64,000 nt of DNA, taken from Actinomycetota bacterium (GTDB lineage Bacteria; Actinomycetota; Thermoleophilia; Gaiellales; Gaiellaceae). The DNA is taken from positions 1 through 64,000 of the forward strand of contig PLBK01000012.1 of NCBI GenBank assembly GCA_003134505.1, read 5' to 3'. Shown piece by piece: positions 1 through 64,000 of this stretch (positions are counted from its first letter, which is position 1; each line of letters opens with the position of its first letter). The position numbers and the translations under genes were made by a program. The notes beneath the pieces are model-generated. The model saw nothing but the letters and a program-made list of their open reading frames with translations. It made no database searches and was not told the origin of the DNA.

Positions 1-50
1 CGACCTTCTGCATGGCAAGCAGACGCTCTAGCCAACTGAGCTACATCCGC
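1..50 (-). tRNA. tRNA-Gly(GCC), 3' part cut off by window edge
   Basis: On the minus strand the sequence beginning at 50 gives an acceptor strand GCGGATG, a D-arm GCTC...GAGC and an anticodon stem TCTGC/GCAGA enclosing the loop TTGCCAT, so the anticodon is GCC (glycine). The variable region, T-arm and 3' acceptor strand lie outside the window. Confidence 0.93.
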
Positions 51-62
51 CCGGCGACCCGA

Positions 63-467
63 TTATAGCGACGCCCGGTCCAGGGCCTCGTTGACGAGCC
101 GGTCGGCGAGCTCGTTGTGCTCGCGGCGCACCGCCGTGTAGGTGACGCGTCCCACCTGCCGCGCAAGCCGCGCCGCCTCCAGGGAGAGCTCTCGCAGCGC
201 CGCGTTCTTGACCCGGTACTCGCCGCGCATCTGCTTGACGAGGAGCTCCGAGTCGGACACGACCTCGATCTCGTCGAGCCCGAGCTCGACCGCCCGCGCG
301 AGGCCGGCGAGCAGCGCCCGGTATTCCGCCACGTTGTTGGTCGCGACGCCGATCGCCTCGCCCTCGGCGGCCAGCACGGTGCCGTCCTCGGACTCGAGCA
401 CATAGCCGAACGCGGCCGGCCCGGGATTCCCGCGGGCGCCGCCGTCCGTGAAGAGCTTCGTCGTCAC
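63..467 (-). CDS. Ribonuclease HI family protein
   Basis: A 134-residue single-domain RNase H fold that would cleave the RNA strand of RNA-DNA hybrids in the cytoplasm. The acidic catalytic set is visible: Asp8 in LFTDGGARGNPG, Glu48 in NNVAEYRALL, Asp72 in SDSELL and Asp122 after HNELAD. The compact length lacking a basic-protrusion insertion resembles the actinobacterial and archaeal type rather than E. coli RnhA. GTG at 467 is chosen because the protein then begins right at the first beta strand; an ATG 13 codons upstream (506) is possible. The gene sits directly behind the tRNA-Gly locus on the same strand. Family assignment is firm; the exact start is less so. Confidence 0.88.
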   Translation of the reverse strand: MTTKLFTDGGARGNPGPAAFGYVLESEDGTVLAAEGEAIGVATNNVAEYRALLAGLARAVELGLDEIEVVSDSELLVKQMRGEYRVKNAALRELSLEAARLARQVGRVTYTAVRREHNELADRLVNEALDRASL

Positions 468-540
468 CGGCCGAGTCTCCCAGACCGTGTGGACGACCGA
501 GCCCATCGTTCTGCAAGCTCCAGACGCCATTCGACACGAG

Positions 541-642
541 TGTCCGCGCAGCCGTGGCTTCGCTGCGGCGTAGCCCGGGCCGTTCGGACGTCGACCACGT
601 GGGGAAGGGGGCTCACGGGGGAAACCGGCTGTTTCCCCCGTG
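541..642 (-). repeat. Double-hairpin repeat, copy A (behind aldehyde dehydrogenase)
   Basis: Begins directly after the aldH stop codon. Hairpin 1 has a perfect 12-bp stem (614-625 with 631-642) around a 5-nt loop, followed on the minus strand by the box AGCCCCCTTCCC, a short variable part, and an imperfect second hairpin around GAAGCC ending near 541. It shares all parts with copies at 25769-25869 and 59049-59149, and the first hairpin plus box with 6471-6513. It probably acts as a terminator; the second half has no known role. Confidence 0.8.
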
Positions 643-2130
643 CTAGTCGATCTGAGCCCTTTGCAGCCGGCCCGAGTAGTCGACGTAGATCGACTTCCAC
701 TCCGTGAACACGTCGAGCGCCGCCTGGCCCGCCTCGCGGTGGCCGTTGCCCGTGTCCTTGGTGCCACCGAACGGCAGGTGCACCTCGGCGCCGGTCGTGC
801 CCGCGTTGACGTATGTGATGCCGGTCTCGAGGTCGCGCATGGCGCGGAACGCGCGGTTGACGTCGCGCGTGAAGATCGCCGACGAGAGGCCGAAGCGGAT
901 CCCGTTCGCGACACGGATCGCCTCGTCGAAGTCCCGCACGCGGATCAGCGCCGTCGTCGGGCCGAAGATCTCCTCCTGCGCGATCCGCATCTGCGGCTCG
1001 ACGTCGCCGAAGATCGTCGGCCGGTAGAAGAAGCCGCGGTCGAGGCCGTTCCCGGTCGCGACCTCGCCGCCGGTCAGCAGCCGCGCACCCTCGTCCTGGC
1101 CGATCTCCGTGTAGGAGTGGATCTTGTCGAGCGCCTTGCGGTTGATGACGGGGCCGACGTCCGTGTCCGGCTCCCACCCGGGCCCGAGCCGCATCCGCTC
1201 GGCGGCCGCGACCAGGCGCCCGGCGAGCTCGTCGTACACGCGCTCGTGTGCGATCACCCGGCTCGCCGCGGTGCAGCGCTGCCCCGAGGTCCCGAACGCC
1301 GACCAGAGGATGCCCTCGACCGCGAGCTCGAGGTCGGCGTCCTCCATGACGATGATGCCGTTCTTGCCGCCCAGCTCGAGATGGACGTGCTTGAGATGGT
1401 CGGCGGCCGCCTCGAGCACGGCGACGCCGGTCTCGCGCGAGCCGGTCAGCGTCACGACCGGCACGTCGGGGTGCCGCACGATGCGGTCGCCGACGTCGCG
1501 GCCGAAGCCGTGCACCACGTTGACGACCCCGGGCGGCACGCCCGCCTCGGAGAGCAGCTCGACGAAGCGCTCGCCCAGTGCCGGCGTGTCGTTGGCGGGC
1601 TTGAAGACGACCGTGTTGCCGCAGACGAGCGCCGGGACGATCTTCCAGGACGGGATCGCGATCGGGAAGTTCCAGGGCGTGATCACGCCGACGACGCCGA
1701 TCGGCATCCGGACGCTCATGTTGAACTTGTCCGGCAGCTCGGACGGCGTCGTCTGGCCGTGGAGGCGCCTGCCCTCCCCGGCCATGTAGTAGCTCATGTC
1801 GATCGCTTCCTGGACGTCTCCCCCGGCCTCGGCGATCACCTTGCCCATCTCGCGGGTCATCAGCTGGGCGAGCTCCTGCTTGTGCTCGGCGACGAGCGCG
1901 GCGAAGCGGAAGACGATCTCGCCGCGCTTCGGCGCGGGCACGAGCCGCCAGCTCCGGTACGCCTCCTTGGCCGCCTCGACGGCGCGGTCGACGTCCTCGG
2001 GGCCCGACCTCGGGAACGTGCCGATCGCCTCGCCCGTCGCGGGGCTCAGGCTCTCGAAGGTCTCGCCGCCGGCGGCGTCAACCCACTCGCCGCCGATGAA
2101 GTTCTGGAACGTCCGCGCCGCAGTGGCCAC
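643..2130 (-). CDS. NAD(P)-dependent aldehyde dehydrogenase
   Basis: A full-length 495-residue member of the aldehyde dehydrogenase superfamily, oxidising an aldehyde to the carboxylate with NAD(P)+. Visible motifs are the cofactor-site PWNF (Asn154), the general base Glu252 in HLELGGKN, and the nucleophile Cys286 in GTSGQRCTAAS. The C-terminus contains LPFGGTKDTGNGHREAG, which resembles semialdehyde dehydrogenases of the ALDH7 and ketoglutarate-semialdehyde groups, but the substrate cannot be read from sequence. The GTG start is preceded by TAGACT at 2138-2143 with a 7-nt gap and no Shine-Dalgarno, suggesting a leaderless message. The stop codon abuts the first base of the double-hairpin repeat. 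Confidence 0.92.
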   Translation of the reverse strand: MATAARTFQNFIGGEWVDAAGGETFESLSPATGEAIGTFPRSGPEDVDRAVEAAKEAYRSWRLVPAPKRGEIVFRFAALVAEHKQELAQLMTREMGKVIAEAGGDVQEAIDMSYYMAGEGRRLHGQTTPSELPDKFNMSVRMPIGVVGVITPWNFPIAIPSWKIVPALVCGNTVVFKPANDTPALGERFVELLSEAGVPPGVVNVVHGFGRDVGDRIVRHPDVPVVTLTGSRETGVAVLEAAADHLKHVHLELGGKNGIIVMEDADLELAVEGILWSAFGTSGQRCTAASRVIAHERVYDELAGRLVAAAERMRLGPGWEPDTDVGPVINRKALDKIHSYTEIGQDEGARLLTGGEVATGNGLDRGFFYRPTIFGDVEPQMRIAQEEIFGPTTALIRVRDFDEAIRVANGIRFGLSSAIFTRDVNRAFRAMRDLETGITYVNAGTTGAEVHLPFGGTKDTGNGHREAGQAALDVFTEWKSIYVDYSGRLQRAQID

Positions 2131-2137
2131 GGATTCG

Positions 2138-2143
2138 AGTCTA
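2138..2143 (-). promoter_or_regulatory. Putative -10 box of leaderless aldehyde dehydrogenase gene
   Basis: TAGACT, 7 nt before the GTG start at 2130; no ribosome binding site between them. Confidence 0.55.
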
Positions 2144-2157
2144 GCTCGGGTTTGAAG

Positions 2158-2388
2158 CTAGTTGAGCGCCGCGACCTCGACGGAGGGGAACGTCCCGGTG
2201 ACGCGCGCCCGCCGGCGGTCGCGCGTGACCCGCCGCTCGTCGCGCTCCGCCACCGCGCCGACGTTGCGCCGGTCGGGCCCGCGGCGGCGGTCGACGATCA
2301 CGGTCACGTCCGGATTGCTCCGGTAATGCGCGACCAGCGTGTCGTAGAGCTCGTCGACGAGCTCCGGCGGAACGACGCAGTAGATCAC
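2158..2388 (-). CDS. Small conserved-looking hypothetical protein
   Basis: 76 residues. The N-terminal half (about 1-34) alternates hydrophobic residues around ELVDELYDTL and VTVIVDRRR, consistent with a small alpha/beta fold. The C-terminal half is extremely Arg/Asp-rich (RRGPDRR, RDERRVTRDRRR), so nucleic-acid or ribosome contact is conceivable but not shown. The GTG start has TAGAAT 6 nt upstream and no Shine-Dalgarno. It lies between two same-strand genes, each with its own box, so it is probably an independent transcript. I do not recognise a named family. Confidence 0.7.
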   Translation of the reverse strand: MIYCVVPPELVDELYDTLVAHYRSNPDVTVIVDRRRGPDRRNVGAVAERDERRVTRDRRRARVTGTFPSVEVAALN

Positions 2389-2394
2389 GGTCTG

Positions 2395-2400
2395 ATTCTA
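2395..2400 (-). promoter_or_regulatory. Putative -10 box of leaderless gene 2158-2388
   Basis: TAGAAT with a 6-nt spacer to the GTG start at 2388. Confidence 0.55.
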
Positions 2401-2437
2401 GGGCGCTGAGCGGCGAGCGCTAGCCCCAGGAGGCCGT

Positions 2438-3028
2438 TCAGTTGTCCGGAAGCTTGGGAACGACGACGCCGGCCTCGTTCAGCTCGGCGTTCCAGTCCTT
2501 GAACATCGCGTCGAGATCGTCCGGCTCCAGGCCGCGCTGTGCGAGCCGCACCTGGGCGGAGCCGAGCACGATCCGGTACTGGTACCACGAGATCTCCCAG
2601 CACACGGTGATGACCACCTCGGGGTTCGTTCCGGAGAGCGCGACGATGCTCACCGCGGGCCAGCCCAGGCTGCGCGTCAGCCCCTCGACCGTGCGCCGGT
2701 GCGGGCTGAGGTTGAAGAGCGTGGCCGCCTCGACGATCGCCTGCTCGCCCCGGGAGAGCTGCCGCAGCATGGGCTCGGCCATCGGCTCGACCGGCGGACG
2801 CCGCCCGAGGAGCTTGCCGAGCAGGCCGCGCGTCGGCCGGTCGCCCGGTTGCACGGGGAGACCCGGCCCACCTTCGCTCACCCAGCCGTACGAGAGCGCC
2901 TGCTCCTTGCAGAGCGGGCAGACGTCGACGAACTCGCGGCCGTCCGGAGAGAAGCGGAACGGGCGCTCGCCGACGAGGATCGAGCGACCGCAGATCGCGC
3001 AAGTCACCGCTGCCCGGGCACCCACCAC
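2438..3028 (-). CDS. Hypothetical protein with N-terminal zinc-ribbon motif
   Basis: 196 residues. Two CxxC pairs, CAIC near residue 10 and CPLC near residue 37, separated by a short strand-rich segment (ILVGERPFRF), form a likely treble-clef or zinc-ribbon site. After a Pro/Arg-rich linker the C-terminal 120 residues look like a compact alpha/beta domain (SLGWPAVSIV, VVITVCWEISWYQYRI). No enzyme motif is recognised. The GTG start has TAGAGT 6 nt upstream (3035-3040) and no Shine-Dalgarno. It lies downstream of the EF-G-like gene on the same strand but is separated from it by tandem hairpin repeats, so co-transcription is unlikely. Confidence 0.75.
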   Translation of the reverse strand: MVGARAAVTCAICGRSILVGERPFRFSPDGREFVDVCPLCKEQALSYGWVSEGGPGLPVQPGDRPTRGLLGKLLGRRPPVEPMAEPMLRQLSRGEQAIVEAATLFNLSPHRRTVEGLTRSLGWPAVSIVALSGTNPEVVITVCWEISWYQYRIVLGSAQVRLAQRGLEPDDLDAMFKDWNAELNEAGVVVPKLPDN

Positions 3029-3034
3029 GGCTCG

Positions 3035-3040
3035 ACTCTA
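3035..3040 (-). promoter_or_regulatory. Putative -10 box of leaderless gene 2438-3028
   Basis: TAGAGT with a 6-nt spacer to the GTG start at 3028. Confidence 0.55.
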
Positions 3041-3046
3041 CCCCTT

Positions 3047-3123
3047 GCAGCCGCAAAAGCCTTGGGCCAATCCGGCCCTGCTCACGCCGCAGCCGCAAGA
3101 GCCTCGGGCCGATCCGGCCCTGC
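3047..3123 (-). repeat. Tandem 35-bp repeat, two units, hairpin-forming
   Basis: Units 3047-3081 and 3089-3123 differ at three of 35 positions, all transitions. Each carries GGGCC...GGCCC around a 5-nt loop, so each can fold into a GC-rich hairpin. They lie just past the end of the EF-G-like gene (stop at 3204) and before the promoter of the next gene, so a duplicated terminator is the simplest reading. Confidence 0.6.
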
Positions 3124-3203
3124 GGCTCGCGGCTGTAAACCCGCGCAAACGCGGCCGCATGACGGCCGCTTCCGTCTGCTGCCAGGGGTGCCGCCCCCGT
3201 GAC

Positions 3204-5255
3204 CTACGCCTTGACTGCCTCCTTGGCCTTCTTGGCGTCGTCGATCAGCTTCTGGGCGATGTGGGTCGGGACCTCCTCGTAGCGGAGGAAGTGCATGGCG
3301 TAGTCGCCGCGGCCGCCGGTCAGCGAGGTCAGCGACTGGGAGTAGGTGAGGATCTCGGCCATCGGCACCTCGGCCTTGATCGTCGTCATCCCCGCGGTCG
3401 GCTCCATGCCGTGCAGCCGCCCGCGGCGGGAGTTGAGATCGCCGTTGACGGCACCCACGGCCTCGTCCGGAACCGTCACCTCCAGCTCCATGATCGGCTC
3501 GAGCAGCACCGGATCGGCCTTCTGGTAGGCGTCCTTGAACGCCATCGAGCCGGCGATCTTGAACGCCATCTCGGACGAGTCCACGGTGTGGTACTGACCA
3601 TCGACGAGGCGCACGGTCACCCCTTGCACCGGTGCGCCGGCGAGCTCGCCGTGCAGCATCGCCTCCTGGATCCCCTTGTCAACGGCGGGCCGGAAGCCCT
3701 GCGGGATGACGCCGCCGACGATCTTGTCCTGGAACTCGTAGCCCTCGTGCCCCGGGCGTGGCTCGATGACGATCTCGCAGTCGCCGAACTGGCCGCGGCC
3801 GCCGGTCTGCTTCTTGTAGCGGGCCCGGGAGCGCGCCTCCTTGCGGATCGTCTCCAGGTACGGGACGCGCGGCTGGTGCAGCTCGACCTCGACGCCGAAG
3901 CGCCGCTTGAGCCGCTCGACCGCCACCTCGACGTGCATCTGCGAGAGGCCGGCGAGGAGCTGCTCGCCCGTCTGCTCGTTTCGCCGCAGCTGCAGCGTCG
4001 GATCCTCCTCGGCCAGGCGCCGCAGCGACGCGTTGGCTTTGTCCTCGTCGCCCTTGGCCTTCGCGGACACCGCGAAGCTCATGACCGGCGACGGGAAGGG
4101 GATCGTCGGGAGCTCGACCGGGCGCTCGGAGTCGAGCAGCAGGTCGCCGGTCTGCGTCTCCTTCAGCTTCGCGATCGCGCCGATGTCGCCCGCGACGAAC
4201 TCGGACGTCGTCCCGTGCTCCTTGCCCTGGAGCGTCAGGAGCTGACCGATCCGCTCCTTCGAATGCGTGCGCACGTTCGCGAGCGTCGAATCGGCCTTGA
4301 CGCTCCCGGAGAGCACCCGGAAGACGTTGATCCGCCCGGCGAACGGGTCGGCGATGGTCTTGAACACGAACGCCGCCGCGCCCGCGTCGCCGACGTCGAT
4401 CGAGGAGCCCTTCCGCGCCGGCGAGGGCACGCCCTCGACGAGCAGGTCGAGCAGCGCCGTCGTGCCCAGGTTCTTCGTCGCCACGCCGCAGGCGACCGGG
4501 AAGAGCGTCCCGCGTGTGACCGCGTCCTTGAGCGCCTTCGCGACCTCCTCGACGCCGAGCTCCTCGCCCTCGAGGTAGCGCTCCATCAGCGCCTCGTCCG
4601 TCTCGACGACGGCGTCGAGGAGCTTCTCGCGATGCTCGGCGACCAGCTCCGCGAGGTCGGCGGGGATCTCGGCCGGCCCGGCCTCCTTGCCGCCCTCCGG
4701 GCTCGTGTACGCCTTCATGTGCAGCAGGTCGACGACCCCGTTCAGCTCGTGCTCGGCGCCGATCGGCAGCGCCACGGCCACGCAGGAGCCGGCCAGCTGG
4801 TCGTGGATCTGGTCGAGCGCGCGGAAGAAGTCGGCCCGCTCGCGGTCGAGCATGTTCACGAAGAGCACGCGCGCGAGCCCGCCCTCCTCGGCCCGCCGCC
4901 ATGCGCGGCCGGTGCCCACCTCGACTCCCATCACGGCGCTCACCACGACGAGCGCACCGTCGGCCACGGTCAGCGCCGCGATCGCGTCGCCCTGGAAGCC
5001 GGCGTCCCCGGGCGTGTCGAGGAGATTGATCTTCCGCCCCTGCCAGTCGGCGTGGCAGATCGAGGCGGAGAGCGTCATCTGGCGTTTGTGCTCTTCCTCC
5101 TCCCAGTCGCCGACGGTAGTGCCGGACTCCACGGTGCCGAGCCGGTTGACGCCGCCCGACTGGAACAGCATCGCCTCGACCAGCGACGTCTTTCCCGTTC
5201 CGCGGTGGCCGGCGACAGCGACGTTACGAATCTTTCCCGGCTCGGATACAGCCAT
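3204..5255 (-). CDS. Elongation factor G-like GTPase
   Basis: A 683-residue translational GTPase with the complete EF-G domain order: G domain, beta-barrel, and domains III-V (VERLKRRFGVEVE, GGRGQFGDCEIVIEP, SLTGGRGDYAMHF). The P-loop GHRGTGKT is at 16-23 and DTPG at 80-83. The base-recognition motif reads NMLD at 134-137 instead of NKxD, and switch I carries KRQMTL rather than RGITI. These features match the EF-G-like paralogue group rather than the canonical translocase, whose gene normally lies in the str operon. A role in translation is inferred. The start is set by a strong Shine-Dalgarno (AGGAGGTGA) 10-17 nt upstream. Confidence 0.9.
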   Translation of the reverse strand: MAVSEPGKIRNVAVAGHRGTGKTSLVEAMLFQSGGVNRLGTVESGTTVGDWEEEEHKRQMTLSASICHADWQGRKINLLDTPGDAGFQGDAIAALTVADGALVVVSAVMGVEVGTGRAWRRAEEGGLARVLFVNMLDRERADFFRALDQIHDQLAGSCVAVALPIGAEHELNGVVDLLHMKAYTSPEGGKEAGPAEIPADLAELVAEHREKLLDAVVETDEALMERYLEGEELGVEEVAKALKDAVTRGTLFPVACGVATKNLGTTALLDLLVEGVPSPARKGSSIDVGDAGAAAFVFKTIADPFAGRINVFRVLSGSVKADSTLANVRTHSKERIGQLLTLQGKEHGTTSEFVAGDIGAIAKLKETQTGDLLLDSERPVELPTIPFPSPVMSFAVSAKAKGDEDKANASLRRLAEEDPTLQLRRNEQTGEQLLAGLSQMHVEVAVERLKRRFGVEVELHQPRVPYLETIRKEARSRARYKKQTGGRGQFGDCEIVIEPRPGHEGYEFQDKIVGGVIPQGFRPAVDKGIQEAMLHGELAGAPVQGVTVRLVDGQYHTVDSSEMAFKIAGSMAFKDAYQKADPVLLEPIMELEVTVPDEAVGAVNGDLNSRRGRLHGMEPTAGMTTIKAEVPMAEILTYSQSLTSLTGGRGDYAMHFLRYEEVPTHIAQKLIDDAKKAKEAVKA

Positions 5256-5333
5256 AGAGAGGGGTCACCTCCTGAGAAGGGCGTTTGCGAGCCAAGCTTA
5301 ACGCCGCTCCGGCCCGGGCCGGACGACGGCCGC

Positions 5334-6116
5334 CTACTCGCCGGCGGGAGTGCGCACCTGGACGCCCGCGAGGCGCGAGCGCAGACGCAGGATCGCCTTC
5401 GTGTGCAGCTGGGAGACGCGCGACTCGGTGACGCCGAGCACGTCGCCGATCTCGCGCAGGGTCAGCTCCTCGTAGTAGTAGAGGGTGATCACGATCTTCT
5501 CGCGCTCCGGCAGGGCCGCGATCGACTCCGCCAGCGCCTCCCGCGTCTCCGTCTCGTCGAGTGCTCTCTGCGGCTCCAGGCCCGACGTGTCCTCGATCGT
5601 GTCGATCAGCGCCACCTGGTCGCCGCCCGACGAGGAGATCGTCCAGACCTCGTCGAGCGCGGCGATCGACGACCGCGCGATGTCGGTGAGGCTGTCGTCG
5701 AGCTCGGTCTCGGTGATCCCGATCTTCTCGGCGATCTCGTTGTCGCTGGGCGCGCGGTGGAGCTGCGCCTCGAGCGACGCCATCGCCCGCTCGATCTCGC
5801 GCGCCCGCGCGCGCACCGAGCGCGGCACCCAGTCCATGGCACGCAGCTCGTCGATGATTGCGCCCTTGATGCGCGTGATCGCGTACGTCTCGAACTTGAC
5901 GTCGCGATCGGGGTCGTAGCGCTCGATCGCGCCGATCAGGCCGAGCAGCCCGTAGGAGACGAGATCGTTCTCGTCGACGTGAGCCGGCAGGCCGCTCCCC
6001 AGGCGGCCGGCGACGAACTTGACGAGCGGCGCATAGGTGAGGATGAGCCGGTCGCGGATCGCCTTGTCCTGCGTCTTGCGGAACTCCCGCCACAGGCCTT
6101 TGAGGTCATCTGCCAC
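5334..6116 (-). CDS. RNA polymerase sigma factor, WhiG/FliA family
   Basis: 260 residues from GTG 6116, with region 2 (DENDLVSYGLLGLIGAIERYD then KFETYAITRIKGAI), region 3 (RAPSDNEIAEKIGITE) and a region 4 helix-turn-helix (LTLREIGDVLGVTESRVSQLHTKAI trimmed here). It directs core RNA polymerase to a dedicated promoter set; family members control motility (FliA) or sporulation (WhiG), but no flagellar or sporulation gene is in this window. The start is supported by TATTCT 6 nt upstream and by agreement with family length. A longer frame continues upstream but has no family resemblance. No anti-sigma gene is adjacent. Confidence 0.92.
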   Translation of the reverse strand: MADDLKGLWREFRKTQDKAIRDRLILTYAPLVKFVAGRLGSGLPAHVDENDLVSYGLLGLIGAIERYDPDRDVKFETYAITRIKGAIIDELRAMDWVPRSVRARAREIERAMASLEAQLHRAPSDNEIAEKIGITETELDDSLTDIARSSIAALDEVWTISSSGGDQVALIDTIEDTSGLEPQRALDETETREALAESIAALPEREKIVITLYYYEELTLREIGDVLGVTESRVSQLHTKAILRLRSRLAGVQVRTPAGE

Positions 6117-6122
6117 GCCGGG

Positions 6123-6128
6123 AGAATA
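6123..6128 (-). promoter_or_regulatory. Putative -10 box of leaderless sigma-factor gene
   Basis: TATTCT with a 6-nt spacer to the GTG start at 6116; no ribosome binding site. Confidence 0.55.
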
Positions 6129-6148
6129 CGCAGTGGTCCGGTTGTTCC

Positions 6149-6340
6149 CTAGTGCGCCCGGAAGGCGCGCACGCAGAGGCCGACGAACCAGAGGGCGATC
6201 AGGCCCGCGCAGACCGAGACGACCCACAACGCCGAGTGGCTCCGTGCCGCAGCTCCGGCTTCGTACGCCATGCCGGCGCAGGCCGCCGCGAGGAGGAGGA
6301 AGAGCGCTCCGAGCGTGGGTCGAGGCTGCCGTGCGGCCAC
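6149..6340 (-). CDS. Small membrane protein, two predicted helices
   Basis: 63 residues with two hydrophobic stretches (about 10-30 and 38-58) separated by a short hydrophilic loop containing Arg-Ser-His, ending in a basic tail (RAFRAH). No family is recognised. It is kept as a gene because its GTG start has the same leaderless signature as its neighbours, TAGAGT at 6347-6352 with a 6-nt spacer, and because it fills the gap between the sigma-factor gene and tRNA-Trp without overlap. Confidence 0.6.
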   Translation of the reverse strand: MAARQPRPTLGALFLLLAAACAGMAYEAGAAARSHSALWVVSVCAGLIALWFVGLCVRAFRAH

Positions 6341-6346
6341 CCTCCG

Positions 6347-6352
6347 ACTCTA
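6347..6352 (-). promoter_or_regulatory. Putative -10 box of leaderless gene 6149-6340
   Basis: TAGAGT with a 6-nt spacer to the GTG start at 6340. Confidence 0.5.
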
Positions 6353-6393
6353 TCCAGCCCGCAGGACCCGCAAGTACACTGGCCGGGCAACCC

Positions 6394-6465
6394 AGGGGAG
6401 TAGCTCAATGGTAGAGCACCGGTCTCCAAAACCGGGGGTTGCAGGTTCGAGTCCTGTCTCCCCTG
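6394..6465 (+). tRNA. trnW: tRNA-Trp(CCA)
   Basis: Complete cloverleaf: acceptor AGGGGAG/CTCCCCT, D-stem GCTC/GAGC, anticodon stem CCGGT/ACCGG with loop CTCCAAA (anticodon CCA), and T-arm CAGG TTCGAGT CCTG, discriminator G. CCA is not encoded. It stands alone; the secE-nusG genes that often follow tRNA-Trp are absent. Confidence 0.96.
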
Positions 6466-6470
6466 CTGAG

Positions 6471-6513
6471 CACGGGGGAAACGGCCGGTTTCCCCCGTGG
6501 GCCCCCTTCCCTG
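6471..6513 (+). terminator. Hairpin repeat, copy D (behind tRNA-Trp)
   Basis: A perfect 12-bp stem (6471-6482 with 6488-6499) around loop GGCCG, followed by GGCCCCCTTCCC. It matches hairpin 1 and the box of the repeats behind aldH, pfkA and ftsZ, but the second hairpin is absent. Its position 5 nt after the tRNA argues for transcription termination. Confidence 0.75.
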
Positions 6514-6760
6514 TAGGCAGGAATCCGAGCTGGAGATGGCCTGCGGCCGAATGAATCGGCCTCCGGCGCCGGCCGCGGGGCACGACAGGCGACCGGTTCT
6601 CGTTGCAAAGCGCGCAACTTCGGCCTACGCCGCGACACGGGGAAGGCCACTGCGGCCTTGGGGAGAGCATGCGGACAGCCAGTACACAAGGCAGATCGGC
6701 GGGCGATAACCCGTTCGGGCTCCCGGACCTTGCCGACTGCCTGCCAGAAGGGAGAAGCCT
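6514..6760. other. Non-coding stretch before chimeric secreted gene
   Basis: About 250 bases without a convincing reading frame. It contains several short GC-rich inverted repeats, but no riboswitch or promoter I can name. A Shine-Dalgarno (AGAAGGGAGAAG) lies at its end, before the TTG at 6761. Confidence 0.5.
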
Positions 6761-7171
6761 TTGAGACGCTCACTCTTTGCTGCGGCGGTGCTCGTGGCCG
6801 CCGCGCTCGCGGCTTCCGCTGCCAGTGCGGGCGGCGCGCACACGCTGTACGTCTCGCCGTCCGGATCGGGCGCCAACAACGACAAGTCCTGCGCGAGCGC
6901 TGCGTACTCGTCGATCCAGAGCGCCGTCAACGCGTCGAGCGCGGGCGGCACGGTCGTCGTCTGCCCCGGCACCTACGACGAGCAGGTCGCCGTGACCGTG
7001 TCCAACCTCACCGACGGGCCTTCTGGCCCGGTGGTCCCCTTTGCTCCGGTCGTGCCCGTCGGCCCTCGTATGCCCGTGCCCGTCGGCCCTGTCGGCCCAC
7101 GGGAACCGGTCGTGCCCTTCGCGCCGGGCGGCCCGGTCTGGCTCCAGTTCACGGCGACCTCGTTCGCCTAG
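6761..7171 (+). pseudogene. Truncated beta-helix secreted protein fused to antisense collagen sequence
   Basis: TTG start with a good Shine-Dalgarno. Residues 1-24 are a signal peptide ending in ASA. Residues about 25-85 match the opening of a right-handed beta-helix or pectate-lyase-like protein ([35 protein letters not shown]). From about 7016 the frame runs through the reverse complement of a collagen-like gene, giving Pro/Val-rich peptide ([13 protein letters not shown]). A normal beta-helix protein continues for hundreds of residues with repeated coils, all missing here. I infer a recombination or deletion that joined two gene fragments tail to tail. Whether the short hybrid is made is unknown. 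Confidence 0.7.
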
Positions 7172-7377
7172 CAGACCTGGCCGTGGCCGGTGTCGATCGC
7201 CCGCAGGGCGCCGGCAGGCTGCTGACCCTTCGAGGTCTTCGCGTAGCAGCCGTGGATCACGCCGCTCGAATCCGGGATGCTCGCCTGCACGGCGGTCGCG
7301 ATCCCGAAGACGGCTCCGGCGACGGCAACTGTCACGAACAGCTTGCCGCCGCGTCCCAACCCTCGAACACGCTTCAT
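7016..7377 (-). pseudogene. Truncated collagen-like secreted protein with internal TAG
   Basis: ATG at 7377 follows a strong Shine-Dalgarno (GAGGAGGAGAGAG). The product begins with a basic N-terminus and a signal helix (LFVTVAVAGAVFGIATAV), then IPDSSGVIHGCYAKTSKG and GALRAIDTG. A TAG at 7168-7170 stops the frame, yet the same frame continues with [20 protein letters not shown] and Gly-X-Y triplets up to about 7016, where it runs into the beta-helix fragment. The reading frame thus shows both a nonsense mutation and loss of its 3' end. The organisation (signal, GVIHGCY segment, collagen repeat) is a secreted fibre-type protein. Confidence 0.72.
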
Positions 7378-7403
7378 CTCTCTCCTCCTCTGCTTGATGA
7401 CTG

Positions 7404-8438
7404 TCATGAACCCGGTCGCCACGCCGGGTCGTCCAGGCTGCCGCTGCCGACGGCATTCGCGACGATGCGGGCTCCCGTCCCGTCGGCGTGGACGACCCGG
7501 ACCTGGCTTCCGTTCGCTGTCACGATTGAACGCCCGTCGGGCGACCAGCCGAGCGAGAGATCACCGTTGCCGGCGTAGACCGAGTGTCGGCCGCCGCCGT
7601 CCGGTCGGACGACGACCACGCCGGGTTCCCTGGCACCCAGCTCGGCGAACGAGATCTGCGTGCCCGGTGGCGACCAGGCAGCCGTGAACGCGATTGCCTT
7701 GCTCGTGAACCTGTGCTGGACGTGACCGGTGAGACCGACGGTCTCGATGTCGTCTTCGAAGGGGGCTGAGCCGGCTACGTCCACGAGCAGGCTCCCCGTC
7801 GGCCCCCAGGCGATCGACTGAACCAGCGTGAACCGGGCCGGACTGAAACGCACCCGCACGGCCCCCTTGCCGTTCGCCCCCACCGTCACGAAGTCGTTGC
7901 CGTTGTCGCTCTCCACCACGAGGCGCTTGCCGTCGGACGACCACGTCGCGGACCGACCGTCGATCAGGCGCCGGGGCGAGCCTCCGTCGATGCCGACGAG
8001 GTACACGCCGTACGGCGCTTTGGTCGCGGGCGTGTAGGCGACGGTCTTGCCGTCGGGCGACAAGGTTTCCGGGTGGCCGCCGACGACGTTCGCAGCCAGC
8101 AGCCGGCGCCGCAGAGTCGTGACGTCGACTGCATAGATGCTCTCGCGAGCGCTCGACGCTTTGCCCGTCTGCTGCGCGTAGACGAGCGTCTTTCCGTCCG
8201 GCGTCCACTGAAGGTCGAAGAACCCGCCATTGACCGACGCCAGCAGCTTCGAGTTGCCGGCGGTCGCGAGGCGGTCACTCGGAATCAGGTCGATCGCGGC
8301 CGGCCCGAGCAAGCCCGGCCTCGCGCCCGAGCTCACGACAGCGATCTGCCCGGCTCCCGTCGCACCGGCGCTCGACGCCGCGAACAAACAACCCAGAGCC
8401 ATCGCGCCTACCCCGATCAGGGCGGTCACGCGGTTCAC
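7404..8438 (-). CDS. Secreted TolB-like beta-propeller protein
   Basis: 344 residues from GTG 8438. After a signal peptide ending near SSAGA, the protein is built from repeated blades with the TolB/PD40 signature (WTPDGKTLVYAQQ, LSPDGKTVAYTPA, WSSDGKRLVVES, WSPDGRSIVTANG). Such domains are rigid scaffolds for protein or ligand binding outside the membrane; no catalytic domain is attached. The start codon overlaps the stop of the LamG-like gene (GTGA at 8435-8438), so the two are translationally coupled. A collagen-like gene fragment lies downstream. The partner or ligand is unknown. Confidence 0.85.
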   Translation of the reverse strand: MNRVTALIGVGAMALGCLFAASSAGATGAGQIAVVSSGARPGLLGPAAIDLIPSDRLATAGNSKLLASVNGGFFDLQWTPDGKTLVYAQQTGKASSARESIYAVDVTTLRRRLLAANVVGGHPETLSPDGKTVAYTPATKAPYGVYLVGIDGGSPRRLIDGRSATWSSDGKRLVVESDNGNDFVTVGANGKGAVRVRFSPARFTLVQSIAWGPTGSLLVDVAGSAPFEDDIETVGLTGHVQHRFTSKAIAFTAAWSPPGTQISFAELGAREPGVVVVRPDGGGRHSVYAGNGDLSLGWSPDGRSIVTANGSQVRVVHADGTGARIVANAVGSGSLDDPAWRPGS

Positions 8439-9250
8439 GTTCCCTGCGCTTTCGTGACCGAGAGGTTGTCGACGCTGAAGTCGTCGTTGTCGCCGCGGAT
8501 GCCGATCGCACCCGGCGCGAGAATCGGCGCACAGCCGGTGCCGTTGTCGGTCGCGCTCGCGAGCGCGACGCCGTTCCGCGAGAGCGAGATGCCGACCGAC
8601 CCATCGGGGTTGTTCCGGATCGTGACGGCGATTCGCTGCCAGACGCCGAACGGGATCGGCTCGTTCTTCACCGTCGCGAGGCTGTAGTAGCTGCCGCCGT
8701 TCGAAGGCCCGCCGGCGCACTTCTTCTTGATCACGACCGTGCTGTCTCGGCGGTTGACGGAGACGGCATAGAGCTCGGTCTCCGACTGGTAGCGGAGCCA
8801 GATGTGCACGCCGTCGATTGCGCGTGCCGGCGTGCGCGTCGTCGTCGTCAGCCCGTGGTTGAGCAGGCGCAGCGAGACCGTGACGTTTCCGAAGTCGTAG
8901 CGGCGCGTGTGGAGCCGGAAGACCGCGGAGTCGTTGCAGTGCTGCGAGTAACGGTCGACGTGGCAGCCGTCCGGGACGCCGGTCCAGCCGGTGCCGCGCT
9001 TGACGAAGAACGAGCCGCTCGTCGCCACCCATTTGCTCGAGCGGACGGCCCGCGGATCGGTCGGGTTGAGGTTCGCGTACTCATTGGTGACGAGGCTGTT
9101 CGCTCCGTTCGCCTTGTTGAAGTTGTCGGCGAACAGCGTCGCGCTCACGGACGAGCTCGCTCGAGAGGCTCCGCCGATCGCCCCCGTGAGTGTGAGCAGA
9201 AGCACGACGAGAGCCGTGTGCCTGACCCTTGGTGATCTCGCTCCGTTCAT
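8435..9250 (-). CDS. Secreted LamG/concanavalin-like domain protein
   Basis: 271 residues from ATG 9250, chosen for the Shine-Dalgarno AAGGAGAAG 7 nt upstream. Residues 10-35 form a signal peptide. The remainder is a predicted beta-sandwich of the 3-keto-disaccharide-hydrolase/LamG kind (LFADNFNKAN, SGSFFVKRGTGW, YDFGNVTVSLRL, WLRYQSETELYAVSV, GIRGDNDDFSVDNLSV). These domains bind glycans or act on them; no catalytic residues can be assigned. It is coupled by a 4-base overlap to the TolB-like gene, so the two probably work on the same extracellular target. Confidence 0.8.
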   Translation of the reverse strand: MNGARSPRVRHTALVVLLLTLTGAIGGASRASSSVSATLFADNFNKANGANSLVTNEYANLNPTDPRAVRSSKWVATSGSFFVKRGTGWTGVPDGCHVDRYSQHCNDSAVFRLHTRRYDFGNVTVSLRLLNHGLTTTTRTPARAIDGVHIWLRYQSETELYAVSVNRRDSTVVIKKKCAGGPSNGGSYYSLATVKNEPIPFGVWQRIAVTIRNNPDGSVGISLSRNGVALASATDNGTGCAPILAPGAIGIRGDNDDFSVDNLSVTKAQGT

Positions 9251-9320
9251 CGAGCTTCTCCTTCCGAGGCGCGCTCGAGCCTGAGTGCTCGAGCGCGCCA
9301 TGTTCGACCTGGGACGCCGG

Positions 9321-9971
9321 CTAACCGTCGGCTCTCGTCAGCGACCCCACCTTGATCGCGTTGACGACGATGAACTGGGCGATGTTGGAGCCGCCACCGC
9401 CGGTCGTGCACTGGAATTGCGCGTCTCCCGGCGCCGCGTAGACGTGGTCGACGGTCAGCGTCATCGTCTGCGGCCCGCCGGCGGTCTGGGAGATGCCCAT
9501 GTCGTTGTCGCCGCCGGCGACGAGGGTGCACAACGGCTCGGGCCCCGTGCCGAAGAACGCCTTCGCGAAGATGACGTATGTCCCCGCTTGCGGGATGTTG
9601 AGATCGTCGATCGTGATCTTCGCGTCGGCGACGATGGTGACCGGGCCGCTCACATAGTGGACGAGCGCATTGCTCGGACCTTCGGGCCCCGCGGGACCCT
9701 GGGCTCCGGACGAGCCCGGAGAGCCCTTGGGGCCGGCCGGGCCTGCAGGCCCCTGCGGGCCGGCCGGCAGCTGGCCGGCCTTGAAGTCGGCCGTGACGAG
9801 AGAGCCGTTCAGCACCTTCGCCGAAGTGACCGCGTTGGCCTTCAGCTGCTTGGTGCCGACGCTGTTGTTCGGCAGGGACGTAGCGGCATAGCCGGTGCCC
9901 GCGAGGGCGACGAACAGCGCGACCATCGAGATGACGGTCGCGGGCGAGAGCCGCAGATGGCGCTTGATCAT
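9321..9971 (-). CDS. Secreted collagen-like protein
   Basis: 216 residues. The N-terminus (SPATVISMVALFVALAGTGY) is a signal/transmembrane helix, followed by NSVGTKQLKANAVTSAKV and NGSLVTADFKAGQLPAG, a Gly-X-Y collagen block of about 40 residues, and a globular C-terminal domain (about 110-216) with a likely beta-sandwich. The first 80 residues are shared almost motif for motif with the proteins at 38128 and 38886. Start at ATG 9971 is set by AGGAGC upstream and by an ATGA overlap with the stop of the DUF4242 gene. The trimeric head-and-stalk design implies a surface fibre; the ligand is unknown. Confidence 0.88.
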   Translation of the reverse strand: MIKRHLRLSPATVISMVALFVALAGTGYAATSLPNNSVGTKQLKANAVTSAKVLNGSLVTADFKAGQLPAGPQGPAGPAGPKGSPGSSGAQGPAGPEGPSNALVHYVSGPVTIVADAKITIDDLNIPQAGTYVIFAKAFFGTGPEPLCTLVAGGDNDMGISQTAGGPQTMTLTVDHVYAAPGDAQFQCTTGGGGSNIAQFIVVNAIKVGSLTRADG

Positions 9972-10240
9972 GTTGCTCCTTTCGGGTTGACGAGGGTCTC
10001 CGCGACGCGCTCGAAGGAGAGGCCGGCGCGAAGGGCCGCCTCCCGGACCGTGTCGGCGGAGGCGGCCTCGTAGAGGAAGAGACACGTCTCGTCCTCGGGA
10101 ATGAAGATCGCGCGCAGGTATCTGACCGGCGTTCCTTGCCGGGTCAGCTCCTCCGCGGCGATGCGGGCCTTGGCTGCTCGCGCCTCGACGGCTGCGTCCT
10201 CGAGCCGCGAGAGGTAGAACTCGAGCAGGAATTCGGCCAT
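9968..10240 (-). CDS. DUF4242 (nickel-binding-like) small protein
   Basis: 90 residues. The pattern FLLEFYLSRLEDAAVEAR, GTPVRYLRAIFIPEDETCLFLYEAAS and AGLSFERVAETL matches the DUF4242 family, ferredoxin-like small proteins of which one Streptomyces member binds nickel. Metal binding is not evident here beyond a single Cys. Its stop overlaps the collagen-like start (ATGA, 9968-9971), a tight coupling that is odd for a cytoplasmic protein and a secreted fibre. The LuxR-family regulator gene lies just upstream on the same strand, with a 69-base gap. Confidence 0.8.
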   Translation of the reverse strand: MAEFLLEFYLSRLEDAAVEARAAKARIAAEELTRQGTPVRYLRAIFIPEDETCLFLYEAASADTVREAALRAGLSFERVAETLVNPKGAT

Positions 10241-10309
10241 GCCGAAGACGGTAGGCGCCGCCCCGCTAGAGCGAAATAGCGGAAACCATCAACATCGGAC
10301 GGGCGCGAG

Positions 10310-13091
10310 TCAGGAAGCCAGGCGGCCCGCGAGCTGCGACCGCGAGCGGATCCCCAGCTTCTTGTAGGCGCGCGACAGGTGCACTTCGACCGTGTGCACG
10401 GTGACGAAGAGGGTGGCTGCGATCTCCTTGTTGGAAAGGGCCTTCGGCCGCCAGCACCGCCACGCGCTCCTCCGTCTGCGTCAGGGTTCCCGGCGGCTTC
10501 GGTCGCCGGGCTCCGACCCGCTCGAGCTCCGAGCGCGCCTGCTCCGCCCAGCCGGTCGAGCCGATCTCGTCGAACAGAGCCACCGCCTGCTCGAGCGAGC
10601 GCCCCGCCGCGCCCCACTTCTTCAGCCGCCGCTCGCCCCTGCCGAGCGCGAGCAGGGTCCTGGCCTCGTCGAAGCGCAGGCCGAGCGACCGGTAGGCGGC
10701 CGCCGCCTCGGTGAGCGCCGTCGCGTCGTCGTCGTACGTGTCCGCCGAGAACCGCACCAACCCGTTGCAGCGCTTCGCCGTCGCAAGCCCCCACGGGTGC
10801 TGTTGGTTCTCCGCGAGCGCCCGCAGCCGTTCCGCCACCGCAAGGGCCTCCTCGGACTCGCCGAGCTCGACGAGCGTCTCGACCAGATCGGGCGCGACCG
10901 GAAACACCCCTGGCTCCTCCACACCCTCGCGCTGCGTGTGCTCCCAGACTCTGCGCAGGCTGTCGGCGGCCCGCTCATGCTCGTAGGAGAGCAGGAGCGC
11001 GATCCCCCGTGCTCTGAGCGCTTCGAGGAGATCCCAGCGGCCGCCGGTGTCCTCTGCGAGCGCGATCACCTTCGCCGCCCACTCCTCCGCCTCGTCCGGA
11101 AGACCGCGGCCTGCCGCCAGCAGGGCACGGCAGCGTTCATACATCGGCCAGATCATGCGGTCGGAAGACTCCGCCCACTCGTCGAGCAGGTCCCCGGCCG
11201 CCTTCCAGCCACCGACGCGCAGCTCGAGCTCGCACACGTGGAGGCGCAGCATGGTGTACGAGAAGGCCTCCCCTTGCTCGTCGGCAAGCGACAGCAACCG
11301 GGTCAGGAGCGTCCGCGCTCCATCGACCTCGCCTCGCCAGACGAGCCGCTGGCCGGCGACCCGCTCGGGCGAGCTCTCGATCGAGCCTGCACCCTGCGAC
11401 GCGGACCGGAACTGTTCGCAGAGGTCGTCGATCGGGCGGCCGGCGAGGCTTTGCGGCCAGGAGAGCGCCTTCAGCGCGCGCCGCTCGGCGTGCGGCCCCG
11501 CGCGCCGCGCCGCCGGCAACGCTTCCAGCGCCAATGACTCCGCCTCGGGAATCCGCTCGACGCGGATGGCAGCATCGTTGACCGCCATCTGCCCGAGCAC
11601 GAACGCGTGGAGCTCAGGGGCGGACCGACTCTCGGCGAGCGCGTGCTCGAAGTAGCGCCGGATCTCGTCGTTGTTCGCGACCTTGCCGCCCATCATGTGG
11701 AGGTAGGCGTGCGCGCGGGGCGCGCCCGGAGGCAGTGACGCCAGCTCCCGCGCGAAGAGATCGGTGACACGTTGCTTTTCACCCGTCGCCTCCAGGTGCC
11801 CGGCGAGCGCGAGCACCCGGTCGCTGTGCTCAGCCGACCCGGCCGGCGTCAGGCGCAGAGCGTGCTCGGCCAGCTCGGCCGCGTCCTGCCGGGCACCGCG
11901 CGCCGCCGCTCCCGTGGCCGCGGTCGCGATCGTGGCCGCGAGTGTCTCGTCGGGCTGGTCCGTCCCGAGTGCCAGGTGCTGGGCTCGCAACGCGTCGCTC
12001 GTGACGACGTCCGCCAGCTCGAGATGAAGCTCGCGCTGCTCGAGGGCGCTCGAGCGCTGCTTCGCCGCTGCAGCGAGGAGCGGATGCGAAGCCCGGACCC
12101 GCTCCCCCTCGACGAGCAGCGTTCCGTCCTCCAGGGCCTGCTCGACCGACTCCGGGTCGCTGAGCGCCAGGAGTTGCGGAACGCGGACGTTGGGGCTCAA
12201 CGCGACCGCGAGCAGGAGCCGTCGTACCCGGCGGGGGAGCCGGGCGACGCGCACGCCGATCAGGTCCTGGACCTCGTCCGGAACCGGCAGGTCGTCCTCG
12301 AGCTCCGAGGATCCGCGCGCGGCCAGCGTCCGCCCCAGCTCGAGTGCCAGCAGTGGGTTTCCCTGCGAGAGCTCGAAGAGCCGCCGCAGCAAGCGCCGCG
12401 GCAAGGGGACGCCGAAGCGTTCGTGCAGAAGCCGGCGCGTTGCGCCGATGCTCAACGGCCCGACTTCGACACGCTCGAACCCGATCCGCTGAACGGCCTG
12501 CTCGAGGGCCGGCGCCTGCCCCGGACGCTGGGCCAGGAGGAACCCGACGGACTCCTGCTCGATCCGACGCGCCGCATACGCGAGCGCGTCGGCGGAGCCG
12601 CCGTCCAGCCACTGGATGTCGTCGACGGCGACGAGCAGCGGCCCTTGTGCGGCCAGCGACCGCAGCGTGCTCAGCAGCCCGACGGCGATCGCGCGTGGCT
12701 CGACCGCCGTCCCGGTCGGCTCCGCCCGCAGCAGCGCTACCTCGAGCGCGCGCCTCTGCGGAGCAGGGAGGCCGTCCACCCGCTCGAGGTCGACGTCGTC
12801 CAGCAGATCCGAGAGCCCAGCGAACATGAGCTGAGCCTCGCTCCCGGCCGGTCTGGTCAGCAGAACACGCAATCCCCGCGCTCGCGCGAGATCGAGCGCA
12901 AACTCCCACAGCGTCGTCTTCCCGATGCCGGGCTCTCCCGCCAGCACACAGGCCCACGGAAACCGATCCGGCCGGACGACCTCCCCGAGGAGCGCCATCT
13001 CGGCCTCGCGGCCCACCACCTGTGCAGCAGGTTCTTTCGACCCGACCAAGCCAACTCCCGTCTCGAACCCGCCCGCCCTCGATCTCATCAT
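10310..13091 (-). CDS. LuxR-family ATPase regulator, frameshifted before the HTH
   Basis: A large STAND-type regulator: AAA domain with Walker A GEPGIGKTT (52-60) and Walker B VAVDDIQWLD, a helical sensor/TPR-like middle, and a C-terminal LuxR helix-turn-helix. In the main frame the protein reads LTQTEERVAVLAAEG and then goes out of register. One base fewer in the CCC run at 10438-10440 restores LSNKEIAATLFVTVHTVEVHL and AYKKLGIRSRSQLAGRL, ending at 10310. So either this copy has lost DNA binding, or the base is a sequencing error. The uncorrected frame stops at 10266. It would regulate neighbouring secreted-protein genes, by position only. Confidence 0.85.
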
Positions 13092-13125
13092 GACCCAGCG
13101 GATGCGGCCCGGCCGGGAGACCGGA

Positions 13126-13653
13126 TCAGGCAGCCGGTGGATCGTCCCGCCGGGCGCCCGGGAGGAAGGGTCGCCTCGCGTGCGGGGACACGTACAGCCC
13201 GAAGAAGGACGCGATCCGATTGAAGCGGATCAGGTAGACGCACCGTCCGATCGCGATCTGCGCCGCCTCCGACGGCGACCCGTCGAGGTAGAAGAGCCCG
13301 ACGGTGTCCTCGCGCAGGAGGCGGGTGTCGATCTCGGCGGCCGAGACGCCCTGGCGCCTCAGGGTGGAAACGATCCGCGCCTCCGCCCTCGTGACCGGGC
13401 CCGGCGAGTCGGCGAACAGCGCGACCGCTCGGACACCGCTCCAGCGAATGCCGAGCGTCTTCAGCCCCGTCGCCTCGAACCGGGCCGCACCTGTCCGGTC
13501 GGCTGCGAGGGAGCGGTCGTTCCGAACGCACGTCGCCGACCTCGTGAACGCGTCCCCGCCGGCCGGGGAGCGGCTGTAGGTGAGAGCGAAACCCAGCCAG
13601 GCACCCCCGACGATCACGACAACCAGCACGGCCGCGCCGACGTAAACGCGCAT
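13126..13653 (-). CDS. Membrane-anchored hypothetical protein
   Basis: 175 residues. One N-terminal transmembrane helix (about 3-22, VGAAVLVVVIVGGAWLGFAL) followed by an exported domain with two cysteines (ATCVRND and GRCVYLIRF) that could pair. The C-terminal part contains a strand-rich segment (TVGLFYLDGSP, SFFGLYVSP). The start is ATG 13653 with TAGGCT 8 nt upstream. No family is recognised. It lies between the muramidase-like gene and the LuxR regulator on the same strand, so it may be transcribed with the former. Confidence 0.7.
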   Translation of the reverse strand: MRVYVGAAVLVVVIVGGAWLGFALTYSRSPAGGDAFTRSATCVRNDRSLAADRTGAARFEATGLKTLGIRWSGVRAVALFADSPGPVTRAEARIVSTLRRQGVSAAEIDTRLLREDTVGLFYLDGSPSEAAQIAIGRCVYLIRFNRIASFFGLYVSPHARRPFLPGARRDDPPAA

Positions 13654-13670
13654 CCCGCTGGAGCCTACTG

Positions 13671-14126
13671 CTACGGAGACACGGCCAGGGCCGAGCAGGC
13701 CAGCTTGTTCGGGTCGCCGCCGAGCTGCTGCATGATCGCCGTCACGTTCTTGATCCAGTTCGGCGACGGGTTGCCGACCCACTTCGGCTCGATCTTGGCG
13801 ACCGTGTTGAAGCCCTTGGCCACGTACTCCTGGGCGAGCCACTGCGTGACGGCGGCGATGCCGTCTTCCCAGCACGCGAACTGATGCCCGTGCTTCGCGC
13901 CGGGCGGGTGCCCATACCCCCAGGCGTTGTGGCCCTTGAGATCGGCCTGCGGCATGTGCGGATCGGTCGCGAAGCTCGTCTCGGCTGCGGCGATCCCGAC
14001 GGCGAGTCGGCCGTCGATCCCATGGAACCGGCCGAGCACCCAGAAGTAGGAACCGCAGCCCTGCATGGGGGACTTCCTCTGCTCGAGCAGGTCGTCGATC
14101 GCTCCTCGGATCTGTCCATCGGTCAT
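13671..14126 (-). CDS. Muramidase/glucosaminidase-like protein
   Basis: 151 residues from ATG 14126, with Shine-Dalgarno GGAGGG. The fold signature is that of lysozyme-like glucosaminidases: a candidate catalytic Glu in GIAAAETSFATDP, followed by HNAWGYGHPPG, CWEDGIAAVTQWLAQEYV and the helix WVGNPSPNWIKNV. It would cut peptidoglycan glycan strands. No signal peptide is visible with this start; an upstream in-frame extension lacks one as well, so export is unexplained. The membrane-anchored protein gene follows closely (17 bases). Confidence 0.75.
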   Translation of the reverse strand: MTDGQIRGAIDDLLEQRKSPMQGCGSYFWVLGRFHGIDGRLAVGIAAAETSFATDPHMPQADLKGHNAWGYGHPPGAKHGHQFACWEDGIAAVTQWLAQEYVAKGFNTVAKIEPKWVGNPSPNWIKNVTAIMQQLGGDPNKLACSALAVSP

Positions 14127-14437
14127 CGTTTCGCCCTCCACGAATCGTGCTGCTCGACGTCCGGCCCCGGGAGAGTGACAGCTGTGACGTGTGCGTTCAA
14201 GCGCCGGCCGCAAACCCACCGTGCCCGTAACCGTCCCAGTAGAGAGCCACCGTGTTCAAGCTGAAGCTGGTCCGCGTCTTGCCGACTCACCGTTTTCATG
14301 GAGCACACCGCGCCGTCGCGAGCTGCGCGACGCGGCGTGCCGTGGCGAGCGGATGGTGAAACCCTGATCGCGGATCGGGGTTTGCCCTGAGGGCACGGCA
14401 AACCGACCGTGCGACCGTGATCGCGAAAGGAGGTGCC
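14127..14437. other. Non-coding 311-base region between divergent genes
   Basis: No convincing coding frame. It separates the minus-strand muramidase-like gene from the plus-strand small membrane protein. Its last 80 bases carry the two overlapping inverted repeats described at 14359-14404. Confidence 0.6.
14359..14404 (+). promoter_or_regulatory. Two mutually exclusive hairpins in a 5' leader
   Basis: Arms 14359-14369 and 14373-14383 (AAACCCTGATC / GATCGGGGTTT) pair with one wobble. Arms 14379-14386 and 14397-14404 (GGTTTGCC / GGCAAACC) pair perfectly. The two share 14379-14383, so only one can form at a time, as in attenuators. They end 34 bases before the ATG at 14438. Confidence 0.4.
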
Positions 14438-14638
14438 ATGAGCGCTCTGTGGATCATTCTCGCGGTGGTGTTCGTGCTCTCCGTGCTGGCGTTTGTCGCG
14501 TACGGGTTGTTCGAGGTGAGCCCGTTCGCGCATCACGTCGACCGGCTGCGCGACCCGCGGACCGGAAGGCGGCGTTGGGAGAGCCCACACCTGGAGACGC
14601 GCGACGAGTACGAGCGGACGCACGACGGCCTGACCTGA
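14438..14638 (+). CDS. Small single-helix membrane protein
   Basis: 66 residues. One transmembrane helix (about 3-24, LWIILAVVFVLSVLAFVAYGLF) and a charged cytoplasmic or exported tail rich in Arg, Asp and Glu. ATG 14438 has an excellent Shine-Dalgarno (AAAGGAGG) 6 nt upstream, and the leader contains the two alternative hairpins at 14359-14404. No family is recognised. Confidence 0.72.
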   Translation: MSALWIILAVVFVLSVLAFVAYGLFEVSPFAHHVDRLRDPRTGRRRWESPHLETRDEYERTHDGLT

Positions 14639-14805
14639 GAACTCTGGCGTCCCTGCCAGAGCGCATCCCGCTGAATCGGCCCACCGGCACGGGCTCTGTT
14701 CGCGCGGGCCTCCCTCGATCGAGGGAACTTCGCGACCACCGCGCAGGTTTCCGTTCGCCGCGGCGTCTCTCCGGGTACACGATCGAAATGGAGGAAGGAG
14801 CCGAT

Positions 14806-15054
14806 ATGCGCCTGAGAGACATCGCCCTTGTGAACATCCCCGCCTCTCCCGAGGGAGCGACGCTGCGCGGCACGCAACGGCTGCTGCGGGACCTCGTCGC
14901 GCTCGGCCTGGTGCAGGAGACGCGCCCGTCGGCGGCGGCGCGCCTGCAGGCCAAGCTCGGCCACGACCTCGCCGGCGTCCTCCGTGCGTCGCTGACCGGC
15001 AACCCGGGGCCTGGCCACGCGTCCCACGGCCTGCGGCCCCGCCGCGCCGCCTGA
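14806..15054 (+). CDS. Small basic hypothetical protein
   Basis: 82 residues. ATG 14806 is preferred over an in-frame ATG at 14788 because GGAAGGAG lies 6-13 nt upstream of it. The sequence has an amphipathic helix (TQRLLRDLVALGLVQE) and a basic Gly/His-rich C-terminus. No known domain. It converges on the secreted-protein gene at 15059 with a 4-base gap. Confidence 0.55.
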   Translation: MRLRDIALVNIPASPEGATLRGTQRLLRDLVALGLVQETRPSAAARLQAKLGHDLAGVLRASLTGNPGPGHASHGLRPRRAA

Positions 15055-15058
15055 GCCT

Positions 15059-15664
15059 CTAGCAGCCTCCCGCCGCCCCGAAGGAGCCGGTGCCCGCGGA
15101 CGGATCGTCCACGGTGCCGGGGCGGTCGTAGACCGCGAGGTGGACGACGTACCACTCACCGCGCCACGAGATCAGCGAGAAGATCCCGAACGAGCGCGTC
15201 CGGCCCTGCTCGCGGTAGACGAGTCGCGAGCCGGGCGCATGCCAGTAGCCGACGCGGTTGTAGCAGTAGCCGGGCGTGATCCAGGCCCACTGCCTCGGGA
15301 CGAGGACGCCGACGAGTCTGGCGCTCGAGGCTCCGCGGCCGAGGAGGACATGGGCGGCGTGGATGTCGGCGCGGTAGTTGGCAAGCAGCCGGTAGCGGAA
15401 GTCGGCGGCCGCATTCGGGATCTGCTTCACCTGCTCGTATGCCGGCTCGGGGAAGAACGCAGGCCGGGCCGCGCCGGGCGAGTCCTCGACGATCCCGCGC
15501 CAGAGCGCCGCCATTCGGGCCCGGAAGCGGGGCGTGCTCGAGGACGGCAGCACCGTCGTCTGCGGCAGCCTCCCCGGATCGCCGGCAGGCGCCGAGGCTG
15601 CCAGCGTCGCTGCGGCGACCACGACGAGCAGCGTCAGGGCCCCGATCCGGGCACGACCGGCCAC
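15059..15664 (-). CDS. Secreted hypothetical protein
   Basis: 201 residues with a clear signal peptide (about 1-26, ALTLLVVVAAATLAASAPA). The mature part has several aromatic and Arg residues (FFPEPAYEQVKQI, NYRADIHAAH, WAWITPGYCYNRVGYW, ISWRGEWYVVHLAVYD) and two cysteines. No family is recognised. GTG start with TAGGCT 6 nt upstream (15671-15676). It follows the phosphodiester-glycosidase gene by 14 bases on the same strand but has its own box. Confidence 0.75.
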   Translation of the reverse strand: MAGRARIGALTLLVVVAAATLAASAPAGDPGRLPQTTVLPSSSTPRFRARMAALWRGIVEDSPGAARPAFFPEPAYEQVKQIPNAAADFRYRLLANYRADIHAAHVLLGRGASSARLVGVLVPRQWAWITPGYCYNRVGYWHAPGSRLVYREQGRTRSFGIFSLISWRGEWYVVHLAVYDRPGTVDDPSAGTGSFGAAGGC

Positions 15665-15670
15665 CGGATC

Positions 15671-15676
15671 AGCCTA
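15671..15676 (-). promoter_or_regulatory. Putative -10 box of leaderless gene 15059-15664
   Basis: TAGGCT with a 6-nt spacer to the GTG start at 15664; it overlaps the space just before and into the end of the upstream gene. Confidence 0.5.
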
Positions 15677-15678
15677 CG

Positions 15679-16644
15679 TCAGCGGAAGGGCACGACGGCC
15701 GGCTCTCCGCTCGTCCGCCTGTAGACCGCGAAGAAGTCGCGCGTGTCGGGAGCGAGGTACCGCGCCGCGCTCTGCTGGTAGTTGGGGACGAACATGCTCG
15801 GCTGCAGGCCGTGCCGGTGGACGTAGACGTTGAAGGTCGGCCACTGCGGGTTGATGTCCAGCTCGATGGCGCGCACAGCCCCGGCCCGGATCAGGATGTC
15901 CGCGAGGCCGGCGGCGGTCTGAGCCGGCGCCGCGGCGTAGATCAGGTTCCCGCGCCTGTCGACGCCGATGCCCGTCCGCCAGACCGCAGTCGCGCCGCCG
16001 AGTGTCGCCCCCCACTCCCACCCGTTGCCGATGGTCGGGCTCGGCCGGGCGCCCTGGACGATCAGGGGCAGGTTTTGCCGGGCGAACGCGACCTCCGGCC
16101 CGGGCGTCGGCCCGCCGCGCCACGACACGATGTCCACCCCGCCGTCGCGGTACCCGATCAGGGTGCCGAGCCCGCGCCGGAGCCAGACGTACGTGTGCCC
16201 GTCAACGGAGAACCCTCCGTCGGCGCCGTGCCCGTATTTGAACCCACCGTTGAAGGCCGCGACCAGCCGCCACCGCTCGCCGCTCGGGATCTGCGCCGGG
16301 CCTCGCGGCGAGGCGCCCGGCGGCTCGTAGAGGCCTGGATAGAGCGCGAGCCCGGTGCGGGCGTGGTCGATCCAGGCCACGTAGGCGATCGCCAGCGGGT
16401 TGCCCGGATCCGGGTGGAAGGTCGTGACGAGGAGAGGCGGCGCCCCCGCGACGAACGCGCCCAGGGCGTGCCAGACACCGTCATCGGAGCCCGCAGCCGT
16501 GAGCACGGGCGGGATCCGTCGCGGGCGGTAGAGCGGGCCCTGACGGTGCGGAGCCGCGGCGATGACGGACGCGAGGATCAGCGCAGCCAGCACCGGCGCG
16601 CCGAGGAGGAGCGTCAGTCGAGGCAGACGGCGACGAGTCGGCAC
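15679..16644 (-). CDS. Phosphodiester glycosidase (NAGPA-domain) family protein
   Basis: 321 residues, anchored or exported by an N-terminal helix (about 10-30). The NAGPA-type core is recognisable: WRLVAAFNGGFKYG, GGFSVDGHTYVW, TLIGYRDGGVDIVSW, FARQNLPLIVQG, and AGAVRAIELDINPQWPTF, where the Asp in LDIN is a likely active-site residue. Family members remove N-acetylglucosamine from phosphodiester-linked glycans or trim exopolysaccharide and teichoic-acid-like polymers. The envelope-polysaccharide genes at 28-36 kb offer possible substrates, by inference. Confidence 0.82.
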   Translation of the reverse strand: MPTRRRLPRLTLLLGAPVLAALILASVIAAAPHRQGPLYRPRRIPPVLTAAGSDDGVWHALGAFVAGAPPLLVTTFHPDPGNPLAIAYVAWIDHARTGLALYPGLYEPPGASPRGPAQIPSGERWRLVAAFNGGFKYGHGADGGFSVDGHTYVWLRRGLGTLIGYRDGGVDIVSWRGGPTPGPEVAFARQNLPLIVQGARPSPTIGNGWEWGATLGGATAVWRTGIGVDRRGNLIYAAAPAQTAAGLADILIRAGAVRAIELDINPQWPTFNVYVHRHGLQPSMFVPNYQQSAARYLAPDTRDFFAVYRRTSGEPAVVPFR

Positions 16645-16764
16645 CCCTCAAGTTGAGCGCCGGCAGATGAGACATCCGTGAAGGCGAATCGGTCGACTCC
16701 GAAGAGGTTCGCGGCCGCTGTCGCCGAATAGTGGAGCCTGCTCCGGGCGGCGTTCGTTTCCCTC

Positions 16765-17853
16765 GTGGTCGCGACGGCACTCGCCGCCGCCGGCTCGGCG
16801 CTGCCCGACTCTCACATCGGCGAGAAGCAGGCCGAGGCGCGGCGGGTGCTGGCGCAGATCGATCAGCTCGGCCACTCGCTCGACCTGGCCACGGAGGCGT
16901 ACAACGGCGCCACGTACCGACTCGGCCGGATCCGTGCATCACTCCGCGAGACCCACCTCGAGCTGCGCGTCGCGCGCCACGACTACCGGATCGCGGAGCG
17001 CAACCTCGCGTCGCACCTGCGCGACCTGTACATCTCCGGCCCGGCCGATCCGACGCTCGAAGTGATCCTCGGCGCCCGCTCGTTGGACGACGTCCTGGGC
17101 GCGCTCGATGCGACGAGCCGGATCGAGGAGCAGGACACACAGCTGGTGACCGAGGTCAACCGCTTCAGGGCGGAGGTCACGAGCCGCAACGCCTTGCTCC
17201 AGCGGGCGCGGCAGGCCCAGGAGCACTTCGTCGCCGAGCGCGCGGCCGCGCGGGCCCGGATCGCGCACGGGCTGGCCGAGCAGCGACGCCTGCTCGCGTC
17301 CATCCGCGGCGAGATCGCGCGACTGCAAGCCGCGGAGGCGGCGCGCCAGGCTCAGCTCGCGGCCGAGGCTCGCGCCCGGATGATCCAGCAGCGGCTTCTG
17401 GAGCAGCAGGCTCTGAGCTCGGTCGTCGTCGGCGCCACGGCGGAGAGCCCGAGCGCGAACGGCTTCCCGTCGGCCGTCGTCCTGCCGCCCTCGGCCGTGG
17501 GCGCGCGTGTGGTCCAGCTCGCGGAGCAGGAGCTCGGACACCCCTACGTCTGGGGAGCGGCCGGGCCGTACGCCTTCGACTGCTCGGGCCTCGTGACCTA
17601 CGTCTTCGCCCAGCTCGGAATCTCTCTGCCCCACTTCGCGGCCGCGCAGTGGAACTACGGCGCGTACGTGCCGAGAGACCAGCTCGAGCCCGGCGATCTC
17701 GTCTTCTTCGAGAACCTCGGCCACGTGGGCATCTACGCGGGCGGCGACGAGTACATCCAGGCTCCGCAGCCGGGCGATGTCGTCAAGATCACTCCGCTCT
17801 CCGACCCGTGGTCCGCCGCGAACTACTACGGCGCGAAGCGGATCGTCGGCTGA
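16765..17853 (+). CDS. NlpC/P60 peptidoglycan endopeptidase with coiled coil
   Basis: 362 residues. A long coiled coil (about 17-215, Ala/Arg/Gln-rich) precedes an NlpC/P60 domain with the nucleophile Cys273 in FDCSGLVTYVF and His320 in NLGHVGIYAG. It resembles RipA/PcsB-type hydrolases, which cut gamma-D-Glu-meso-DAP bonds during cell separation. The signal peptide is incomplete with GTG 16765. The same frame runs back to a TAG at 16729, and the residues in between (LLRAAFVSLVV) look like the missing half. A CTG at 16738 or a mutated start may therefore be involved. Confidence 0.88.
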   Translation: MVATALAAAGSALPDSHIGEKQAEARRVLAQIDQLGHSLDLATEAYNGATYRLGRIRASLRETHLELRVARHDYRIAERNLASHLRDLYISGPADPTLEVILGARSLDDVLGALDATSRIEEQDTQLVTEVNRFRAEVTSRNALLQRARQAQEHFVAERAAARARIAHGLAEQRRLLASIRGEIARLQAAEAARQAQLAAEARARMIQQRLLEQQALSSVVVGATAESPSANGFPSAVVLPPSAVGARVVQLAEQELGHPYVWGAAGPYAFDCSGLVTYVFAQLGISLPHFAAAQWNYGAYVPRDQLEPGDLVFFENLGHVGIYAGGDEYIQAPQPGDVVKITPLSDPWSAANYYGAKRIVG

Positions 17854-17900
17854 GCAGGCTCACGGTGCCCTCATCTCCTAGCTGAGACACTCCGTCCCGC

Positions 17901-19424
17901 TTGGGACCGAGCGTCGGCCACGTCACCACCGCGGGCGGGCACGATGGTCGGCCCCTGCCCGCCCTCGCGCGCCGTCGGCCTCGAGTCGGGTCAGCTTCGG
18001 TTGCCGCTGCCGGGGCGATCGCGGGCTCGGTCGTCCTCGCCGTCCTCCTGAGGATCCCGTTCCTCTCCACCGGGCTCAGCCCCGACGAGGGTGGCTACGC
18101 CTACGTCGCGAGCCAGTGGGCTCGAGGTGCACGGCTGTACGGAACGGACTGGGTCGACCGGCCGCAGGGCCTGCTCGTCGCCTACCGCCTGCTGCTCGAC
18201 GTCGGGCATTCCGCGTGGGCGATCCGGCTCGGCGCGCTCCTGTTCGCGGCGGGCATCACGGTACTGCTCGGCGTCGCCGGCTGGCTGCTCGCGGGGCCGC
18301 GGGCCGGAGCCGTCGCGGCGGTCGTGTACGCCGTCGTCGGGGTCGCGCCGCACCTGCAGGGCTTCACCTTCAACGGGGAGCTTGTGGCTTCGCTCCCGGT
18401 CACCGGGTGCGTCGTCGCCTCGCTCGCCTGGCGCCGGGACGGGCGGGCACGGTGGTTGGTCGCGGCTGGAGCGGCTGCCGGGCTCGGGGTGCTCATGAAG
18501 CAGTCGGCTTTCGACGGGCTCGTCGTCGCGCTCGCGGTCGCGCTGGCTGGTGGTCACGGCGCGCGCCGGCGGCTCGCGAACGCCTCGGTGCTCGCTGCCG
18601 GCGCGGCGATTCCCCTCGGGGCGTCGGCGATCCACGGAGCGCTGACCGGCTGGGGCGACTACTGGTTCGCCGTGGTCGGGTACAAGCTGAGCGCTCCCTC
18701 GGGCGCCAGCGTGGACGTCACGTCTCGCCTCGGCGCGCTCGGCACGAGCTGGCTCGGCGCTCGGCGGGACCTGGGGACGATCGTCCTGGTCGTGCTCGCC
18801 CTCGTCGCCCTCGCCGTCGCACAGCGGAAGCGGATCTGGTTGCCCGCGCTCTGGCTCGGCGCCGCCTTCATCGGCATGAATGCGGCCTCGCTGTACTGGC
18901 CTCACTACTACGTCCAGCTCCTACCACCGCTCGCGCTGCTGGTCGCCGTCGGCGGGGCGAGCCTGCCGGGACGCCTGCTCCCGCTGGGAGTGGTCGCGCT
19001 CGTCGTCGTGCCGGCTTTGCTCGAGCTCCGACACCTCCAGCAGCTGTCGCCGCCCGCCCGGCAGCGCGTGATCCCCTACTACGGCCAGTTCGTGCGCGAC
19101 CAGCGGGTGGCGACGGAGGTCGACAGGCTCACCCGACCCGGACAGGCGATCTACGCGCTCGACTCCGAGGCCGATCTGTACTTCATAGCCGACCGCCCCG
19201 CGCCGTTCCGCTACCTCTGGGGGCATCCCCTGGAGGAGGTGCCGGGTGCCCTCGGGCAACTCCGCTCGCTCCTCTCCGGAGCCCGGCGGCCCCGGCTCGT
19301 CGTCGTGTTCCGATCTGCGCCGCTGGTCGATTCGAGCGGCAAGCTCGCGCGCATCCTGGCCCGCGACTACAGGCCGCTCGAAATCGTGCCGGGGACGAAC
19401 GTCCCGATCCTGCAGCGAACCTGA
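17901..19424 (+). CDS. GT39-type polytopic glycosyltransferase
   Basis: About 507 residues with roughly ten hydrophobic helices. The first periplasmic loop carries LSPDEGGYAYVASQ and DWVDRPQGLLVAYR, the acidic DE pair being the hallmark catalytic site of polyprenyl-phosphate-sugar transferases (ArnT/PMT clan). Later loops include GFTFNGELVA and HYYVQLLPPLALL. It would transfer a sugar from a lipid carrier to an extracytoplasmic acceptor. A paralogue with the same DEGGYA...DRPQG layout lies at 28311. The TTG start at 17901 is uncertain; no ATG or GTG occurs before the first helix. Confidence 0.82.
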   Translation: MGPSVGHVTTAGGHDGRPLPALARRRPRVGSASVAAAGAIAGSVVLAVLLRIPFLSTGLSPDEGGYAYVASQWARGARLYGTDWVDRPQGLLVAYRLLLDVGHSAWAIRLGALLFAAGITVLLGVAGWLLAGPRAGAVAAVVYAVVGVAPHLQGFTFNGELVASLPVTGCVVASLAWRRDGRARWLVAAGAAAGLGVLMKQSAFDGLVVALAVALAGGHGARRRLANASVLAAGAAIPLGASAIHGALTGWGDYWFAVVGYKLSAPSGASVDVTSRLGALGTSWLGARRDLGTIVLVVLALVALAVAQRKRIWLPALWLGAAFIGMNAASLYWPHYYVQLLPPLALLVAVGGASLPGRLLPLGVVALVVVPALLELRHLQQLSPPARQRVIPYYGQFVRDQRVATEVDRLTRPGQAIYALDSEADLYFIADRPAPFRYLWGHPLEEVPGALGQLRSLLSGARRPRLVVVFRSAPLVDSSGKLARILARDYRPLEIVPGTNVPILQRT

Positions 19425-19437
19425 CCCTGCGTGACGC

Positions 19438-19719
19438 TCAGGGCTTGCTGCCGCGGCGCTCGACTTCGAGCAGTCCGCGGCGGAACGCGATCGCGACCGC
19501 GTGCGTCCTCGTCCTCGCCTGCATCTTCATCCGCAGCGCGTGCAGACGGCTCCGCATGGTCTTCGCCGAGATCGACAGCTTCTCGGCCATCTCCGCGTCG
19601 GTGAGGCCGTCCGCCATCAGGGTGAGGAGCTCGAGCTCGCGCTGGGACGGCTTGGGCGGCTCGGCCAGCGCGGCCACGACCTCGTCGTAGCCGGCCTGCT
19701 TCTCGCGATCGGTTGCCAT
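19438..19719 (-). CDS. LuxR-type helix-turn-helix regulator, small
   Basis: 93 residues from ATG 19719. The C-terminal two thirds is a GerE/LuxR DNA-binding domain (LELLTLMADGLTDAEMAEKL, SISAKTMRSRLHALRMKM). There is no receiver or sensor domain, so it would be a stand-alone regulator or depend on a partner. It converges on the GT39 gene and lies upstream of, and divergent to, the two tandem secreted proteins, which makes those plausible targets. Confidence 0.85.
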   Translation of the reverse strand: MATDREKQAGYDEVVAALAEPPKPSQRELELLTLMADGLTDAEMAEKLSISAKTMRSRLHALRMKMQARTRTHAVAIAFRRGLLEVERRGSKP

Positions 19720-19819
19720 CGTCTCCGTTATCGGCCGCAAGCGGCCGCAGCTACAGCGCCAACGGTGGGGGACGTCCGTCGTCCCCGAAAGGGGCACTGG
19801 TCAGAGGCGGCAGACCCGC

Positions 19820-19828
19820 TTAGAGTCA
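19820..19828 (+). promoter_or_regulatory. CTTAGAGTC promoter-like box upstream of 19863 gene
   Basis: The string CTTAGAGTC occurs here and again at about 21126, in each case 35-55 bases before the Shine-Dalgarno-led start of one of the two tandem paralogues. TAGAGT inside it fits a -10 box. Confidence 0.4.
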
Positions 19829-19862
19829 GACCTCGAGGTTCGGTCGGAAAGGGGAGATCGGG

Positions 19863-21077
19863 GTGGGGATCAAGCGCACGCTGATGCTGGCGATGCTGCT
19901 CGCGACCGGGGCCGTGCTCGCAACGGGCACGGCCTCCGCGGTCGACTCGCAGAACCCGAACGGGCATTTCCTCGGCGCGCTCGAGCCGGGCGCGGCGGGC
20001 GGCGCCGTCGACGCGGCCGGCAGCCCGAACCTCAGCTGGCACGGCGGGCCGGTGATGCACTCGACGAGCGTCTACTCGGTCTACTGGGCCCCGCCCGGGT
20101 ACGGCTACCAGGCCGGCTACAGCGCCACGATCGACAAGTACTTCCAGGACGTGGCCACCGACAGCGGCAAGACGTCGAACGTCTATGCCATCGACAAGCA
20201 GTACACCGACGGGAGCGGCCCGGCGCTGTACGCCTCGACCTTCACGGGCTCGCTGACCGACACGGATCCGTATCCGGCGAGCGGCTGCTCGGACGCGCCC
20301 TTCACGCCGGTCTGTCTCACGGACAGCCAGCTCCAGAGCGAGCTGAAGAGCTTCGTCGCCGCCAAGGGCCTGCCGCGGGGCATGTCGACGATCTACTTCG
20401 TGTTCTTCCCGATCGGCGTCGGGAGCTGCTTCGACTCGACGTCCACGTCGTGCACGTACAGCCAGTACTGCGCCTACCACGGCTGGATCGGGAGCGGCGA
20501 CGCGAGCACGATCATCTACGCAAACATGCCGTACGCCGACCAGCCGAGCGCGGGCTCGAACTGCGACATCGAGTCGTCCCCGAACGGGAACGACGCGGAC
20601 GCGACGATCAACGTCACGAGCCACGAGCACAACGAGGCGATCACCGACCCGCTCGGCAACGCCTGGTACGACTCGGGCGGCTACGAGATCGGCGACAAGT
20701 GCGCCTGGACGTTCGGCCAGCAGCTCGGATCGACGCAGTACGGCTCCTACAACCAGGCGATCTCGAGCGGCAAGTACGAGCTGCAGCAGGAGTGGAGCAA
20801 CCTGCTCTCGAGCTGCGCGCTCACTGCCGTGATCCTGGCGCCGCAGATCACGAGCTTCTCGCCGGGCCACGGCCGCGCCGGGACGCTCATCACCCTGACC
20901 GGGAAGAACCTGCTCGGCGCCACGCAGGCGCAGTTGCGCGGGGTGTCCACGAGCTTCACCGTCGTCTCGACCACAAGGGTCCAGGCACGGGTTCCAGCCG
21001 GTGTCGCGGGCCTGGCCAAGTGGACGGTGACCACGCCCGGCGGGACGGCGACGAGCGCCTACTTCTGCGCTTGCTGA
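19863..21077 (+). CDS. Secreted SHEHNEAITDP-family protein with IPT/TIG domain, copy 1
   Basis: 404 residues. Signal peptide 1-26, then a region of about 300 residues with paired cysteines, and the block TSHEHNEAITDPLGNAWYD followed by GYEIGDKCAW. The two His, Glu and Asp residues look like a metal site, but it is not the HExxH zincin motif. Residues about 325-398 form an IPT/TIG Ig-like domain (ITSFSPGHGRAGTLITLTG). The protein ends in FCAC. The layout recalls plant EXORDIUM-like proteins in its SHE...TDP block; function unknown. GTG start with Shine-Dalgarno GAAAGGGGAG. The next gene is its paralogue. Confidence 0.82.
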   Translation: MGIKRTLMLAMLLATGAVLATGTASAVDSQNPNGHFLGALEPGAAGGAVDAAGSPNLSWHGGPVMHSTSVYSVYWAPPGYGYQAGYSATIDKYFQDVATDSGKTSNVYAIDKQYTDGSGPALYASTFTGSLTDTDPYPASGCSDAPFTPVCLTDSQLQSELKSFVAAKGLPRGMSTIYFVFFPIGVGSCFDSTSTSCTYSQYCAYHGWIGSGDASTIIYANMPYADQPSAGSNCDIESSPNGNDADATINVTSHEHNEAITDPLGNAWYDSGGYEIGDKCAWTFGQQLGSTQYGSYNQAISSGKYELQQEWSNLLSSCALTAVILAPQITSFSPGHGRAGTLITLTGKNLLGATQAQLRGVSTSFTVVSTTRVQARVPAGVAGLAKWTVTTPGGTATSAYFCAC

Positions 21078-21125
21078 GCCGGGTGGCCGGGCGGCCACGG
21101 CTTCTCGACGCACGTCCCGAAAGCC

Positions 21126-21134
21126 CTTAGAGTC
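21126..21134 (+). promoter_or_regulatory. CTTAGAGTC promoter-like box upstream of 21179 gene
   Basis: Second occurrence of the shared string, 45 bases before the ATG. It suggests each paralogue has its own promoter. Confidence 0.4.
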
Positions 21135-21178
21135 CAGGGGCTGTTCTCTCCGCCCTTCTATGAAAGGTGCCCGCAGCC

Positions 21179-22399
21179 ATGAAGCGACTGCTCTTCGCCA
21201 TGCTGCTCGCGATCGCGGCCGTTGCCGCGCTCGCGGGCCAGCTCCAGTCGGCGCACGGATCGAGCACCTCGGTCCCGAGCCATATCGCCGGTGTCGTCCC
21301 GACCGTGGGTCACGTCAGGCCCGATGACAACTGCCCCCCGAGCGGATGCGGCTCCGGGGATCTCCTGTACCACGGCGGCCCGACGATGACCACGAACAAG
21401 ACCTACGCGATCTACTGGGTGCCGGGCGGCTACTCGATCGCGCCGGGGTACGACACGACGATCAACCAGTTCTTCACCGACGTCGCTCACGACAGCGGCA
21501 TGGGAACGAACGTGTACGCCGTCGACACGCAGTACTCGGGCATCCAGTACGCCTCGACCGTCGGCAGCTCCGTCACCGACACGAATGCGTTCCCTGCGAG
21601 CGGCTGTCCGCTCTACAACGGCCTCACGGAGTGCCTGACCGACGCGCAGATCATCGCGGAGATCAACAACGTGATCACCGCTCAGGGCTGGACGCGGAAC
21701 GGAACGAACATGTTCTTCATGTTCACGCCTGAAAACGTCGGGAGCTGCTTCGACGCGGGCGGAGGCTCGTGCGCCTACACGGCGTACTGCGCCTACCACG
21801 GGTACACCCCGAGCGGTGCGATCTACGCCAACCAGCCGTATGCGTTCACACCGAGCTGCGACGTCGGCCAGTACCCGAACGGCATCTCGAACCAGGCCGA
21901 TCCGACGATCAACGTGGTCAGCCACGAGCACAACGAGGCGATCACGGATCCGCAGGTGAACATCAACAGCGCCTGGTACGACGCCGCCGGTTACGAGATC
22001 GGCGACAAGTGCGTCTACACGTTCGGCACGCGCTCCGGTTCGAACGGCTCGGAGTACTCGAACACGATCAACGGGCACCACTACTGGCTTCAGGAGGAGT
22101 ACTCGAACGCCAGCCACTCCTGCGTCCAGACGTACTCCGTCACCGGGGGCGGCGGCAAGCCCATCGTCTCGAGCTTCTCGCCCTCGCGGGGCCGGGCGGG
22201 AACCGCGGTCACGCTGACCGGGCAGAACTTCGGGAACGCGACCCAGGTGCTCCTGCGTTCGACGAGCGCGGTGATCATCAGCAAGACGTCGACGACGATC
22301 AAGACGAAGGTCCCGACCGGCGTCACCGGGCTCGCCAAGTGGACGGTGAAGAATCCGGCCGGATCCGGTACGGACAACTCGTTCTTCTGCGCCTGCTAG
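21179..22399 (+). CDS. Secreted SHEHNEAITDP-family protein with IPT/TIG domain, copy 2
   Basis: 406 residues, colinear with copy 1 from signal peptide to the last residue. It keeps HGGPTMTTNKTYAIYWVPGG, FPASGC, VGSCFD, CAYTAYCAYHG, VSHEHNEAITDP, the GYEIGDKC block, the IPT/TIG domain (VSSFSPSRGRAGTAVTLTG) and the terminal FCAC. The middle is diverged, so the duplication is not recent. ATG 21179 is chosen over GTG 21167 because GAAAGG is then correctly spaced. A strong terminator hairpin follows at 22413-22445. Confidence 0.82.
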   Translation: MKRLLFAMLLAIAAVAALAGQLQSAHGSSTSVPSHIAGVVPTVGHVRPDDNCPPSGCGSGDLLYHGGPTMTTNKTYAIYWVPGGYSIAPGYDTTINQFFTDVAHDSGMGTNVYAVDTQYSGIQYASTVGSSVTDTNAFPASGCPLYNGLTECLTDAQIIAEINNVITAQGWTRNGTNMFFMFTPENVGSCFDAGGGSCAYTAYCAYHGYTPSGAIYANQPYAFTPSCDVGQYPNGISNQADPTINVVSHEHNEAITDPQVNINSAWYDAAGYEIGDKCVYTFGTRSGSNGSEYSNTINGHHYWLQEEYSNASHSCVQTYSVTGGGGKPIVSSFSPSRGRAGTAVTLTGQNFGNATQVLLRSTSAVIISKTSTTIKTKVPTGVTGLAKWTVKNPAGSGTDNSFFCAC

Positions 22400-22412
22400 A
22401 CCAGCCACTCCT

Positions 22413-22445
22413 CGGGGGAGGGCCGCCGACCGCGGCTCTCCCCCG
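22413..22445 (+). terminator. Intrinsic-type terminator hairpin after 22399
   Basis: 14-bp stem with one mismatch (22413-22426 with 22432-22445) and a 5-nt loop, 14 bases past the stop codon. No U-tract, as usual in high-GC genomes. Confidence 0.65.
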
Positions 22446-22461
22446 GTCTCTTACTCGCTAG

Positions 22462-22467
22462 TACGGT
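22462..22467 (+). promoter_or_regulatory. Putative -10 box of leaderless SnoaL-like gene
   Basis: TACGGT with a 7-nt spacer to the GTG start at 22475. Confidence 0.5.
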
Positions 22468-22474
22468 TTCCGGC

Positions 22475-22888
22475 GTGAGGCAAGCGAACGTCGAGCTGGT
22501 GCTGCGCGGCTACTGGGCCTTCGTCGCCGGCGACCTGGACACGGTCGCGGAGATGCTCGACCCGGAGATCGAGTGGGTATCGGTCGACCCGGAGAGCGCG
22601 GCCGGCCACGAGAGCGTGCTCGACATCCTCGCGGAGCGCTTCGAGGAGGGCTACCGGGTCGAAATCGAGCGCTGCGTCGGGATCGGCGACGAGGTCGCAG
22701 TCTCCTTCAGGGTTGCCGGGGAGGAGCGAGACGCGTCGGACGACCGGCCTCTGCAGACCCGCCGCTATTTCACGGTCGGCCGCTACTCGGCCGTCGTCAC
22801 CGTCCGCAACGGGCGTGTCGCCCGCGTCCAGGAGTACCCGCACCTGGCCGCCGCGCTCGAGGCGCTCGGGCTCGACGAGGAAGCTTGA
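22475..22888 (+). CDS. SnoaL-like (NTF2-fold) protein
   Basis: 137 residues with the typical NTF2-superfamily course: an N-terminal helix pair (NVELVLRGYWAFVAGDLDTVAEML), DPEIEWVSVD, then a curved sheet (VAVSFRVAGEER, YFTVGRYSAVVTVRNGRVARVQEY). Such proteins act as small isomerases, cyclases or binding subunits; the substrate cannot be told. The gene appears leaderless. The zinc-ribbon gene follows after one base, so both are likely on one message. Confidence 0.8.
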   Translation: MRQANVELVLRGYWAFVAGDLDTVAEMLDPEIEWVSVDPESAAGHESVLDILAERFEEGYRVEIERCVGIGDEVAVSFRVAGEERDASDDRPLQTRRYFTVGRYSAVVTVRNGRVARVQEYPHLAAALEALGLDEEA

Positions 22889-22889
22889 C

Positions 22890-23180
22890 TTGGCCGTCGG
22901 CGAGAGCCCGCGCTGGTGGGCGGTCCGCCGCGCGGGGAGCAGCAAGCCGGCCACGTATCGCTGCCCGTTCTGCGGGCGGCTGCTGCACGCCATGAGCGAG
23001 CACGTCCTGATCGCGCCGGAGGGTGATTCGAGCCGTCGGCGCCACGCTCACGCCGCCTGTGTCGCCCGGGCCCGGGCCGTCGGCACGCTGCTGACCCTCG
23101 ACGACTGGCGCGCTGCCCAGGGCCTGAGCCCGCGGCGGCGGCTCAGGCTGCCCTGGCGGCGCCGACCGGCTACGGAGTGA
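22890..23180 (+). CDS. Small zinc-ribbon-like protein
   Basis: 96 residues from TTG 22890. It carries YRCPFCGRLLHAMSEHVLIAP and a later HAHAACVARARA, so a C-x2-C pair with a downstream His/Cys pair could bind zinc. The rest is Arg-rich. It starts one base after the SnoaL-like stop, which indicates translational coupling. It overlaps the end of the convergent PQQ-repeat gene by 11 bases. Not a family I can name. Confidence 0.68.
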   Translation: MAVGESPRWWAVRRAGSSKPATYRCPFCGRLLHAMSEHVLIAPEGDSSRRRHAHAACVARARAVGTLLTLDDWRAAQGLSPRRRLRLPWRRRPATE

Positions 23181-24618
23181 ACGCGTAGAGCTTGTTGTCC
23201 CAGGACGGGACGAGCAGCATGCCGTTGACGACGATCGGCGCCGCGTAGAGCCCGCCGCCGATGGTCGCGCCGCTCGACCACAGCTGGGCGCCGGTCGCGG
23301 CGTTGAACGCCCGTTCCGTGTTGCCGTAGCCGTCCCCGTAGTAGACGACGCCGTTGGCGACCGTCGGCGGCGAGTCGCTCGTGTAGTTCGGCCCGACGGT
23401 CTGCTGCCAGGCGAGCGACAGCTGGCAGTTGCTGCCGGCGTGGAGCGCGATGAGCCCATGGAAGTACGTGCCCGTGTTCGAGTCCGAGTTGTTCGAGATG
23501 TAGAGCATGTTCGTCTTCGGGCTCCAGGCCGGGATGCCGTTGAACTGGTAGTCGTTCACGTCGGCGATCTGGAAGCGCTGCGTGTAGCCCGCGCTCAGGC
23601 TTCCTTCGTTGTAGACGACGAACACGCCCGTCTTGTTCTTCGCCGCCACCTGCTGCGTCGGGCATCCGGACGGCCGGTAGAGGATCGGGGTCGCGCCGAA
23701 GTCGACGTCGCCGCCCGTGAGCCCGGGGTAGTTCGCGCCGAGGACGTTCAGCGACGCGTCGAGCTCGACCACGTCCTCGGAGTAGGAGTAGGACTCGGGG
23801 TTCGTGAGCGCGTTGCCGGTCGCGACGAACACGTGGCCGTTCGCCGGATCGATCGAGGCACCGCCCGGGCCCCAGATCCCGCCGCCGTCCACGCCCGGTG
23901 TCGCCGGATAGAAGCTCTTGACGATCGTGCGCGAAGCGATGCTGATCTCCGAGACACGGCCCTTGTAGGGCGCGAAGTCGCAATGGCTCGCCACGACGAC
24001 GTAGAGATTCCCGGCCCGCTCGTTGATGCCCCCGTAGACGTGGTCGTGTGCCGGCTGGAAGACGTTGCGCACGGGCCAGCCGACCTGCTCCTGGCCCGTC
24101 GCAAGAGCGAGCGCGTGCACGGAGCCGTCCCCGCCTGCCACGTACACGACGGCCACCCCGGGGCGGCTGCGGTCGATGACGCCGGCGCCCCCGATCCCGA
24201 ACACCCCGTCCGGCATGTCGCCGCAGCCCGTCTGGATCGAGCCGAGACTCTTGTGCCACAGCACCTGCCCCGTCGCGGCGTCGAGCGCGTAGAAGTCTCC
24301 GTGCTCCGTGCCCTCGTAGACGACGTTCTTCGTCCCGCGTCCCGGGATGACGACTCCGGCGGCCTCGACCGGCTGCGCGATCATCACGTCGCCGAGGTTC
24401 GCCGTCCAGCGGACGTGGAGCGACGCGGCGTTCGACGTGCCGATCGTCGTCTCGGCTGGGTTGTAGCCGGTGCGCTGGAGGTCGTAGCCGTACGTCGTCC
24501 AACTGATCCCCGCTCCGAGCGGATTGTCGTCCGCGCCCGCTGCCGGCAGGAGGACGAGCGCAACGGACGTCGCAGCGAGCAGCAGCGCGGTGAGAAGGCG
24601 AAGACGGGAACCGGGCAT
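23170..24618 (-). CDS. Secreted PQQ-type beta-propeller protein
   Basis: 482 residues. Signal peptide 1-29 (LLTALLLAATSVALVLLPAAGA), then propeller blades of the quinoprotein dehydrogenase kind (YALDAATGQVLWHK, VHALALATGQEQVGW, AFNAATGAQLWSSG, LLVPSWDNKLYAFTP). Tryptophan-docking motifs are present, but the calcium- and PQQ-binding residues of true dehydrogenases cannot be confirmed, so it may be a BamB-like scaffold. ATG 24618 follows GAGGAGA. It is divergent from pfkA. Confidence 0.82.
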   Translation of the reverse strand: MPGSRLRLLTALLLAATSVALVLLPAAGADDNPLGAGISWTTYGYDLQRTGYNPAETTIGTSNAASLHVRWTANLGDVMIAQPVEAAGVVIPGRGTKNVVYEGTEHGDFYALDAATGQVLWHKSLGSIQTGCGDMPDGVFGIGGAGVIDRSRPGVAVVYVAGGDGSVHALALATGQEQVGWPVRNVFQPAHDHVYGGINERAGNLYVVVASHCDFAPYKGRVSEISIASRTIVKSFYPATPGVDGGGIWGPGGASIDPANGHVFVATGNALTNPESYSYSEDVVELDASLNVLGANYPGLTGGDVDFGATPILYRPSGCPTQQVAAKNKTGVFVVYNEGSLSAGYTQRFQIADVNDYQFNGIPAWSPKTNMLYISNNSDSNTGTYFHGLIALHAGSNCQLSLAWQQTVGPNYTSDSPPTVANGVVYYGDGYGNTERAFNAATGAQLWSSGATIGGGLYAAPIVVNGMLLVPSWDNKLYAFTP

Positions 24619-24721
24619 CGAGTCTCCTCGGGACGGGTGGGCCGAGTGTACGGAGACGATCCGACGACGGTCAATCGCGCGTTCGAGTACCTGACCACGG
24701 CGCGCCGCGGTAGCTATCGTC

Positions 24722-25765
24722 ATGCCCGTGCGCGTGGGAGTGCTGACCGGCGGAGGCGACTGCCCCGGCCTGAACGCGGTCATCCGCGCAGTGGCGCGCC
24801 GGTCGCTCGACCGCGGCCACGACGTCGTCGGCGTCCGCGCAGGGTGGCGGGGGCTGATCGAGGACCAGCTCGAGCCGCTCGGGCCGCGGGAGATCTCGGG
24901 GATCCTCCCCCGTGGCGGCACGATCATCGGGACGAGCCGCACCAACCCGTACAAGGTCGAGGACGGCGTGCGCCGAGTGCTGGCGAACTTCGCGCAGCAT
25001 CTCGACGCCCTGGTCGCCATCGGCGGCGAGGACACGCTGGGCGTCGCCGCGCTGCTCTACGAGGAGGAGCAGTTCCCGGTCGTCGGCGTCCCGAAGACGA
25101 TCGACAACGACCTCTCCGGCACCGACTACACCTTCGGGTTCGACACGGCGGTCTCGATCTGCACGGAGGCGATCGATCGCCTGCACACGACGGCGGAGTC
25201 GCACAACCGCGTGATGGTGGTCGAGGTGATGGGACGCCACACCGGCTGGATCGCGGTCATGAGCGGCATCGCCGGCGGCGCCGACGTGATCCTGATCCCC
25301 GAGCATCCGCTCACCGTCGAGGAGACGTGCGGCGAGATCGAGAAGCGGCACCGGCGCGGCAAGGACTTCTCGATCGTGGTCGTGAGCGAGGGCTACAAGC
25401 TGACCTATGCCTCCGGCGAGCAGCGAGAGGTGACGCAGGAGGCGGCGCTCGACCAGTTCGGCCACGTGCGCCTGGGCGGGATCGGCGAGTCGCTGGCCCG
25501 GGAGATCGAGCACCGCACCGGCTTCGAGACCCGCGTGACCGTGCTCGGGCACGTCCAGCGCGGCGGCACCCCGACCGCCCGCGACCGCGTGCTCGCCACG
25601 CGCTTCGGTCTGGCGGCCGCGGATCTCGCCCAGGAGGGCCGCTTCGGCCGGATGGTGGCGCTGCGCGGCAACGCGATCGTCGACATCCCGCTGGCGGAAG
25701 CGGTGGCCGAGCTCAAGACCGTGCCCGAGGACTGGTACGACGTAGCCAAAGCCTTCTTCGGTTAG
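24722..25765 (+). CDS. pfkA: 6-phosphofructokinase, probably pyrophosphate-dependent
   Basis: 347 residues, full length for the PfkA family, which phosphorylates fructose 6-phosphate in glycolysis. The phosphoryl-donor site reads GGEDT at 101-105 with Asp104, and GVPKTIDND has Lys125. In ATP enzymes these positions are usually Gly. Asp plus Lys is the known signature of pyrophosphate-dependent actinobacterial enzymes such as that of Amycolatopsis methanolica, so a reversible PPi enzyme is likely. The catalytic Asp is in TIDND. Start at ATG 24722, with TAGCTA 5 nt upstream. A double-hairpin repeat follows the stop. Confidence 0.9.
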   Translation: MPVRVGVLTGGGDCPGLNAVIRAVARRSLDRGHDVVGVRAGWRGLIEDQLEPLGPREISGILPRGGTIIGTSRTNPYKVEDGVRRVLANFAQHLDALVAIGGEDTLGVAALLYEEEQFPVVGVPKTIDNDLSGTDYTFGFDTAVSICTEAIDRLHTTAESHNRVMVVEVMGRHTGWIAVMSGIAGGADVILIPEHPLTVEETCGEIEKRHRRGKDFSIVVVSEGYKLTYASGEQREVTQEAALDQFGHVRLGGIGESLAREIEHRTGFETRVTVLGHVQRGGTPTARDRVLATRFGLAAADLAQEGRFGRMVALRGNAIVDIPLAEAVAELKTVPEDWYDVAKAFFG

Positions 25766-25768
25766 TAG

Positions 25769-25869
25769 TACGGGGGAAACGGCCGGTTTCCCCCGTGAGC
25801 CCCCTTCCCTTTGTGGTCGCGTATCTCGCGCCTCGAGCTACGCCCGGGCCAAGCCCGGGCTTCGCGGCA
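25769..25869 (+). repeat. Double-hairpin repeat, copy B (behind pfkA)
   Basis: Hairpin 1: 25771-25780 with 25786-25795 (10 bp plus an A-T extension), loop GGCCG. Box AGCCCCCTTCCC follows. Hairpin 2: CCCGGGC/GCCCGGG around CAA near 25843-25859, then TTCGCGGCA. Starts 3 bases after the pfkA stop. Compare copies at 541-642 and 59049-59149. Confidence 0.8.
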
Positions 25870-25960
25870 GCTGGCTTCGCGTGGCGTTCCGCTTGCGTTG
25901 GGGGAGACACCGCCGGACTACTCCGAGCGGCGTCGCAGCGACGGCCGCGAGGAGGCTCTT

Positions 25961-26470
25961 CTAGCGCACTCGCAACGTGTCCAGGACAGCGCGAGCGCGG
26001 TCGGCCAGCCGTGCTGACGCATGCCTGCCGAGCAGGAGGAACGCGTCGAAGCGACGCCCGTGGTCCGCGAACTCGACGCTCCCGCCCGGGCCGTCGAAGC
26101 ACTCGAGAGCCGGCGCGCGATGGACGGGAAGCGTCGTGGCCGTGAAGCGCCGGGGACGGTGCGGAAAGACGCCCGGCGTCGGACGAGCCCACTCGAGCAC
26201 CACGAGTGCAACCGCGGTTTCCGGGAACGAGTAGGGGAACTCGCCGCAGCCGCCGTTGCCGAACGAGATCGGCCCGGAGGCGGCCGCGATCCGCACCACC
26301 GGCTCGGCGTCCACGTGCAGCCCGGGCGGAAGCGCCAGCGGTATGGCGTGCCAGCCCCCGGGAAGTCCGATGGTCACCCCGGCCGAGCCGGCCCGGCCGC
26401 TCGCGAGCGAGGCTCCGCCGGCCACCGGGATCGCGGCCAGGAGCATCGTCGTGAGCGCGAGCAGGCGCAC
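25961..26470 (-). CDS. Secreted hypothetical protein
   Basis: 169 residues with signal peptide 1-24 (LLALTTMLLAAIPVAGGASL). The mature part has a beta-rich look (GVTIGLPGGWHAIPL, AEPVVRIAAASGPISFG, TAVALVVLEWARP), a GNGGCGEFPY turn and a second Cys in PALECFDG, so one disulfide is possible. No family recognised. It resembles small secreted proteins that pack an Ig-like sandwich. The GTG start is preceded by TACTTC at 6 nt. Confidence 0.7.
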   Translation of the reverse strand: MRLLALTTMLLAAIPVAGGASLASGRAGSAGVTIGLPGGWHAIPLALPPGLHVDAEPVVRIAAASGPISFGNGGCGEFPYSFPETAVALVVLEWARPTPGVFPHRPRRFTATTLPVHRAPALECFDGPGGSVEFADHGRRFDAFLLLGRHASARLADRARAVLDTLRVR

Positions 26471-26533
26471 GTGTCCGAAGTACGCTCCCGGAGGCGCCGG
26501 AAGTCCGTCTGTGCGCGCGCTCTGCTAAGCCTC

Positions 26534-28288
26534 TTACGGCAGCGCCAGGAACGGCATGTAGTCGGGCAGGTCGACCGGGAGCGGCGCGGGGACGTCGTCG
26601 GCGGCGCAGGTCGCCGTTCCGAGCACCTTCTGCTCCTGCGCCTCGAGCCAGGCCTGATAGGCGTCGTCCCTGGCCTGGTGGGTGATGGCAGCCGCGATCG
26701 CCGGGCGGGCCGCCGAGAGGGGAACCGCGGCGAACGGGAGTACCGCCTCGAGCGGCTGCACGGCGACGGCCCCACCGGGGGTCTGGACGAGCCCGGCCCG
26801 GCCGGTCGGCAGCGCGAAGACGCGCGCAGGCGCGACGGTCTCGATCGCGATGCCGCGCTTCCGGCCGCCGAGCCAGTCGACGGGCGCCTTCGTCGTCACG
26901 AGCCGCGCCCTCACCCCGGCATACGCGTCGTAGAAGGACGCGATCGCCGCCTCCGACACGGGCGGGACGCGAAGCCCGGACTCGACCGCGTCGCGACGCA
27001 GCTCCGCGGCGAGCGCCGCCCTCGCCAGCCCGCGGTTGGCGTGCCGTCGCGCGAGCGCTGCCAGGTACGCGGTGCGGTTGCCGCCGAAGCTCGCGTCGAT
27101 CACCGCCCGCTCGGCCGCGTCGATCTGGGCGCCCGCGACGGTGGCCGCCGACCGGGTCGCTCCCCAGCCGAGGGCGATCGTCCCGGCAGCCTCGGCATCG
27201 CCGGTCACGGCCGCGAGCTGGGCGCGGGTCGCCATCGCGATCACCCCGGCCGAGCCGAGGGTGCAGAAGACGCCGCCCGGCAGGACGAGCTGGCCCTCGC
27301 TGAGCGACGTGTCGAAGCCCGTCCCGGCCGCGGTCGGCCCGTCGCAGAGGCTCTGGCTCCGCGCCCACAGGTAGACGCAGGCCGCGGCCTGCTTGTCCAC
27401 GTCGAACGGCGACTTCTCGGTGTACGTCGCCCAGCCCCACGACCAGACCGTCGGCAGTCCGAGCTCGCCGGCCACCTGCCGGGCGGCGAGAGCGTCGAGC
27501 TTGACGAAGTCGAACCAGGCCGAGGCGGGCTTCAGGCCGTTCCGCCCGTAGATCCCCGACTCGAACTCGAGCATCAGGCCGAGCCTCGAGGCAGGGATGC
27601 CCATGGCCGTGAACGCGCCGACCGCCTGGCGCATCTGCGTCCGGAGGATCCGGCTGCCCGTGATCGGGCCCGCGGCCGAGACCTCCGGCGGGGCCGGGAA
27701 GAACTCCCGGACGATGTCCGATACCTGCGCCACCGCCCGCCACCAGTCGCCGGCCGTGTCCCCGACGTAGGGCGGTGAGGAGATCAGCAGGTACGGATGG
27801 GCGCCGCGGGCCGCGAGCTGGGTGAGCAGCGCCAGCACGTCGGCGCGGTACTGGGTGTTGCTCGGCGACCACGGCGTCTGCGTGGTTGCGCCGAAGAGCT
27901 CGTTCTCGGCGATCAGCGGCGTCTGGCAGCCGGTCTGCTTGACGGCCGCGTCGAACTCCTTGTTCGCGATGTCGACGATCGTCGCCGGGTCCGAAGGGGC
28001 GTCCGGCGTTCCGACCCGCGTCTGCAGCTTGAGATCGAAGTAGATGGTCGAGGCACCGGCCGCCCGCAGCTGCGCCGGCAGGCCGCCCGTTCCCGGCGGC
28101 GTCGCGAGGACGAGCCCGGGCCGGCCGAAGATCTGCTTCCAGAACGGGACGGTCGCGTCCGTGTAGTCGACCCAGAGCGGCGAGGCCGCAGGCAGCCCGC
28201 ACGGCCAGCTGACGGCGTGCGACGAGCCGCTCGATGCGCCGGCGGCGACGGAGAGCAGGCAGACGACGGCGAGTGCGAGCCGCTTCAC
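26534..28288 (-). CDS. Large secreted hypothetical protein
   Basis: 584 residues. Signal peptide 1-24 (LALAVVCLLSVAAGASSGSS). The N-terminal 350 residues resemble a TIM-barrel layout (WVDYTDATVPFWKQIFG, TIYFDLKLQTRVG, HPYLLISSPPYVGD, LGLMLEFESGIYG, LPTVWSWGWATYTE), with acidic residues at strand ends as in glycoside hydrolases. The C-terminal 200 residues are helical (QIDAAERAVIDASFGGN, FYDAYAGVRARLV). No catalytic pair can be assigned. GTG 28288 follows AGGAG. It sits in the envelope polysaccharide region. Confidence 0.72.
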   Translation of the reverse strand: MKRLALAVVCLLSVAAGASSGSSHAVSWPCGLPAASPLWVDYTDATVPFWKQIFGRPGLVLATPPGTGGLPAQLRAAGASTIYFDLKLQTRVGTPDAPSDPATIVDIANKEFDAAVKQTGCQTPLIAENELFGATTQTPWSPSNTQYRADVLALLTQLAARGAHPYLLISSPPYVGDTAGDWWRAVAQVSDIVREFFPAPPEVSAAGPITGSRILRTQMRQAVGAFTAMGIPASRLGLMLEFESGIYGRNGLKPASAWFDFVKLDALAARQVAGELGLPTVWSWGWATYTEKSPFDVDKQAAACVYLWARSQSLCDGPTAAGTGFDTSLSEGQLVLPGGVFCTLGSAGVIAMATRAQLAAVTGDAEAAGTIALGWGATRSAATVAGAQIDAAERAVIDASFGGNRTAYLAALARRHANRGLARAALAAELRRDAVESGLRVPPVSEAAIASFYDAYAGVRARLVTTKAPVDWLGGRKRGIAIETVAPARVFALPTGRAGLVQTPGGAVAVQPLEAVLPFAAVPLSAARPAIAAAITHQARDDAYQAWLEAQEQKVLGTATCAADDVPAPLPVDLPDYMPFLALP

Positions 28289-28310
28289 CGCTCCTAATGG
28301 TGCCGGTCCG

Positions 28311-29666
28311 CTACGACGGCCCGCGCGGCCGGTAGATCGGCACGCCCTGGACGACCGCCACCCGGCGGTACTCGTGGGCCAGGATCGAGGCCGTCCGGCC
28401 GGACGGGTCGAGCAGCGCCGGGCTCTGGACGACCGCGACGAGCGCCGCCCGCCGGTCGGCGAGCGCGACACGCGCCCGGTCGAGGACGCCCGGGATCGCC
28501 TCGATGTTCCGGCGCCACATGTACGGGATCACCGGGGCGCGATCGGCCAGGTAGTAGACGTCGGCGGCGGCCCAGACGAGGAACACCTTCTGGCCGGGCC
28601 GCGTGTGGGCCTCGACGTAACGGGCGACGGCGCCGTCGCGCACGAGATGGGGATCCTTCGGCCACACCGCCTTCGCCTGCGCGCTTGCGCTCTCGAACCA
28701 GAGCGGTACCGTCACGACGGCCGTCGCGACCGCGACGGCCGCACAGCCCAGCGCCGCGACCGTGAGGCGGCGGGCGACGAGCTTCTCGAGGCCCACCCCG
28801 GCCAGGATCGCGAGCGGGGGCACGAGCTGCAGGTAGTAGTGGAAGTGGAAGTTGCCGCCCCCGAGCACGCCCAGCACGGCCGCGCCGAGCCAGAGCCGGA
28901 CGAGGAGCGGCGAGCCGCGCCAGCCGAGCGCCGCCAGCAGCACCAGCAGCCCGAGCCCTTTCGCCGCACCCGGCAGCGACTGGGCGAGGAGGTCGAGGCG
29001 GTGCGTGAACGAGCCGGTGATGAGCGAGTCGCCCGAGCCGCGATAGCCGACGACGGCGAACCACCAGCTGTGCAGCGAGACGGCCGCGAGCGCGCCTGCG
29101 AGCACCGGCGCGGCCGCCGCCCCGACGACCGCCGCCACCGGCCTCACCGCGCGGCGGCGCTCGGTCCAGGCGAGGTAGGCCACGATGGCGACGGCGGCGT
29201 CGAAGCCGGACTGCTTGATCATCACCGCGCAGCCGGCGAGAACGCCGGTCAGCACGAGCCACCCGAAGGCACGCGAGCGCAGGTAGGCGGTGAAGGCGAG
29301 AAGCGATAGGATCGCCGCCAGGGAGGAGAGCAGCTCTCCGGCCAGCGTGAACGACTCGATAAACGGCGAGGCTCCCACGGTTGCCATCAGCAGACCGCAT
29401 GCATAGGCCGTTAGTGTCCGGCCCAACCGGAAGGCGACGAGCATGGTCGCCAGCACCGCGAGCGCCGCGACGACCGCCGCCGTGGCACGAATGACGTTCG
29501 GAGAGCCGCCGAGATGAAGGACCGCCCGGAACACGAGTACCAGGCCCTGTGGTCGGTCGACCCAGACGTCTCGGTAGAGGGTGTCGCCGCGCTCCCACAG
29601 CCGGGCCGCTTCGGCATACCCGCCCTCGTCCGCCGTCAGCGGCGCGCCCCAGAAGGGCAGGCGCAT
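28311..29666 (-). CDS. GT39-type polytopic glycosyltransferase, paralogue
   Basis: About 452 residues from ATG 29666. It shares with the protein at 17901 the loop LTADEGGYAEAARLW...DVWVDRPQGLVLV, the ESFTLAGELL block, MIKQSGFDAA, and HYYLQLVPPLAIL. Roughly ten membrane helices. The first helix (ALYALAAASLAVLM) extends upstream of ATG 29666 with no ATG, GTG or TTG before about 29737, so the start is uncertain and may be nearly opposite the divergent PAP2 gene. Predicted to move a sugar from polyprenyl phosphate to an external acceptor. Confidence 0.8.
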   Translation of the reverse strand: MRLPFWGAPLTADEGGYAEAARLWERGDTLYRDVWVDRPQGLVLVFRAVLHLGGSPNVIRATAAVVAALAVLATMLVAFRLGRTLTAYACGLLMATVGASPFIESFTLAGELLSSLAAILSLLAFTAYLRSRAFGWLVLTGVLAGCAVMIKQSGFDAAVAIVAYLAWTERRRAVRPVAAVVGAAAAPVLAGALAAVSLHSWWFAVVGYRGSGDSLITGSFTHRLDLLAQSLPGAAKGLGLLVLLAALGWRGSPLLVRLWLGAAVLGVLGGGNFHFHYYLQLVPPLAILAGVGLEKLVARRLTVAALGCAAVAVATAVVTVPLWFESASAQAKAVWPKDPHLVRDGAVARYVEAHTRPGQKVFLVWAAADVYYLADRAPVIPYMWRRNIEAIPGVLDRARVALADRRAALVAVVQSPALLDPSGRTASILAHEYRRVAVVQGVPIYRPRGPS

Positions 29667-29774
29667 GAGGACCGCGAGGCTCGCCGCCGCCAGCGCATAG
29701 AGAGCTGGGGCCCGCCACGCGCCGACCTGGATCGACGGACGGCGCTGCTCGCCGGCCTCGCCGCTGCGGGCGCG

Positions 29775-30593
29775 ATGGCCGTCGCGATCGTGCTGTTCGG
29801 CCTCTCTCTGCAGACGGATCGCTTCCTCCTCATCCTGCTCATTCCGGCGCTGGTTCTCAGGCGCAGCCGGGTCTACCTCCGCGATTTTGGCGTCTTCGCG
29901 CTGCTGATGCTCATCTACGCGGAGCTCCGCGGCGTCGCGCACCTGATCAGCCCGAACCCGTTCTACACCCCGCAGCTCGACCTGGACAAGTGGCTGTTCG
30001 GTGGAACGCCGCCCACCGTCGTGCTGCAGCAATGGTTCTGGCACGGCACGGTGCAGTGGTACGACCTGCTGCTGATCGACGTCTCCAAGCTCCATGCGAT
30101 CGTCCCGACACTGCTTGCGTTCGCGCTCTGGACCCGCCGGCGCGCCCTGTTCTTCCGCTTCGCGACGACCATGCTGACCCTGTGCCTGGCGGCAGCGATC
30201 ACCTTCGCCATCTTCCCGGCCGCGCCCCCCTGGGCCGCCGGCCACGCGCTCCTCACGCCGACCGTCACGCAGATCGACGACACGACCTGGTCGGCCATTC
30301 CGAGCGGCATCTCGCTCTCGAGCCTGGTCCAGTCCAACCCCTACGCAGCGATCCCGTCGCTCCACGGCGGCTTCGCGTTCCTCGTCTTCCTGTTCGTCGC
30401 CGGCCTCGCCTGGCGGACCCGCTGGCGCTGGCCCGCCTTCGCCGTGGGCCTGTTCTACGTCCTCGTGCTCTCGTTCGCCCGGGTGTACACGGGCGACCAC
30501 TACGTCATCGATCTCGTGTTCGGCTACCTGTACGCGGCGGCTGCCTACATCGGCGTCAACCGCTACTGGCGCCGCCACGAGCTGCCCGAATAG
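29775..30593 (+). CDS. PAP2-superfamily lipid phosphatase / inositol-phosphotransferase-like
   Basis: 272 residues, five to six membrane helices. The phosphatase motifs are AIPSLHGGFAF and FARVYTGDHYVID, giving the catalytic His pair and the Asp; the first conserved motif (KxxxRP) is replaced by a shortened loop, as in AUR1/inositol phosphorylceramide synthase relatives. Likely acts on undecaprenyl or phospholipid phosphates at the outer membrane face. ATG 29775 leaves the first helix intact. It converges on the YdjM-like gene with a 38-base overlap of 3' ends. Confidence 0.82.
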   Translation: MAVAIVLFGLSLQTDRFLLILLIPALVLRRSRVYLRDFGVFALLMLIYAELRGVAHLISPNPFYTPQLDLDKWLFGGTPPTVVLQQWFWHGTVQWYDLLLIDVSKLHAIVPTLLAFALWTRRRALFFRFATTMLTLCLAAAITFAIFPAAPPWAAGHALLTPTVTQIDDTTWSAIPSGISLSSLVQSNPYAAIPSLHGGFAFLVFLFVAGLAWRTRWRWPAFAVGLFYVLVLSFARVYTGDHYVIDLVFGYLYAAAAYIGVNRYWRRHELPE

Positions 30594-31503
30594 CCCGGGG
30601 TCTCAGCCGCAGCGGCGGCCGGGGGAGAGCTTCTGCCTCGTCGTCTGCGCGAGCGTGGCCGATGAGCCTGTCGCCGAGGCGCCGGAAGCGGACCGCGAGG
30701 ACGAGCCCGCCGTACATCGCCAGCCTCGGCTTGGCTGCACGGCAGCACGGGCACGGGCAGCTGGCCGCCGCGTTCAGATCCGATGAGTGGATCGCGTGCA
30801 CCCAGTGCGGCCCTCCCCACCTGAGGTCGAGCGGGAACGAGTGCACGACGTGCGCCCAGATGCTCCAGGCGATCAACCTGGTCGCGCCGTAGAAGAAGGC
30901 AGCGCGGTACAGGGCGAGCATCGTCGCCTCCGAGATCGTGCGGTTGGCCCATTTGAAGAAGGGGTCGGCGACCAGGACCTCGCGGCGGAAGTACTCGCGC
31001 GTGAGCACCCTCCAGCTGACCATCGCCCAGGCGAGCCAGATCGCGTCCCAGACGAAGCCGAGACCGCTGTAGTAGGCGCCGGCATCGACCTGTCGGCCGA
31101 GCTGTCCGGCGTACGCCCATGCCCCGATCGAGAATAGGTGCGTCGTGAACGGGAAGAAGAGCATCGTCCCGACCGTGTCGCCCGTGTCGGTCAGTGCATG
31201 GGCGAACTGCCCGATCAGAAAGCTGTAGGCGAGGATCGGCTTCCGCCAGATCCCGTAGATGACGAGTGAGAGCAGGACCCCGAAGATCAGCGAGTGGGTG
31301 AAGCCGACTCCCGGCCAACCGCGGTGGAACCTCGCGGGGTCGCTCGCCTTGATGTGCCAGCCGGAGATGCCGATCCCGTACACGAACCACTTCGTGAACA
31401 TGTCCGGCGCGTACGAGCCGAGCAGCAGCGGCATGAAGGCGACCCGCTTCCCGAGGTGCCGCTGGATGACGTACGGCTCGAGGTCGTGCGCCGCCCAGCT
31501 CAT
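30556..31503 (-). CDS. YdjM-like (LexA-binding hydrolase family) membrane protein
   Basis: 315 residues with five or more hydrophobic helices. Conserved polar clusters fit the YdjM/DUF457 family: LLGSYAPDMFTKW, HRGWPGVGFTHSL and GQFAHALTDTGDTVG, where His and Asp residues line a possible metal site. The family is annotated as metal-dependent hydrolase, though activity is not proven. The last 70 residues (Cys/Arg-rich) are unlike the rest and lie opposite the end of the PAP2 gene. It overlaps the next gene by four bases. Confidence 0.75.
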   Translation of the reverse strand: MSWAAHDLEPYVIQRHLGKRVAFMPLLLGSYAPDMFTKWFVYGIGISGWHIKASDPARFHRGWPGVGFTHSLIFGVLLSLVIYGIWRKPILAYSFLIGQFAHALTDTGDTVGTMLFFPFTTHLFSIGAWAYAGQLGRQVDAGAYYSGLGFVWDAIWLAWAMVSWRVLTREYFRREVLVADPFFKWANRTISEATMLALYRAAFFYGATRLIAWSIWAHVVHSFPLDLRWGGPHWVHAIHSSDLNAAASCPCPCCRAAKPRLAMYGGLVLAVRFRRLGDRLIGHARADDEAEALPRPPLRLRPRAIRAARGGASSG

Positions 31504-31655
31504 TGCCGGAGCCGCTTGACGAGCGCCGGCAGGCCCACGACGAAGAGCACGAGGAACGCCGCCCCCTCGAAGTACGAGTAGATCGCGTTCTGGTTGTAGA
31601 TGCCGATGCCGATGTAGACGACCGCCGCCGCGAGATACAGGAGGAATTGGCGCAC
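31500..31655 (-). CDS. Small membrane protein coupled to the YdjM-like gene
   Basis: 51 residues, GTG 31655, with two hydrophobic helices (FLLYLAAAVVYIGIGIY and AAFLVLFVVGLPALV) joined by QNAIYSYFEG. Its stop overlaps the ATG of the YdjM-like gene (ATGA, 31500-31503). TAGGAT lies 10 nt upstream of the GTG. No family recognised, but the coupling supports it as real. Confidence 0.65.
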   Translation of the reverse strand: MRQFLLYLAAAVVYIGIGIYNQNAIYSYFEGAAFLVLFVVGLPALVKRLRQ

Positions 31656-31721
31656 CGGAGTCGCGATCCTAACCTCCGATCCCGCGAGGAGACCGGGCTG
31701 CCGCGGCGAAACGATTCTGCA

Positions 31722-32048
31722 ATGAGCGAGCAGAGCCACCTCGACGCCATGCGGGAGGCGATCCGCGGGGACCTCGAACGCGCACGGTCACGCCGGCCCT
31801 CGATCTTCGAGCAGCCCGCTCCGGCGCCGGTGCAGGCCGAGGAGCCCGAGCCCGCTCCGGAGCGCGTGGCCGAGCAGCGGCCACGTCCTCTGCCGGGTCC
31901 GCCTCCCACGATTCCCCCGGCTCCGGCCGCTCCGTCAGCGCCTCAGGAGGATCCCGAGCCGGCTCCTCCGCCCGAGCTGCCCCCGGCCGCAGTCGAGCCG
32001 CCGGCCGAGCCTCGCCGCCTGGCCCGGTACGCGTTCTGGCGCCGCTGA
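31722..32048 (+). CDS. Proline/glutamate-rich hypothetical protein
   Basis: 108 residues. The first 28 (SHLDAMREAIRGDLERARSR) form a charged amphipathic helix; the remainder is a low-complexity Pro/Ala/Glu chain ending in the basic RRLARYAFWRR. Such disordered spacers tether one short binding helix. Related small proteins beginning with an EAIRGD-like helix are common in deep-branching actinobacteria, from memory. No Shine-Dalgarno; GATTCT lies 3 nt upstream. Confidence 0.6.
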   Translation: MSEQSHLDAMREAIRGDLERARSRRPSIFEQPAPAPVQAEEPEPAPERVAEQRPRPLPGPPPTIPPAPAAPSAPQEDPEPAPPPELPPAAVEPPAEPRRLARYAFWRR

Positions 32049-32070
32049 TAGCTGCGACGCGGGGCTCGGC

Positions 32071-33564
32071 CTACTCGACCGTACGGAAGGAACCGAACAC
32101 GGCTCCGACCGTCCGGAGCGCGATCTTGAAGTCGAGCCAGAGCGAGAAGTTCTCGATGTAGAAGTTGTCCCACTCGGCGCGGTCGGCGAGCGAGGTCTTT
32201 CCGCGCAGGCCGTGGACCTGCGCCCAGCCGGTGATGCCCGACTTGACGCGGTGGCGATCGCCGTAGCGGTAGACCGTCTGCTGGAACTCGGACACGTACT
32301 CGGGCCGCTCGGGCCGCGGGCCGACGATGCTCATGTCGCCCCTGGCCACGTTGATCAGCTGCGGCAGCTCGTCGAGCGAAGAACGGCGCAGAAAGGTGCC
32401 GACGCGCGTTCGCCGGTCCTCTCCACCCTCGACGCCACCCGGCCCGAGCGCGTCGGCAGAGACGACGTGGAGGTTCGGGGCCTGCTCGGGGCTCGGCCGC
32501 ATCGACCGGAACTTGAGCATGTCGAAGGAGCGTCCGTCGCGGCCGGTGCGCGTCTGGCGGAAGAAGATCGGCCGACCCAGCGAGACGAGCACGGCCAGCG
32601 CCACGATCGCGAGGACGGGCGACAGGAGGAGAAGCGCCACGCCCGCGACGATCCGGTCGATGGTGTACTTGGCCGTGAACTCCAACGTTCGCGGATCGGC
32701 TCTCCGGGGGGAGACGAGCGCGATCCCGCCAACGTGGTCGATCGAGTAGCGCTCCGGCATCCGCTCGAACAGGCGAGGCACGACGGAGACGTCGATCCCG
32801 AGCTCCTCGCAGCGGCGCATGAGCCGCAGGAGCACCTCGTCGGGCGCCGTCGAGAAGGTGACGACGACCTGCTTGATCCCGAAGCGGGCGATCGCCTCGT
32901 CCAGGTCCCAGCTGGCGCCCACGACCGGGACACCGAGCTCGCTTGACGTGTCGACCATCGGCTCCTTGTCCAGGAACGCGACGGGCTTGAGGCCGAGCTG
33001 GGGCGCGGCCAGCAACCGCTTGGCGACGACGGCGCCGATCCGGCCTGCGCCCACGATCAGCGTCGGACGGCTCGACTCGCCTTCGGCCCGGGCACGCTGC
33101 TGCGACCAGTAGAGGGCGATCCGACCGGCCACGACGTATGCGCACGCGAAGCCGCAGAGCCGGAGGATGCCGAGAGCGACCGGAACCGAGCCGCTGACGA
33201 CGATCTGGGCGGTGACGACGATCGACGCGGCGAGCGCTGTGCCGAGCACGAGCCGCCGGACGTCGTCGAGCAACTGCAGCCGCAGCCGCTGCGTGTAGAG
33301 GCCGCGGGAGGCGTAGGTGAGCATGGCGGCCGCCGTGAAGCAGGCCATCCAGGTGACCGACGGGGTTCTCGAGCCGGCCAGGCGTCCTCCCAGCGCGGTC
33401 GCGCCCGCCGCGAGCAGGAGCATGGAGACGTCGACGCCGGCACACGCGCGTGCCCAGCCTGCGCCGCGTCGCAGCTGCGTCGAGACACGCGGCTGCGCGA
33501 CGACGACGGCGTCGTGGACGGCTTCAGGCCGCGCTGCCGCGGCGGCTGGCTCCACGGGGCTCAT
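32071..33564 (-). CDS. Exopolysaccharide polyprenyl glycosylphosphotransferase
   Basis: 497 residues with the full WbaP/CpsE architecture: four N-terminal helices, a nucleotide-binding-like CoA-binding domain (TLIVGAGRIGAVVAKRL), one further helix and the bacterial sugar transferase domain (FTAKYTIDRIVAG, FFRQTRTGRDGRSFDMLKFRSM, LRRSSLDELPQLINV, MSIVGPRPERPEY). It loads the first sugar phosphate on undecaprenyl phosphate and so starts repeat-unit synthesis. It fits the O-antigen ligase-like and PAP2 genes near it. ATG with no clear Shine-Dalgarno. Confidence 0.92.
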   Translation of the reverse strand: MSPVEPAAAAARPEAVHDAVVVAQPRVSTQLRRGAGWARACAGVDVSMLLLAAGATALGGRLAGSRTPSVTWMACFTAAAMLTYASRGLYTQRLRLQLLDDVRRLVLGTALAASIVVTAQIVVSGSVPVALGILRLCGFACAYVVAGRIALYWSQQRARAEGESSRPTLIVGAGRIGAVVAKRLLAAPQLGLKPVAFLDKEPMVDTSSELGVPVVGASWDLDEAIARFGIKQVVVTFSTAPDEVLLRLMRRCEELGIDVSVVPRLFERMPERYSIDHVGGIALVSPRRADPRTLEFTAKYTIDRIVAGVALLLLSPVLAIVALAVLVSLGRPIFFRQTRTGRDGRSFDMLKFRSMRPSPEQAPNLHVVSADALGPGGVEGGEDRRTRVGTFLRRSSLDELPQLINVARGDMSIVGPRPERPEYVSEFQQTVYRYGDRHRVKSGITGWAQVHGLRGKTSLADRAEWDNFYIENFSLWLDFKIALRTVGAVFGSFRTVE

Positions 33565-33593
33565 TCAGTGCGACCGGTCCATTCCGGGTCCTC

Positions 33594-33947
33594 TCACGCC
33601 TTCGAGCGGGCGAACCGCCTGAGCCCTGCGCCGAACGAGAGCAGGAGCACGGCGCCGAAGGTGATCAGGCCGAGATCCATCCCCGTGAACGGAAGCCCAC
33701 CGGGGGTCGGCGGCGGAGGCTGGCCATGCGTGTAGCCGCTGATGTGGTGGCCATGGGTGTACCCCTGCAGCAGCGTGCTGTGGAGCGCCCTCTGCATGTC
33801 CGCCTTCGAGTAGTTGTGCGTGAACCTCCCGTGGGTCACGTAGTCGTTGTAGATCTGCCGGGGCGACGCGGCGATCGCCGCGGACGCACCGATGAGCAGC
33901 GCGGCGCTGGTAGCCAGCAGCACTGCCGTGGTTCGAACGCGCCTCAT
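33594..33947 (-). CDS. Secreted protein with LPFTG sorting signal
   Basis: 117 residues. Signal peptide 1-27, a mature region of about 55 residues with a duplicated GYTHG(H/Q) motif and a Pro-rich spacer, then LPFTG at 85-89, a hydrophobic helix (LITFGAVLLLSFGAGL) and a positive tail RRFARSKA. This is the complete layout of a sortase substrate. No sortase gene is in the window. ATG 33947 has Shine-Dalgarno GGAGGAG. It lies just upstream of the initiating transferase gene on the same strand, with a 29-base gap, so co-transcription is plausible. Confidence 0.8.
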   Translation of the reverse strand: MRRVRTTAVLLATSAALLIGASAAIAASPRQIYNDYVTHGRFTHNYSKADMQRALHSTLLQGYTHGHHISGYTHGQPPPPTPGGLPFTGMDLGLITFGAVLLLSFGAGLRRFARSKA

Positions 33948-34263
33948 TCGTTCTCCTCCTGTTCGCAGCCGGATCCTTCTCCCCGAAGAACCTCTCTGAT
34001 CTCAGTGTTGGTGTTTTCGGGCAAAGGTCAAGAGGCCGTCTGACTCCGTTCTTGCGCGTTTTCGCTGCAAACCGGCTTCATCGCGATTACAGTCGGCGCC
34101 GCGCGCGGCCGACATTCGGGGTATCGACCGCGAGCACCCCTTCCTGCAGCCCGGGACGCTGCTGCGCGTCCTCCCCACCGTCGCCGTCGTCGGCGTCCTG
34201 TGGGCGCTCGCCTGGAACACGGGCGGCAGCATCGTTGCCGGCGACTGGCTCCCCTACGCGCTG

Positions 34264-35997
34264 GTGATCGCCGCCGTGCTCGCGACGTCGCTCTTCGCCG
34301 GCATCGCCGTCCGGCCGGCTCGCGTGCCGCTCGTCGCGGCGGCGCTCCTGGTCGGCTTCGGCCTCTGGACAGCGGTCTCGATCGCCTGGAGCCCGCTTCC
34401 CTCGCTGGCTCGCGACGACGCCCTGCTCTCACTGCTCTACGCGGGCGCGTTCCTGACGCCGCTGCTCACGCTTCGCACGCAGGCAGACCGGCTGCTCGCC
34501 GCCACGGTCGCCGTCCTGGCGCTGGCGCTGCTGGCAGTCGTGACGGCGATCGAGGTGCACGGCGCGTCGAGCGCCGCGGACGTCTACACGGAGGCGAGGC
34601 TCGACTTTCCGGTCTCCTACTGGAACGGTGCCGCCGCGCTGTTCCTGGTCGGCGTCTGGCCGGCGATCGCGCTGTCGGCCGACCGGCGGCTCGGCCCGGC
34701 GTTGCGAGCCCTCTCGCTCGCCGGTGCGACCGCGATGGTGACCGATTGGCTGATGACGCAGAGCAAGGGCGGCGCGGTGGCGCTGGCCGTCTCGGGCGTC
34801 GTCTTTCTCGTCGTGACGCGCGAGCGGCTGCGTGCGCTCGTGCCCGTGCTCGTCGTCGGAGTGCTCGCGGCAGCGGGGGCCGGGGCGCTGACGGCGCCGT
34901 ACCGCTCGACCCAGCGCGGACTGCTCGGAGCGGTCCATCACGCCGGCACCGTCACGCTCGCGCTCACGGGCATCGCCCTGGCCTGTGGGCTCGTCTACGC
35001 GCTCGCCGACCAGCGGCTCGTGTTGCCGCGGTCGCTGTCGCCCCGGATCGGGAAGGCGCTGGCCGTGGTGCTCGCGTGCGGCGCGCTCGGCGGCGTGGCC
35101 GGCTTCTTCGCCGAGGTCGCCCACCCGATCGGGTTCGTCCAGCAGCACTGGGCGTCCTTCAAGCAGCTGCCGACCCACGACACCGCGTCGAGCCACTTCA
35201 CCTCGTTGGGCTCGAGCCGCTACGACTACTACCGCGTCGCGTTCCGGGAGTTCGAGCAGCATCCGCTGATCGGGATGGGCGGGCACGGCTGGCCGGCTGC
35301 ATATCTCCAGTACGGCAAGACGATCGAGGCACCTGAGCGCTCGCATTCGCTGGAGCTCGACGCGCTCAGCGAGACCGGCATCATCGGCTTCCTGCTCATC
35401 GTCGGCGCAGGCGTCCTCGGGCTGGCTTCGGGCTCGCGCAGCCGGGGTGCGCCGCTCCTGCCGGCAGCGCTGGTCGGTGCAGGCGTTTACCTGGCCACGC
35501 ACACGGCGATCGACTGGGTCTGGTCGATCCCATCGGTCGGCCTCGCGGGGCTCACGCTCGTCGGCATCGGCGCCTCGCGCAGCGCGCGGCCCTCGCTCCA
35601 GCCCCGGACGGCGATCGCCGGCGGGCTCATCGTGGCAGCCGTCGCGGTGCTCGGCTTCGCGCCGCCGTGGCTCTCGGTGCGCTTCACGGACGACGCCTAC
35701 GGCCAGCCGCCGGCAGCGCAGACGACCAGCCTCGACTGGGCGGAGCGGCTCGACCCGCTCTCGGTCGACCCGCTGCTGGCCCAGGCGGCGCTGGCGACGT
35801 CCCCGCACGACATCTCGCCCCTCGAGCGCGCCGTGGCCAAGCAGCCGGGGGACTCGGAGGTCCACTACCTGCTCGGCCTCGCCGACCTGAACGCGCACCG
35901 CAAGGCGGCGGCCCGCCGCCAGCTTCTGATCGCCGAGCGGCTCTCCCCGCGCGACCCGGTGATCCGCGCCGCGGTGCGTCGGGCGGGCCCGGCCTGA
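34264..35997 (+). CDS. O-antigen ligase / polymerase family protein with TPR-like tail
   Basis: 577 residues from GTG 34264, with about ten helices. The large external loop has the Wzy_C signature: SHFTSLGSSRYDYYRVAF, HPLIGMGGHGWPAAYL and RSHSLELDALSETGIIGF. The last 90 residues form a TPR-like tail (HYLLGLADLNAHRKAAARRQLL). It would polymerise or ligate polysaccharide repeat units. The frame stays open upstream to a TGA at 33997 and encodes a further hydrophobic helix (VLPTVAVVGVLWALAW) but has no ATG, GTG or TTG, so the true start is unclear. Confidence 0.85.
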   Translation: MIAAVLATSLFAGIAVRPARVPLVAAALLVGFGLWTAVSIAWSPLPSLARDDALLSLLYAGAFLTPLLTLRTQADRLLAATVAVLALALLAVVTAIEVHGASSAADVYTEARLDFPVSYWNGAAALFLVGVWPAIALSADRRLGPALRALSLAGATAMVTDWLMTQSKGGAVALAVSGVVFLVVTRERLRALVPVLVVGVLAAAGAGALTAPYRSTQRGLLGAVHHAGTVTLALTGIALACGLVYALADQRLVLPRSLSPRIGKALAVVLACGALGGVAGFFAEVAHPIGFVQQHWASFKQLPTHDTASSHFTSLGSSRYDYYRVAFREFEQHPLIGMGGHGWPAAYLQYGKTIEAPERSHSLELDALSETGIIGFLLIVGAGVLGLASGSRSRGAPLLPAALVGAGVYLATHTAIDWVWSIPSVGLAGLTLVGIGASRSARPSLQPRTAIAGGLIVAAVAVLGFAPPWLSVRFTDDAYGQPPAAQTTSLDWAERLDPLSVDPLLAQAALATSPHDISPLERAVAKQPGDSEVHYLLGLADLNAHRKAAARRQLLIAERLSPRDPVIRAAVRRAGPA

Positions 35998-36040
35998 CGC
36001 CCCGGGCACGCCGGGCGGCGGGGATAGAATCGAGAGCGCC

Positions 36041-36463
36041 GTGCCGTACCGGAAGGCGATCATTCGGCCGTACCGAATCGAGGACGAGAGCCTCCTCTTC
36101 AGCCTCGCCCGCGAGGCGTTCGGCACGCAGCTCTCCTGGAATGACCGCAGCACACTGCGCAAGCTCGAGACCGACACCGTGTTCGTCGCCGAGCTCGAGG
36201 GCGACCACGCCGGCTACGTCGCGCTCGACCATGACGGCGACACGATGCGGATCGAGCAGCTGCTCGTCAGCCCACGCCACGAGCGCGAGGGCATCGGCGG
36301 CCAGCTCGTCGACTACGCGGAGGGCTTTGCGATCTCCGAAGGCGCGCGCCGGCTGCAGATCGTCGTCGAGCCCGACAACCGCCGCGCGCTCGACTTCTAC
36401 GTGCGACGCAGCTTCACGCGCGCCGGCGACGACGTGCTCGAGCTTTCGCTTCCGCAGTTCTGA
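36041..36463 (+). CDS. GNAT-family N-acetyltransferase
   Basis: 140 residues with a complete GNAT fold: IIRPYRIEDESLLFSLA, VFVAELEGDHAGYVALD, then the acetyl-CoA pyrophosphate loop RHEREGIGGQLVDYA (Q/R-x-x-G-x-G/A type) and VVEPDNRRALDFYVRRSF. The acceptor amine is not predictable. GTG start; TAGAAT ends 10 nt upstream. The carboxylase gene follows after 20 bases with its own box. Confidence 0.88.
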   Translation: MPYRKAIIRPYRIEDESLLFSLAREAFGTQLSWNDRSTLRKLETDTVFVAELEGDHAGYVALDHDGDTMRIEQLLVSPRHEREGIGGQLVDYAEGFAISEGARRLQIVVEPDNRRALDFYVRRSFTRAGDDVLELSLPQF

Positions 36464-36471
36464 GCCCCCGG

Positions 36472-36477
36472 TAGGCT
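36472..36477 (+). promoter_or_regulatory. Putative -10 box of leaderless acyl-CoA carboxylase gene
   Basis: TAGGCT with a 6-nt spacer to the GTG start at 36484. Confidence 0.55.
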
Positions 36478-36483
36478 CAGGCT

Positions 36484-38046
36484 GTGCCCGTGCTCGCCAG
36501 CCAGGTCGAGCGTGACTCCGAGGCCTTCGCCAGGCGGCAGGCCCGGATGGAGGCGCTCGTGGCCGAGCTGCGCGAGCGCACGGCGCAGGTGGCGCGCGGA
36601 GGCGGCGAGAAGGCGCTCGAGCGGCACCGCTCCCGCGGCAAGCTGACGGCGCGCGAGCGGATCGACCGGCTCGTCGACCCTGGCGCGGCGTTCCTCGAGC
36701 TCTCCGCCCTGGCCGCCTGGGACCTGTACGACGGCGACGCGCCCGGGGCCGGCATCGTCACGGGGATCGGCGCCGTCGAGGGCCAGGAGTGCGTGATCGT
36801 CGCCAACGACGCGACGGTCAAGGGCGGCACCTACTTCCCGCTGACGGTGAAGAAGCACCTGCGCGCCCAGGAGATCGCCGAGCAGAACCGCCTGCCGTGC
36901 ATCTACCTCGTCGACTCGGGCGGCGCCTTTCTGCCGCTCCAGGCCGAGGTCTTCCCCGACCGCGATCACTTCGGGCGCATTTTCTACAACCAGGCGCGCA
37001 TGTCGGCGCTCGGGATCCCGCAGATCGCCTCGGTGATGGGGTCGTGCACCGCGGGCGGCGCGTACGTCCCGGCGATGTCGGACGAGACGATCATCGTCAA
37101 GGGCACGGGCACGATCTTCATCGGCGGCCCGCCGCTCGTGAAGGCGGCGACCGGCCAGGAGGTCACGGCCGAGGAGCTCGGCGGTGCCGACGTGCACACG
37201 CGGCAGTCGGGTGTCGCCGATCACTACGCCGCCTCCGACGAGCATGCGCTCGCGCTCTGCCGGGAGATCGTCCGCCATCTCGACCGGCGCCGGCCGGAGC
37301 CCCCATGGGACGCGGCCGAGCCGGAGGAGCCCGCCGCCGATCCGGCCGACCTGTACGGCCTGATCCCGGAGGACTTCCGGCACCAGGTCGACCCGCGGGA
37401 GATCATCGCCCGGCTGGTCGACGGCAGCCGCTTCCACGAGTTCAAGGCGCTCTACGGCGAGACGCTGGTCTGCGGCTTCGCGCGGATCGAGGGCTACCCC
37501 GTGGCGATCCTCGCGAACCACGGCGTCCTCTTCGCCGAGTCGTCGCAGAAGGGCGCGCACTTCATCGAGCTGGCCTGCAAGCGGAGGATCCCGCTCGTCT
37601 TCCTGCAGAACATCACCGGCTTCATGGTCGGCAAGGAGTACGAGGCCGGCGGGATCGCCCGCGACGGGGCCAAGCTGGTCATGGCCGTGGCCTGTGCGGA
37701 GGTGCCGAAGTTCACCGTCGTCACGGGCGGCTCGTTCGGCGCCGGCAACTACGGCATGTGCGGCCGCGCCTACGGGCCACGGCAGCTCTGGATGTGGCCG
37801 AACGCGCGCATCTCGGTGATGGGCGGGGAGCAGGCCGCGACGGTGCTGGCGATCGTGGGCGACGCCGACCCGGACGAGATCCAGGCCAAGTACGAGGCCG
37901 AGGGCAATCCCTACTATTCGACCGCGCGGCTCTGGGACGACGGCATCCTCGACCCGCTCGACACGCGCCGGGTGCTGACCATGGGCATCTCGGCCGCGAT
38001 GAATGCACCGATTCCGGACACCACGTTCGGCGTCTTCAGGATGTGA
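36484..38046 (+). CDS. mccB: Acyl-CoA carboxylase carboxyltransferase subunit, methylcrotonyl-CoA type
   Basis: 520 residues of two crotonase-like carboxyltransferase halves. Motifs are [17 protein letters not shown], the oxyanion glycines in [11 protein letters not shown] and [14 protein letters not shown]-type text ([18 protein letters not shown]), and [18 protein letters not shown]. These match the beta subunit of 3-methylcrotonyl-CoA carboxylase more closely than propionyl-CoA carboxylase, particularly the FMVGKEYE block. It carboxylates 3-methylcrotonyl-CoA in leucine catabolism with the biotin subunit at 41328. Enoyl-CoA hydratase and acyl-CoA dehydrogenase genes nearby support the pathway. 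Confidence 0.9.
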
Positions 38047-38127
38047 ATAGTCGGTAAGGGGCGGTTCGATCGCCCTGCGAACGGGGATGTTCAAGGCGTA
38101 CCTCGGAATCCGATCAAAGGAGCTCCA

Positions 38128-38763
38128 ATGCGCCAAATCCCCTTGCGGCCCACGCCGTCGGGAGTCATCGCCGTCATCGCGCTCGTGGTGGCGCTGACGG
38201 GTACCGGTGTCGCCGCGGCCAAGTTCGTGCTGCCGTCGAACAGCGTCGGCACGGCCCAACTCAGGGCCAACGCGGTCACGAACTCGAAGATCGCGTCGAA
38301 CGCTGTGACGTCTGCGAAGGTCAAGAACGGCTCGCTGCTCCGGGCCGACTTCAGAAGCGGCCAGGTTCCGGCGGGGCCGGCCGGCCCGGCCGGAGTGCAG
38401 GGCACCCGAGGCCCGACGGGCCCTGCAGGCACGTCCGGAGGTAGCCCGGTGTGGGCGCTGGTCAGCAGCGGCGGCGGGGTGATCGCCAGCTCGGGTGGTG
38501 TCTCCGTACAGCATCCGAGCACGGGCAACTACTACGTCGTGTTCGGCTCGGCCGTGACCGGCAAGGCCATCTTTGCGACCCAGGCCTACCGCGACACGGA
38601 CGCCGGTGTCCGGGGCGGCATCATCGTGACGAGCTGCGGCGGCGGTACGGAGGGCTCGGCCTGCAGTACGTCCAACACGTCCTCCACCGTCCGCGTCATC
38701 GTCGAGAACAACGGCAACACGGGCAACGCCGACCACGCATTCTACGTGGCCGCCGTCTCCTGA
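38128..38763 (+). CDS. Secreted collagen-like protein
   Basis: 211 residues. N-terminal export helix (GVIAVIALVVALTGTGVAAA), the shared NSVGTAQLRANAVT...SAKVKNGSLLRADF block, a short Gly-X-Y stretch (about 88-112), and a C-terminal domain (WALVSSGGGVIASSGG, YYVVFGSAVTGKAIFATQ) with two Cys that may pair. The C-terminal domain is similar to that of the next gene, indicating a tandem duplication. Strong Shine-Dalgarno AAAGGAG. It separates mccB from the enoyl-CoA hydratase gene. Confidence 0.88.
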   Translation: MRQIPLRPTPSGVIAVIALVVALTGTGVAAAKFVLPSNSVGTAQLRANAVTNSKIASNAVTSAKVKNGSLLRADFRSGQVPAGPAGPAGVQGTRGPTGPAGTSGGSPVWALVSSGGGVIASSGGVSVQHPSTGNYYVVFGSAVTGKAIFATQAYRDTDAGVRGGIIVTSCGGGTEGSACSTSNTSSTVRVIVENNGNTGNADHAFYVAAVS

Positions 38764-38781
38764 CGGTCGCGGGGTGACACG

Positions 38782-38816
38782 CGGGCCGCGGACGGGTCCC
38801 TCCTGTCCGCGGCCCG
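38782..38816 (+). terminator. Terminator hairpin after first collagen-like gene
   Basis: Perfect 12-bp stem (38782-38793 with 38805-38816), 11-nt loop, 19 bases past the stop codon. Confidence 0.7.
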
Positions 38817-38885
38817 TTCGCGTCCGGGCGCCGTCTGGGGCCACCTCTAGGATCGGTAGGTGCCAAGACCAAGGGAGGACCTACC

Positions 38886-39512
38886 GTGAGAGCTCTCCGA
38901 GCCATCCGTCCGTCGCCCGCCACGGTGATCGCGTCGATCGCGCTGCTCGTCGCCCTGGCCGGAACGGGGTACGCGGCCACCAGCTTGCCTGCGAACAGCG
39001 TCGGCAACAAGCAACTCCAGGCCAACGCCGTGACCACGTCGAAGGTGAAAGATCATTCGCTGCTCAAGGTCGACTTCGCAGCCAGCCAGCTTCCGCGCGG
39101 TGCCCCCGGCGCTCCAGGCCCGCCCGGCGCATCCGGCGCCGCCGGAGCGAGAGGGCCGACCGGGCCTTCGGGCACGGCCGCCACGAAATGGGCGCTCGTC
39201 GGGCGCGATGGGAACTTCGTCGCCGGCAGCGCGGGCGTCGTCGTCGTCCAGAGCGGATCCGGCCAGTATTACGTCAACTTCGGATCGGCGGTCATTGGCC
39301 ATGCGATCGAGGTGACGACGGTCTTCCGGCCCTCCGATGCCACTGTCCGCGGCAGCGCGATCGCGGGGATCTGCGGCGCCACCGGCGCGACACCGCCGCC
39401 CGACACGATCACCTGCAGCCTGAACAACAACACGAGCACGGTGTACGTGGTCACGCTCAACTCGGGCAACACCTTCGCCGAGAGCCACGGCTTCTACATC
39501 GCCGTCCTCTAG
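38886..39512 (+). CDS. Secreted collagen-like protein, tandem paralogue
   Basis: 208 residues. Export helix (SPATVIASIALLVALAGTGY), the block NSVGNKQLQANAVTTSKV and HSLLKVDFAASQLP, a Gly-X-Y stretch of about 35 residues, and a C-terminal domain with WALVGRDGNFVAGSAGVVV and YYVNFGSAVIGHAIEVTT, colinear with the previous protein. Two Cys (GICGA and TITCSL) are again present. GTG 38886 after GGAGGACC. Part of a family of at least three intact members in this window. Confidence 0.88.
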   Translation: MRALRAIRPSPATVIASIALLVALAGTGYAATSLPANSVGNKQLQANAVTTSKVKDHSLLKVDFAASQLPRGAPGAPGPPGASGAAGARGPTGPSGTAATKWALVGRDGNFVAGSAGVVVVQSGSGQYYVNFGSAVIGHAIEVTTVFRPSDATVRGSAIAGICGATGATPPPDTITCSLNNNTSTVYVVTLNSGNTFAESHGFYIAVL

Positions 39513-39524
39513 CTTCCGGCCGTC

Positions 39525-39559
39525 CGCCGCGGGGTGTGGGAGGCGCGCACCCCGCGGCG
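39525..39559 (+). terminator. Terminator hairpin after second collagen-like gene
   Basis: Perfect 12-bp stem (39525-39536 with 39548-39559), 11-nt loop, starting 13 bases past the stop. Confidence 0.7.
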
Positions 39560-39572
39560 CAGGGCCACCCGT

Positions 39573-39578
39573 TAGGTT
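39573..39578 (+). promoter_or_regulatory. Putative -10 box of leaderless 47-residue gene
   Basis: TAGGTT with a 7-nt spacer to the ATG at 39586. Confidence 0.5.
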
Positions 39579-39585
39579 TCCCGGG

Positions 39586-39729
39586 ATGCACACGATCGAG
39601 CTGACGCCCGAGGAGTTGCGTCTCGTCCATGCGGCGCTCGAGTCCTATCTCGACGACTTCGGTCACGACGAGGCCGACGTCCTCCGGCAGATCAAGGCGC
39701 TCCTCGCCAAGCTCCCCGACGAGGACTGA
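39586..39729 (+). CDS. Small helical hypothetical protein (47 residues)
   Basis: The product is two predicted helices: TIELTPEELRLVHAALESYL and DEADVLRQIKALLAKL, acidic overall. It has the leaderless box, ends 6 bases before the enoyl-CoA hydratase GTG, and so would be the first gene of that message. The size is compatible with a small regulatory or structural partner. No family is recognised. Confidence 0.7.
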   Translation: MHTIELTPEELRLVHAALESYLDDFGHDEADVLRQIKALLAKLPDED

Positions 39730-39735
39730 GCGCTG

Positions 39736-40527
39736 GTGACGACGGCGGGCCTGCTCCGCGCCGAGCGCGACGGACACCTCTTGCGCATCACGCTGGCTCG
39801 GCCCGAGCGGCGGAACGCGCTCGACGCGACGCTGATCGCGGCGCTGACCGAGGCGTTCTCAGACGTCGGCGACGCACGCGCCGTCGTGCTGGCAGGTGAG
39901 GGCGACAGCTTCTGCGCGGGCGCCGACGTCGAGTGGATGCGCTCCTCGATCGAGCTCTCCTACGAGGAGAACGTGGCCGACTCGACGCGCCTGCGCCGCA
40001 TGTACGAGGCGGTCGACCGGTGCCCGGCGCCCGTCGTCGCCCCCGTGCAGCGGTACGTCCTCGGCGGCGGCGTCGGGCTCGTGTGCTGCTGCGATGCGGT
40101 GATCGCGGCCGAGGACGTGGTCTTCGCCTTCTCGGAGGTGAAGCTCGGGATCATCCCCGCCGTGATCTCGCCGTTCGCGCTCGCGCGCATCGGCCCTGGC
40201 GCGGCGCGACGGTACTTCGTGACGGGTGAGCGCTTCGACGCGGCGACGGCGCTGCGAATGGGCCTCGTCCACGAGGTCGTCCCCGTTGCCGAGCTCGGAG
40301 CTGCGGTCGACCGGATCGTCGCGGAGATCCTCTCGGCCGGCCCGGAGGCGACGCGTCATGCCAAGAGCCTCGTCCTCGACGCGCCCCTCGACGGGCTGGA
40401 GACGGCCCGCCGGATCGCGGAGCGCCGCGCGAGCGACGAAGGCCAGGAGGGCCTGCACGCCTTCCTCGAAGGTCGTACACCAGGACAACCTGGATTCGCG
40501 TCCTGGTCTCCCGAGGAGACTGCGTAG
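39736..40527 (+). CDS. Enoyl-CoA hydratase/isomerase, possible methylglutaconyl-CoA hydratase
   Basis: 263 residues of the crotonase superfamily. The oxyanion-hole segments are FCAGADVEWM and VLGGGVGLV, and a catalytic Glu is in FSEVKLGIIPAVISPF. The DVEWM and GIIPAVISP text is typical of methylglutaconyl-CoA hydratases, which act right after 3-methylcrotonyl-CoA carboxylase in leucine breakdown; the flanking mccB and mccA agree. An oddity is QRYVLGGG where most family members have NGHALGGG. Start GTG follows the small gene by six bases. Confidence 0.87.
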   Translation: MTTAGLLRAERDGHLLRITLARPERRNALDATLIAALTEAFSDVGDARAVVLAGEGDSFCAGADVEWMRSSIELSYEENVADSTRLRRMYEAVDRCPAPVVAPVQRYVLGGGVGLVCCCDAVIAAEDVVFAFSEVKLGIIPAVISPFALARIGPGAARRYFVTGERFDAATALRMGLVHEVVPVAELGAAVDRIVAEILSAGPEATRHAKSLVLDAPLDGLETARRIAERRASDEGQEGLHAFLEGRTPGQPGFASWSPEETA

Positions 40528-40664
40528 CACCTCACGTATCTCCTGAGCGTCCGCAGTACCGGATCGGCTTCCCCTTCGCCGTTACGTGGAAGGCCCCACG
40601 TCGCCTATGCCGCCGCCGCACGACCCTAGTTGCCTGTCGCCGTAGGTAAATGTCGGGCCCGAGC
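40528..40664. other. Non-coding spacer of reduced GC
   Basis: No gene seen. The sequence from here to about 41320 has visibly more A and T than the flanks, and it marks the left edge of the cupin patch. Confidence 0.5.
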
Positions 40665-41009
40665 TTACTCTTGCCTGACTATGTCGACCGAGATCTCCAC
40701 CGCCGGAATCGTTCCTCTGTTCTCAAGCCAGTGTGTGGTGTTCCTGTCCTCGGGCCAGCCCACTCCCGGCCCATAGTCCGTAGCGACTCCATTTCGATGG
40801 TCAGTGATCGTTCCTTGCAGTATGTAGACGATGCCTGGTCTGTCTTTATGGTCGTGAATCGGGCCGAAGACGCCTCCAGACTCGACGGTCACGATACGCA
40901 TTCGAAGTTGGCGCCCTGCCATGCCCTCGATCTCAGGGCCAAGGTCAACCGTTGCAAGTAACTCCACCGTTACACCTTTCGTCTCAGGTGCCGCCAGTTC
41001 GTTGCTCAT
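40665..41009 (-). CDS. Cupin-domain protein in a lower-GC patch
   Basis: 114 residues of a single cupin barrel. Motif 1 is GPIHDHKDRPGIVYILQGTI, with His-x-His and a Tyr/Glu region; motif 2 is DRNTTHWLENRGT. A metal could bind through the histidines, but the substrate is unknown. ATG 41009 follows GAGAGGAGAG. GC content and codon choice differ from its neighbours, and it lies on the opposite strand inside the leucine catabolism genes, so recent acquisition is likely. Confidence 0.82.
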   Translation of the reverse strand: MSNELAAPETKGVTVELLATVDLGPEIEGMAGRQLRMRIVTVESGGVFGPIHDHKDRPGIVYILQGTITDHRNGVATDYGPGVGWPEDRNTTHWLENRGTIPAVEISVDIVRQE

Positions 41010-41327
41010 CGTGCTCTCCTCTCTGTGCCTCCAGGGCCTAACGTTCGACCTTCAACCCCCCAGGACGAGCTGATCTCCGACACCCGCTCATTACCTCCGT
41101 CGCCGCCAACGCCAACCCGCTGCACGGGTGTGGCGCCGTTCCACTCCTTATCGAGGTTGCCCGGACATAGACGCTGGCCCTTCTCGAACACCATGTAGAG
41201 CATCGCGCGTTGACGCTTCGAGAACAACCCGCCGCTCGCTGTGCATAAAGCACTCGAGCGGCGCAAGCCCGACCGGTCTGCTTGATACCGGACCCGCTCC
41301 GGGGTCTGCGAACAGCATGATTCGCTT
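41010..41327. other. Non-coding 318-base region of reduced GC
   Basis: Separates the divergent cupin and carboxylase genes. A minus-strand frame crosses it but has poor codon usage and runs through the carboxylase N-terminus, so I do not accept it. No transposase, integrase or terminal repeat was seen. Confidence 0.5.
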
Positions 41328-42941
41328 ATGGCGATCGGAAAGCTCCTGGTGGCGAACCGCGGCGAGATCGCCGTGCGCGTCTTCCGCACCTGCCGCGAGT
41401 TGGGCATCGGCACCGTCGCCGTCGTCGCGCCGGACGACGCCGGTGCGCTGCATGCGCGCTCCGCCGACGAGACCGTCGCGATTTCCGGCTACCTGCACTT
41501 CGAGGAGCACGTCCGCGCAGCGCTCGAGACCGGTGCCGACGCGATCCATCCCGGCTACGGCTTCCTCGCCGAGAGCCCCGAGTTCGCCGGAGCGGTCGAG
41601 GCCGCCGGACTGCTCTTCGTCGGCCCGACTCCCGAGAGCCTGCGCAGGGGCGGCGACAAGCTGGCCGCCAAGGAGATCGCGCGCAGCGTGGGCGTCCCGG
41701 TCGTCGAGGAGGGAGAGCCGGGCGAGATCGGCTTCCCGCTCGTGATCAAGGCTGCGGCCGGCGGCGGAGGTCGCGGCATGAGAGTCGTGCGCGACCCGGC
41801 CGAGCTCGACGAGGCGCTGGCAGCCGCCCGGCGAGAGGCCGAGGCAGCCTTCGGAGACGACCGCGTCTTCTGCGAGCGCTACGTCGACCGGCCCCGCCAC
41901 GTCGAGATCCAGCTCCTCGGCGACGGCGCGGGGAGCGTGGTCTCGCTCGGCGAGCGGGAGTGCTCGATCCAGCGCCGCCATCAGAAGGTGCTCGAGGAGT
42001 CGCCCTCGGTCGCGCTCGACGCCGATCTGCGCAGGCGCATGAGCGAGGCCGCAGTCGCCTTCGGGCAGGCGATCGGCTACCGGAGCGCCGGGACGGCCGA
42101 GTTCATGCTCGACGGGCGCGACTTCTGGTTCCTGGAGCTGAACGGCCGCATCCAGGTCGAGCACCCGGTCACCGAGCTCGTCACCGGCGTGGACCTCGTC
42201 GCCGAGCAGCTGGCGATCGCCGCCGGCGGCCAAGTAACAGCCTGTTACTTGGCGGGAGGGCACGCGGTCGAGGTGCGGCTCTACGCCGAGGATCCCGTCT
42301 CGTTCCTCCCCCAGGCGGGTCGGGTCGAGCGGTTGCGCCTGCCCGACGGCGTTCGGGTCGATGCAGGGGTCGAGGAGGGAGACGAGGTCGGGATCGCTTA
42401 CGACCCGATGATCGCCAAGCTGATCGCCCACGGGGAAACGCGCGACGAGGCGCTAGACACGCTCGCCGCCGCTCTGGCGGAGACGGCCGTCGAGGGCGTG
42501 ACCACGAACCTTCCGTTCCTGCGCTGGCTCGTACGCCATCCCGCCCTGCGGGCGGGCGAGACGACGACGGCGTTCCTGGTCGAGCACCCGCCGCTTTCCC
42601 CGTTGCCGGCGCGAAGCCCCGGTCGCCCCTGGCGCGGCGCTTTCCGGCTCAACCTCCCCTCCCCACCGCCTACGCCGCCTCCGGACATCGAGGCGGCTCA
42701 GCGGCAGCATGGAGCCGTCGGTGTCGAGAGCACGGTGACGGCGCCGATGCCGGGCACCGTGATCCGGGTGCTCGTGGCCGACGGCGATGCCGTCACGGCC
42801 CGCCAGCCGCTGCTCGTGCTCGAGGCGATGAAGATGGAGACGCCGCTCGTCTCGCCCTACGAGGCGGTCGTCCGCCGCGTGCACGTGAGCGAGGGCGACC
42901 GTGTGGCCGGCGGGACTGTGCTGGTCGAGCTCGAGGAGTGA
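41328..42941 (+). CDS. mccA: Acyl-CoA carboxylase biotin subunit, methylcrotonyl-CoA type
   Basis: 537 residues: biotin carboxylase domain (LLVANRGEIAVRVFRTC, PGYGFLAESPEF, KAAAGGGGRGMRVV, VEIQLLGD, ELNGRIQVEHPVTE) and a C-terminal biotinyl domain with the attachment Lys at about 502 in EAMKMET. It carboxylates biotin with ATP and bicarbonate for the mccB partner. It is shorter than the usual 650-670 residues; the middle BT-like region is reduced. Residues 301-309 (VTACYLAG area) are encoded by a palindrome and replace a conserved family segment. The true start is the ATG just before IGKLLVANR. Confidence 0.9.
   Translation: MAIGKLLVANRGEIAVRVFRTCRELGIGTVAVVAPDDAGALHARSADETVAISGYLHFEEHVRAALETGADAIHPGYGFLAESPEFAGAVEAAGLLFVGPTPESLRRGGDKLAAKEIARSVGVPVVEEGEPGEIGFPLVIKAAAGGGGRGMRVVRDPAELDEALAAARREAEAAFGDDRVFCERYVDRPRHVEIQLLGDGAGSVVSLGERECSIQRRHQKVLEESPSVALDADLRRRMSEAAVAFGQAIGYRSAGTAEFMLDGRDFWFLELNGRIQVEHPVTELVTGVDLVAEQLAIAAGGQVTACYLAGGHAVEVRLYAEDPVSFLPQAGRVERLRLPDGVRVDAGVEEGDEVGIAYDPMIAKLIAHGETRDEALDTLAAALAETAVEGVTTNLPFLRWLVRHPALRAGETTTAFLVEHPPLSPLPARSPGRPWRGAFRLNLPSPPPTPPPDIEAAQRQHGAVGVESTVTAPMPGTVIRVLVADGDAVTARQPLLVLEAMKMETPLVSPYEAVVRRVHVSEGDRVAGGTVLVELEE
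42229..42253. repeat. In-frame inverted repeat inside mccA
   Basis: Arms GCCAAGTAACA and TGTTACTTGGC are perfect 11-bp complements around a 3-nt loop. The arms are AT-richer than the gene. It encodes QVTACYLAG at a place where related carboxylases have a different, well-conserved loop before GHAxExRxYAEDP. An inserted palindromic element is the likely origin. Confidence 0.75.
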
Positions 42942-42962
42942 AGGTCTCTGATGCCGGCTCGG

Positions 42963-44852
42963 TCAGCCGACGTTGAACGTACAGACGGCTGACTGGGCCT
43001 GCGTGTGCTTCGCGTCGCCGGTGTACTGGGCGCGGCCGATCCATGTTCCCGGCGAACCGGGCGTGAAGTTGCCCGAGAAGGCCCCGGCATCGTTTGCGGC
43101 CGCGCTCGAGTCTTGCGAGTCGGACTGGGTCGTCGTTTCCCACGTGATCGAGATACGTGCGCCGGAGACGGGCGGCGAGAGGGTGCCGCTGTAGGGGAGC
43201 GGCCGCTTGGCCTTGCCTTCACGCGGGCAGGAGAGACTGAGAGTCTCGGCTGTCAGCGGGGAAGGGGTCTTCACCGGCGAGGTATGCACGGGGCTGTAGG
43301 CGAGCTTCACTGACGGGACGCAGAGCAGGTCGGCGCCGGTCACGGTCAGAGTGGCGTTGGTGAACTGGTTGAGGATGTGGGCGCTCTTCGTGAACGGTTT
43401 GGCGGCGAGCTGGTAGCAGGCCAGGTGCGCGACGGTGTTGACAAGCGGGAACGTCTTGTGGCCGTGCACCTTCAGCGTCGGGTTGCAGAAGATGAGCGGG
43501 CGGCCGACCTTGACCTTTGGCTCAACGTGCCACTGGTCCGTCAGGGTGACGATCACGTTGACCGGTTTGCTGTGGAGCACCGGATAGCACTTGAAGTGGT
43601 TGAGCGCCGTCGGATCGGGCTGAGCATGTGAGTTCTTCGAGGTCGGGACCGCAAGCCAACTCGGTGATCCGACGGAGATCGTCTGTGTGCCGAACTGGTT
43701 TCTGAGAACGACCTTGTGGTTGACGGTCGGGTGTGCGGTGATCGAGTAGATCGCCAGGTGCAATTGCTTGTGCAGGATCGGCGTCACGGTGTGCCCGTGC
43801 TGCTTCTGGACCGGATTGCAGAAGCGATAGAGGTGGACCACCTTCGCTTTCTCGAACCTGGAGCCGTCGAACTGATCCTGAAGCTGGATGGAAGAAACAG
43901 CCGGATGGACGACGATCGGTTTCTTCGACACGTAGCACTTGAAGTGATCGATCGGCGTTCCGATCCCTGCGATCAGGATGTAGGCCTGGCCACAGGCCGA
44001 AACGCCGGTGTCAGGATCCGAACCGCAGGTCGGATGCGAAGGCAGCGACGGGTCGGTCGCGATCGCGAGCGGGTTCCAGTCGCTCTTGAACGTCGGGAAC
44101 GACTCGTGCACCGAGCAGCTCCAGCTCGACAGATCGGTCGTGGTCAGCGCCAGGTCGGTGCCGCTGGTGCTGAAGGCCGGGTCCCTCGCAATCAGCGACA
44201 CCGTCCCCGCGCACGGGGGGTTGAACGTGCTCCAGGAGCCGGAGGCCGAGGGGTCGCTGAGCATGGTCAGAATGCCGGAAACCGCGATTCCCGGGGCCCC
44301 GCCTTGCACGCAGCTTGTGTCGAAATAGACGCCGGTGCTGCCCGCCGAGGCGCCCGCGTACTCGATGCCGTCCTCGATCAGGTGGATGTTGGTCGGATGG
44401 GCTCCATTGTGGAACACGACGTCGGTGCCGATCACGATTCGGTTACCGGGCGGCCGGCTCGTCGGGCTCGTTCCCATTACCACCGGCGCCCACGTGGCAG
44501 CGCTTCCGGTCGTCGAGGCCGACAGCACGAAACAGGACGGATCGCCGACGATCAGCACCTGGTACGCGGCGAACTGCGACGCAGTGACACCGATCCACGT
44601 GGTTGCCAGGTCGACCTTGAAGCCGAGGCCGAGCGCCTGCGCGGCCTCGAGGCTCGAGCATCCGCCCGTCACGGTAGTGGCGTCGATGAGCGCACGCGGT
44701 CCGGATCCCCCGCACGAGGTGATGGTCGACCGCGCCTGCGGACCGGCTGTAGCCACGCGCCCGGAGAGACCGAGCCCGGCCGCCAGGACAACCCCTATGA
44801 CCGCGATCAGCGACCAGCGTCGGAGATCGCGGAACCCTGCGCCTGCCTGCAT
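42963..44852 (-). CDS. Large secreted protein with repeated HFKCY/DQF domains
   Basis: 629 residues. Export helix about 14-34. Residues 35-330 are a Cys-containing beta-rich region. Residues about 330-550 contain two copies of a DUF7450-like repeat, each with HFKCY, a DQF or DQW segment, a FCNP-x-x-K-x-HGH block and LxVPxxK. A last domain (PLPYSGTLSPPVSGARISI, GAFSGNFTPGSPGTWIG) looks Ig-like. Conserved cysteines suggest disulfides outside the cell. Composition is less GC-rich than neighbours, with more Thr, Ser and His. Function unknown; a surface adhesin or matrix protein is possible. Confidence 0.78.
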   Translation of the reverse strand: MQAGAGFRDLRRWSLIAVIGVVLAAGLGLSGRVATAGPQARSTITSCGGSGPRALIDATTVTGGCSSLEAAQALGLGFKVDLATTWIGVTASQFAAYQVLIVGDPSCFVLSASTTGSAATWAPVVMGTSPTSRPPGNRIVIGTDVVFHNGAHPTNIHLIEDGIEYAGASAGSTGVYFDTSCVQGGAPGIAVSGILTMLSDPSASGSWSTFNPPCAGTVSLIARDPAFSTSGTDLALTTTDLSSWSCSVHESFPTFKSDWNPLAIATDPSLPSHPTCGSDPDTGVSACGQAYILIAGIGTPIDHFKCYVSKKPIVVHPAVSSIQLQDQFDGSRFEKAKVVHLYRFCNPVQKQHGHTVTPILHKQLHLAIYSITAHPTVNHKVVLRNQFGTQTISVGSPSWLAVPTSKNSHAQPDPTALNHFKCYPVLHSKPVNVIVTLTDQWHVEPKVKVGRPLIFCNPTLKVHGHKTFPLVNTVAHLACYQLAAKPFTKSAHILNQFTNATLTVTGADLLCVPSVKLAYSPVHTSPVKTPSPLTAETLSLSCPREGKAKRPLPYSGTLSPPVSGARISITWETTTQSDSQDSSAAANDAGAFSGNFTPGSPGTWIGRAQYTGDAKHTQAQSAVCTFNVG

Positions 44853-44923
44853 TCGGTCTTCCCTCTCGAGCCGAGGTCGAGACGAACGCAGCCACCCTAC
44901 GTGCTAGCGACCAGAGTTACAAA

Positions 44924-45844
44924 TCAGGCGAACGCGCTGCGGAGCGCCGCGGCCGTCTCGGCGAGCGCGTCGTTCGAGCGGTCGATGACGCCCGGCATCC
45001 GGAAGAAGCCGTGGAACATGCCGTCGTAGCGGCTGAGCGTCACGGGCACGCCCGCCTCTTCCAGCCGCCGGGCGTAGGCCTCGCCTTCGTCGCGGAGCGG
45101 ATCGAACCCGGCTGTGAGAACGAGCGCCGGCGCCGCGCCGCTGACGCTCCCGGCTCGAAGCGGCGACGCGTCCGGATGGAAGCGGTCGCCATCCGGGAGG
45201 TAGTGGTCCCAGAACCACTGCATGGAGTAGCGCGTCAGGTAGTAGCCCTCCGCGAACTCGCGGTAGGTCGACGTCTCCAGGTCGGCGTCGGTGACCGGGT
45301 AGACGAGCACCTGGAGTGCGAGCCGGAGGCCCGTGTCGCGCGCGCGCAGCGCGCACACTGCGGCCAGGTTCCCGCCGGCGCTGTCGCCTCCGACCGCGAG
45401 CGCGCCGGGGCGTCCGCCCAGCTCCTCCGCGTGGTCGGCTGTCCAGGTCACGACGGCCCACGCGTCGTCGAGCGCGGCCGGGAACCGGTGCTCGGGCGCG
45501 AGGCGGTAGTCGACCGAGCAGACGGCGCAGCCCGAGAGCCGGGCAAGCCTCGCGCACACCCCGTGGACCGTGTTCAGGTTGCCGAGCACCCAGCCACCGC
45601 CGTGGAAGTACAGGAACACCGGCGCCGGGTCGTCCGCGGGCCGGTAGACGCGCACCGGGATCGGCCCGCCGGGCCCGGGCAGCGTTCGGTCCTCGAACGG
45701 AACATCGTCGACAGGCCCGAACACCGTCGCCGCCGCCGCGTCCCCCGTCGCGCGGTGCTCGTCCACCGACAGCTCACCGAGGCCGGGAACGCCGAGCTCC
45801 TGTAGCTGGTCGAGGAACGCCTGCGCCTGAGGATCGAGCGGCAT
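44924..45844 (-). CDS. Alpha/beta hydrolase, hormone-sensitive-lipase family esterase
   Basis: 306 residues. The HSL-type oxyanion motif FLYFHGGGWVLG, nucleophile Ser in VGGDSAGGNLA, Asp in AGFDPLRDEGEAYA and His in YDGMFHGFFRM form the complete catalytic set. It should hydrolyse short- to medium-chain esters in the cytoplasm. It starts 3 bases after the SCP2-domain gene, so the pair is probably one operon. Confidence 0.9.
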   Translation of the reverse strand: MPLDPQAQAFLDQLQELGVPGLGELSVDEHRATGDAAAATVFGPVDDVPFEDRTLPGPGGPIPVRVYRPADDPAPVFLYFHGGGWVLGNLNTVHGVCARLARLSGCAVCSVDYRLAPEHRFPAALDDAWAVVTWTADHAEELGGRPGALAVGGDSAGGNLAAVCALRARDTGLRLALQVLVYPVTDADLETSTYREFAEGYYLTRYSMQWFWDHYLPDGDRFHPDASPLRAGSVSGAAPALVLTAGFDPLRDEGEAYARRLEEAGVPVTLSRYDGMFHGFFRMPGVIDRSNDALAETAAALRSAFA

Positions 45845-45846
45845 CG

Positions 45847-46158
45847 CTATCCCAGCACGCTCTTCAGCTTTAACGCCGCGCTGACGTCGCCGGTGACCTT
45901 CAGCTTGCCGGTCATGTACGCCGTGAGCGGGTTCTGCGTCCCGTCGAGGATCCGCTCGAAGGTGTCCTCGGACGTGGTGATCGTGCACTCCGCGCCGCCG
46001 TCGCCCTCGCTCACGGCCAGCTTTCCGTCGTCGACCTTCACCGTCCACGTGCCGCCGCCTTCGATCTCGAACACGTAGCTCGCGTTCATGCCGGTCGTCT
46101 CCGCGCCGTTCGCACGGCTCGGCAGCGATTCGAAGAACTCCTTCGCGCCCATGCCCAT
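45847..46158 (-). CDS. SCP2 sterol-transfer-domain protein
   Basis: 103 residues of a stand-alone SCP2 domain (ASYVFEIEGGGTWTVKVDDG, ECTITTSEDTFERILDG, NPLTAYMTGKLKVTGDVSAAL). These bind lipids or fatty acyl-CoA in a hydrophobic tunnel. It is the first gene of a likely two-gene message with the esterase. TAACCT lies 10 nt upstream of the ATG. Confidence 0.88.
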   Translation of the reverse strand: MGMGAKEFFESLPSRANGAETTGMNASYVFEIEGGGTWTVKVDDGKLAVSEGDGGAECTITTSEDTFERILDGTQNPLTAYMTGKLKVTGDVSAALKLKSVLG

Positions 46159-46176
46159 CCGAGTGCCGAGGTTATC

Positions 46177-47364
46177 TCACGAGGGTGCGATCTCGGGCGC
46201 CAGGCGGGCGCGCGTCCGGGTCGGCGGGAGGAGCAGGGTCAGCGCAGCGCCGACAACCGGCGCAGCAGCGCAGACGTAGAGCGCAGTGCGCAGGTCGATC
46301 GAGTCCGCGACGGCGCCGAGGATCACGGCGGCGATCCCGCCGAGGCCGATCGACAGGCCGATCGAGAGGCCGGAGGCCAGGCCGATGCGCCGGGGCAGGT
46401 ACTCCTGGCTCATCACCATCGTCACGCCGAACGTCCCGACGACCGCCGGGCCGATGACACACAGGGCGACGGCACCGGGGATGCCGCCGACGAGCACGAA
46501 GACGACGATCGCGGGTGGAACGACGACGTTGCTCGCCATCAGCACCGGCCGGCGGCCGAAGCGGTCGGCGGCCGGGCCCGCGAGCAGCGTGCCGACGGCG
46601 CCGGTGATCAGCATCAGCGCGAGCAGGTGGGCGCCGTAGCTCCTCGAGTGGCCGAGGACGACGTGCTCCCAGAGCGGCACGAAGGTGATCAGCCCGAACC
46701 AGGCGACGCTCCGGAAGGCCACGATCGCGAGCAGGAGCACCATCGCTCCCGGCCGCTCGGGCCCGGCCAGGGTTCGTCGCTCGGCCTTGCGGTCGTGCGG
46801 GGCCAGCGTGAGCAGGAACGGCACGAGCCGGAGCAGCAGCGCTGCCACGACGAGGCACGGCACCATCAGCAGCAGGCCGCCGGTCAGGCCGAGCCCGATC
46901 ACGATCGGCGTCGCCACGAGGGCACCCAGCGCGTAGCCGACGTTGCCGCCGACGGAGAACAGCGACATACCGCTCGCGCGACGCGCCCCGCTCGCGTAGG
47001 CGGCGAACTTCGATCCCTCCGGGTGGAAGGCGGCCGTGCCGAGGCCGCTCACGACCACGCAGATCACGACCAGGCCGTAGGCGGGAGCCGCGGACGCGAG
47101 CGCGATGCCGATGCCGCCGACCGCCACTCCCGCCGGCAGCAGCCAGATGGCGCCGCGCCGGTCCGACCAGAGCCCGAAGAGCGGCTGCACGACCGAGCTG
47201 GAGATCGACGAGGCGAGCACGAGCACCGCCGCGAGCGTGTAGGAGAGATGAAACCGGTCGCGGAAGAACGGCAAGAGCGCCGGCAGCGCACCGCCCGCGA
47301 AGTCCACCGCCAGGTGACCTGTCGAGAGCGCCGCCATCGCCCGCCGGTCGATCTCCGCCCGCAT
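46177..47364 (-). CDS. MFS transporter
   Basis: 395 residues, about twelve helices, with the MFS motif-A-like LFGLWSDRRGAIW between helices 2 and 3 and a second one, AGPAADRFGRRPVLM, between 8 and 9. The GSKFAAYASG segment resembles fosmidomycin-resistance-type transporters. Substrate unknown. The ATG has TAGGCT 6 nt upstream and no Shine-Dalgarno. Divergent from the aminopeptidase gene. Confidence 0.88.
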   Translation of the reverse strand: MRAEIDRRAMAALSTGHLAVDFAGGALPALLPFFRDRFHLSYTLAAVLVLASSISSSVVQPLFGLWSDRRGAIWLLPAGVAVGGIGIALASAAPAYGLVVICVVVSGLGTAAFHPEGSKFAAYASGARRASGMSLFSVGGNVGYALGALVATPIVIGLGLTGGLLLMVPCLVVAALLLRLVPFLLTLAPHDRKAERRTLAGPERPGAMVLLLAIVAFRSVAWFGLITFVPLWEHVVLGHSRSYGAHLLALMLITGAVGTLLAGPAADRFGRRPVLMASNVVVPPAIVVFVLVGGIPGAVALCVIGPAVVGTFGVTMVMSQEYLPRRIGLASGLSIGLSIGLGGIAAVILGAVADSIDLRTALYVCAAAPVVGAALTLLLPPTRTRARLAPEIAPS

Positions 47365-47370
47365 GAGCTG

Positions 47371-47376
47371 AGCCTA
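47371..47376 (-). promoter_or_regulatory. Putative -10 box of leaderless MFS gene
   Basis: TAGGCT with a 6-nt spacer to the ATG at 47364. Confidence 0.55.
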
Positions 47377-47453
47377 ACCGCGCGCCGCGCCGGGGCCGCC
47401 CGCAGAGCGGAGCCCGCTCCCGTGCGGCTGTGTCGGGTACGATCGCCGCCGCG

Positions 47454-48908
47454 ATGGACATCGAGGTCGCCGCAGGGTCGCCCGAGGGCGCAACGATCGT
47501 CGTCGCCGTCGCCGATCCGCCGGAACCGCTCCCCGCCGCAGCCGTCGGACTGGCCGACCTGCTCGCCTCGCACGACGTCAGCTCGGACCGGGGCACCGCC
47601 CGGCTCGTTCGCCTCGGAGACCGCCGCGTCGTCGCCACCGGCCTCGGCCCGCGGGCCGAGCTGGAGCCGGATGCGATCCGCGACGCGGCCGCAGCCGCCC
47701 TGCGCGTCCTCGGCGACACGGTCGGCGGCGATGCCGCTTGGCTCCTCGACGAGTCGCTGCCGCTGCCGGTCGCAGAGCAGATCCGGGCCGCGATCGAGGG
47801 CGCTGTCCTCGGCAGCTACGACCCGGGCGCCTGGAAGACGAGCGGCTCACGGCGACGGCCGATCCCACGCCTGACCGTCGTCGGTTCCTCGGCGAACGCC
47901 CCTGACGCCGAGCGCGCCGCCGTCGTCGCCGCGTGGACGAACCGCTCCCGCGACCTCTCGAACGCCCCCGCGAACGAGCTGACACCCGCCTCGTTCGCCG
48001 ACCGCGCCGCCGAGCTGGCCGACCGCTTCGACACGGTCACGTGCGAGGTGCTCGAGCCCGACGAGATGGAGCGCCGCGGCATGGGCGCGCTGCTCGGTGT
48101 CGGCATGGGCAGCCACAATCCCCCGAGGCTGATCGCCCTGCGCCACGAGCCGCGCGAGGCCGCCCGGCCGGAGCTCGTGCTCGGCCTGGTCGGCAAGGGC
48201 ATCACCTTCGACACCGGCGGCGTCGCGCTCAAGCCGGCGACTTACATGGAGGAGATGCGCGGCGACATGTCCGGCGGAGCCGCCGTCGTCGCGGCCACGG
48301 GCGCCATCGCCGAGCTCGGGCTTCCCGTCAGGACGCTGACCGTCGTCGCCGCAGCCGAGAACGTCATGGGCGGCGGCAGCTTCCGCCCCGGCGACGTGCT
48401 CACCGCCTCGAACGGCAAGACGATCGAGATCACGAACACCGACGCCGAAGGACGCCTCGTCCTGGCCGACGCGCTCGTCTACGCCCGCGATCAGGGCGCC
48501 ACGCACATCGTCGACCTGGCGACGCTGACCGGCGCGATGAGCCGTGCGCTCGGCGACCTCTACGCCGGCGTGTTCGCGAACGACGACGACTGGCGCGCGG
48601 AGGTCGTCGCCGCCGGGGAGGCGAGCGGCGACCACGCCTGGCCCTGGCCGATGCATCCGCGGTACCGCCGTTTCATCGAGTCCGACTTCGCCGACCTCAA
48701 GAATCACTCGATCCGGAGCCAGGGCATCCCCGTCTACGCGGCCGAGTTCCTCCGCGTGTTCGCGGGGGAGGGCCCGTGGGCCCACATCGACATCGCCGGC
48801 CCGGCCTTCCTGACCTGGTCGCGCGGCGACTACCTCTGGCAGCGGGGCGGCACCGGGTACGGCGTGCGGCTCCTCACCGAGCTCGCATCGCGCCTCGCCT
48901 CGCGATGA
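47454..48908 (+). CDS. pepA: Leucyl aminopeptidase (M17)
   Basis: 484 residues. The C-terminal M17 peptidase domain has GKGITFDTGGVALKP, EEMRGDMSGGAAVV and NTDAEGRLVLADAL, which supply the two-zinc ligands and the catalytic Arg; the N-terminal domain is less conserved as usual. It releases N-terminal residues, leucine preferred. The start has TACGAT 10 nt upstream. The stop overlaps the acyl-CoA dehydrogenase start (ATGA), linking peptide turnover and branched-chain amino acid degradation. Confidence 0.92.
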   Translation: MDIEVAAGSPEGATIVVAVADPPEPLPAAAVGLADLLASHDVSSDRGTARLVRLGDRRVVATGLGPRAELEPDAIRDAAAAALRVLGDTVGGDAAWLLDESLPLPVAEQIRAAIEGAVLGSYDPGAWKTSGSRRRPIPRLTVVGSSANAPDAERAAVVAAWTNRSRDLSNAPANELTPASFADRAAELADRFDTVTCEVLEPDEMERRGMGALLGVGMGSHNPPRLIALRHEPREAARPELVLGLVGKGITFDTGGVALKPATYMEEMRGDMSGGAAVVAATGAIAELGLPVRTLTVVAAAENVMGGGSFRPGDVLTASNGKTIEITNTDAEGRLVLADALVYARDQGATHIVDLATLTGAMSRALGDLYAGVFANDDDWRAEVVAAGEASGDHAWPWPMHPRYRRFIESDFADLKNHSIRSQGIPVYAAEFLRVFAGEGPWAHIDIAGPAFLTWSRGDYLWQRGGTGYGVRLLTELASRLASR

Positions 48909-50038
48909 ACTTCGACCTCTCCGACGAGCACGAGCTGATCCGCAGGACCGTCCGCGAGTTCGCGGTCGAGCGCGTCGCCCCGGTGGCCGAGGAGCTCGAC
49001 CGGGAGCACCGCTTCCCCTACGAGCTCGTCGCCGAGCTGGCCGAGCTCGGGCTGATGGGCCTTCCGATCCCGGAGGAGTACGGCGGCGCCGGCGGGGACA
49101 CGCTCTCGTACGCGATCGCGATCGAGGAGCTGACGCGGATCGACTCGTCGGTCGCGATCACGGTCGCGGCGCACACGTCGCTCGGGACGATGCCGATCTT
49201 CCTGTTCGGCTCCGAGGAGCAGAAGCGCGAGTGGCTCCCCGACCTCGCCTCCGGCCGTAAGCTCGCCGCCTTCGGTCTCACCGAGCCCGGCGCCGGCTCG
49301 GACGCCGGCGCGACGCAGACCCGCGCCGAGCTCGACGGCGGGCGATGGGTCGTCAACGGCGCGAAGATCTTCATCACCAACGCGGGCACCGACATCTCCG
49401 CCTGCGTGACGATCACGGCCCGGACCGGCGACGGCGAGGTCTCGAACATCGTCGTTCCGAACGGAACGGCTGGCTACGTGGTCTCGGCGCCGATGCAGAA
49501 GATGGGCTGGCGCGCCTCGGACACGCGAGAGCTGTCGTTCCAGGACTGCGCCGTGCCCGAGGGCAACCTGCTCGGTGAGCGCGGCCGCGGCTTCCACCAG
49601 TTCCTCGAGATCCTCGACGGCGGCAGGATCTCGGTGGCCGCGATGGGCGTCGGCCTGGCCCAGGGCGCCTACGACCTCGCCCTCGCCTACGCGAAGGAGC
49701 GGCGCCAGTTCGGGCGGCCGATCGCCGACTTCCAGGCGATCCAGTTCAAGCTCGCCGACATGGCCACCGAGATCGGCGCCGGCCGGCAGCTCGTCTACAA
49801 GGCGGCCTGGTTGAAGGACGAGGGACGGCCGTTCGCGCAGGAGGCGGCGATGGCGAAGCTCTACACGGGCGAGCTCTCGCACCGCGTCGTCAACCACGCA
49901 CTGCAGGTCCACGGCGGCTACGGGTTCATGGACGAGTACGCGATCTCGCGCCTGTACCGAGACCAGAAAGTGCTCGAGATCGGCGAGGGCACGAACGAGG
50001 TGCAACGCATGGTGATCGCCAAGCACCTCGGCCTGTAG
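48905..50038 (+). CDS. Acyl-CoA dehydrogenase, possibly isovaleryl-CoA type
   Basis: 377 residues, full length. Motifs are FGLTEPGAGSDAGATQT (FAD and substrate), KIFITNAGTDISACV, QFGRPIADFQAIQFKLADM and GGYGFMDEYAISRLYRDQKVLEI trimmed to its YRD core, and the terminal IGEGTNEVQRMVIAK. The catalytic base would be the Glu in the IGEGTNE segment or the isovaleryl-type Glu in helix G. The neighbouring carboxylase and hydratase genes favour isovaleryl-CoA, but short-chain acyl-CoA is equally possible. Overlaps pepA by 4 bases. Confidence 0.9.
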   Translation: MNFDLSDEHELIRRTVREFAVERVAPVAEELDREHRFPYELVAELAELGLMGLPIPEEYGGAGGDTLSYAIAIEELTRIDSSVAITVAAHTSLGTMPIFLFGSEEQKREWLPDLASGRKLAAFGLTEPGAGSDAGATQTRAELDGGRWVVNGAKIFITNAGTDISACVTITARTGDGEVSNIVVPNGTAGYVVSAPMQKMGWRASDTRELSFQDCAVPEGNLLGERGRGFHQFLEILDGGRISVAAMGVGLAQGAYDLALAYAKERRQFGRPIADFQAIQFKLADMATEIGAGRQLVYKAAWLKDEGRPFAQEAAMAKLYTGELSHRVVNHALQVHGGYGFMDEYAISRLYRDQKVLEIGEGTNEVQRMVIAKHLGL

Positions 50039-50045
50039 CTCCTGT

Positions 50046-50051
50046 TAGCCT
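50046..50051 (+). promoter_or_regulatory. Putative -10 box of leaderless MBL-rhodanese gene
   Basis: TAGCCT with a 6-nt spacer to the ATG at 50058. Confidence 0.5.
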
Positions 50052-50057
50052 CGCCGG

Positions 50058-51419
50058 ATGCTCTTCCGCCAGTTCGTCGACGACGATCTCGGCTGCGCTT
50101 CGTACCTCGTCGGCTGCGAGGACGCGGGCGAGGCGGTCGTGGTCGACCCGGCCTATGCGATCGAGCACTACCTCGACGAGGCCGAGCGCCGCGAGGTCCG
50201 GATCGTCCGGGTGCTCGAGACGCACACGCACGCCGACCACGTCTCGGGGCACGGCAGGCTCGCGCTCGAGCACGGCGTGCCGGTCTCCGTCCACCCGCTG
50301 GCCGAGCCCGACTACCCGTTCGACCCGCTCGCGGACGGCGGGGAGATCCGGGTGGGCAACGTCAGCCTGCGCGTGATCCACACGCCGGGCCACCGCCCGG
50401 AGCACTGCTGCTTCGCCGTGGCCGACCGGACGCGCGCGGACGAGCCCTGGCTGCTCCTGACCGGCGACTCGCTGTTCGTCGGGGACGCGGCCCGTCCCGA
50501 CCTGGCCGTCGAGGCGCGCGAAGGCGCGGGGGGGCTCTTCCGGAGCCTCCGGCGGCTGCTCGAGCTGGCGGACGGCGTCGAGGTCTATCCCGGCCATGTC
50601 GCCGGCTCGCTGTGCGGCAAGGGCATGAGCTCGAAGGCCTCGACGACGATCGGCTTCGAGCGGCGCTTCAACCCGGCGCTCGCACTCGCGACGGTCCAGG
50701 CGTTCGTCGACGAGTCGGCATCGGTGTCGACGCCGAAGCCGCCGAACCTCGAGCGGATCGTGGAGCTCAACCGCGGCCCGTTTCTGGGGGCGGCGCCGCA
50801 CGTGGCGGAGCTCGAAGGATCCGGCGGAGCCGCTGTGCTCGACGTGCGACCGTTCGACCGCTTCGCGGCCGGCCATGTCCCCGGAGCGCTCAGCGTGCCC
50901 GTGTCGGGTCACTCGTTCGCCACGAAGGCCGGCTTCGTGCTGTCGACGGCTCCGGCGCCGGTCATCCACGCGTCGACCCGCTCCGAGGGGGAACGTGCGA
51001 TCAGCGGGTTGCGGTCCGTGGGCTTCCTCGAGCTCGCGGGCGTCCTCGTCGATCCGGTCGCGGAGGCGACGGCCACGCTCGTGCCCGTCGAGCTCGCGGA
51101 GCTCGAGGCGCTGCTCGCCGCGGGGACGGTCGAGCTCGTGGACGTCCGCGAGGCCGACGAGCGTGCCGAGACACCGTTGCCGGAGAGCAGCCATCTCCCC
51201 TACCGGCTCGCCGGCGAAGGGGCAGGCTCGCTCCCGACCGACCGCGCACTCGTCACCGTCTGCGAGAGCGGGCCCCGGGCGGCAATCGCCGCCAGCATCC
51301 TCGCCGCGCACGGGCTCGACGCGAGGCCACTCGTCCACGGCGGCGTGCCGGATCTCCTGGCTCGCGGGACTGTGGAGCGAACGTCACGCATCCGTCACGA
51401 GGACGTGTCCCACGCGTGA
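50058..51419 (+). CDS. Metallo-beta-lactamase fold protein fused to two rhodanese domains
   Basis: 453 residues. The MBL domain (1-240) has THTHADHVSGH at 55-65, HTPGHRPEH and TGDSLFVGD, as in persulfide dioxygenases (ETHE1-like). Two rhodanese domains follow. The first lacks a catalytic Cys (VIHASTRSEGERA); the second has Cys in VTVCESGPRA. Proteins of this layout oxidise glutathione or other persulfides to sulfite in hydrogen sulfide detoxification, so this is the likely role. The leaderless box separates it from the acyl-CoA dehydrogenase. Confidence 0.88.
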   Translation: MLFRQFVDDDLGCASYLVGCEDAGEAVVVDPAYAIEHYLDEAERREVRIVRVLETHTHADHVSGHGRLALEHGVPVSVHPLAEPDYPFDPLADGGEIRVGNVSLRVIHTPGHRPEHCCFAVADRTRADEPWLLLTGDSLFVGDAARPDLAVEAREGAGGLFRSLRRLLELADGVEVYPGHVAGSLCGKGMSSKASTTIGFERRFNPALALATVQAFVDESASVSTPKPPNLERIVELNRGPFLGAAPHVAELEGSGGAAVLDVRPFDRFAAGHVPGALSVPVSGHSFATKAGFVLSTAPAPVIHASTRSEGERAISGLRSVGFLELAGVLVDPVAEATATLVPVELAELEALLAAGTVELVDVREADERAETPLPESSHLPYRLAGEGAGSLPTDRALVTVCESGPRAAIAASILAAHGLDARPLVHGGVPDLLARGTVERTSRIRHEDVSHA

Positions 51420-51515
51420 CGATTTCCTCGCTAGCGTTTCGGTAGGGACGCTCGCACCCCCTTGGGGGGAAGGGCCTGGAGGGGCGACGGCGGCTGCTCT
51501 CGACCCGGCGAGACC
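51420..51515. terminator. GC-rich spacer between convergent genes
   Basis: Contains CCCCCTTGGGGGG at about 51459-51471, a short snapback that may serve both converging transcripts. Confidence 0.35.
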
Positions 51516-52676
51516 TCAGGTCAACCGCTGCACGTCGTAGCCCCAGCTCCGCATCGTCTCGAGCAGCACGTCGCAGTGCTCCTCGTCGCGCGTGCCGAGC
51601 GTCAGCTCGATCCCGGTCTCCGTCACGCCGATGTCGAGCCCCTCGCGCCGGTGCTCCACGCCGATCACGTTCATCCGCGCCTCGGTGACGAGCGACAGCA
51701 GCTTGAACAGCTCCCCGGGCCGGTCGGGCACTTTCGTCCGCACGACCAGGTACCGCCCGGCCGCCGACAGCCCGTGCCGCGTGACCGACATCAGCAGCGT
51801 CGCGTCGATGTTTCCCCCCGAGAGCAGCGCCAGCACCGGCCCATCACCCTCGACCCGGCCGGCCAGCAGCGCAGCCACCCCGACCGCGCCCGCGCCCTCC
51901 ACCACGAGCTTCGTCCGCTCGAGGAGAAGCACGATCGCCTCCGAGATCTCCTCGTCGGTGACCTCGAGCATCCCTTCCAGCGTGCTCCCGAGGATCTGCT
52001 TCGCGAGCTCTCCCGGCGCCTTGACGGCGATGCCGTCCGCGATCGTCTGCTCCCGCGCCGCGCGCACGCCGATCAGTCGCGCGCCGGGCCGGAGCTCGCG
52101 CAGCGCGATGGAGATGCCCGCCGCCAGCCCGCCGCCGCCGACCGGCACGAGCACCGTCCCGGGGTCGGTGACCTGCTCGGCGATCTCGACGCCGATCGTG
52201 CCCTGGCCGGCGATCACGAGCTCGTCCTCGAACGCGTGCACGAAGGTCGCGCCGCTCGCCTCGACGTGCCGCCGCGCAGCCGCCACCGCCTCCTCGAAGC
52301 TCGCGCCGCCCATCTCGACCGTGGCGCCGTAGCTCCGCGTCGCGTCGACCTTGGCCATGGGCGCGTCCGCAGGAACGAAGATCGTGGCCGCGATCCCCGC
52401 CTCACGCGCCGCCCAGGCGACCGCCTGGCCGTGGTTGCCGGCGCTCGCCGCGACGACGCCGGCGGCACGCTCCGCCTCGCCAAGCGTCGAGATCTTGTTG
52501 AAGGCCCCGCGGATCTTGAACGACCCGGTTCGTTGCAGGTTCTCGGCCTTGAGCACCACCTCGCGACCGGCGAGCCGCGAGAACGTCTCCGAGCGGAACA
52601 CGGGCGTGACCCGCGCCACGCCCTCGAGGCGACCGCGCGCCGCCTCGATCTCAGGAAGCCCTGGAGCCGTTTCCAT
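51516..52676 (-). CDS. ilvA: Threonine ammonia-lyase
   Basis: 386 residues. PLP Lys in TGSFKIRGAFNK, the ASAGNHGQAVAWAA substrate loop, the glycine-rich phosphate site VPVGGGGLAAG and a C-terminal ACT-like regulatory domain (VRTKVPDRPGELFKLL). It deaminates threonine to 2-oxobutyrate for isoleucine synthesis or catabolism; the single short ACT unit resembles catabolic TdcB-like forms with a tail. The ATG lies inside the end of meaB (26-base overlap). Confidence 0.9.
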   Translation of the reverse strand: METAPGLPEIEAARGRLEGVARVTPVFRSETFSRLAGREVVLKAENLQRTGSFKIRGAFNKISTLGEAERAAGVVAASAGNHGQAVAWAAREAGIAATIFVPADAPMAKVDATRSYGATVEMGGASFEEAVAAARRHVEASGATFVHAFEDELVIAGQGTIGVEIAEQVTDPGTVLVPVGGGGLAAGISIALRELRPGARLIGVRAAREQTIADGIAVKAPGELAKQILGSTLEGMLEVTDEEISEAIVLLLERTKLVVEGAGAVGVAALLAGRVEGDGPVLALLSGGNIDATLLMSVTRHGLSAAGRYLVVRTKVPDRPGELFKLLSLVTEARMNVIGVEHRREGLDIGVTETGIELTLGTRDEEHCDVLLETMRSWGYDVQRLT

Positions 52677-53637
52677 CGCCGATGTGGAAGACCTTGTCGA
52701 GGATCTCCTCGACCGCCGAGAGCGGGTCGAGCTCCCGTCGCTGCACGGCGTCGAGGACGCGCAGCAGCTCAGGGTCGCCGCTGACCGCCTGCTCGAGGTG
52801 CGCCTTGGCGCGTGACGAGGCGACGGCGAAGACCTCTTGCGACAGGTGCCGGCGGCGGCGCTCCTCGAGCAGCCCTTCGCGCTCGAGGAACTCGCGGTGC
52901 GCGGCAATCTCCTCCCAGAGCTTCTCCAGGCCCTCCCCACGCACGGCCTCGGTCAGCACGATCGGCGGCTTCCAGGCCGAATCGACGTCGAGCGCGAGGA
53001 TCGAGCGCACCTCGCTCAGCATCGTCTTGGCCGCCGGGTGATCCATCTTGTTGACGGCGATCACGTCCGGGATCTCCATGATCCCCGCCTTGAGCGCCTG
53101 GATCGAGTCGCCCGAGCCCGGCATCAGGACGAGCAGCACGGTGTCCGCGACGCCGATCACCTCCACCTCGCTCTGTCCGGTACCCACGGTCTCGACGAAG
53201 ACGACATCCTTCCCGGCCGCGTCCAGCAGGAGAACCGCCTGCAGCGTCGCCTCGGCCAGGCCGCCGAGGTGGCCGCGCGTCCCCATCGACCGAATGAACA
53301 CACCGGGGTCGAGGAAGTGGTCGACGAGCCGGATCCGGTCGCCGAGGAGGGCTCCCTGCGAGAAGGGGCTCGACGGGTCGACCGAGACGACGCCGACCGA
53401 GAGACCGAGACCGCGGACGTGCGGCAGCAGTGCCGCGATCAGGCTCGACTTGCCCACCCCGGGCGGGCCGGTGACGCCGATCGCGTACGCGTGCCCGGTG
53501 TGCGGGTAGAGGTCACGGACGATCTCGGAGGCGAGCTGATCCGAGTTCTCGACCAGCGAGATCGCCCGGGCGAGGCCACGGCGGTCGCCGGCGCGAACGG
53601 CCTGCACGAGCGAGGCACGCGTCCAGGGCTTCGCCAC
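52651..53637 (-). CDS. meaB: Methylmalonyl-CoA mutase-associated GTPase MeaB
   Basis: 328 residues. P-loop GPPGVGKS at 57-64, DPSSPFSQGALLGDRIR and IRSMGTRGHLGGLAEAT, which are MeaB-specific, ETVGTGQSEVEV and NKMDHPAAKT. It guards and reloads adenosylcobalamin in methylmalonyl-CoA mutase. The mutase is not in this window, but propionyl-CoA from threonine via the neighbouring ammonia-lyase would need it. GTG 53637 begins 2 bases after the MFS stop. Confidence 0.93.
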   Translation of the reverse strand: MAKPWTRASLVQAVRAGDRRGLARAISLVENSDQLASEIVRDLYPHTGHAYAIGVTGPPGVGKSSLIAALLPHVRGLGLSVGVVSVDPSSPFSQGALLGDRIRLVDHFLDPGVFIRSMGTRGHLGGLAEATLQAVLLLDAAGKDVVFVETVGTGQSEVEVIGVADTVLLVLMPGSGDSIQALKAGIMEIPDVIAVNKMDHPAAKTMLSEVRSILALDVDSAWKPPIVLTEAVRGEGLEKLWEEIAAHREFLEREGLLEERRRRHLSQEVFAVASSRAKAHLEQAVSGDPELLRVLDAVQRRELDPLSAVEEILDKVFHIGDGNGSRAS

Positions 53638-53639
53638 GG

Positions 53640-54899
53640 TCAGCTCGGCGCCGACGCGGCCTGGACGCCCTGCTGCTCGGCGCCCACGGGGCTCCCGAGC
53701 CGACGCGTCAGCGCTCGCCCGACCACGGCTGCGACGCCGGCGAAGGCCGCCGCCCCGCCGAACACCCAGCGAGCGCCCACCGAGTCGGTGATCGGCCCGG
53801 CGAGAGCCATGCCGGCGCCGAGCAGGGCAAAGTTGACGCTCATGATCGTCGTGAACGCACGGCCGCGCAGGTGGTCGGGAGCCCCGCGCTGCACGAGCAG
53901 CGAGTTGCAGACGATCGCGGCCCCGTTCCCGGAGCCGCCGAGCGCCATGCTGACCGCTCCCACCCACACGTCGGGCGACAACGCGGCGGCCAGAGATCCG
54001 AATGCCATCAGCGCCAGCCCGGCGCCGTAGACGACCGAGACGGAGCGGTGCTCGAGCCAGCTGGGCGCGTACAGGCTTCCGATCACCATTCCGACGCCGG
54101 AGCCGGCCCAGAGCAGCCCGAAGCCGAAGCTCCCGGCGTTGAAGGTGACCTTCGCCAGCACGATCTCGGCGACGTTGACGCCGGCGTTCGCGAACATGAC
54201 CAGGTTCCACGAGATGAAGACGGCGAGGAGCGCCTGCGAGCGCAGGACGAGCGTGAACCCGCTCCTGAGCTCGTCGAGGTAGCCCTCGCTTTCCGGTCGC
54301 TCCTCGACCGCCTGCAACCGCCGGGCCGGAATCGTGGTCAGGAGCAACGCCGAGACCGCGAAGCTCGCCGCGTTGATCCCGTAGGAGACGTGCGGCCCGG
54401 CAGTCCCTGCGACGACGCCTCCGAGCAGCGTTCCGACCACCATCGTCAGGTTGGCGGTCGAGCGGAGCAGCGAGTTCGCCGCCGGGAGGTCGGCCTCGTC
54501 CACCAGGTTCGGCAGCCCGGCGTAGGCTGCCGGCCGGAAGAACCCGGTCGCGAAGCCCGCCACGGCCGCCAGGGCGACGATCTGGCCCGGCGTGCCGGCG
54601 AAGATCAGGGCGATGAACACGCCGACGCTGACCAGGTCCGAGGCCACCATCAGCCGCCGCCGCGAGAAGCGATCGACGACGGGGCCGAAGGCGAGGCCGA
54701 TCACGACCGCCGGCAGAAAGTCCGCGACGAGGAGCGCGCTCACCCACTTCGCCGAGTGGGTGCGATCGTAGACGTCAACCGTGAGCGCGATGACCGCGAG
54801 CCAGGTCCCGATACCGGAGGCGGTCGCGGCGAGGAAGAGCGCGCGGAACGCCGCCGCCCTGTCGAGCACCTGCAGCTGGCGGCGAGGCCCGGTCAGCAC
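53640..54899 (-). CDS. MFS exporter (EntS/MFS_3 type)
   Basis: 419 residues, about twelve helices. Motifs include GPVVDRFSRRRLMVASD between helices 2 and 3 and a C-terminal GRAFTTIMSVNFALLG. The group exports siderophores, macrolides or other small molecules. Possible operon with meaB and ilvA on spacing. TACCGT 6 nt upstream of the GTG at 54899. Confidence 0.88.
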   Translation of the reverse strand: MLTGPRRQLQVLDRAAAFRALFLAATASGIGTWLAVIALTVDVYDRTHSAKWVSALLVADFLPAVVIGLAFGPVVDRFSRRRLMVASDLVSVGVFIALIFAGTPGQIVALAAVAGFATGFFRPAAYAGLPNLVDEADLPAANSLLRSTANLTMVVGTLLGGVVAGTAGPHVSYGINAASFAVSALLLTTIPARRLQAVEERPESEGYLDELRSGFTLVLRSQALLAVFISWNLVMFANAGVNVAEIVLAKVTFNAGSFGFGLLWAGSGVGMVIGSLYAPSWLEHRSVSVVYGAGLALMAFGSLAAALSPDVWVGAVSMALGGSGNGAAIVCNSLLVQRGAPDHLRGRAFTTIMSVNFALLGAGMALAGPITDSVGARWVFGGAAAFAGVAAVVGRALTRRLGSPVGAEQQGVQAASAPS

Positions 54900-54905
54900 G
54901 GCGAA

Positions 54906-54911
54906 ACGGTA
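54906..54911 (-). promoter_or_regulatory. Putative -10 box of leaderless MFS_3 gene
   Basis: TACCGT with a 6-nt spacer to the GTG start at 54899. Confidence 0.5.
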
Positions 54912-54917
54912 CCCGCG

Positions 54918-56042
54918 CTAGGCGACGGTGGTGGCGACCCGGCCGAGCGCCTCGGAGAGGAAGCGCAGCTCGTCGGGCGTCCCGACGGTGACCCGGATCG
55001 CCTCCGGCGCGCCGAAGCCGTGCGTCGGCCGGACGATCACGCCTTCTCGGAGCAGCCGCTCCTCGAAGGGCCGCGAGTCCTCGCCGAGCTCGACGAGCAC
55101 GAAGTTGGCGACGGCTCCCTCCACGGGCTCGAGCCCGTGCTCGCGCAGCACCCGCTCGAGCTCGGCGCGGCCGGTCGCGTTCAGGTCCCGCCGGCGCCGC
55201 AGCTCGTCCACGTCGGCGAGGCTCGCGAGCGCCGCTTCCTGGGCCGGGGTCGAGACGTCGAACGCGCGGCGCACCTTCGAGATCTCCGTCACGACCGCGG
55301 CGGGCGCGACTGCGTACCCGACTCGCAGCCCCGCCAGGCCGTAGATCTTCGAGAACGTGCGCAGCACGACCACGTTGCGCCCTTGCTTGAAGTGCTCCTG
55401 GACCGCGTCCGCGTAGTCGGGGTCGTCGATGTACTCGAAGTACGCCTGGTCGACCACCGTGACGACGTGCTCCGGGACGTGCTCAAACCACGCGTCCAGC
55501 TCGGCCCGCGTGCTCATCGTCCCGGTAGGGTTGTTCGGAAGGCAGACGTACGCGAGCTTCGTCCGCGGGCCGATCGCCGCCAGCATCGCCTCGAGGTCGT
55601 AGCGGTGATCGCGGAGCGGCACGAGCCGCGGCGTCGCACCGAGCTTGCGAGCGTCGATCACGTAGCTGACGAACGACGGCCAGCCGCAGACGATCTCGTC
55701 GCCGCGATCGAGGAAGACCTGCGACAGGCAGTCGATCAGGCCGTCGGCGCCCGCGCCCGTGATCACCTCCTCGAAGGCGACGTCGTGGCGCTCGGCGAGC
55801 CCAGCGCGAAGCCGGTAGGCGCCGCCGTCCGGATAGCGGTTGAGCTCCTCCGCCGCGCCGTTGATCGCCTCGAGCGCGGCCGGGAACGGGCCGTACGGGC
55901 CCTCGTTGGACGCGAGCTTGACGACGCGCTCGATGCCGAGCTCGCGCTGCACCTCCTCGACGGGCTTTCCCGCCTCGTAGGGCACGATGCCCTCGAGCGC
56001 CGTCGAGAACAGGCTCCTCGGAATCTCGCCGCGACCAGCCAC
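54918..56042 (-). CDS. hisC: Histidinol-phosphate aminotransferase
   Basis: 374 residues, fold-type I PLP enzyme. VKLASNEGPYGP, the PLP Lys in RTFSKIYGLAGLRVGY, VCLPNNPTGT and the terminal VRPTHGFGAPEAIRVTVG identify the HisC group. It catalyses the transamination of imidazoleacetol phosphate in histidine synthesis; aromatic amino-acid transamination is an alternative, since no other his gene is here. TAGAGT 6 nt upstream of the GTG. Confidence 0.9.
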   Translation of the reverse strand: MAGRGEIPRSLFSTALEGIVPYEAGKPVEEVQRELGIERVVKLASNEGPYGPFPAALEAINGAAEELNRYPDGGAYRLRAGLAERHDVAFEEVITGAGADGLIDCLSQVFLDRGDEIVCGWPSFVSYVIDARKLGATPRLVPLRDHRYDLEAMLAAIGPRTKLAYVCLPNNPTGTMSTRAELDAWFEHVPEHVVTVVDQAYFEYIDDPDYADAVQEHFKQGRNVVVLRTFSKIYGLAGLRVGYAVAPAAVVTEISKVRRAFDVSTPAQEAALASLADVDELRRRRDLNATGRAELERVLREHGLEPVEGAVANFVLVELGEDSRPFEERLLREGVIVRPTHGFGAPEAIRVTVGTPDELRFLSEALGRVATTVA

Positions 56043-56048
56043 GGCCTG

Positions 56049-56054
56049 ACTCTA
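56049..56054 (-). promoter_or_regulatory. Putative -10 box of leaderless hisC
   Basis: TAGAGT with a 6-nt spacer to the GTG at 56042. It lies about 30 bases from the oppositely directed box of the LON gene, making a compact divergent promoter. Confidence 0.55.
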
Positions 56055-56084
56055 GCGAGGGCGCGTGCGACCTTTGCCAGCGAC

Positions 56085-56090
56085 TAGGCT
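56085..56090 (+). promoter_or_regulatory. Putative -10 box of leaderless LON-domain gene
   Basis: TAGGCT with an 8-nt spacer to the GTG at 56099. Confidence 0.5.
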
Positions 56091-56098
56091 TGCCGGGC

Positions 56099-56710
56099 GT
56101 GAGCGAGATCGGCCTCTTCCCGCTCGAGCTTGTTCTGCTCCCGACGGAGCGCGTGCCGCTCCACATCTTCGAGCCTCGCTACAAGGAGCTGATCGGCGAG
56201 TGCCTGCGCAGCGGCCACGAGTTCGGGCTCGTCCTGGAGGACGATCAGGGCCGGCGCGAGATCGGAACGCGCGCGGTCGTCGTCGAGGTCCTGCAGGTGT
56301 TCGACGACGGCCGGATGAACGTCGTCGTCGAGGGCCATGACCGCTTCCGCCTCCGCGAGCTGACGGCGGGGCGGGCGTTCCTGACGGGCGACGTCGAGCC
56401 GGTGGACGACGATGACGACGAGCCCCCGGCCGCCGACGGCGACCGGGCGCTGACGCTGTTCCGACAGCTGGTCGAGGTGGCAGGCGGGGAGATCGACGAG
56501 CCGGACGGAGCATCCGGGTCGCTGTCGTTCGAGATCGCCTCCCGTGTCGACTTCGGCATCGAGCCGAAACAGGAGCTGCTCGAGCAGCGCTCCGAGGCCA
56601 CCCGCCTCCGGCAGCTGTCAGAGCTGCTGGAGGCCGCGATCGAAGCCGTCAAACGGGAGCGCGAGGTGAGAGAGCGCGCCGCGACGAACGGGAAAGTCTC
56701 CCAAGGCTGA
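56099..56710 (+). CDS. LON N-terminal substrate-binding domain protein
   Basis: 203 residues. The segment IGLFPLELVLLPTERVPLHIFEPRYKELIGE trimmed here to its FPL...LPLHIFE-like core is the hallmark of the Lon protease N-domain, followed by GHEFGLVL and EIGTRAVVVEVLQV. No ATPase or protease domain is attached, so it is the stand-alone type of unknown role. The C-terminus is a charged helix. GTG start with a box, no Shine-Dalgarno. Confidence 0.88.
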   Translation: MSEIGLFPLELVLLPTERVPLHIFEPRYKELIGECLRSGHEFGLVLEDDQGRREIGTRAVVVEVLQVFDDGRMNVVVEGHDRFRLRELTAGRAFLTGDVEPVDDDDDEPPAADGDRALTLFRQLVEVAGGEIDEPDGASGSLSFEIASRVDFGIEPKQELLEQRSEATRLRQLSELLEAAIEAVKREREVRERAATNGKVSQG

Positions 56711-56882
56711 TCACCTCGCCGGCCCCTGGGGCCATGGCCGCCCCGGCCGGGAAGCGCCCGCATCCCCACCCAGGGCGGGGAGAACGACCACCCGCCACCC
56801 GCGATCAGCGTACCTCCGAAACTGTCATCTGTCTGCGCCGCAGGTGTGACAAAAGTGTGACTTTGTGTCCACACCCGGCCGC
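56711..56882. other. Spacer between convergent genes, with direct repeat
   Basis: GC-rich first half with several short self-complementary pieces, then an AT-richer part with GTGTGAC repeated at 56844-56850 and 56855-56861. No gene seen. I found no named RNA. Confidence 0.45.
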
Positions 56883-57395
56883 TCAGGGCTCGTCGATCCA
56901 GTAGGCCATCAGGATCGCGTCCACGTACCCGGCGCCGCGGCGATAGTGGGCCCGACGGTAGCCCTCTTTCACGAACCCGAAGCCTTCGTAAAGAGCGATT
57001 GCGGGCGCGTTGTGCGGAAAGACGTGCAGCTCGAGCTTCCGGACGCGCGACTCGCGCGCCCAGGCGACGGCCCGGGCGAGCAGCGCGCGGCCGACGCCCC
57101 GGCGCCGATGGCCGGCCGCCACCATCAGGCCCAGGTCGGCGACGTGGTAGCTCGCCGGGTGCGGGTCGCGCGCCACCGACAGCCGTCCCACGATCTCGCC
57201 TTCTTCCTCGGCCACGAACACCCCCGCGTGGGGGTGCCGCCGGAGCGCCTTCAGATAGCGCCGCTCATCCGCGACTCCGCGCCACGCGTCGTCGGCGATC
57301 AGCCAGCCCTCCGGCTCAGCGCCGATCTTCTGCGCCAGCTCCACGAGCGCCGCGGCGTCCCCGGGCACGGCGTCCCTGATGACGAACGCCGTCAT
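56883..57395 (-). CDS. GNAT acetyltransferase, RimI-like
   Basis: 170 residues with FVIRDAVPGDAAALVELA, FVAEEEGEIVGRLSVA, GLMVAAGHRRRGVGRALLARAV (acetyl-CoA site) and ELHVFPHNAPAIALYEGFGF. Such enzymes acetylate protein N-termini or small amines. It is coupled by a 4-base ATGA overlap to the preceding gamma-glutamyltransferase gene, so substrate may relate to amino acid or peptide metabolism. Confidence 0.88.
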   Translation of the reverse strand: MTAFVIRDAVPGDAAALVELAQKIGAEPEGWLIADDAWRGVADERRYLKALRRHPHAGVFVAEEEGEIVGRLSVARDPHPASYHVADLGLMVAAGHRRRGVGRALLARAVAWARESRVRKLELHVFPHNAPAIALYEGFGFVKEGYRRAHYRRGAGYVDAILMAYWIDEP

Positions 57396-58963
57396 CCGAC
57401 CACCACGCCGTAGCCGCCGCGACGCGGATCGCCCGCCGCGGCGAGGCTCCCGTCGTCGGCCTGCTCGACCGCCGCCGCGCCTCCGAAGAACAGGTTCCGG
57501 CGGCGCCAGCGGACGACGTCGTACCCGGCCGCCTCGAGCTCGTCCACCGAGCCCGCGTCGAGGCCCCCCTCGCAGTGGACGTGCGGCTCGTCGACATGGA
57601 CACGCGGCCGGTCGATCGCCTCCCCGACGGGAAGGCCGTGGCCGACGACGTTGACGACCACCTGCATGATCGCGCCGCGGAGGCGCACCGAGCCGGCGCT
57701 CCCGACCACGAGCCGCGGAGTGCCCTCGCGGAGCACGATCGACGGCGCCATCATGCTCGTCATCCGGTGCCCGGCGGCCCGGACGCGTCCGCCCGGGTTG
57801 AGGTCGTACTCGCCGAGCATGTTGTTCAGAGTGATTCCCGTTCGCGGCACGATCACGCCCGAGCCGGAACCGGTCGAGGCCGAGAGCGAGGCAGCGTTCC
57901 CGTCGGCGTCGATGACCGAGATGTGCGTCGTCCCGCCGGGCGGAGCGGCCGAGACGGCTCCGGCTGCGCCCGCCTCGATGCGCTTCAGCGCAGCCTTGAT
58001 GTTCCCCTCTCCGAACAGCTGCCGTACCAGACCGCCCCGGTGGAGCCGCGTCGTGAAGCGGCCCTGGCGTGCCCGGTCCTGCTCGCGCATCACCTCGACG
58101 AGCGCGGCGAGCGCGGCCGTGGAGCCCGGCGCGCCGGCGCGCCCGTCGGCGGCAAGCCGGTCGAGCAGCTCGAGGCCGTAACCGATCAGCACGCCGCCGG
58201 ACGAGGGAGGCGGGTTCGACTCGAAGACGCATCCCCGGAACCCGGCTCGCACGGGCCTGCGCCAGATCACCCGGTAGCGACGCAGGTCGTCGGCCGTGAC
58301 GGCACCGCCGGTCGCTTCCAGGTGGCCGACGATCGCCGCCGCGAGCTCGCCCGTGTACAGGTCTGCGGGCTGCTCGGCCAGCCGCTCGAGCGTTCCGGCG
58401 AGATCGGGGAGGCGGAGGACGTCGCCCGGGCCGAGGCGGGCGCCGCCGACGCCGTAGACGCGCCTGCCTTCCTCGGTGTGACGCAGGATCAGATCGAGGA
58501 TCGCGTGCAGGTAGGCCTGTGGCCGTGTCAGCTCGATACCCGTCTGCGCCGCCTCGGTCGCCGGCTCGATCAGCGCTCGCCACGGAAGACTCCCGAACCG
58601 GCGGTGCGCCGCGTGGAGGCCGGCGGCGGCGCCCGGAACGGCGCACGAGGCCGACCCGATGTGGAACATCTGCGTCGACTCGCCGCTGAAGTCGACGTCC
58701 ACCGCCTCCATCTCGGCGGGCCGCCGCGCGGGCGCTCCGAGGCCCGGTGTCGAGACGAAGAAATCGAGGAGCCGGGTCGAGCGGTCGCGCGCCCGGTGGA
58801 CGAGCATGAACCCTCCCGCCCCGGGCCCCGTCAAGGGGCTTTCGGCGACCCAGGACATGAACGCGGCCGCGATGCACGCGTCGACGGCGTTTCCGCCCTC
58901 TGACAGGATGCGCGCACCCGCCTCCGCGGTCAGCTGATGGCCTGCTGCAACCGCTCCCCTCAC
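57392..58963 (-). CDS. ggt: Gamma-glutamyltransferase
   Basis: 523 residues. Large and small chain order intact, with the autocleavage/nucleophile Thr in PPGGTTHISVIDADGN trimmed around GGTTH, SNPPPSSGGVLIGYGLELL, MTSMMAPSIVLREG and the terminal GGYGVVVG. It cleaves gamma-glutamyl bonds of glutathione-like thiols. No signal peptide is visible, unlike many exported GGTs, so it may be cytoplasmic or start earlier. Leaderless box TAGGCT at 58970-58975. Confidence 0.88.
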   Translation of the reverse strand: MRGAVAAGHQLTAEAGARILSEGGNAVDACIAAAFMSWVAESPLTGPGAGGFMLVHRARDRSTRLLDFFVSTPGLGAPARRPAEMEAVDVDFSGESTQMFHIGSASCAVPGAAAGLHAAHRRFGSLPWRALIEPATEAAQTGIELTRPQAYLHAILDLILRHTEEGRRVYGVGGARLGPGDVLRLPDLAGTLERLAEQPADLYTGELAAAIVGHLEATGGAVTADDLRRYRVIWRRPVRAGFRGCVFESNPPPSSGGVLIGYGLELLDRLAADGRAGAPGSTAALAALVEVMREQDRARQGRFTTRLHRGGLVRQLFGEGNIKAALKRIEAGAAGAVSAAPPGGTTHISVIDADGNAASLSASTGSGSGVIVPRTGITLNNMLGEYDLNPGGRVRAAGHRMTSMMAPSIVLREGTPRLVVGSAGSVRLRGAIMQVVVNVVGHGLPVGEAIDRPRVHVDEPHVHCEGGLDAGSVDELEAAGYDVVRWRRRNLFFGGAAAVEQADDGSLAAAGDPRRGGYGVVVG

Positions 58964-58969
58964 GGCCGA

Positions 58970-58975
58970 AGCCTA
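58970..58975 (-). promoter_or_regulatory. Putative -10 box of leaderless ggt
   Basis: TAGGCT with a 6-nt spacer to the GTG at 58963. Confidence 0.55.
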
Positions 58976-59048
58976 CTGCCGCCCTGACGCGAGGCACTTC
59001 GCGGACAGGTGGACGAAATGAAGACCAGAAGCCACCGGTTCCCCCAAG

Positions 59049-59149
59049 TGCCGCGAAGCCGCGGCTTGGCCGCGGTGTAGCTCAGGTCGCCGAAGACGCG
59101 ACCCCAAAGGGAAGGGAGCCCGCGGGGGAAACCGGCTGTTTCCCCCGCG
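59049..59149 (-). repeat. Double-hairpin repeat, copy C (behind ftsZ)
   Basis: Hairpin 1: perfect 12-bp stem 59121-59132 with 59138-59149, abutting the ftsZ stop. One inner pair is G-C where copies A and D have A-T, a compensatory change. Box GGCTCCCTTCCC follows, then hairpin 2 (CCGCGGC/GCCGCGG around CAA near 59057-59074), again with compensatory differences from copy B. Confidence 0.8.
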
Positions 59150-60505
59150 CTAGAGCTCGCGCAGGAAGCTCGGCGGCTCGAACGGCTCGCGTTCGGCGGT
59201 CCCGAACGTCGTCGCCGCACGCCGCTGGCCGGCGCCGAAGCCCGTGGCGACGACGGTCACCCACACCTGCCCGTTCAGCCGCTCGTCGATCGTTGCGCCG
59301 AAGATGATGTTCGTGTCGTCGGTCGCGCGCTGACGGACGATCTCCGCGGCCTGGTTGACCTCGAAGAGCGAGAGGTCCTCCCCGCCGGCGATCGAGAGCA
59401 GGATGCCTCTGGCACCCGTCATCTCGCCCTCGATCAGCGGCGAGCGCAGGGCGCGCTCGACGGCCTCGACGGCACGGTCGTCGCCGCTCGAGTAGCCGAT
59501 ACCCATCAGCGCGTTGCCGGCGTCGCTCATGATCGTGCGGACGTCCGCGAAGTCGAGGTTGATCAGCCCCGGCATCGTGATCAGGTCGCAGATCCCCTGG
59601 ACGCCCTGGCGGAGCACGTCGTCGGCGATCCGGAAGGCGTCCAGCATCGACGTCGAGCGATCGAGCACCTCGAGCAGCTTCTCGTTCGGGACGACGATCA
59701 CGGTGTCGCACTCCGAGCGCAGCTCCGCGGTGCCGTCCTCGGCCGAGCGGCGGCGCTGCGTGCCCTCGAACTTGAACGGCGTCGTGACGATCCCGACCGT
59801 CAGCGCCTTGAGCTCGCGCGCGATGTGCGCCACGACCGGCGCCGCACCCGAGCCGGTGCCGCCGCCCTCGCCGGCGGTCACGAACACCATGTCCGCGCCG
59901 CGCAGCGCCTGCTTGATCTCGTCGTAGCTCTCCTCGGCGGCCTTGCGCCCGATCACTGGGTCGGCCCCCGAGCCGAGCCCCTCGGTGAGCTCGCGTCCGA
60001 TGTGGATCTTGACCGGTGCGTCCGAGAACTGGAGCTGCTGGATGTCGGTGTTGACGGCGATGAACTCGACCTGCGAGAGCCCGGCGTCGATCATCCGGTT
60101 GACCGCGTTCAGCCCGGCGCCGCCCACGCCGACGACCTTGATGACCGCGACGTACGTACCGGAGTCGGGCCGTGGCACGGCGTGGAGAATCGGCGGCTCG
60201 GGCGCGACGTCCCAGAGCTCCGGCCGCACCCGCTCGCGCGCCGGCTCCTCCGCAGGAGCGGGGACGGGCGCGCGCGGGATGTCGACGACGACCAACTCGA
60301 CGGGCTCGAGATGACGTGGCGAGCGCGGCTCGGGCTCCACCACGGGCTCGGGAGCGTGCTCGACGGTCTCCTCGGGCACACGTGGCTCGGCGCTCCCTTT
60401 CGGAGCGCCGCCTGCCTCCTGCTCGGCCTGACGCTGAGCAGCTTCCGTCGCCTTGAACAGCTCGGCGAGGGGCCCTTCACGCATGCTGGCGCGCTTGCGC
60501 GCCAT
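59150..60505 (-). CDS. ftsZ: FtsZ with long N-terminal extension
   Basis: 451 residues. The tubulin-like GTPase core begins at about 119 ([18 protein letters not shown]). The signature loop is GGGTGSG at 214-220 instead of the common GGGTGTG. The T7 loop NLDFADVR is intact. The first 118 residues are a charged helix (1-30) and a disordered Pro/Glu/Arg chain, absent from normal FtsZ. The C-terminal linker is short, ending in a conserved-tail-like PPSFLREL. It follows parA with a 29-base overlap. It builds the division ring or a specialised paralogous filament. Confidence 0.9.
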
Positions 60506-61247
60506 TCATGACCTCCTTTGCCAGCTCACGATAGGCCTGCGCGGCGCTTCCGCCGGGCTCGTACTTGAGGACACTGAGGCCCTTCACCGGCGCCTCCGCG
60601 TACCGAACCGTCTTGCGGATTCGCGTCTTGAACACGAGATCGCCGAAGTTCTCCTGCAGGATCTCCACCGCCTCGCGCGCGTGCAGCGTGCGGCCGTCGA
60701 ACATCGTCGGGAGGATGCCCTGGATCGCGACGTTCGGGTTGAGGTTCTCCCGGATCATGCTGAGCGTGTTCTCGAGCTGGACGAGCCCGCGCAGCGACAG
60801 GTACTCGCACTGGACGGGGACGATGACGCCGTCCGACGCAACGAGCGCGTTGATCGTCAGCAGGCCGAGCGAAGGCGGCGTGTCGATCAGGACGTAGTCG
60901 TACTGAGACTTGAAGGGCGCCAGCGCCCGCTCGAGAGCGCGCTCGCGGCCGATCATGCTCGAAAGCGCCAACTCCGCGCCGGCCAGGTCGATCGAGGACA
61001 CGGCCAGGTCGATCTCGCCCTTGTGGATCACCTGCTCGAGCGGCAGGCGGTGCACGAGGACGTCGTACATCGAGCGCTCGATCGTGTCCGGGTTCAGTCC
61101 CTGGCTCATCGTCAGGTTCCCCTGCGGGTCGAGGTCCACGGTGAGCACGCGCTTGCCTTCCTCCGCGAGCGCGACGGCGAGGTTCAGGGTCGAAGTCGTC
61201 TTCGCCACCCCGCCCTTCTGGTTGGCGAACGCTATGACTGATCCCAT
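60477..61247 (-). CDS. ParA-family ATPase
   Basis: 256 residues. Deviant Walker A KGGVAKTT at 11-18, DLDPQGNLT, and [19 protein letters not shown] as Walker B. Chromosome- and plasmid-type ParA ATPases (Soj) segregate DNA or position proteins on the nucleoid. No parB or parS follows; the partner gene is ftsZ, with overlapping ends. ATG 61247 is the start at the first strand; an upstream ATG at 61307 is in frame, adding 20 residues. Confidence 0.92.
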
Positions 61248-61330
61248 GGCAGCTTTCTGCGGAACGGTGTCCGGCTCAGGCTGATGTGCTACCTGCAAGA
61301 GGCCCATCGTGCGGCTTCTTTCGAGCCACG

Positions 61331-61564
61331 TTACCAGAGTCCTGCGCGGGCCTCTGTGCCGGTTTCCGCCTCGTGGAGCGCCTCACGGCAGCGCTCGAGC
61401 GCACTTTTCGCGAGGTCGGTGCCCGCGGGCTCGGAGCGCACCCATGCCTCGGCGTCGGCGAGCAGGCCCCGCACCTCGTCGAGCAGCACTCGAGCGGGCG
61501 CGCCGGTCCGTTCGAGCGTCTCGATGCGCTCCAGCCTCGTCATCACCGCGCGTGCCTCGTCCAC
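61331..61564 (-). CDS. Small helical hypothetical protein
   Basis: 77 residues, almost entirely helix (ARAVMTRLERIETLERTG, VLLDEVRGLLADAEAWV, LAKSALERCREALHEAE). GTG start with TACCGT 6 nt upstream, the leaderless pattern seen elsewhere, supports it as a gene. It lies just upstream of parA and on the same strand. No family name. Confidence 0.65.
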   Translation of the reverse strand: MDEARAVMTRLERIETLERTGAPARVLLDEVRGLLADAEAWVRSEPAGTDLAKSALERCREALHEAETGTEARAGLW

Positions 61565-61570
61565 CCTGCG

Positions 61571-61576
61571 ACGGTA
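61571..61576 (-). promoter_or_regulatory. Putative -10 box of leaderless gene 61331-61564
   Basis: TACCGT with a 6-nt spacer to the GTG at 61564. Confidence 0.5.
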
Positions 61577-61620
61577 GCCGGGGAAGACGCGCCGGTTCGT
61601 GACGAATTCGTGCCTGTTCT

Positions 61621-62874
61621 CTAGCTGGCCACGGCGCTGACGGCGAAATAGCTCCGGGGCCTCGGCTTGAGCCCCAGCAGCGAGTCGTCGAGCCGCTCGA
61701 CGAGCTGAACCCGGTCGCCGGCCATCAGCACCTCGAGCAGCGCCCGGCGGATCGTGTCAGCGTCGCTCGTCGTCGCGTGGCCGCCGCTCGTGAGCCCGCG
61801 CAGCCGCGCGAAGAGCTCGCCACGATGGGCTGCGTCCTCGCCGACGAGCACGGAGAGCCGGGCCGCCGCCGCCCAGAGCCCGTCCCCGGCGCCGAGCAGC
61901 GCGGCGAGCGATTCACGCAGTTGCTCAGAGCGATAGGGCTCGGCGGCGAAGAGCGAGAGCTCCCAGCGGTCGAGTGCCTCGCCCAGCCCGTCGTCGCCGT
62001 CGCTGGCAGCCAGCGCCGCGAGCAGCTCGGCGGCGAGCTTGCCGCGGAACTCGTCCAGACGGGTCGGCTCGCCGGGCGGTTCCGTGGCCGCGATCGGCAG
62101 TACCGGCCTCACGCCGTAGGGCCTCCAGTCGAGCCGCTCGAAGAGGACGGGCCCTGCCGCGATCGGCGCCGCCGTGGCGAGGCGGAGCGCGGTGACTGCG
62201 TCGGCGATCTCACCGGGCGCGTCAGGCGGCTCGACCGCCCCGGCCGGGAACTCGCAGGCCAGCTCGATGACGCACGCCCGTTCGGCCTCGCGGCCGAATC
62301 CTGCGGGCAGAAGCCCGTTCGCCTCCGGCCAGCAGGCGGCGATCTCCCCCACCGCGGCCATCCGCACGCGCAGACCGCGACCCAGCTCGATCTCGAGCGG
62401 GCTGGAGATGCCGACCAGCGGCGCGACGGCGCCGTAGGAGTGGCGCTCGCCGAAGATCTGGCGCTCGAGCTTCAGGTAGCCGCGGTTGAAGACCTGATCG
62501 TCCCATTCGAAGCCACCGCACCGCTCGGCCATGCCCGAGAGGAAGGGCAGCAGGATCGTCCGGAACAGTGCCGATTCTCCGGTCGTGTCCGGGACAGCAT
62601 GGGCGTGCGCGAAGATTGCTGCGGCCGGCTCGCGCCCGAGCTCTTCGAGAGCGAACTGCGCGTCGTCGAGGGCTCGGAGCTGGTCTGCTCGAGCCTCGAC
62701 GTATCCGCGCGCCAGCGGGCGGTAGTCGTAGAGCGCCGGCCGGTCGGGAACGGCGTGCTCCTCGAACGCGAACTGGAGCGGCGTCTCGGACTGCGATTCG
62801 CGGTAGAGGCAGGCGAAGGCGCCGAGGCAGTAGCGCTTGAGCGCCTCGTACAACTGCGGGGAGCGAAGGCCCAC
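61621..62874 (-). CDS. Large hypothetical protein
   Basis: 417 residues from GTG 62874, chosen for AAGGGA upstream. Predicted to be mainly alpha/beta and cytoplasmic. Blocks such as FAFEEHAVPDRPALYDY, AERCGGFEWDDQVFNRGYLKLERQIF and HSYGAVAPLVGISSPLEIEL are distinctive, but no family is recognised. An alternative GTG at 62925 lies inside the Nei remnant. It would have been co-transcribed with the Nei/Fpg gene that the remnant represents. Confidence 0.7.
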   Translation of the reverse strand: MGLRSPQLYEALKRYCLGAFACLYRESQSETPLQFAFEEHAVPDRPALYDYRPLARGYVEARADQLRALDDAQFALEELGREPAAAIFAHAHAVPDTTGESALFRTILLPFLSGMAERCGGFEWDDQVFNRGYLKLERQIFGERHSYGAVAPLVGISSPLEIELGRGLRVRMAAVGEIAACWPEANGLLPAGFGREAERACVIELACEFPAGAVEPPDAPGEIADAVTALRLATAAPIAAGPVLFERLDWRPYGVRPVLPIAATEPPGEPTRLDEFRGKLAAELLAALAASDGDDGLGEALDRWELSLFAAEPYRSEQLRESLAALLGAGDGLWAAAARLSVLVGEDAAHRGELFARLRGLTSGGHATTSDADTIRRALLEVLMAGDRVQLVERLDDSLLGLKPRPRSYFAVSAVAS

Positions 62875-62882
62875 TGGTTCCC

Positions 62883-63034
62883 TTACGCCTCGCGTGCTTC
62901 CTCTCCTCTCTGGCAAGTCGGACACCAGTAGGCGATGCGGTTGTGGTCACCCTGACCGCGACTCGCGATCGGCACGCCGCAGCGCGGGGAGGGGCGCCCG
63001 GCTCGGCGGTAGACCATCCGTTCTTCGGGCAGGT
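62883..63034 (-). pseudogene. Nei/Fpg DNA glycosylase remnant (zinc finger only)
   Basis: The 43 C-terminal residues VYRRAGRPSPRCGVPI and QGDHNRIAYWCPTCQ are the zinc-finger end of Fpg/Nei-type DNA glycosylases, including the downstream CPTC pair. The first Cys of the CxxC pair is a Ser (SPRC), so the finger would not bind zinc as usual. The rest of the gene (about 230 residues) is missing; its place is taken by the plus-strand gene at 63051. A short ORF from ATG 63017 is possible. In mycobacteria nei2 is next to lhr, as here, which supports this identity. Confidence 0.72.
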
Positions 63035-63050
63035 GGGGGACAATAGGCGC

Positions 63051-63470
63051 GTGCGTCGCGTCCGAGCAGCAGCCGCCGGTGCCGTCGCCGCAGCGGTCTG
63101 GGCGGCTCAGGAGCCGCTCGATCAGTGTGTTTTCGGCCACGACTACTCCGACGTCGCCGTGCTCGGCAAGCTCCTCACCCGCGGCCCTGAATGGCGGCGC
63201 GCCGGACTGGCCTTCCATGTCGCGAACGGCGCCGTCTTCGGCCTCGTCTACGACGCGGCGAGACGACGGCTGGACGTCGACTCGCGCCGGCTGGCGGTCG
63301 GGATGGCGCTCGGCGAGCACCTCGTGCTCTTCCCGCTCGGGGCGCTCGTTGACCGCCACCACCCGGCCCGCGGCGAGCCGGGCCTGGCCTCGCTGCTCTC
63401 GGGCCGCGCGTTTGCCCAGGCCACCTGGCGTCACGCGCTCTTCGGCTGGGTCCTCGGCCGGCTCGCCTGA
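63051..63470 (+). CDS. Conserved-looking membrane-associated hypothetical protein
   Basis: 139 residues. Hydrophobic N-terminus (AAAAGAVAAAVWAA), a central amphipathic region (FHVANGAVFGLVYDAA) and LAVGMALGEHLVLFPLGALVD, then a C-terminal hydrophobic segment. The periodicity suggests four short helices in the membrane. GTG 63051 with GACAAT 6 nt upstream. It occupies the place of the lost part of the Nei gene. Its only neighbour on the same strand is none; both flanks are minus-strand. Confidence 0.7.
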   Translation: MRRVRAAAAGAVAAAVWAAQEPLDQCVFGHDYSDVAVLGKLLTRGPEWRRAGLAFHVANGAVFGLVYDAARRRLDVDSRRLAVGMALGEHLVLFPLGALVDRHHPARGEPGLASLLSGRAFAQATWRHALFGWVLGRLA

Positions 63471-63473
63471 TCC

Positions 63474-63495
63474 GGCCATGTCCTAGGACATGGCC
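63474..63495. repeat. Perfect 22-bp palindrome between convergent genes
   Basis: GGCCATGTCC followed by its complement with no loop (centre TAGG region CCTAGG). It lies just after the stop of the 63051 gene and before the end of the Lhr gene. A bidirectional terminator, or a protein-binding site, are both possible. Confidence 0.65.
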
Positions 63496-63529
63496 AGGGA
63501 GAACGGGTCGCTCGCCCCGGGGCGGGTCA

Positions 63530-64000
63530 TCAGGGTCTGAGGACGGCGCGGCGCGGGCCGGCTACGAAGCCGGCTTCGGCAAGCAGCGGCATCGCCTCGG
63601 ACTCGGCGACGGGCTCACCGTCGAAGCGCTCCACGGACAGCCGGCGCACACCGGTTCTCCGGGCGTGCTGGACGACCGCGGCGAGCGCCGGTCGCAGCCA
63701 CGACTCGTCCGGCTCGCGGAGCGGGACGAGCGAGCGGCCGCTTCGCTCCACGAACAGCACCGCCTCGCCGCCGGAGAGGACGACGAGAGCGCCCGCGACC
63801 CGAGCCGCCCGCGCGCCGGCCCGCTTCGGCCACGAGAGTGCCGCGCCGTACGGCTGGGCCGGGTCGGCGGCCGCGAGGACGAGCGTCTCCGGCTCGTCGC
63901 CGTCTCGCGGACGCAGCTCGCGAACCCTCTCGACCGCGCCGCCGAGCGCGAACTGCGCGCCGCCGAGGCCCTCGACGAAGTACCCGCGCCGGCAGAGGCC
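63530..64000 (-). CDS. Lhr-type ATP-dependent helicase, C-terminal part
   Basis: The last 157 residues of an Lhr family protein, cut by the window edge. RRGYFVEGLGGAQFALGGAV, TLVLAAADPAQPYGAAL, VAGALVVLSGGEAVLFVERS and RRLSVERFDGEPVAES match the C-terminal end of the long Lhr superfamily-2 helicases, which act in DNA repair. The helicase motor lies outside the window. In actinobacteria it neighbours the nei2 glycosylase, of which only a remnant persists here. Confidence 0.85.
   Translation of the reverse strand, partial: GLCRRGYFVEGLGGAQFALGGAVERVRELRPRDGDEPETLVLAAADPAQPYGAALSWPKRAGARAARVAGALVVLSGGEAVLFVERSGRSLVPLREPDESWLRPALAAVVQHARRTGVRRLSVERFDGEPVAESEAMPLLAEAGFVAGPRRAVLRP

Follow-up and report, generated by a model that had tools for sequence, protein, structure and literature searches.

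The two neighbouring, probably secreted proteins encoded at positions 19863 to 22399 of the window (the whole 64,000-nucleotide stretch of DNA that was analysed) share a core that is a remote branch of the EXORDIUM family, Pfam PF04674 (Phi_1, also called phosphate-induced protein 1; IPR006766), homologous over the whole core. This core carries a nearly invariant HExxE...D motif, and on balance it is probably a zincin-like metallohydrolase of the PF04674 superfamily, secreted and rich in disulfides, whose HExxE...D site is non-canonical. Here, we lay out the evidence for the family assignment, for the motif and for the fold, and then weigh this reading against its alternatives.

The original prediction described two colinear, related secreted proteins with several elements in common. 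Indeed, both open reading frames are present on the plus strand, their products have signal-peptide-like N-termini (read by eye), and the BLASTP alignment between the two runs through to a common FCAC terminus, with about 51% identity in the core. The shared SHEHNEAITDP and GYEIGDKC blocks, Cys blocks, TIG domain and FCAC end are likewise all found in both proteins, and the features are arranged as follows.

19863..21077, plus strand: protein 1, 404 aa from a GTG start, with signal peptide, EXORDIUM-related core, TIG domain and FCAC end
20022..20828, plus strand: core domain of protein 1 (PF04674-related, zincin-like model)
20619..20651, plus strand: SHEHNEAITDP of protein 1 (HExxExxTD, putative metal site)
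20679..20702, plus strand: GYEIGDKC of protein 1 (ExxDxC; E, D and C invariant)
20841..21050, plus strand: IPT/TIG domain of protein 1 (PF01833, E=5.1e-8)
21063..21074, plus strand: FCAC end of protein 1, read from the sequence
21167..22399, plus strand: protein 2, built like protein 1; 410 aa when read from GTG, 406 aa when read from the ATG at 21179
21350..22129, plus strand: core domain of protein 2
21920..21952, plus strand: SHEHNEAITDP of protein 2
21989..22012, plus strand: GYEIGDKC of protein 2
22160..22378, plus strand: IPT/TIG domain of protein 2 (PF01833, E=3.4e-11)
22385..22396, plus strand: FCAC end of protein 2, read from the sequence

Residues are given below in core numbering, in which core residue n is protein 1 residue n+53 and the core comprises about 265 residues.

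By themselves, the window proteins lie below the threshold of the family model. The core of protein 1 scores 20 bits (E=5e-4) against PF04674, under the Pfam cut-off of 25 bits, and the Pfam scan of protein 2 gave no match to this model. When the class was searched with the Pfam model, however, four relatives (L079, L080, L081 and L086) exceeded the cut-off, their matches coinciding in place with those of the family profile, and one of these above-cut-off matches spans positions 2-274 of 276. In the reverse direction, clear Phi_1 members are matched by the profile of the window family, and when the window family is aligned with such members profile to profile (hhalign), the probability is 99.8% with E=2.3e-29 over 236 columns. 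The above-cut-off members and the profile-profile match across the domain together identify the window family as a remote branch of PF04674, and the comparison with EXORDIUM that had been proposed from the sequence was thus apt. Searching the PDB by sequence, with protein 2 or the profiles A2 and A3 as the query, returned nothing useful; matches to NagJ (E=0.13) cover the N-terminal third only and were taken as chance.

The window family resembles other Phi_1 proteins in being probably secreted and in C150, H153, W215 and C227, all of which are favoured by the Pfam model as well. It differs in that HExxE and D209 are (nearly) invariant in the window family, whereas the Pfam model gives them no weight, and in that the window proteins have extra cysteine pairs and a C-terminal TIG domain.

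Over about 110 aligned rows, H153, H201, E202, E205, E222, D225 and C227 are 100% conserved and D209 and W215 are 99% conserved; mean column identity in a 67-row family alignment is 24%. Seven core residues that are invariant over this many rows exclude a chance resemblance. Two of the positions within SHEHNE, H203 (50%) and N204 (41%), vary, so that the true signature is HExxExxTD...W...ExxDxC. The His/Glu/Asp block had been put forward as a candidate metal site distinct from the HExxH motif, and both parts of that proposal hold: the motif reads HExxExxTD over the roughly 110 rows, and the block, being invariant and lying on a zincin-like model, is the best candidate available for a putative metal site. 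CLCA proteins have been described as metalloproteases that depend on zinc and share a conserved HEXXE motif, and for CLCA1 HEXXE is named as the motif of the protease (PMC6851300). The analogy is one of motif alone; CLCA proteins have a VWA domain, and no CLCA_N match appeared in Pfam scans of the family proteins.

AlphaFold models of the two proteins, built from alignments of 14-16 relatives (with L002 and L004 from the window's own genome in the protein 2 set, A2, and only sequences of the window and of related loci in the protein 1 set, A4), reached pLDDT 79.5 and pTM 0.85 for protein 1 and pLDDT 69.5 for protein 2. In the protein 1 model, HExxE lies on a helix (residues 192-208) that follows a series of strand-helix-strand-helix-strands, the order expected in the N-terminal part of metzincins. 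When the models were compared with the PDB by Foldseek, both retrieved almost exclusively zincins (fragilysin, ADAM17/TACE, ADAM10, ADAMTS and Amuc_1438), and the top two matches in a viral library were annotated metalloproteases. The PDB scores are weak, with best E values of about 2e-3 to 6e-3, none reaching 0.001, and TM below 0.4 with large rmsd, which indicates a match to only part of the fold. A comparison with metalloprotease folds, also proposed from the sequence, has proved worthwhile in that zincins lead the lists of both models, but these weak scores make "zincin-like" a consistent lead and not a result.

With that qualification, the models suggest that the core has a zincin-like fold. 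Zincins such as ADAM17/TACE, fragilysin and ADAMTS are its top structural neighbours, and they share the placement of the HE on a helix following a mixed sheet. Unlike them, the window family has HExxE in place of HExxH and neither the HxxGxxH/D continuation nor a conserved Met-turn. Over the roughly 110 rows, the metzincin motif HExxHxxG/NxxH/D is absent, with both the second His and the third metzincin ligand missing, and no methionine is more than 80% conserved in the core, nor is one conserved at the place of a Met-turn. Lacking the methionine and the continuation, the family is not filed as a metzincin.

What might such a domain do? What we infer about metal identity, ligands, catalysis, substrate and disulfides of the two proteins can be put together as follows. 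Both proteins would be exported as disulfide-stabilised domains of the EXORDIUM superfamily, in which the H-E-x-x-E-x-x-T-D helix is predicted to bind one metal ion, most likely zinc. The predicted ligands are H201 and E205, with a third provided by D209 or by one of H153, E222 and D225, and E202 is the putative general base. The core would then act extracellularly as a putative metallohydrolase, most likely a peptidase, while the TIG would serve as an exchangeable C-terminal accessory domain, probably for adhesion or spacing, and the FCAC end would be a decoration of the window pair, most likely a local disulfide. Among the gene neighbours of the pair, none indicates proteolysis.

The strongest alternative, a possible one to which we give the lesser weight, is that the core is a non-catalytic EXORDIUM-type extracellular binder of cell-wall or environmental polymers, in which the conserved block holds a structural zinc or calcium ion. 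An acidic ligand set of E205, D209, E222 and D225 would suit calcium as well, and the accessory domains found in the family (TIG, PKD and ricin-B lectin) are of the adhesion type. Moreover, the best-studied relatives, the plant EXO proteins, are apoplastic, and two papers on them (PMC2661892, PMC3691544) report no enzymatic activity. It is difficult to see, however, why a structural site would need E202, which sits where the catalytic base would be, to be as invariant as the ligand candidates. In addition, the Pfam model tolerates losing the block, which argues that the block is dispensable for the fold of the wider family. We favour the metallohydrolase over the binder with a structural metal.

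The tolerance of the Pfam model was seen in an indirect probe, for which residues of the bacterial Phi_1 protein L010 were changed and the variants scored against PF04674. The unchanged protein scored 108.5 bits, and the version with S, L, G and N in place of the H, E, E and D of the motif 111.7; made singly, the changes of H to S, of E to L and of E to G each shifted the score by 0.7 bits or less, and D to N gained 3.7. When an 18-residue segment of L010 was swapped for a plant-like one, the score rose to 119.5. Changes at C150, H153, W215 or C227, by contrast, cost 3-6 bits. Judged by these scores, HExxE...D is not treated by the Pfam model as a feature of the family, and the simplest reading is that plant EXORDIUM members would lack it.

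How does this bear on EXORDIUM itself, whose molecular mode of action has been called unknown and which has been described as without similarity to other known domains (PMC3691544)? Since the Pfam model prefers a plant-like segment without these residues, plant EXORDIUM may be a metal-less derivative. More broadly, we would suggest, tentatively and as a conjecture that could easily prove wrong, that the ancestors of the EXORDIUM/Phi_1 family were secreted, zincin-like enzymes of bacteria with a non-canonical HExxE...D metal site and that the plant growth regulators are a metal-less, non-catalytic branch. If true, this would supply a structural and mechanistic frame for EXORDIUM. Such an idea of EXORDIUM function can be tested directly, given a large bacterial branch whose invariant HExxE...D lies on a zincin-like model. 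The interest of the finding thereby shifts to the core and away from the CxC tail.

The tail had attracted attention because both window proteins end in FCAC, and a covalent or metal anchor was envisaged. A survey of tails covered 99 distinct family members, 6 of which were cut by contig or locus ends. The CxC terminus occurs in 2 of the 93 complete members, namely the window proteins, and in none of the other 91, which include three further family members from the window's genome (on contigs C40 and C15, and a more remote one on C47). The CxC end is thus not conserved in the family, the outcome that the original prediction had itself held to speak against a special role. Across the entire assembly, the two window ORFs are the only ones to finish in FCxC and a stop, the other two matches to the pattern having TGG and no stop. 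Further last TIG domains from this genome have YFWVL (the C40 paralogue) and NFMHL at the equivalent place.

The cysteine counts point in the same direction. A count of exactly 8 core cysteines is seen in several relatives without the tail. Protein 1 adds the tail pair to these 8, and protein 2 has a further, N-terminal pair as well (56, 61). Two of the eight are jointly missing from the C40 paralogue, as would be expected for a disulfide pair. Since the tail adds one pair to an even set, the CxC end is probably a local decoration and not an anchor, a local disulfide being the least demanding reading. That the terminal CxC is a functional anchor, covalently or metal-linked to the cell surface or joining the two proteins to each other, is in our view improbable. 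It would draw on the fact that both proteins end in FCAC even though their cores are not sisters, so that either selection has retained the end or one neighbour has acquired it from the other; but the end is missing from every other complete member, same-genome TIG domains terminate differently, and the cysteine count is even with or without the tail pair, so that no free thiol is required. The tree places the protein 2 core with the C40 paralogue (support 100/97) and not with protein 1, and the shared tail may therefore have been copied between the neighbouring genes. A different kind of terminal cysteine, single and conserved, is found in three relatives with long C-terminal parts (L047, L051 and L082), which finish in GTIVAT[LFY]C.

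Finally, the view that the core is a new family without relation to any known one, in line with its first description as unrecognised, can draw on the fact that neither window protein passes a Pfam or NCBIfam family cut-off outside the TIG-like part (the NCBIfam search gave TIG-like repeat models or trivial matches only), but it is refuted by the whole-domain match to PF04674 and the above-cut-off members, and we regard it as scarcely tenable.

The genes that adjoin the pair on either side are both on the opposite strand.

19438..19797, minus strand: LuxR-type HTH gene (GerE, E=7.9e-11), a neighbour divergent from the pair
23170-25035, minus strand: PQQ-type beta-propeller protein (PF13360/PF01011)

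The LuxR-type gene had been pointed out from the sequence, and the GerE match confirms it. Its linkage is not conserved in relatives, where one other weak match lies upstream of a single relative (recorded as both L023 and L035). Other neighbours identified by Pfam encode a PMT-type membrane protein, an NlpC/P60 hydrolase, a NAGPA-like protein and a SnoaL-like protein, and none of the pair's neighbours has a clear functional link to it. No conserved neighbourhood was evident in a quick ORF listing for a few relatives, a listing that is crude in GC-rich DNA.

The family is far from confined to the window. The family profile finds it in 76 of 399 genomes of the class, and a broader profile in 19 of 397 genomes drawn from the phylum; named matches include Chloroflexota and one MAG labelled Proteobacteria. 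As of 2009, a single bacterial homologue of EXORDIUM had been reported (PMC2661892). The C-terminal domain of family members may be TIG, PKD, ricin-B lectin or none, small bacterial members of the L013 and L014 type having no extra domain, and these accessory domains are therefore interchangeable modules.

A secreted Phi_1/EXORDIUM protein with the sequence HELTETVTDP (PF04674, E=2.7e-35) is also encoded on two IMG/VR phage contigs, L089 (4794-5732) and L092, along with a UvsX-like recombinase (phrog_97, E=5.7e-67) and an ssDNA-binding protein (phrog_1192). These contigs had no match among INPHARED phage records, and a PHROGs search gave no match for the phage Phi_1 protein or for the window proteins. 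Core relatives occur in addition on plasmid records from Bradyrhizobium elkanii (NZ_CP126030.1) and Gemmatirosa kalamazoonensis (NZ_CP007130.1). Adjacent pairs of family members, like the pair in the window, recur at G604:C289, G485:C219, G451:C182, G446:C9, G280:C42 and G014:C36.
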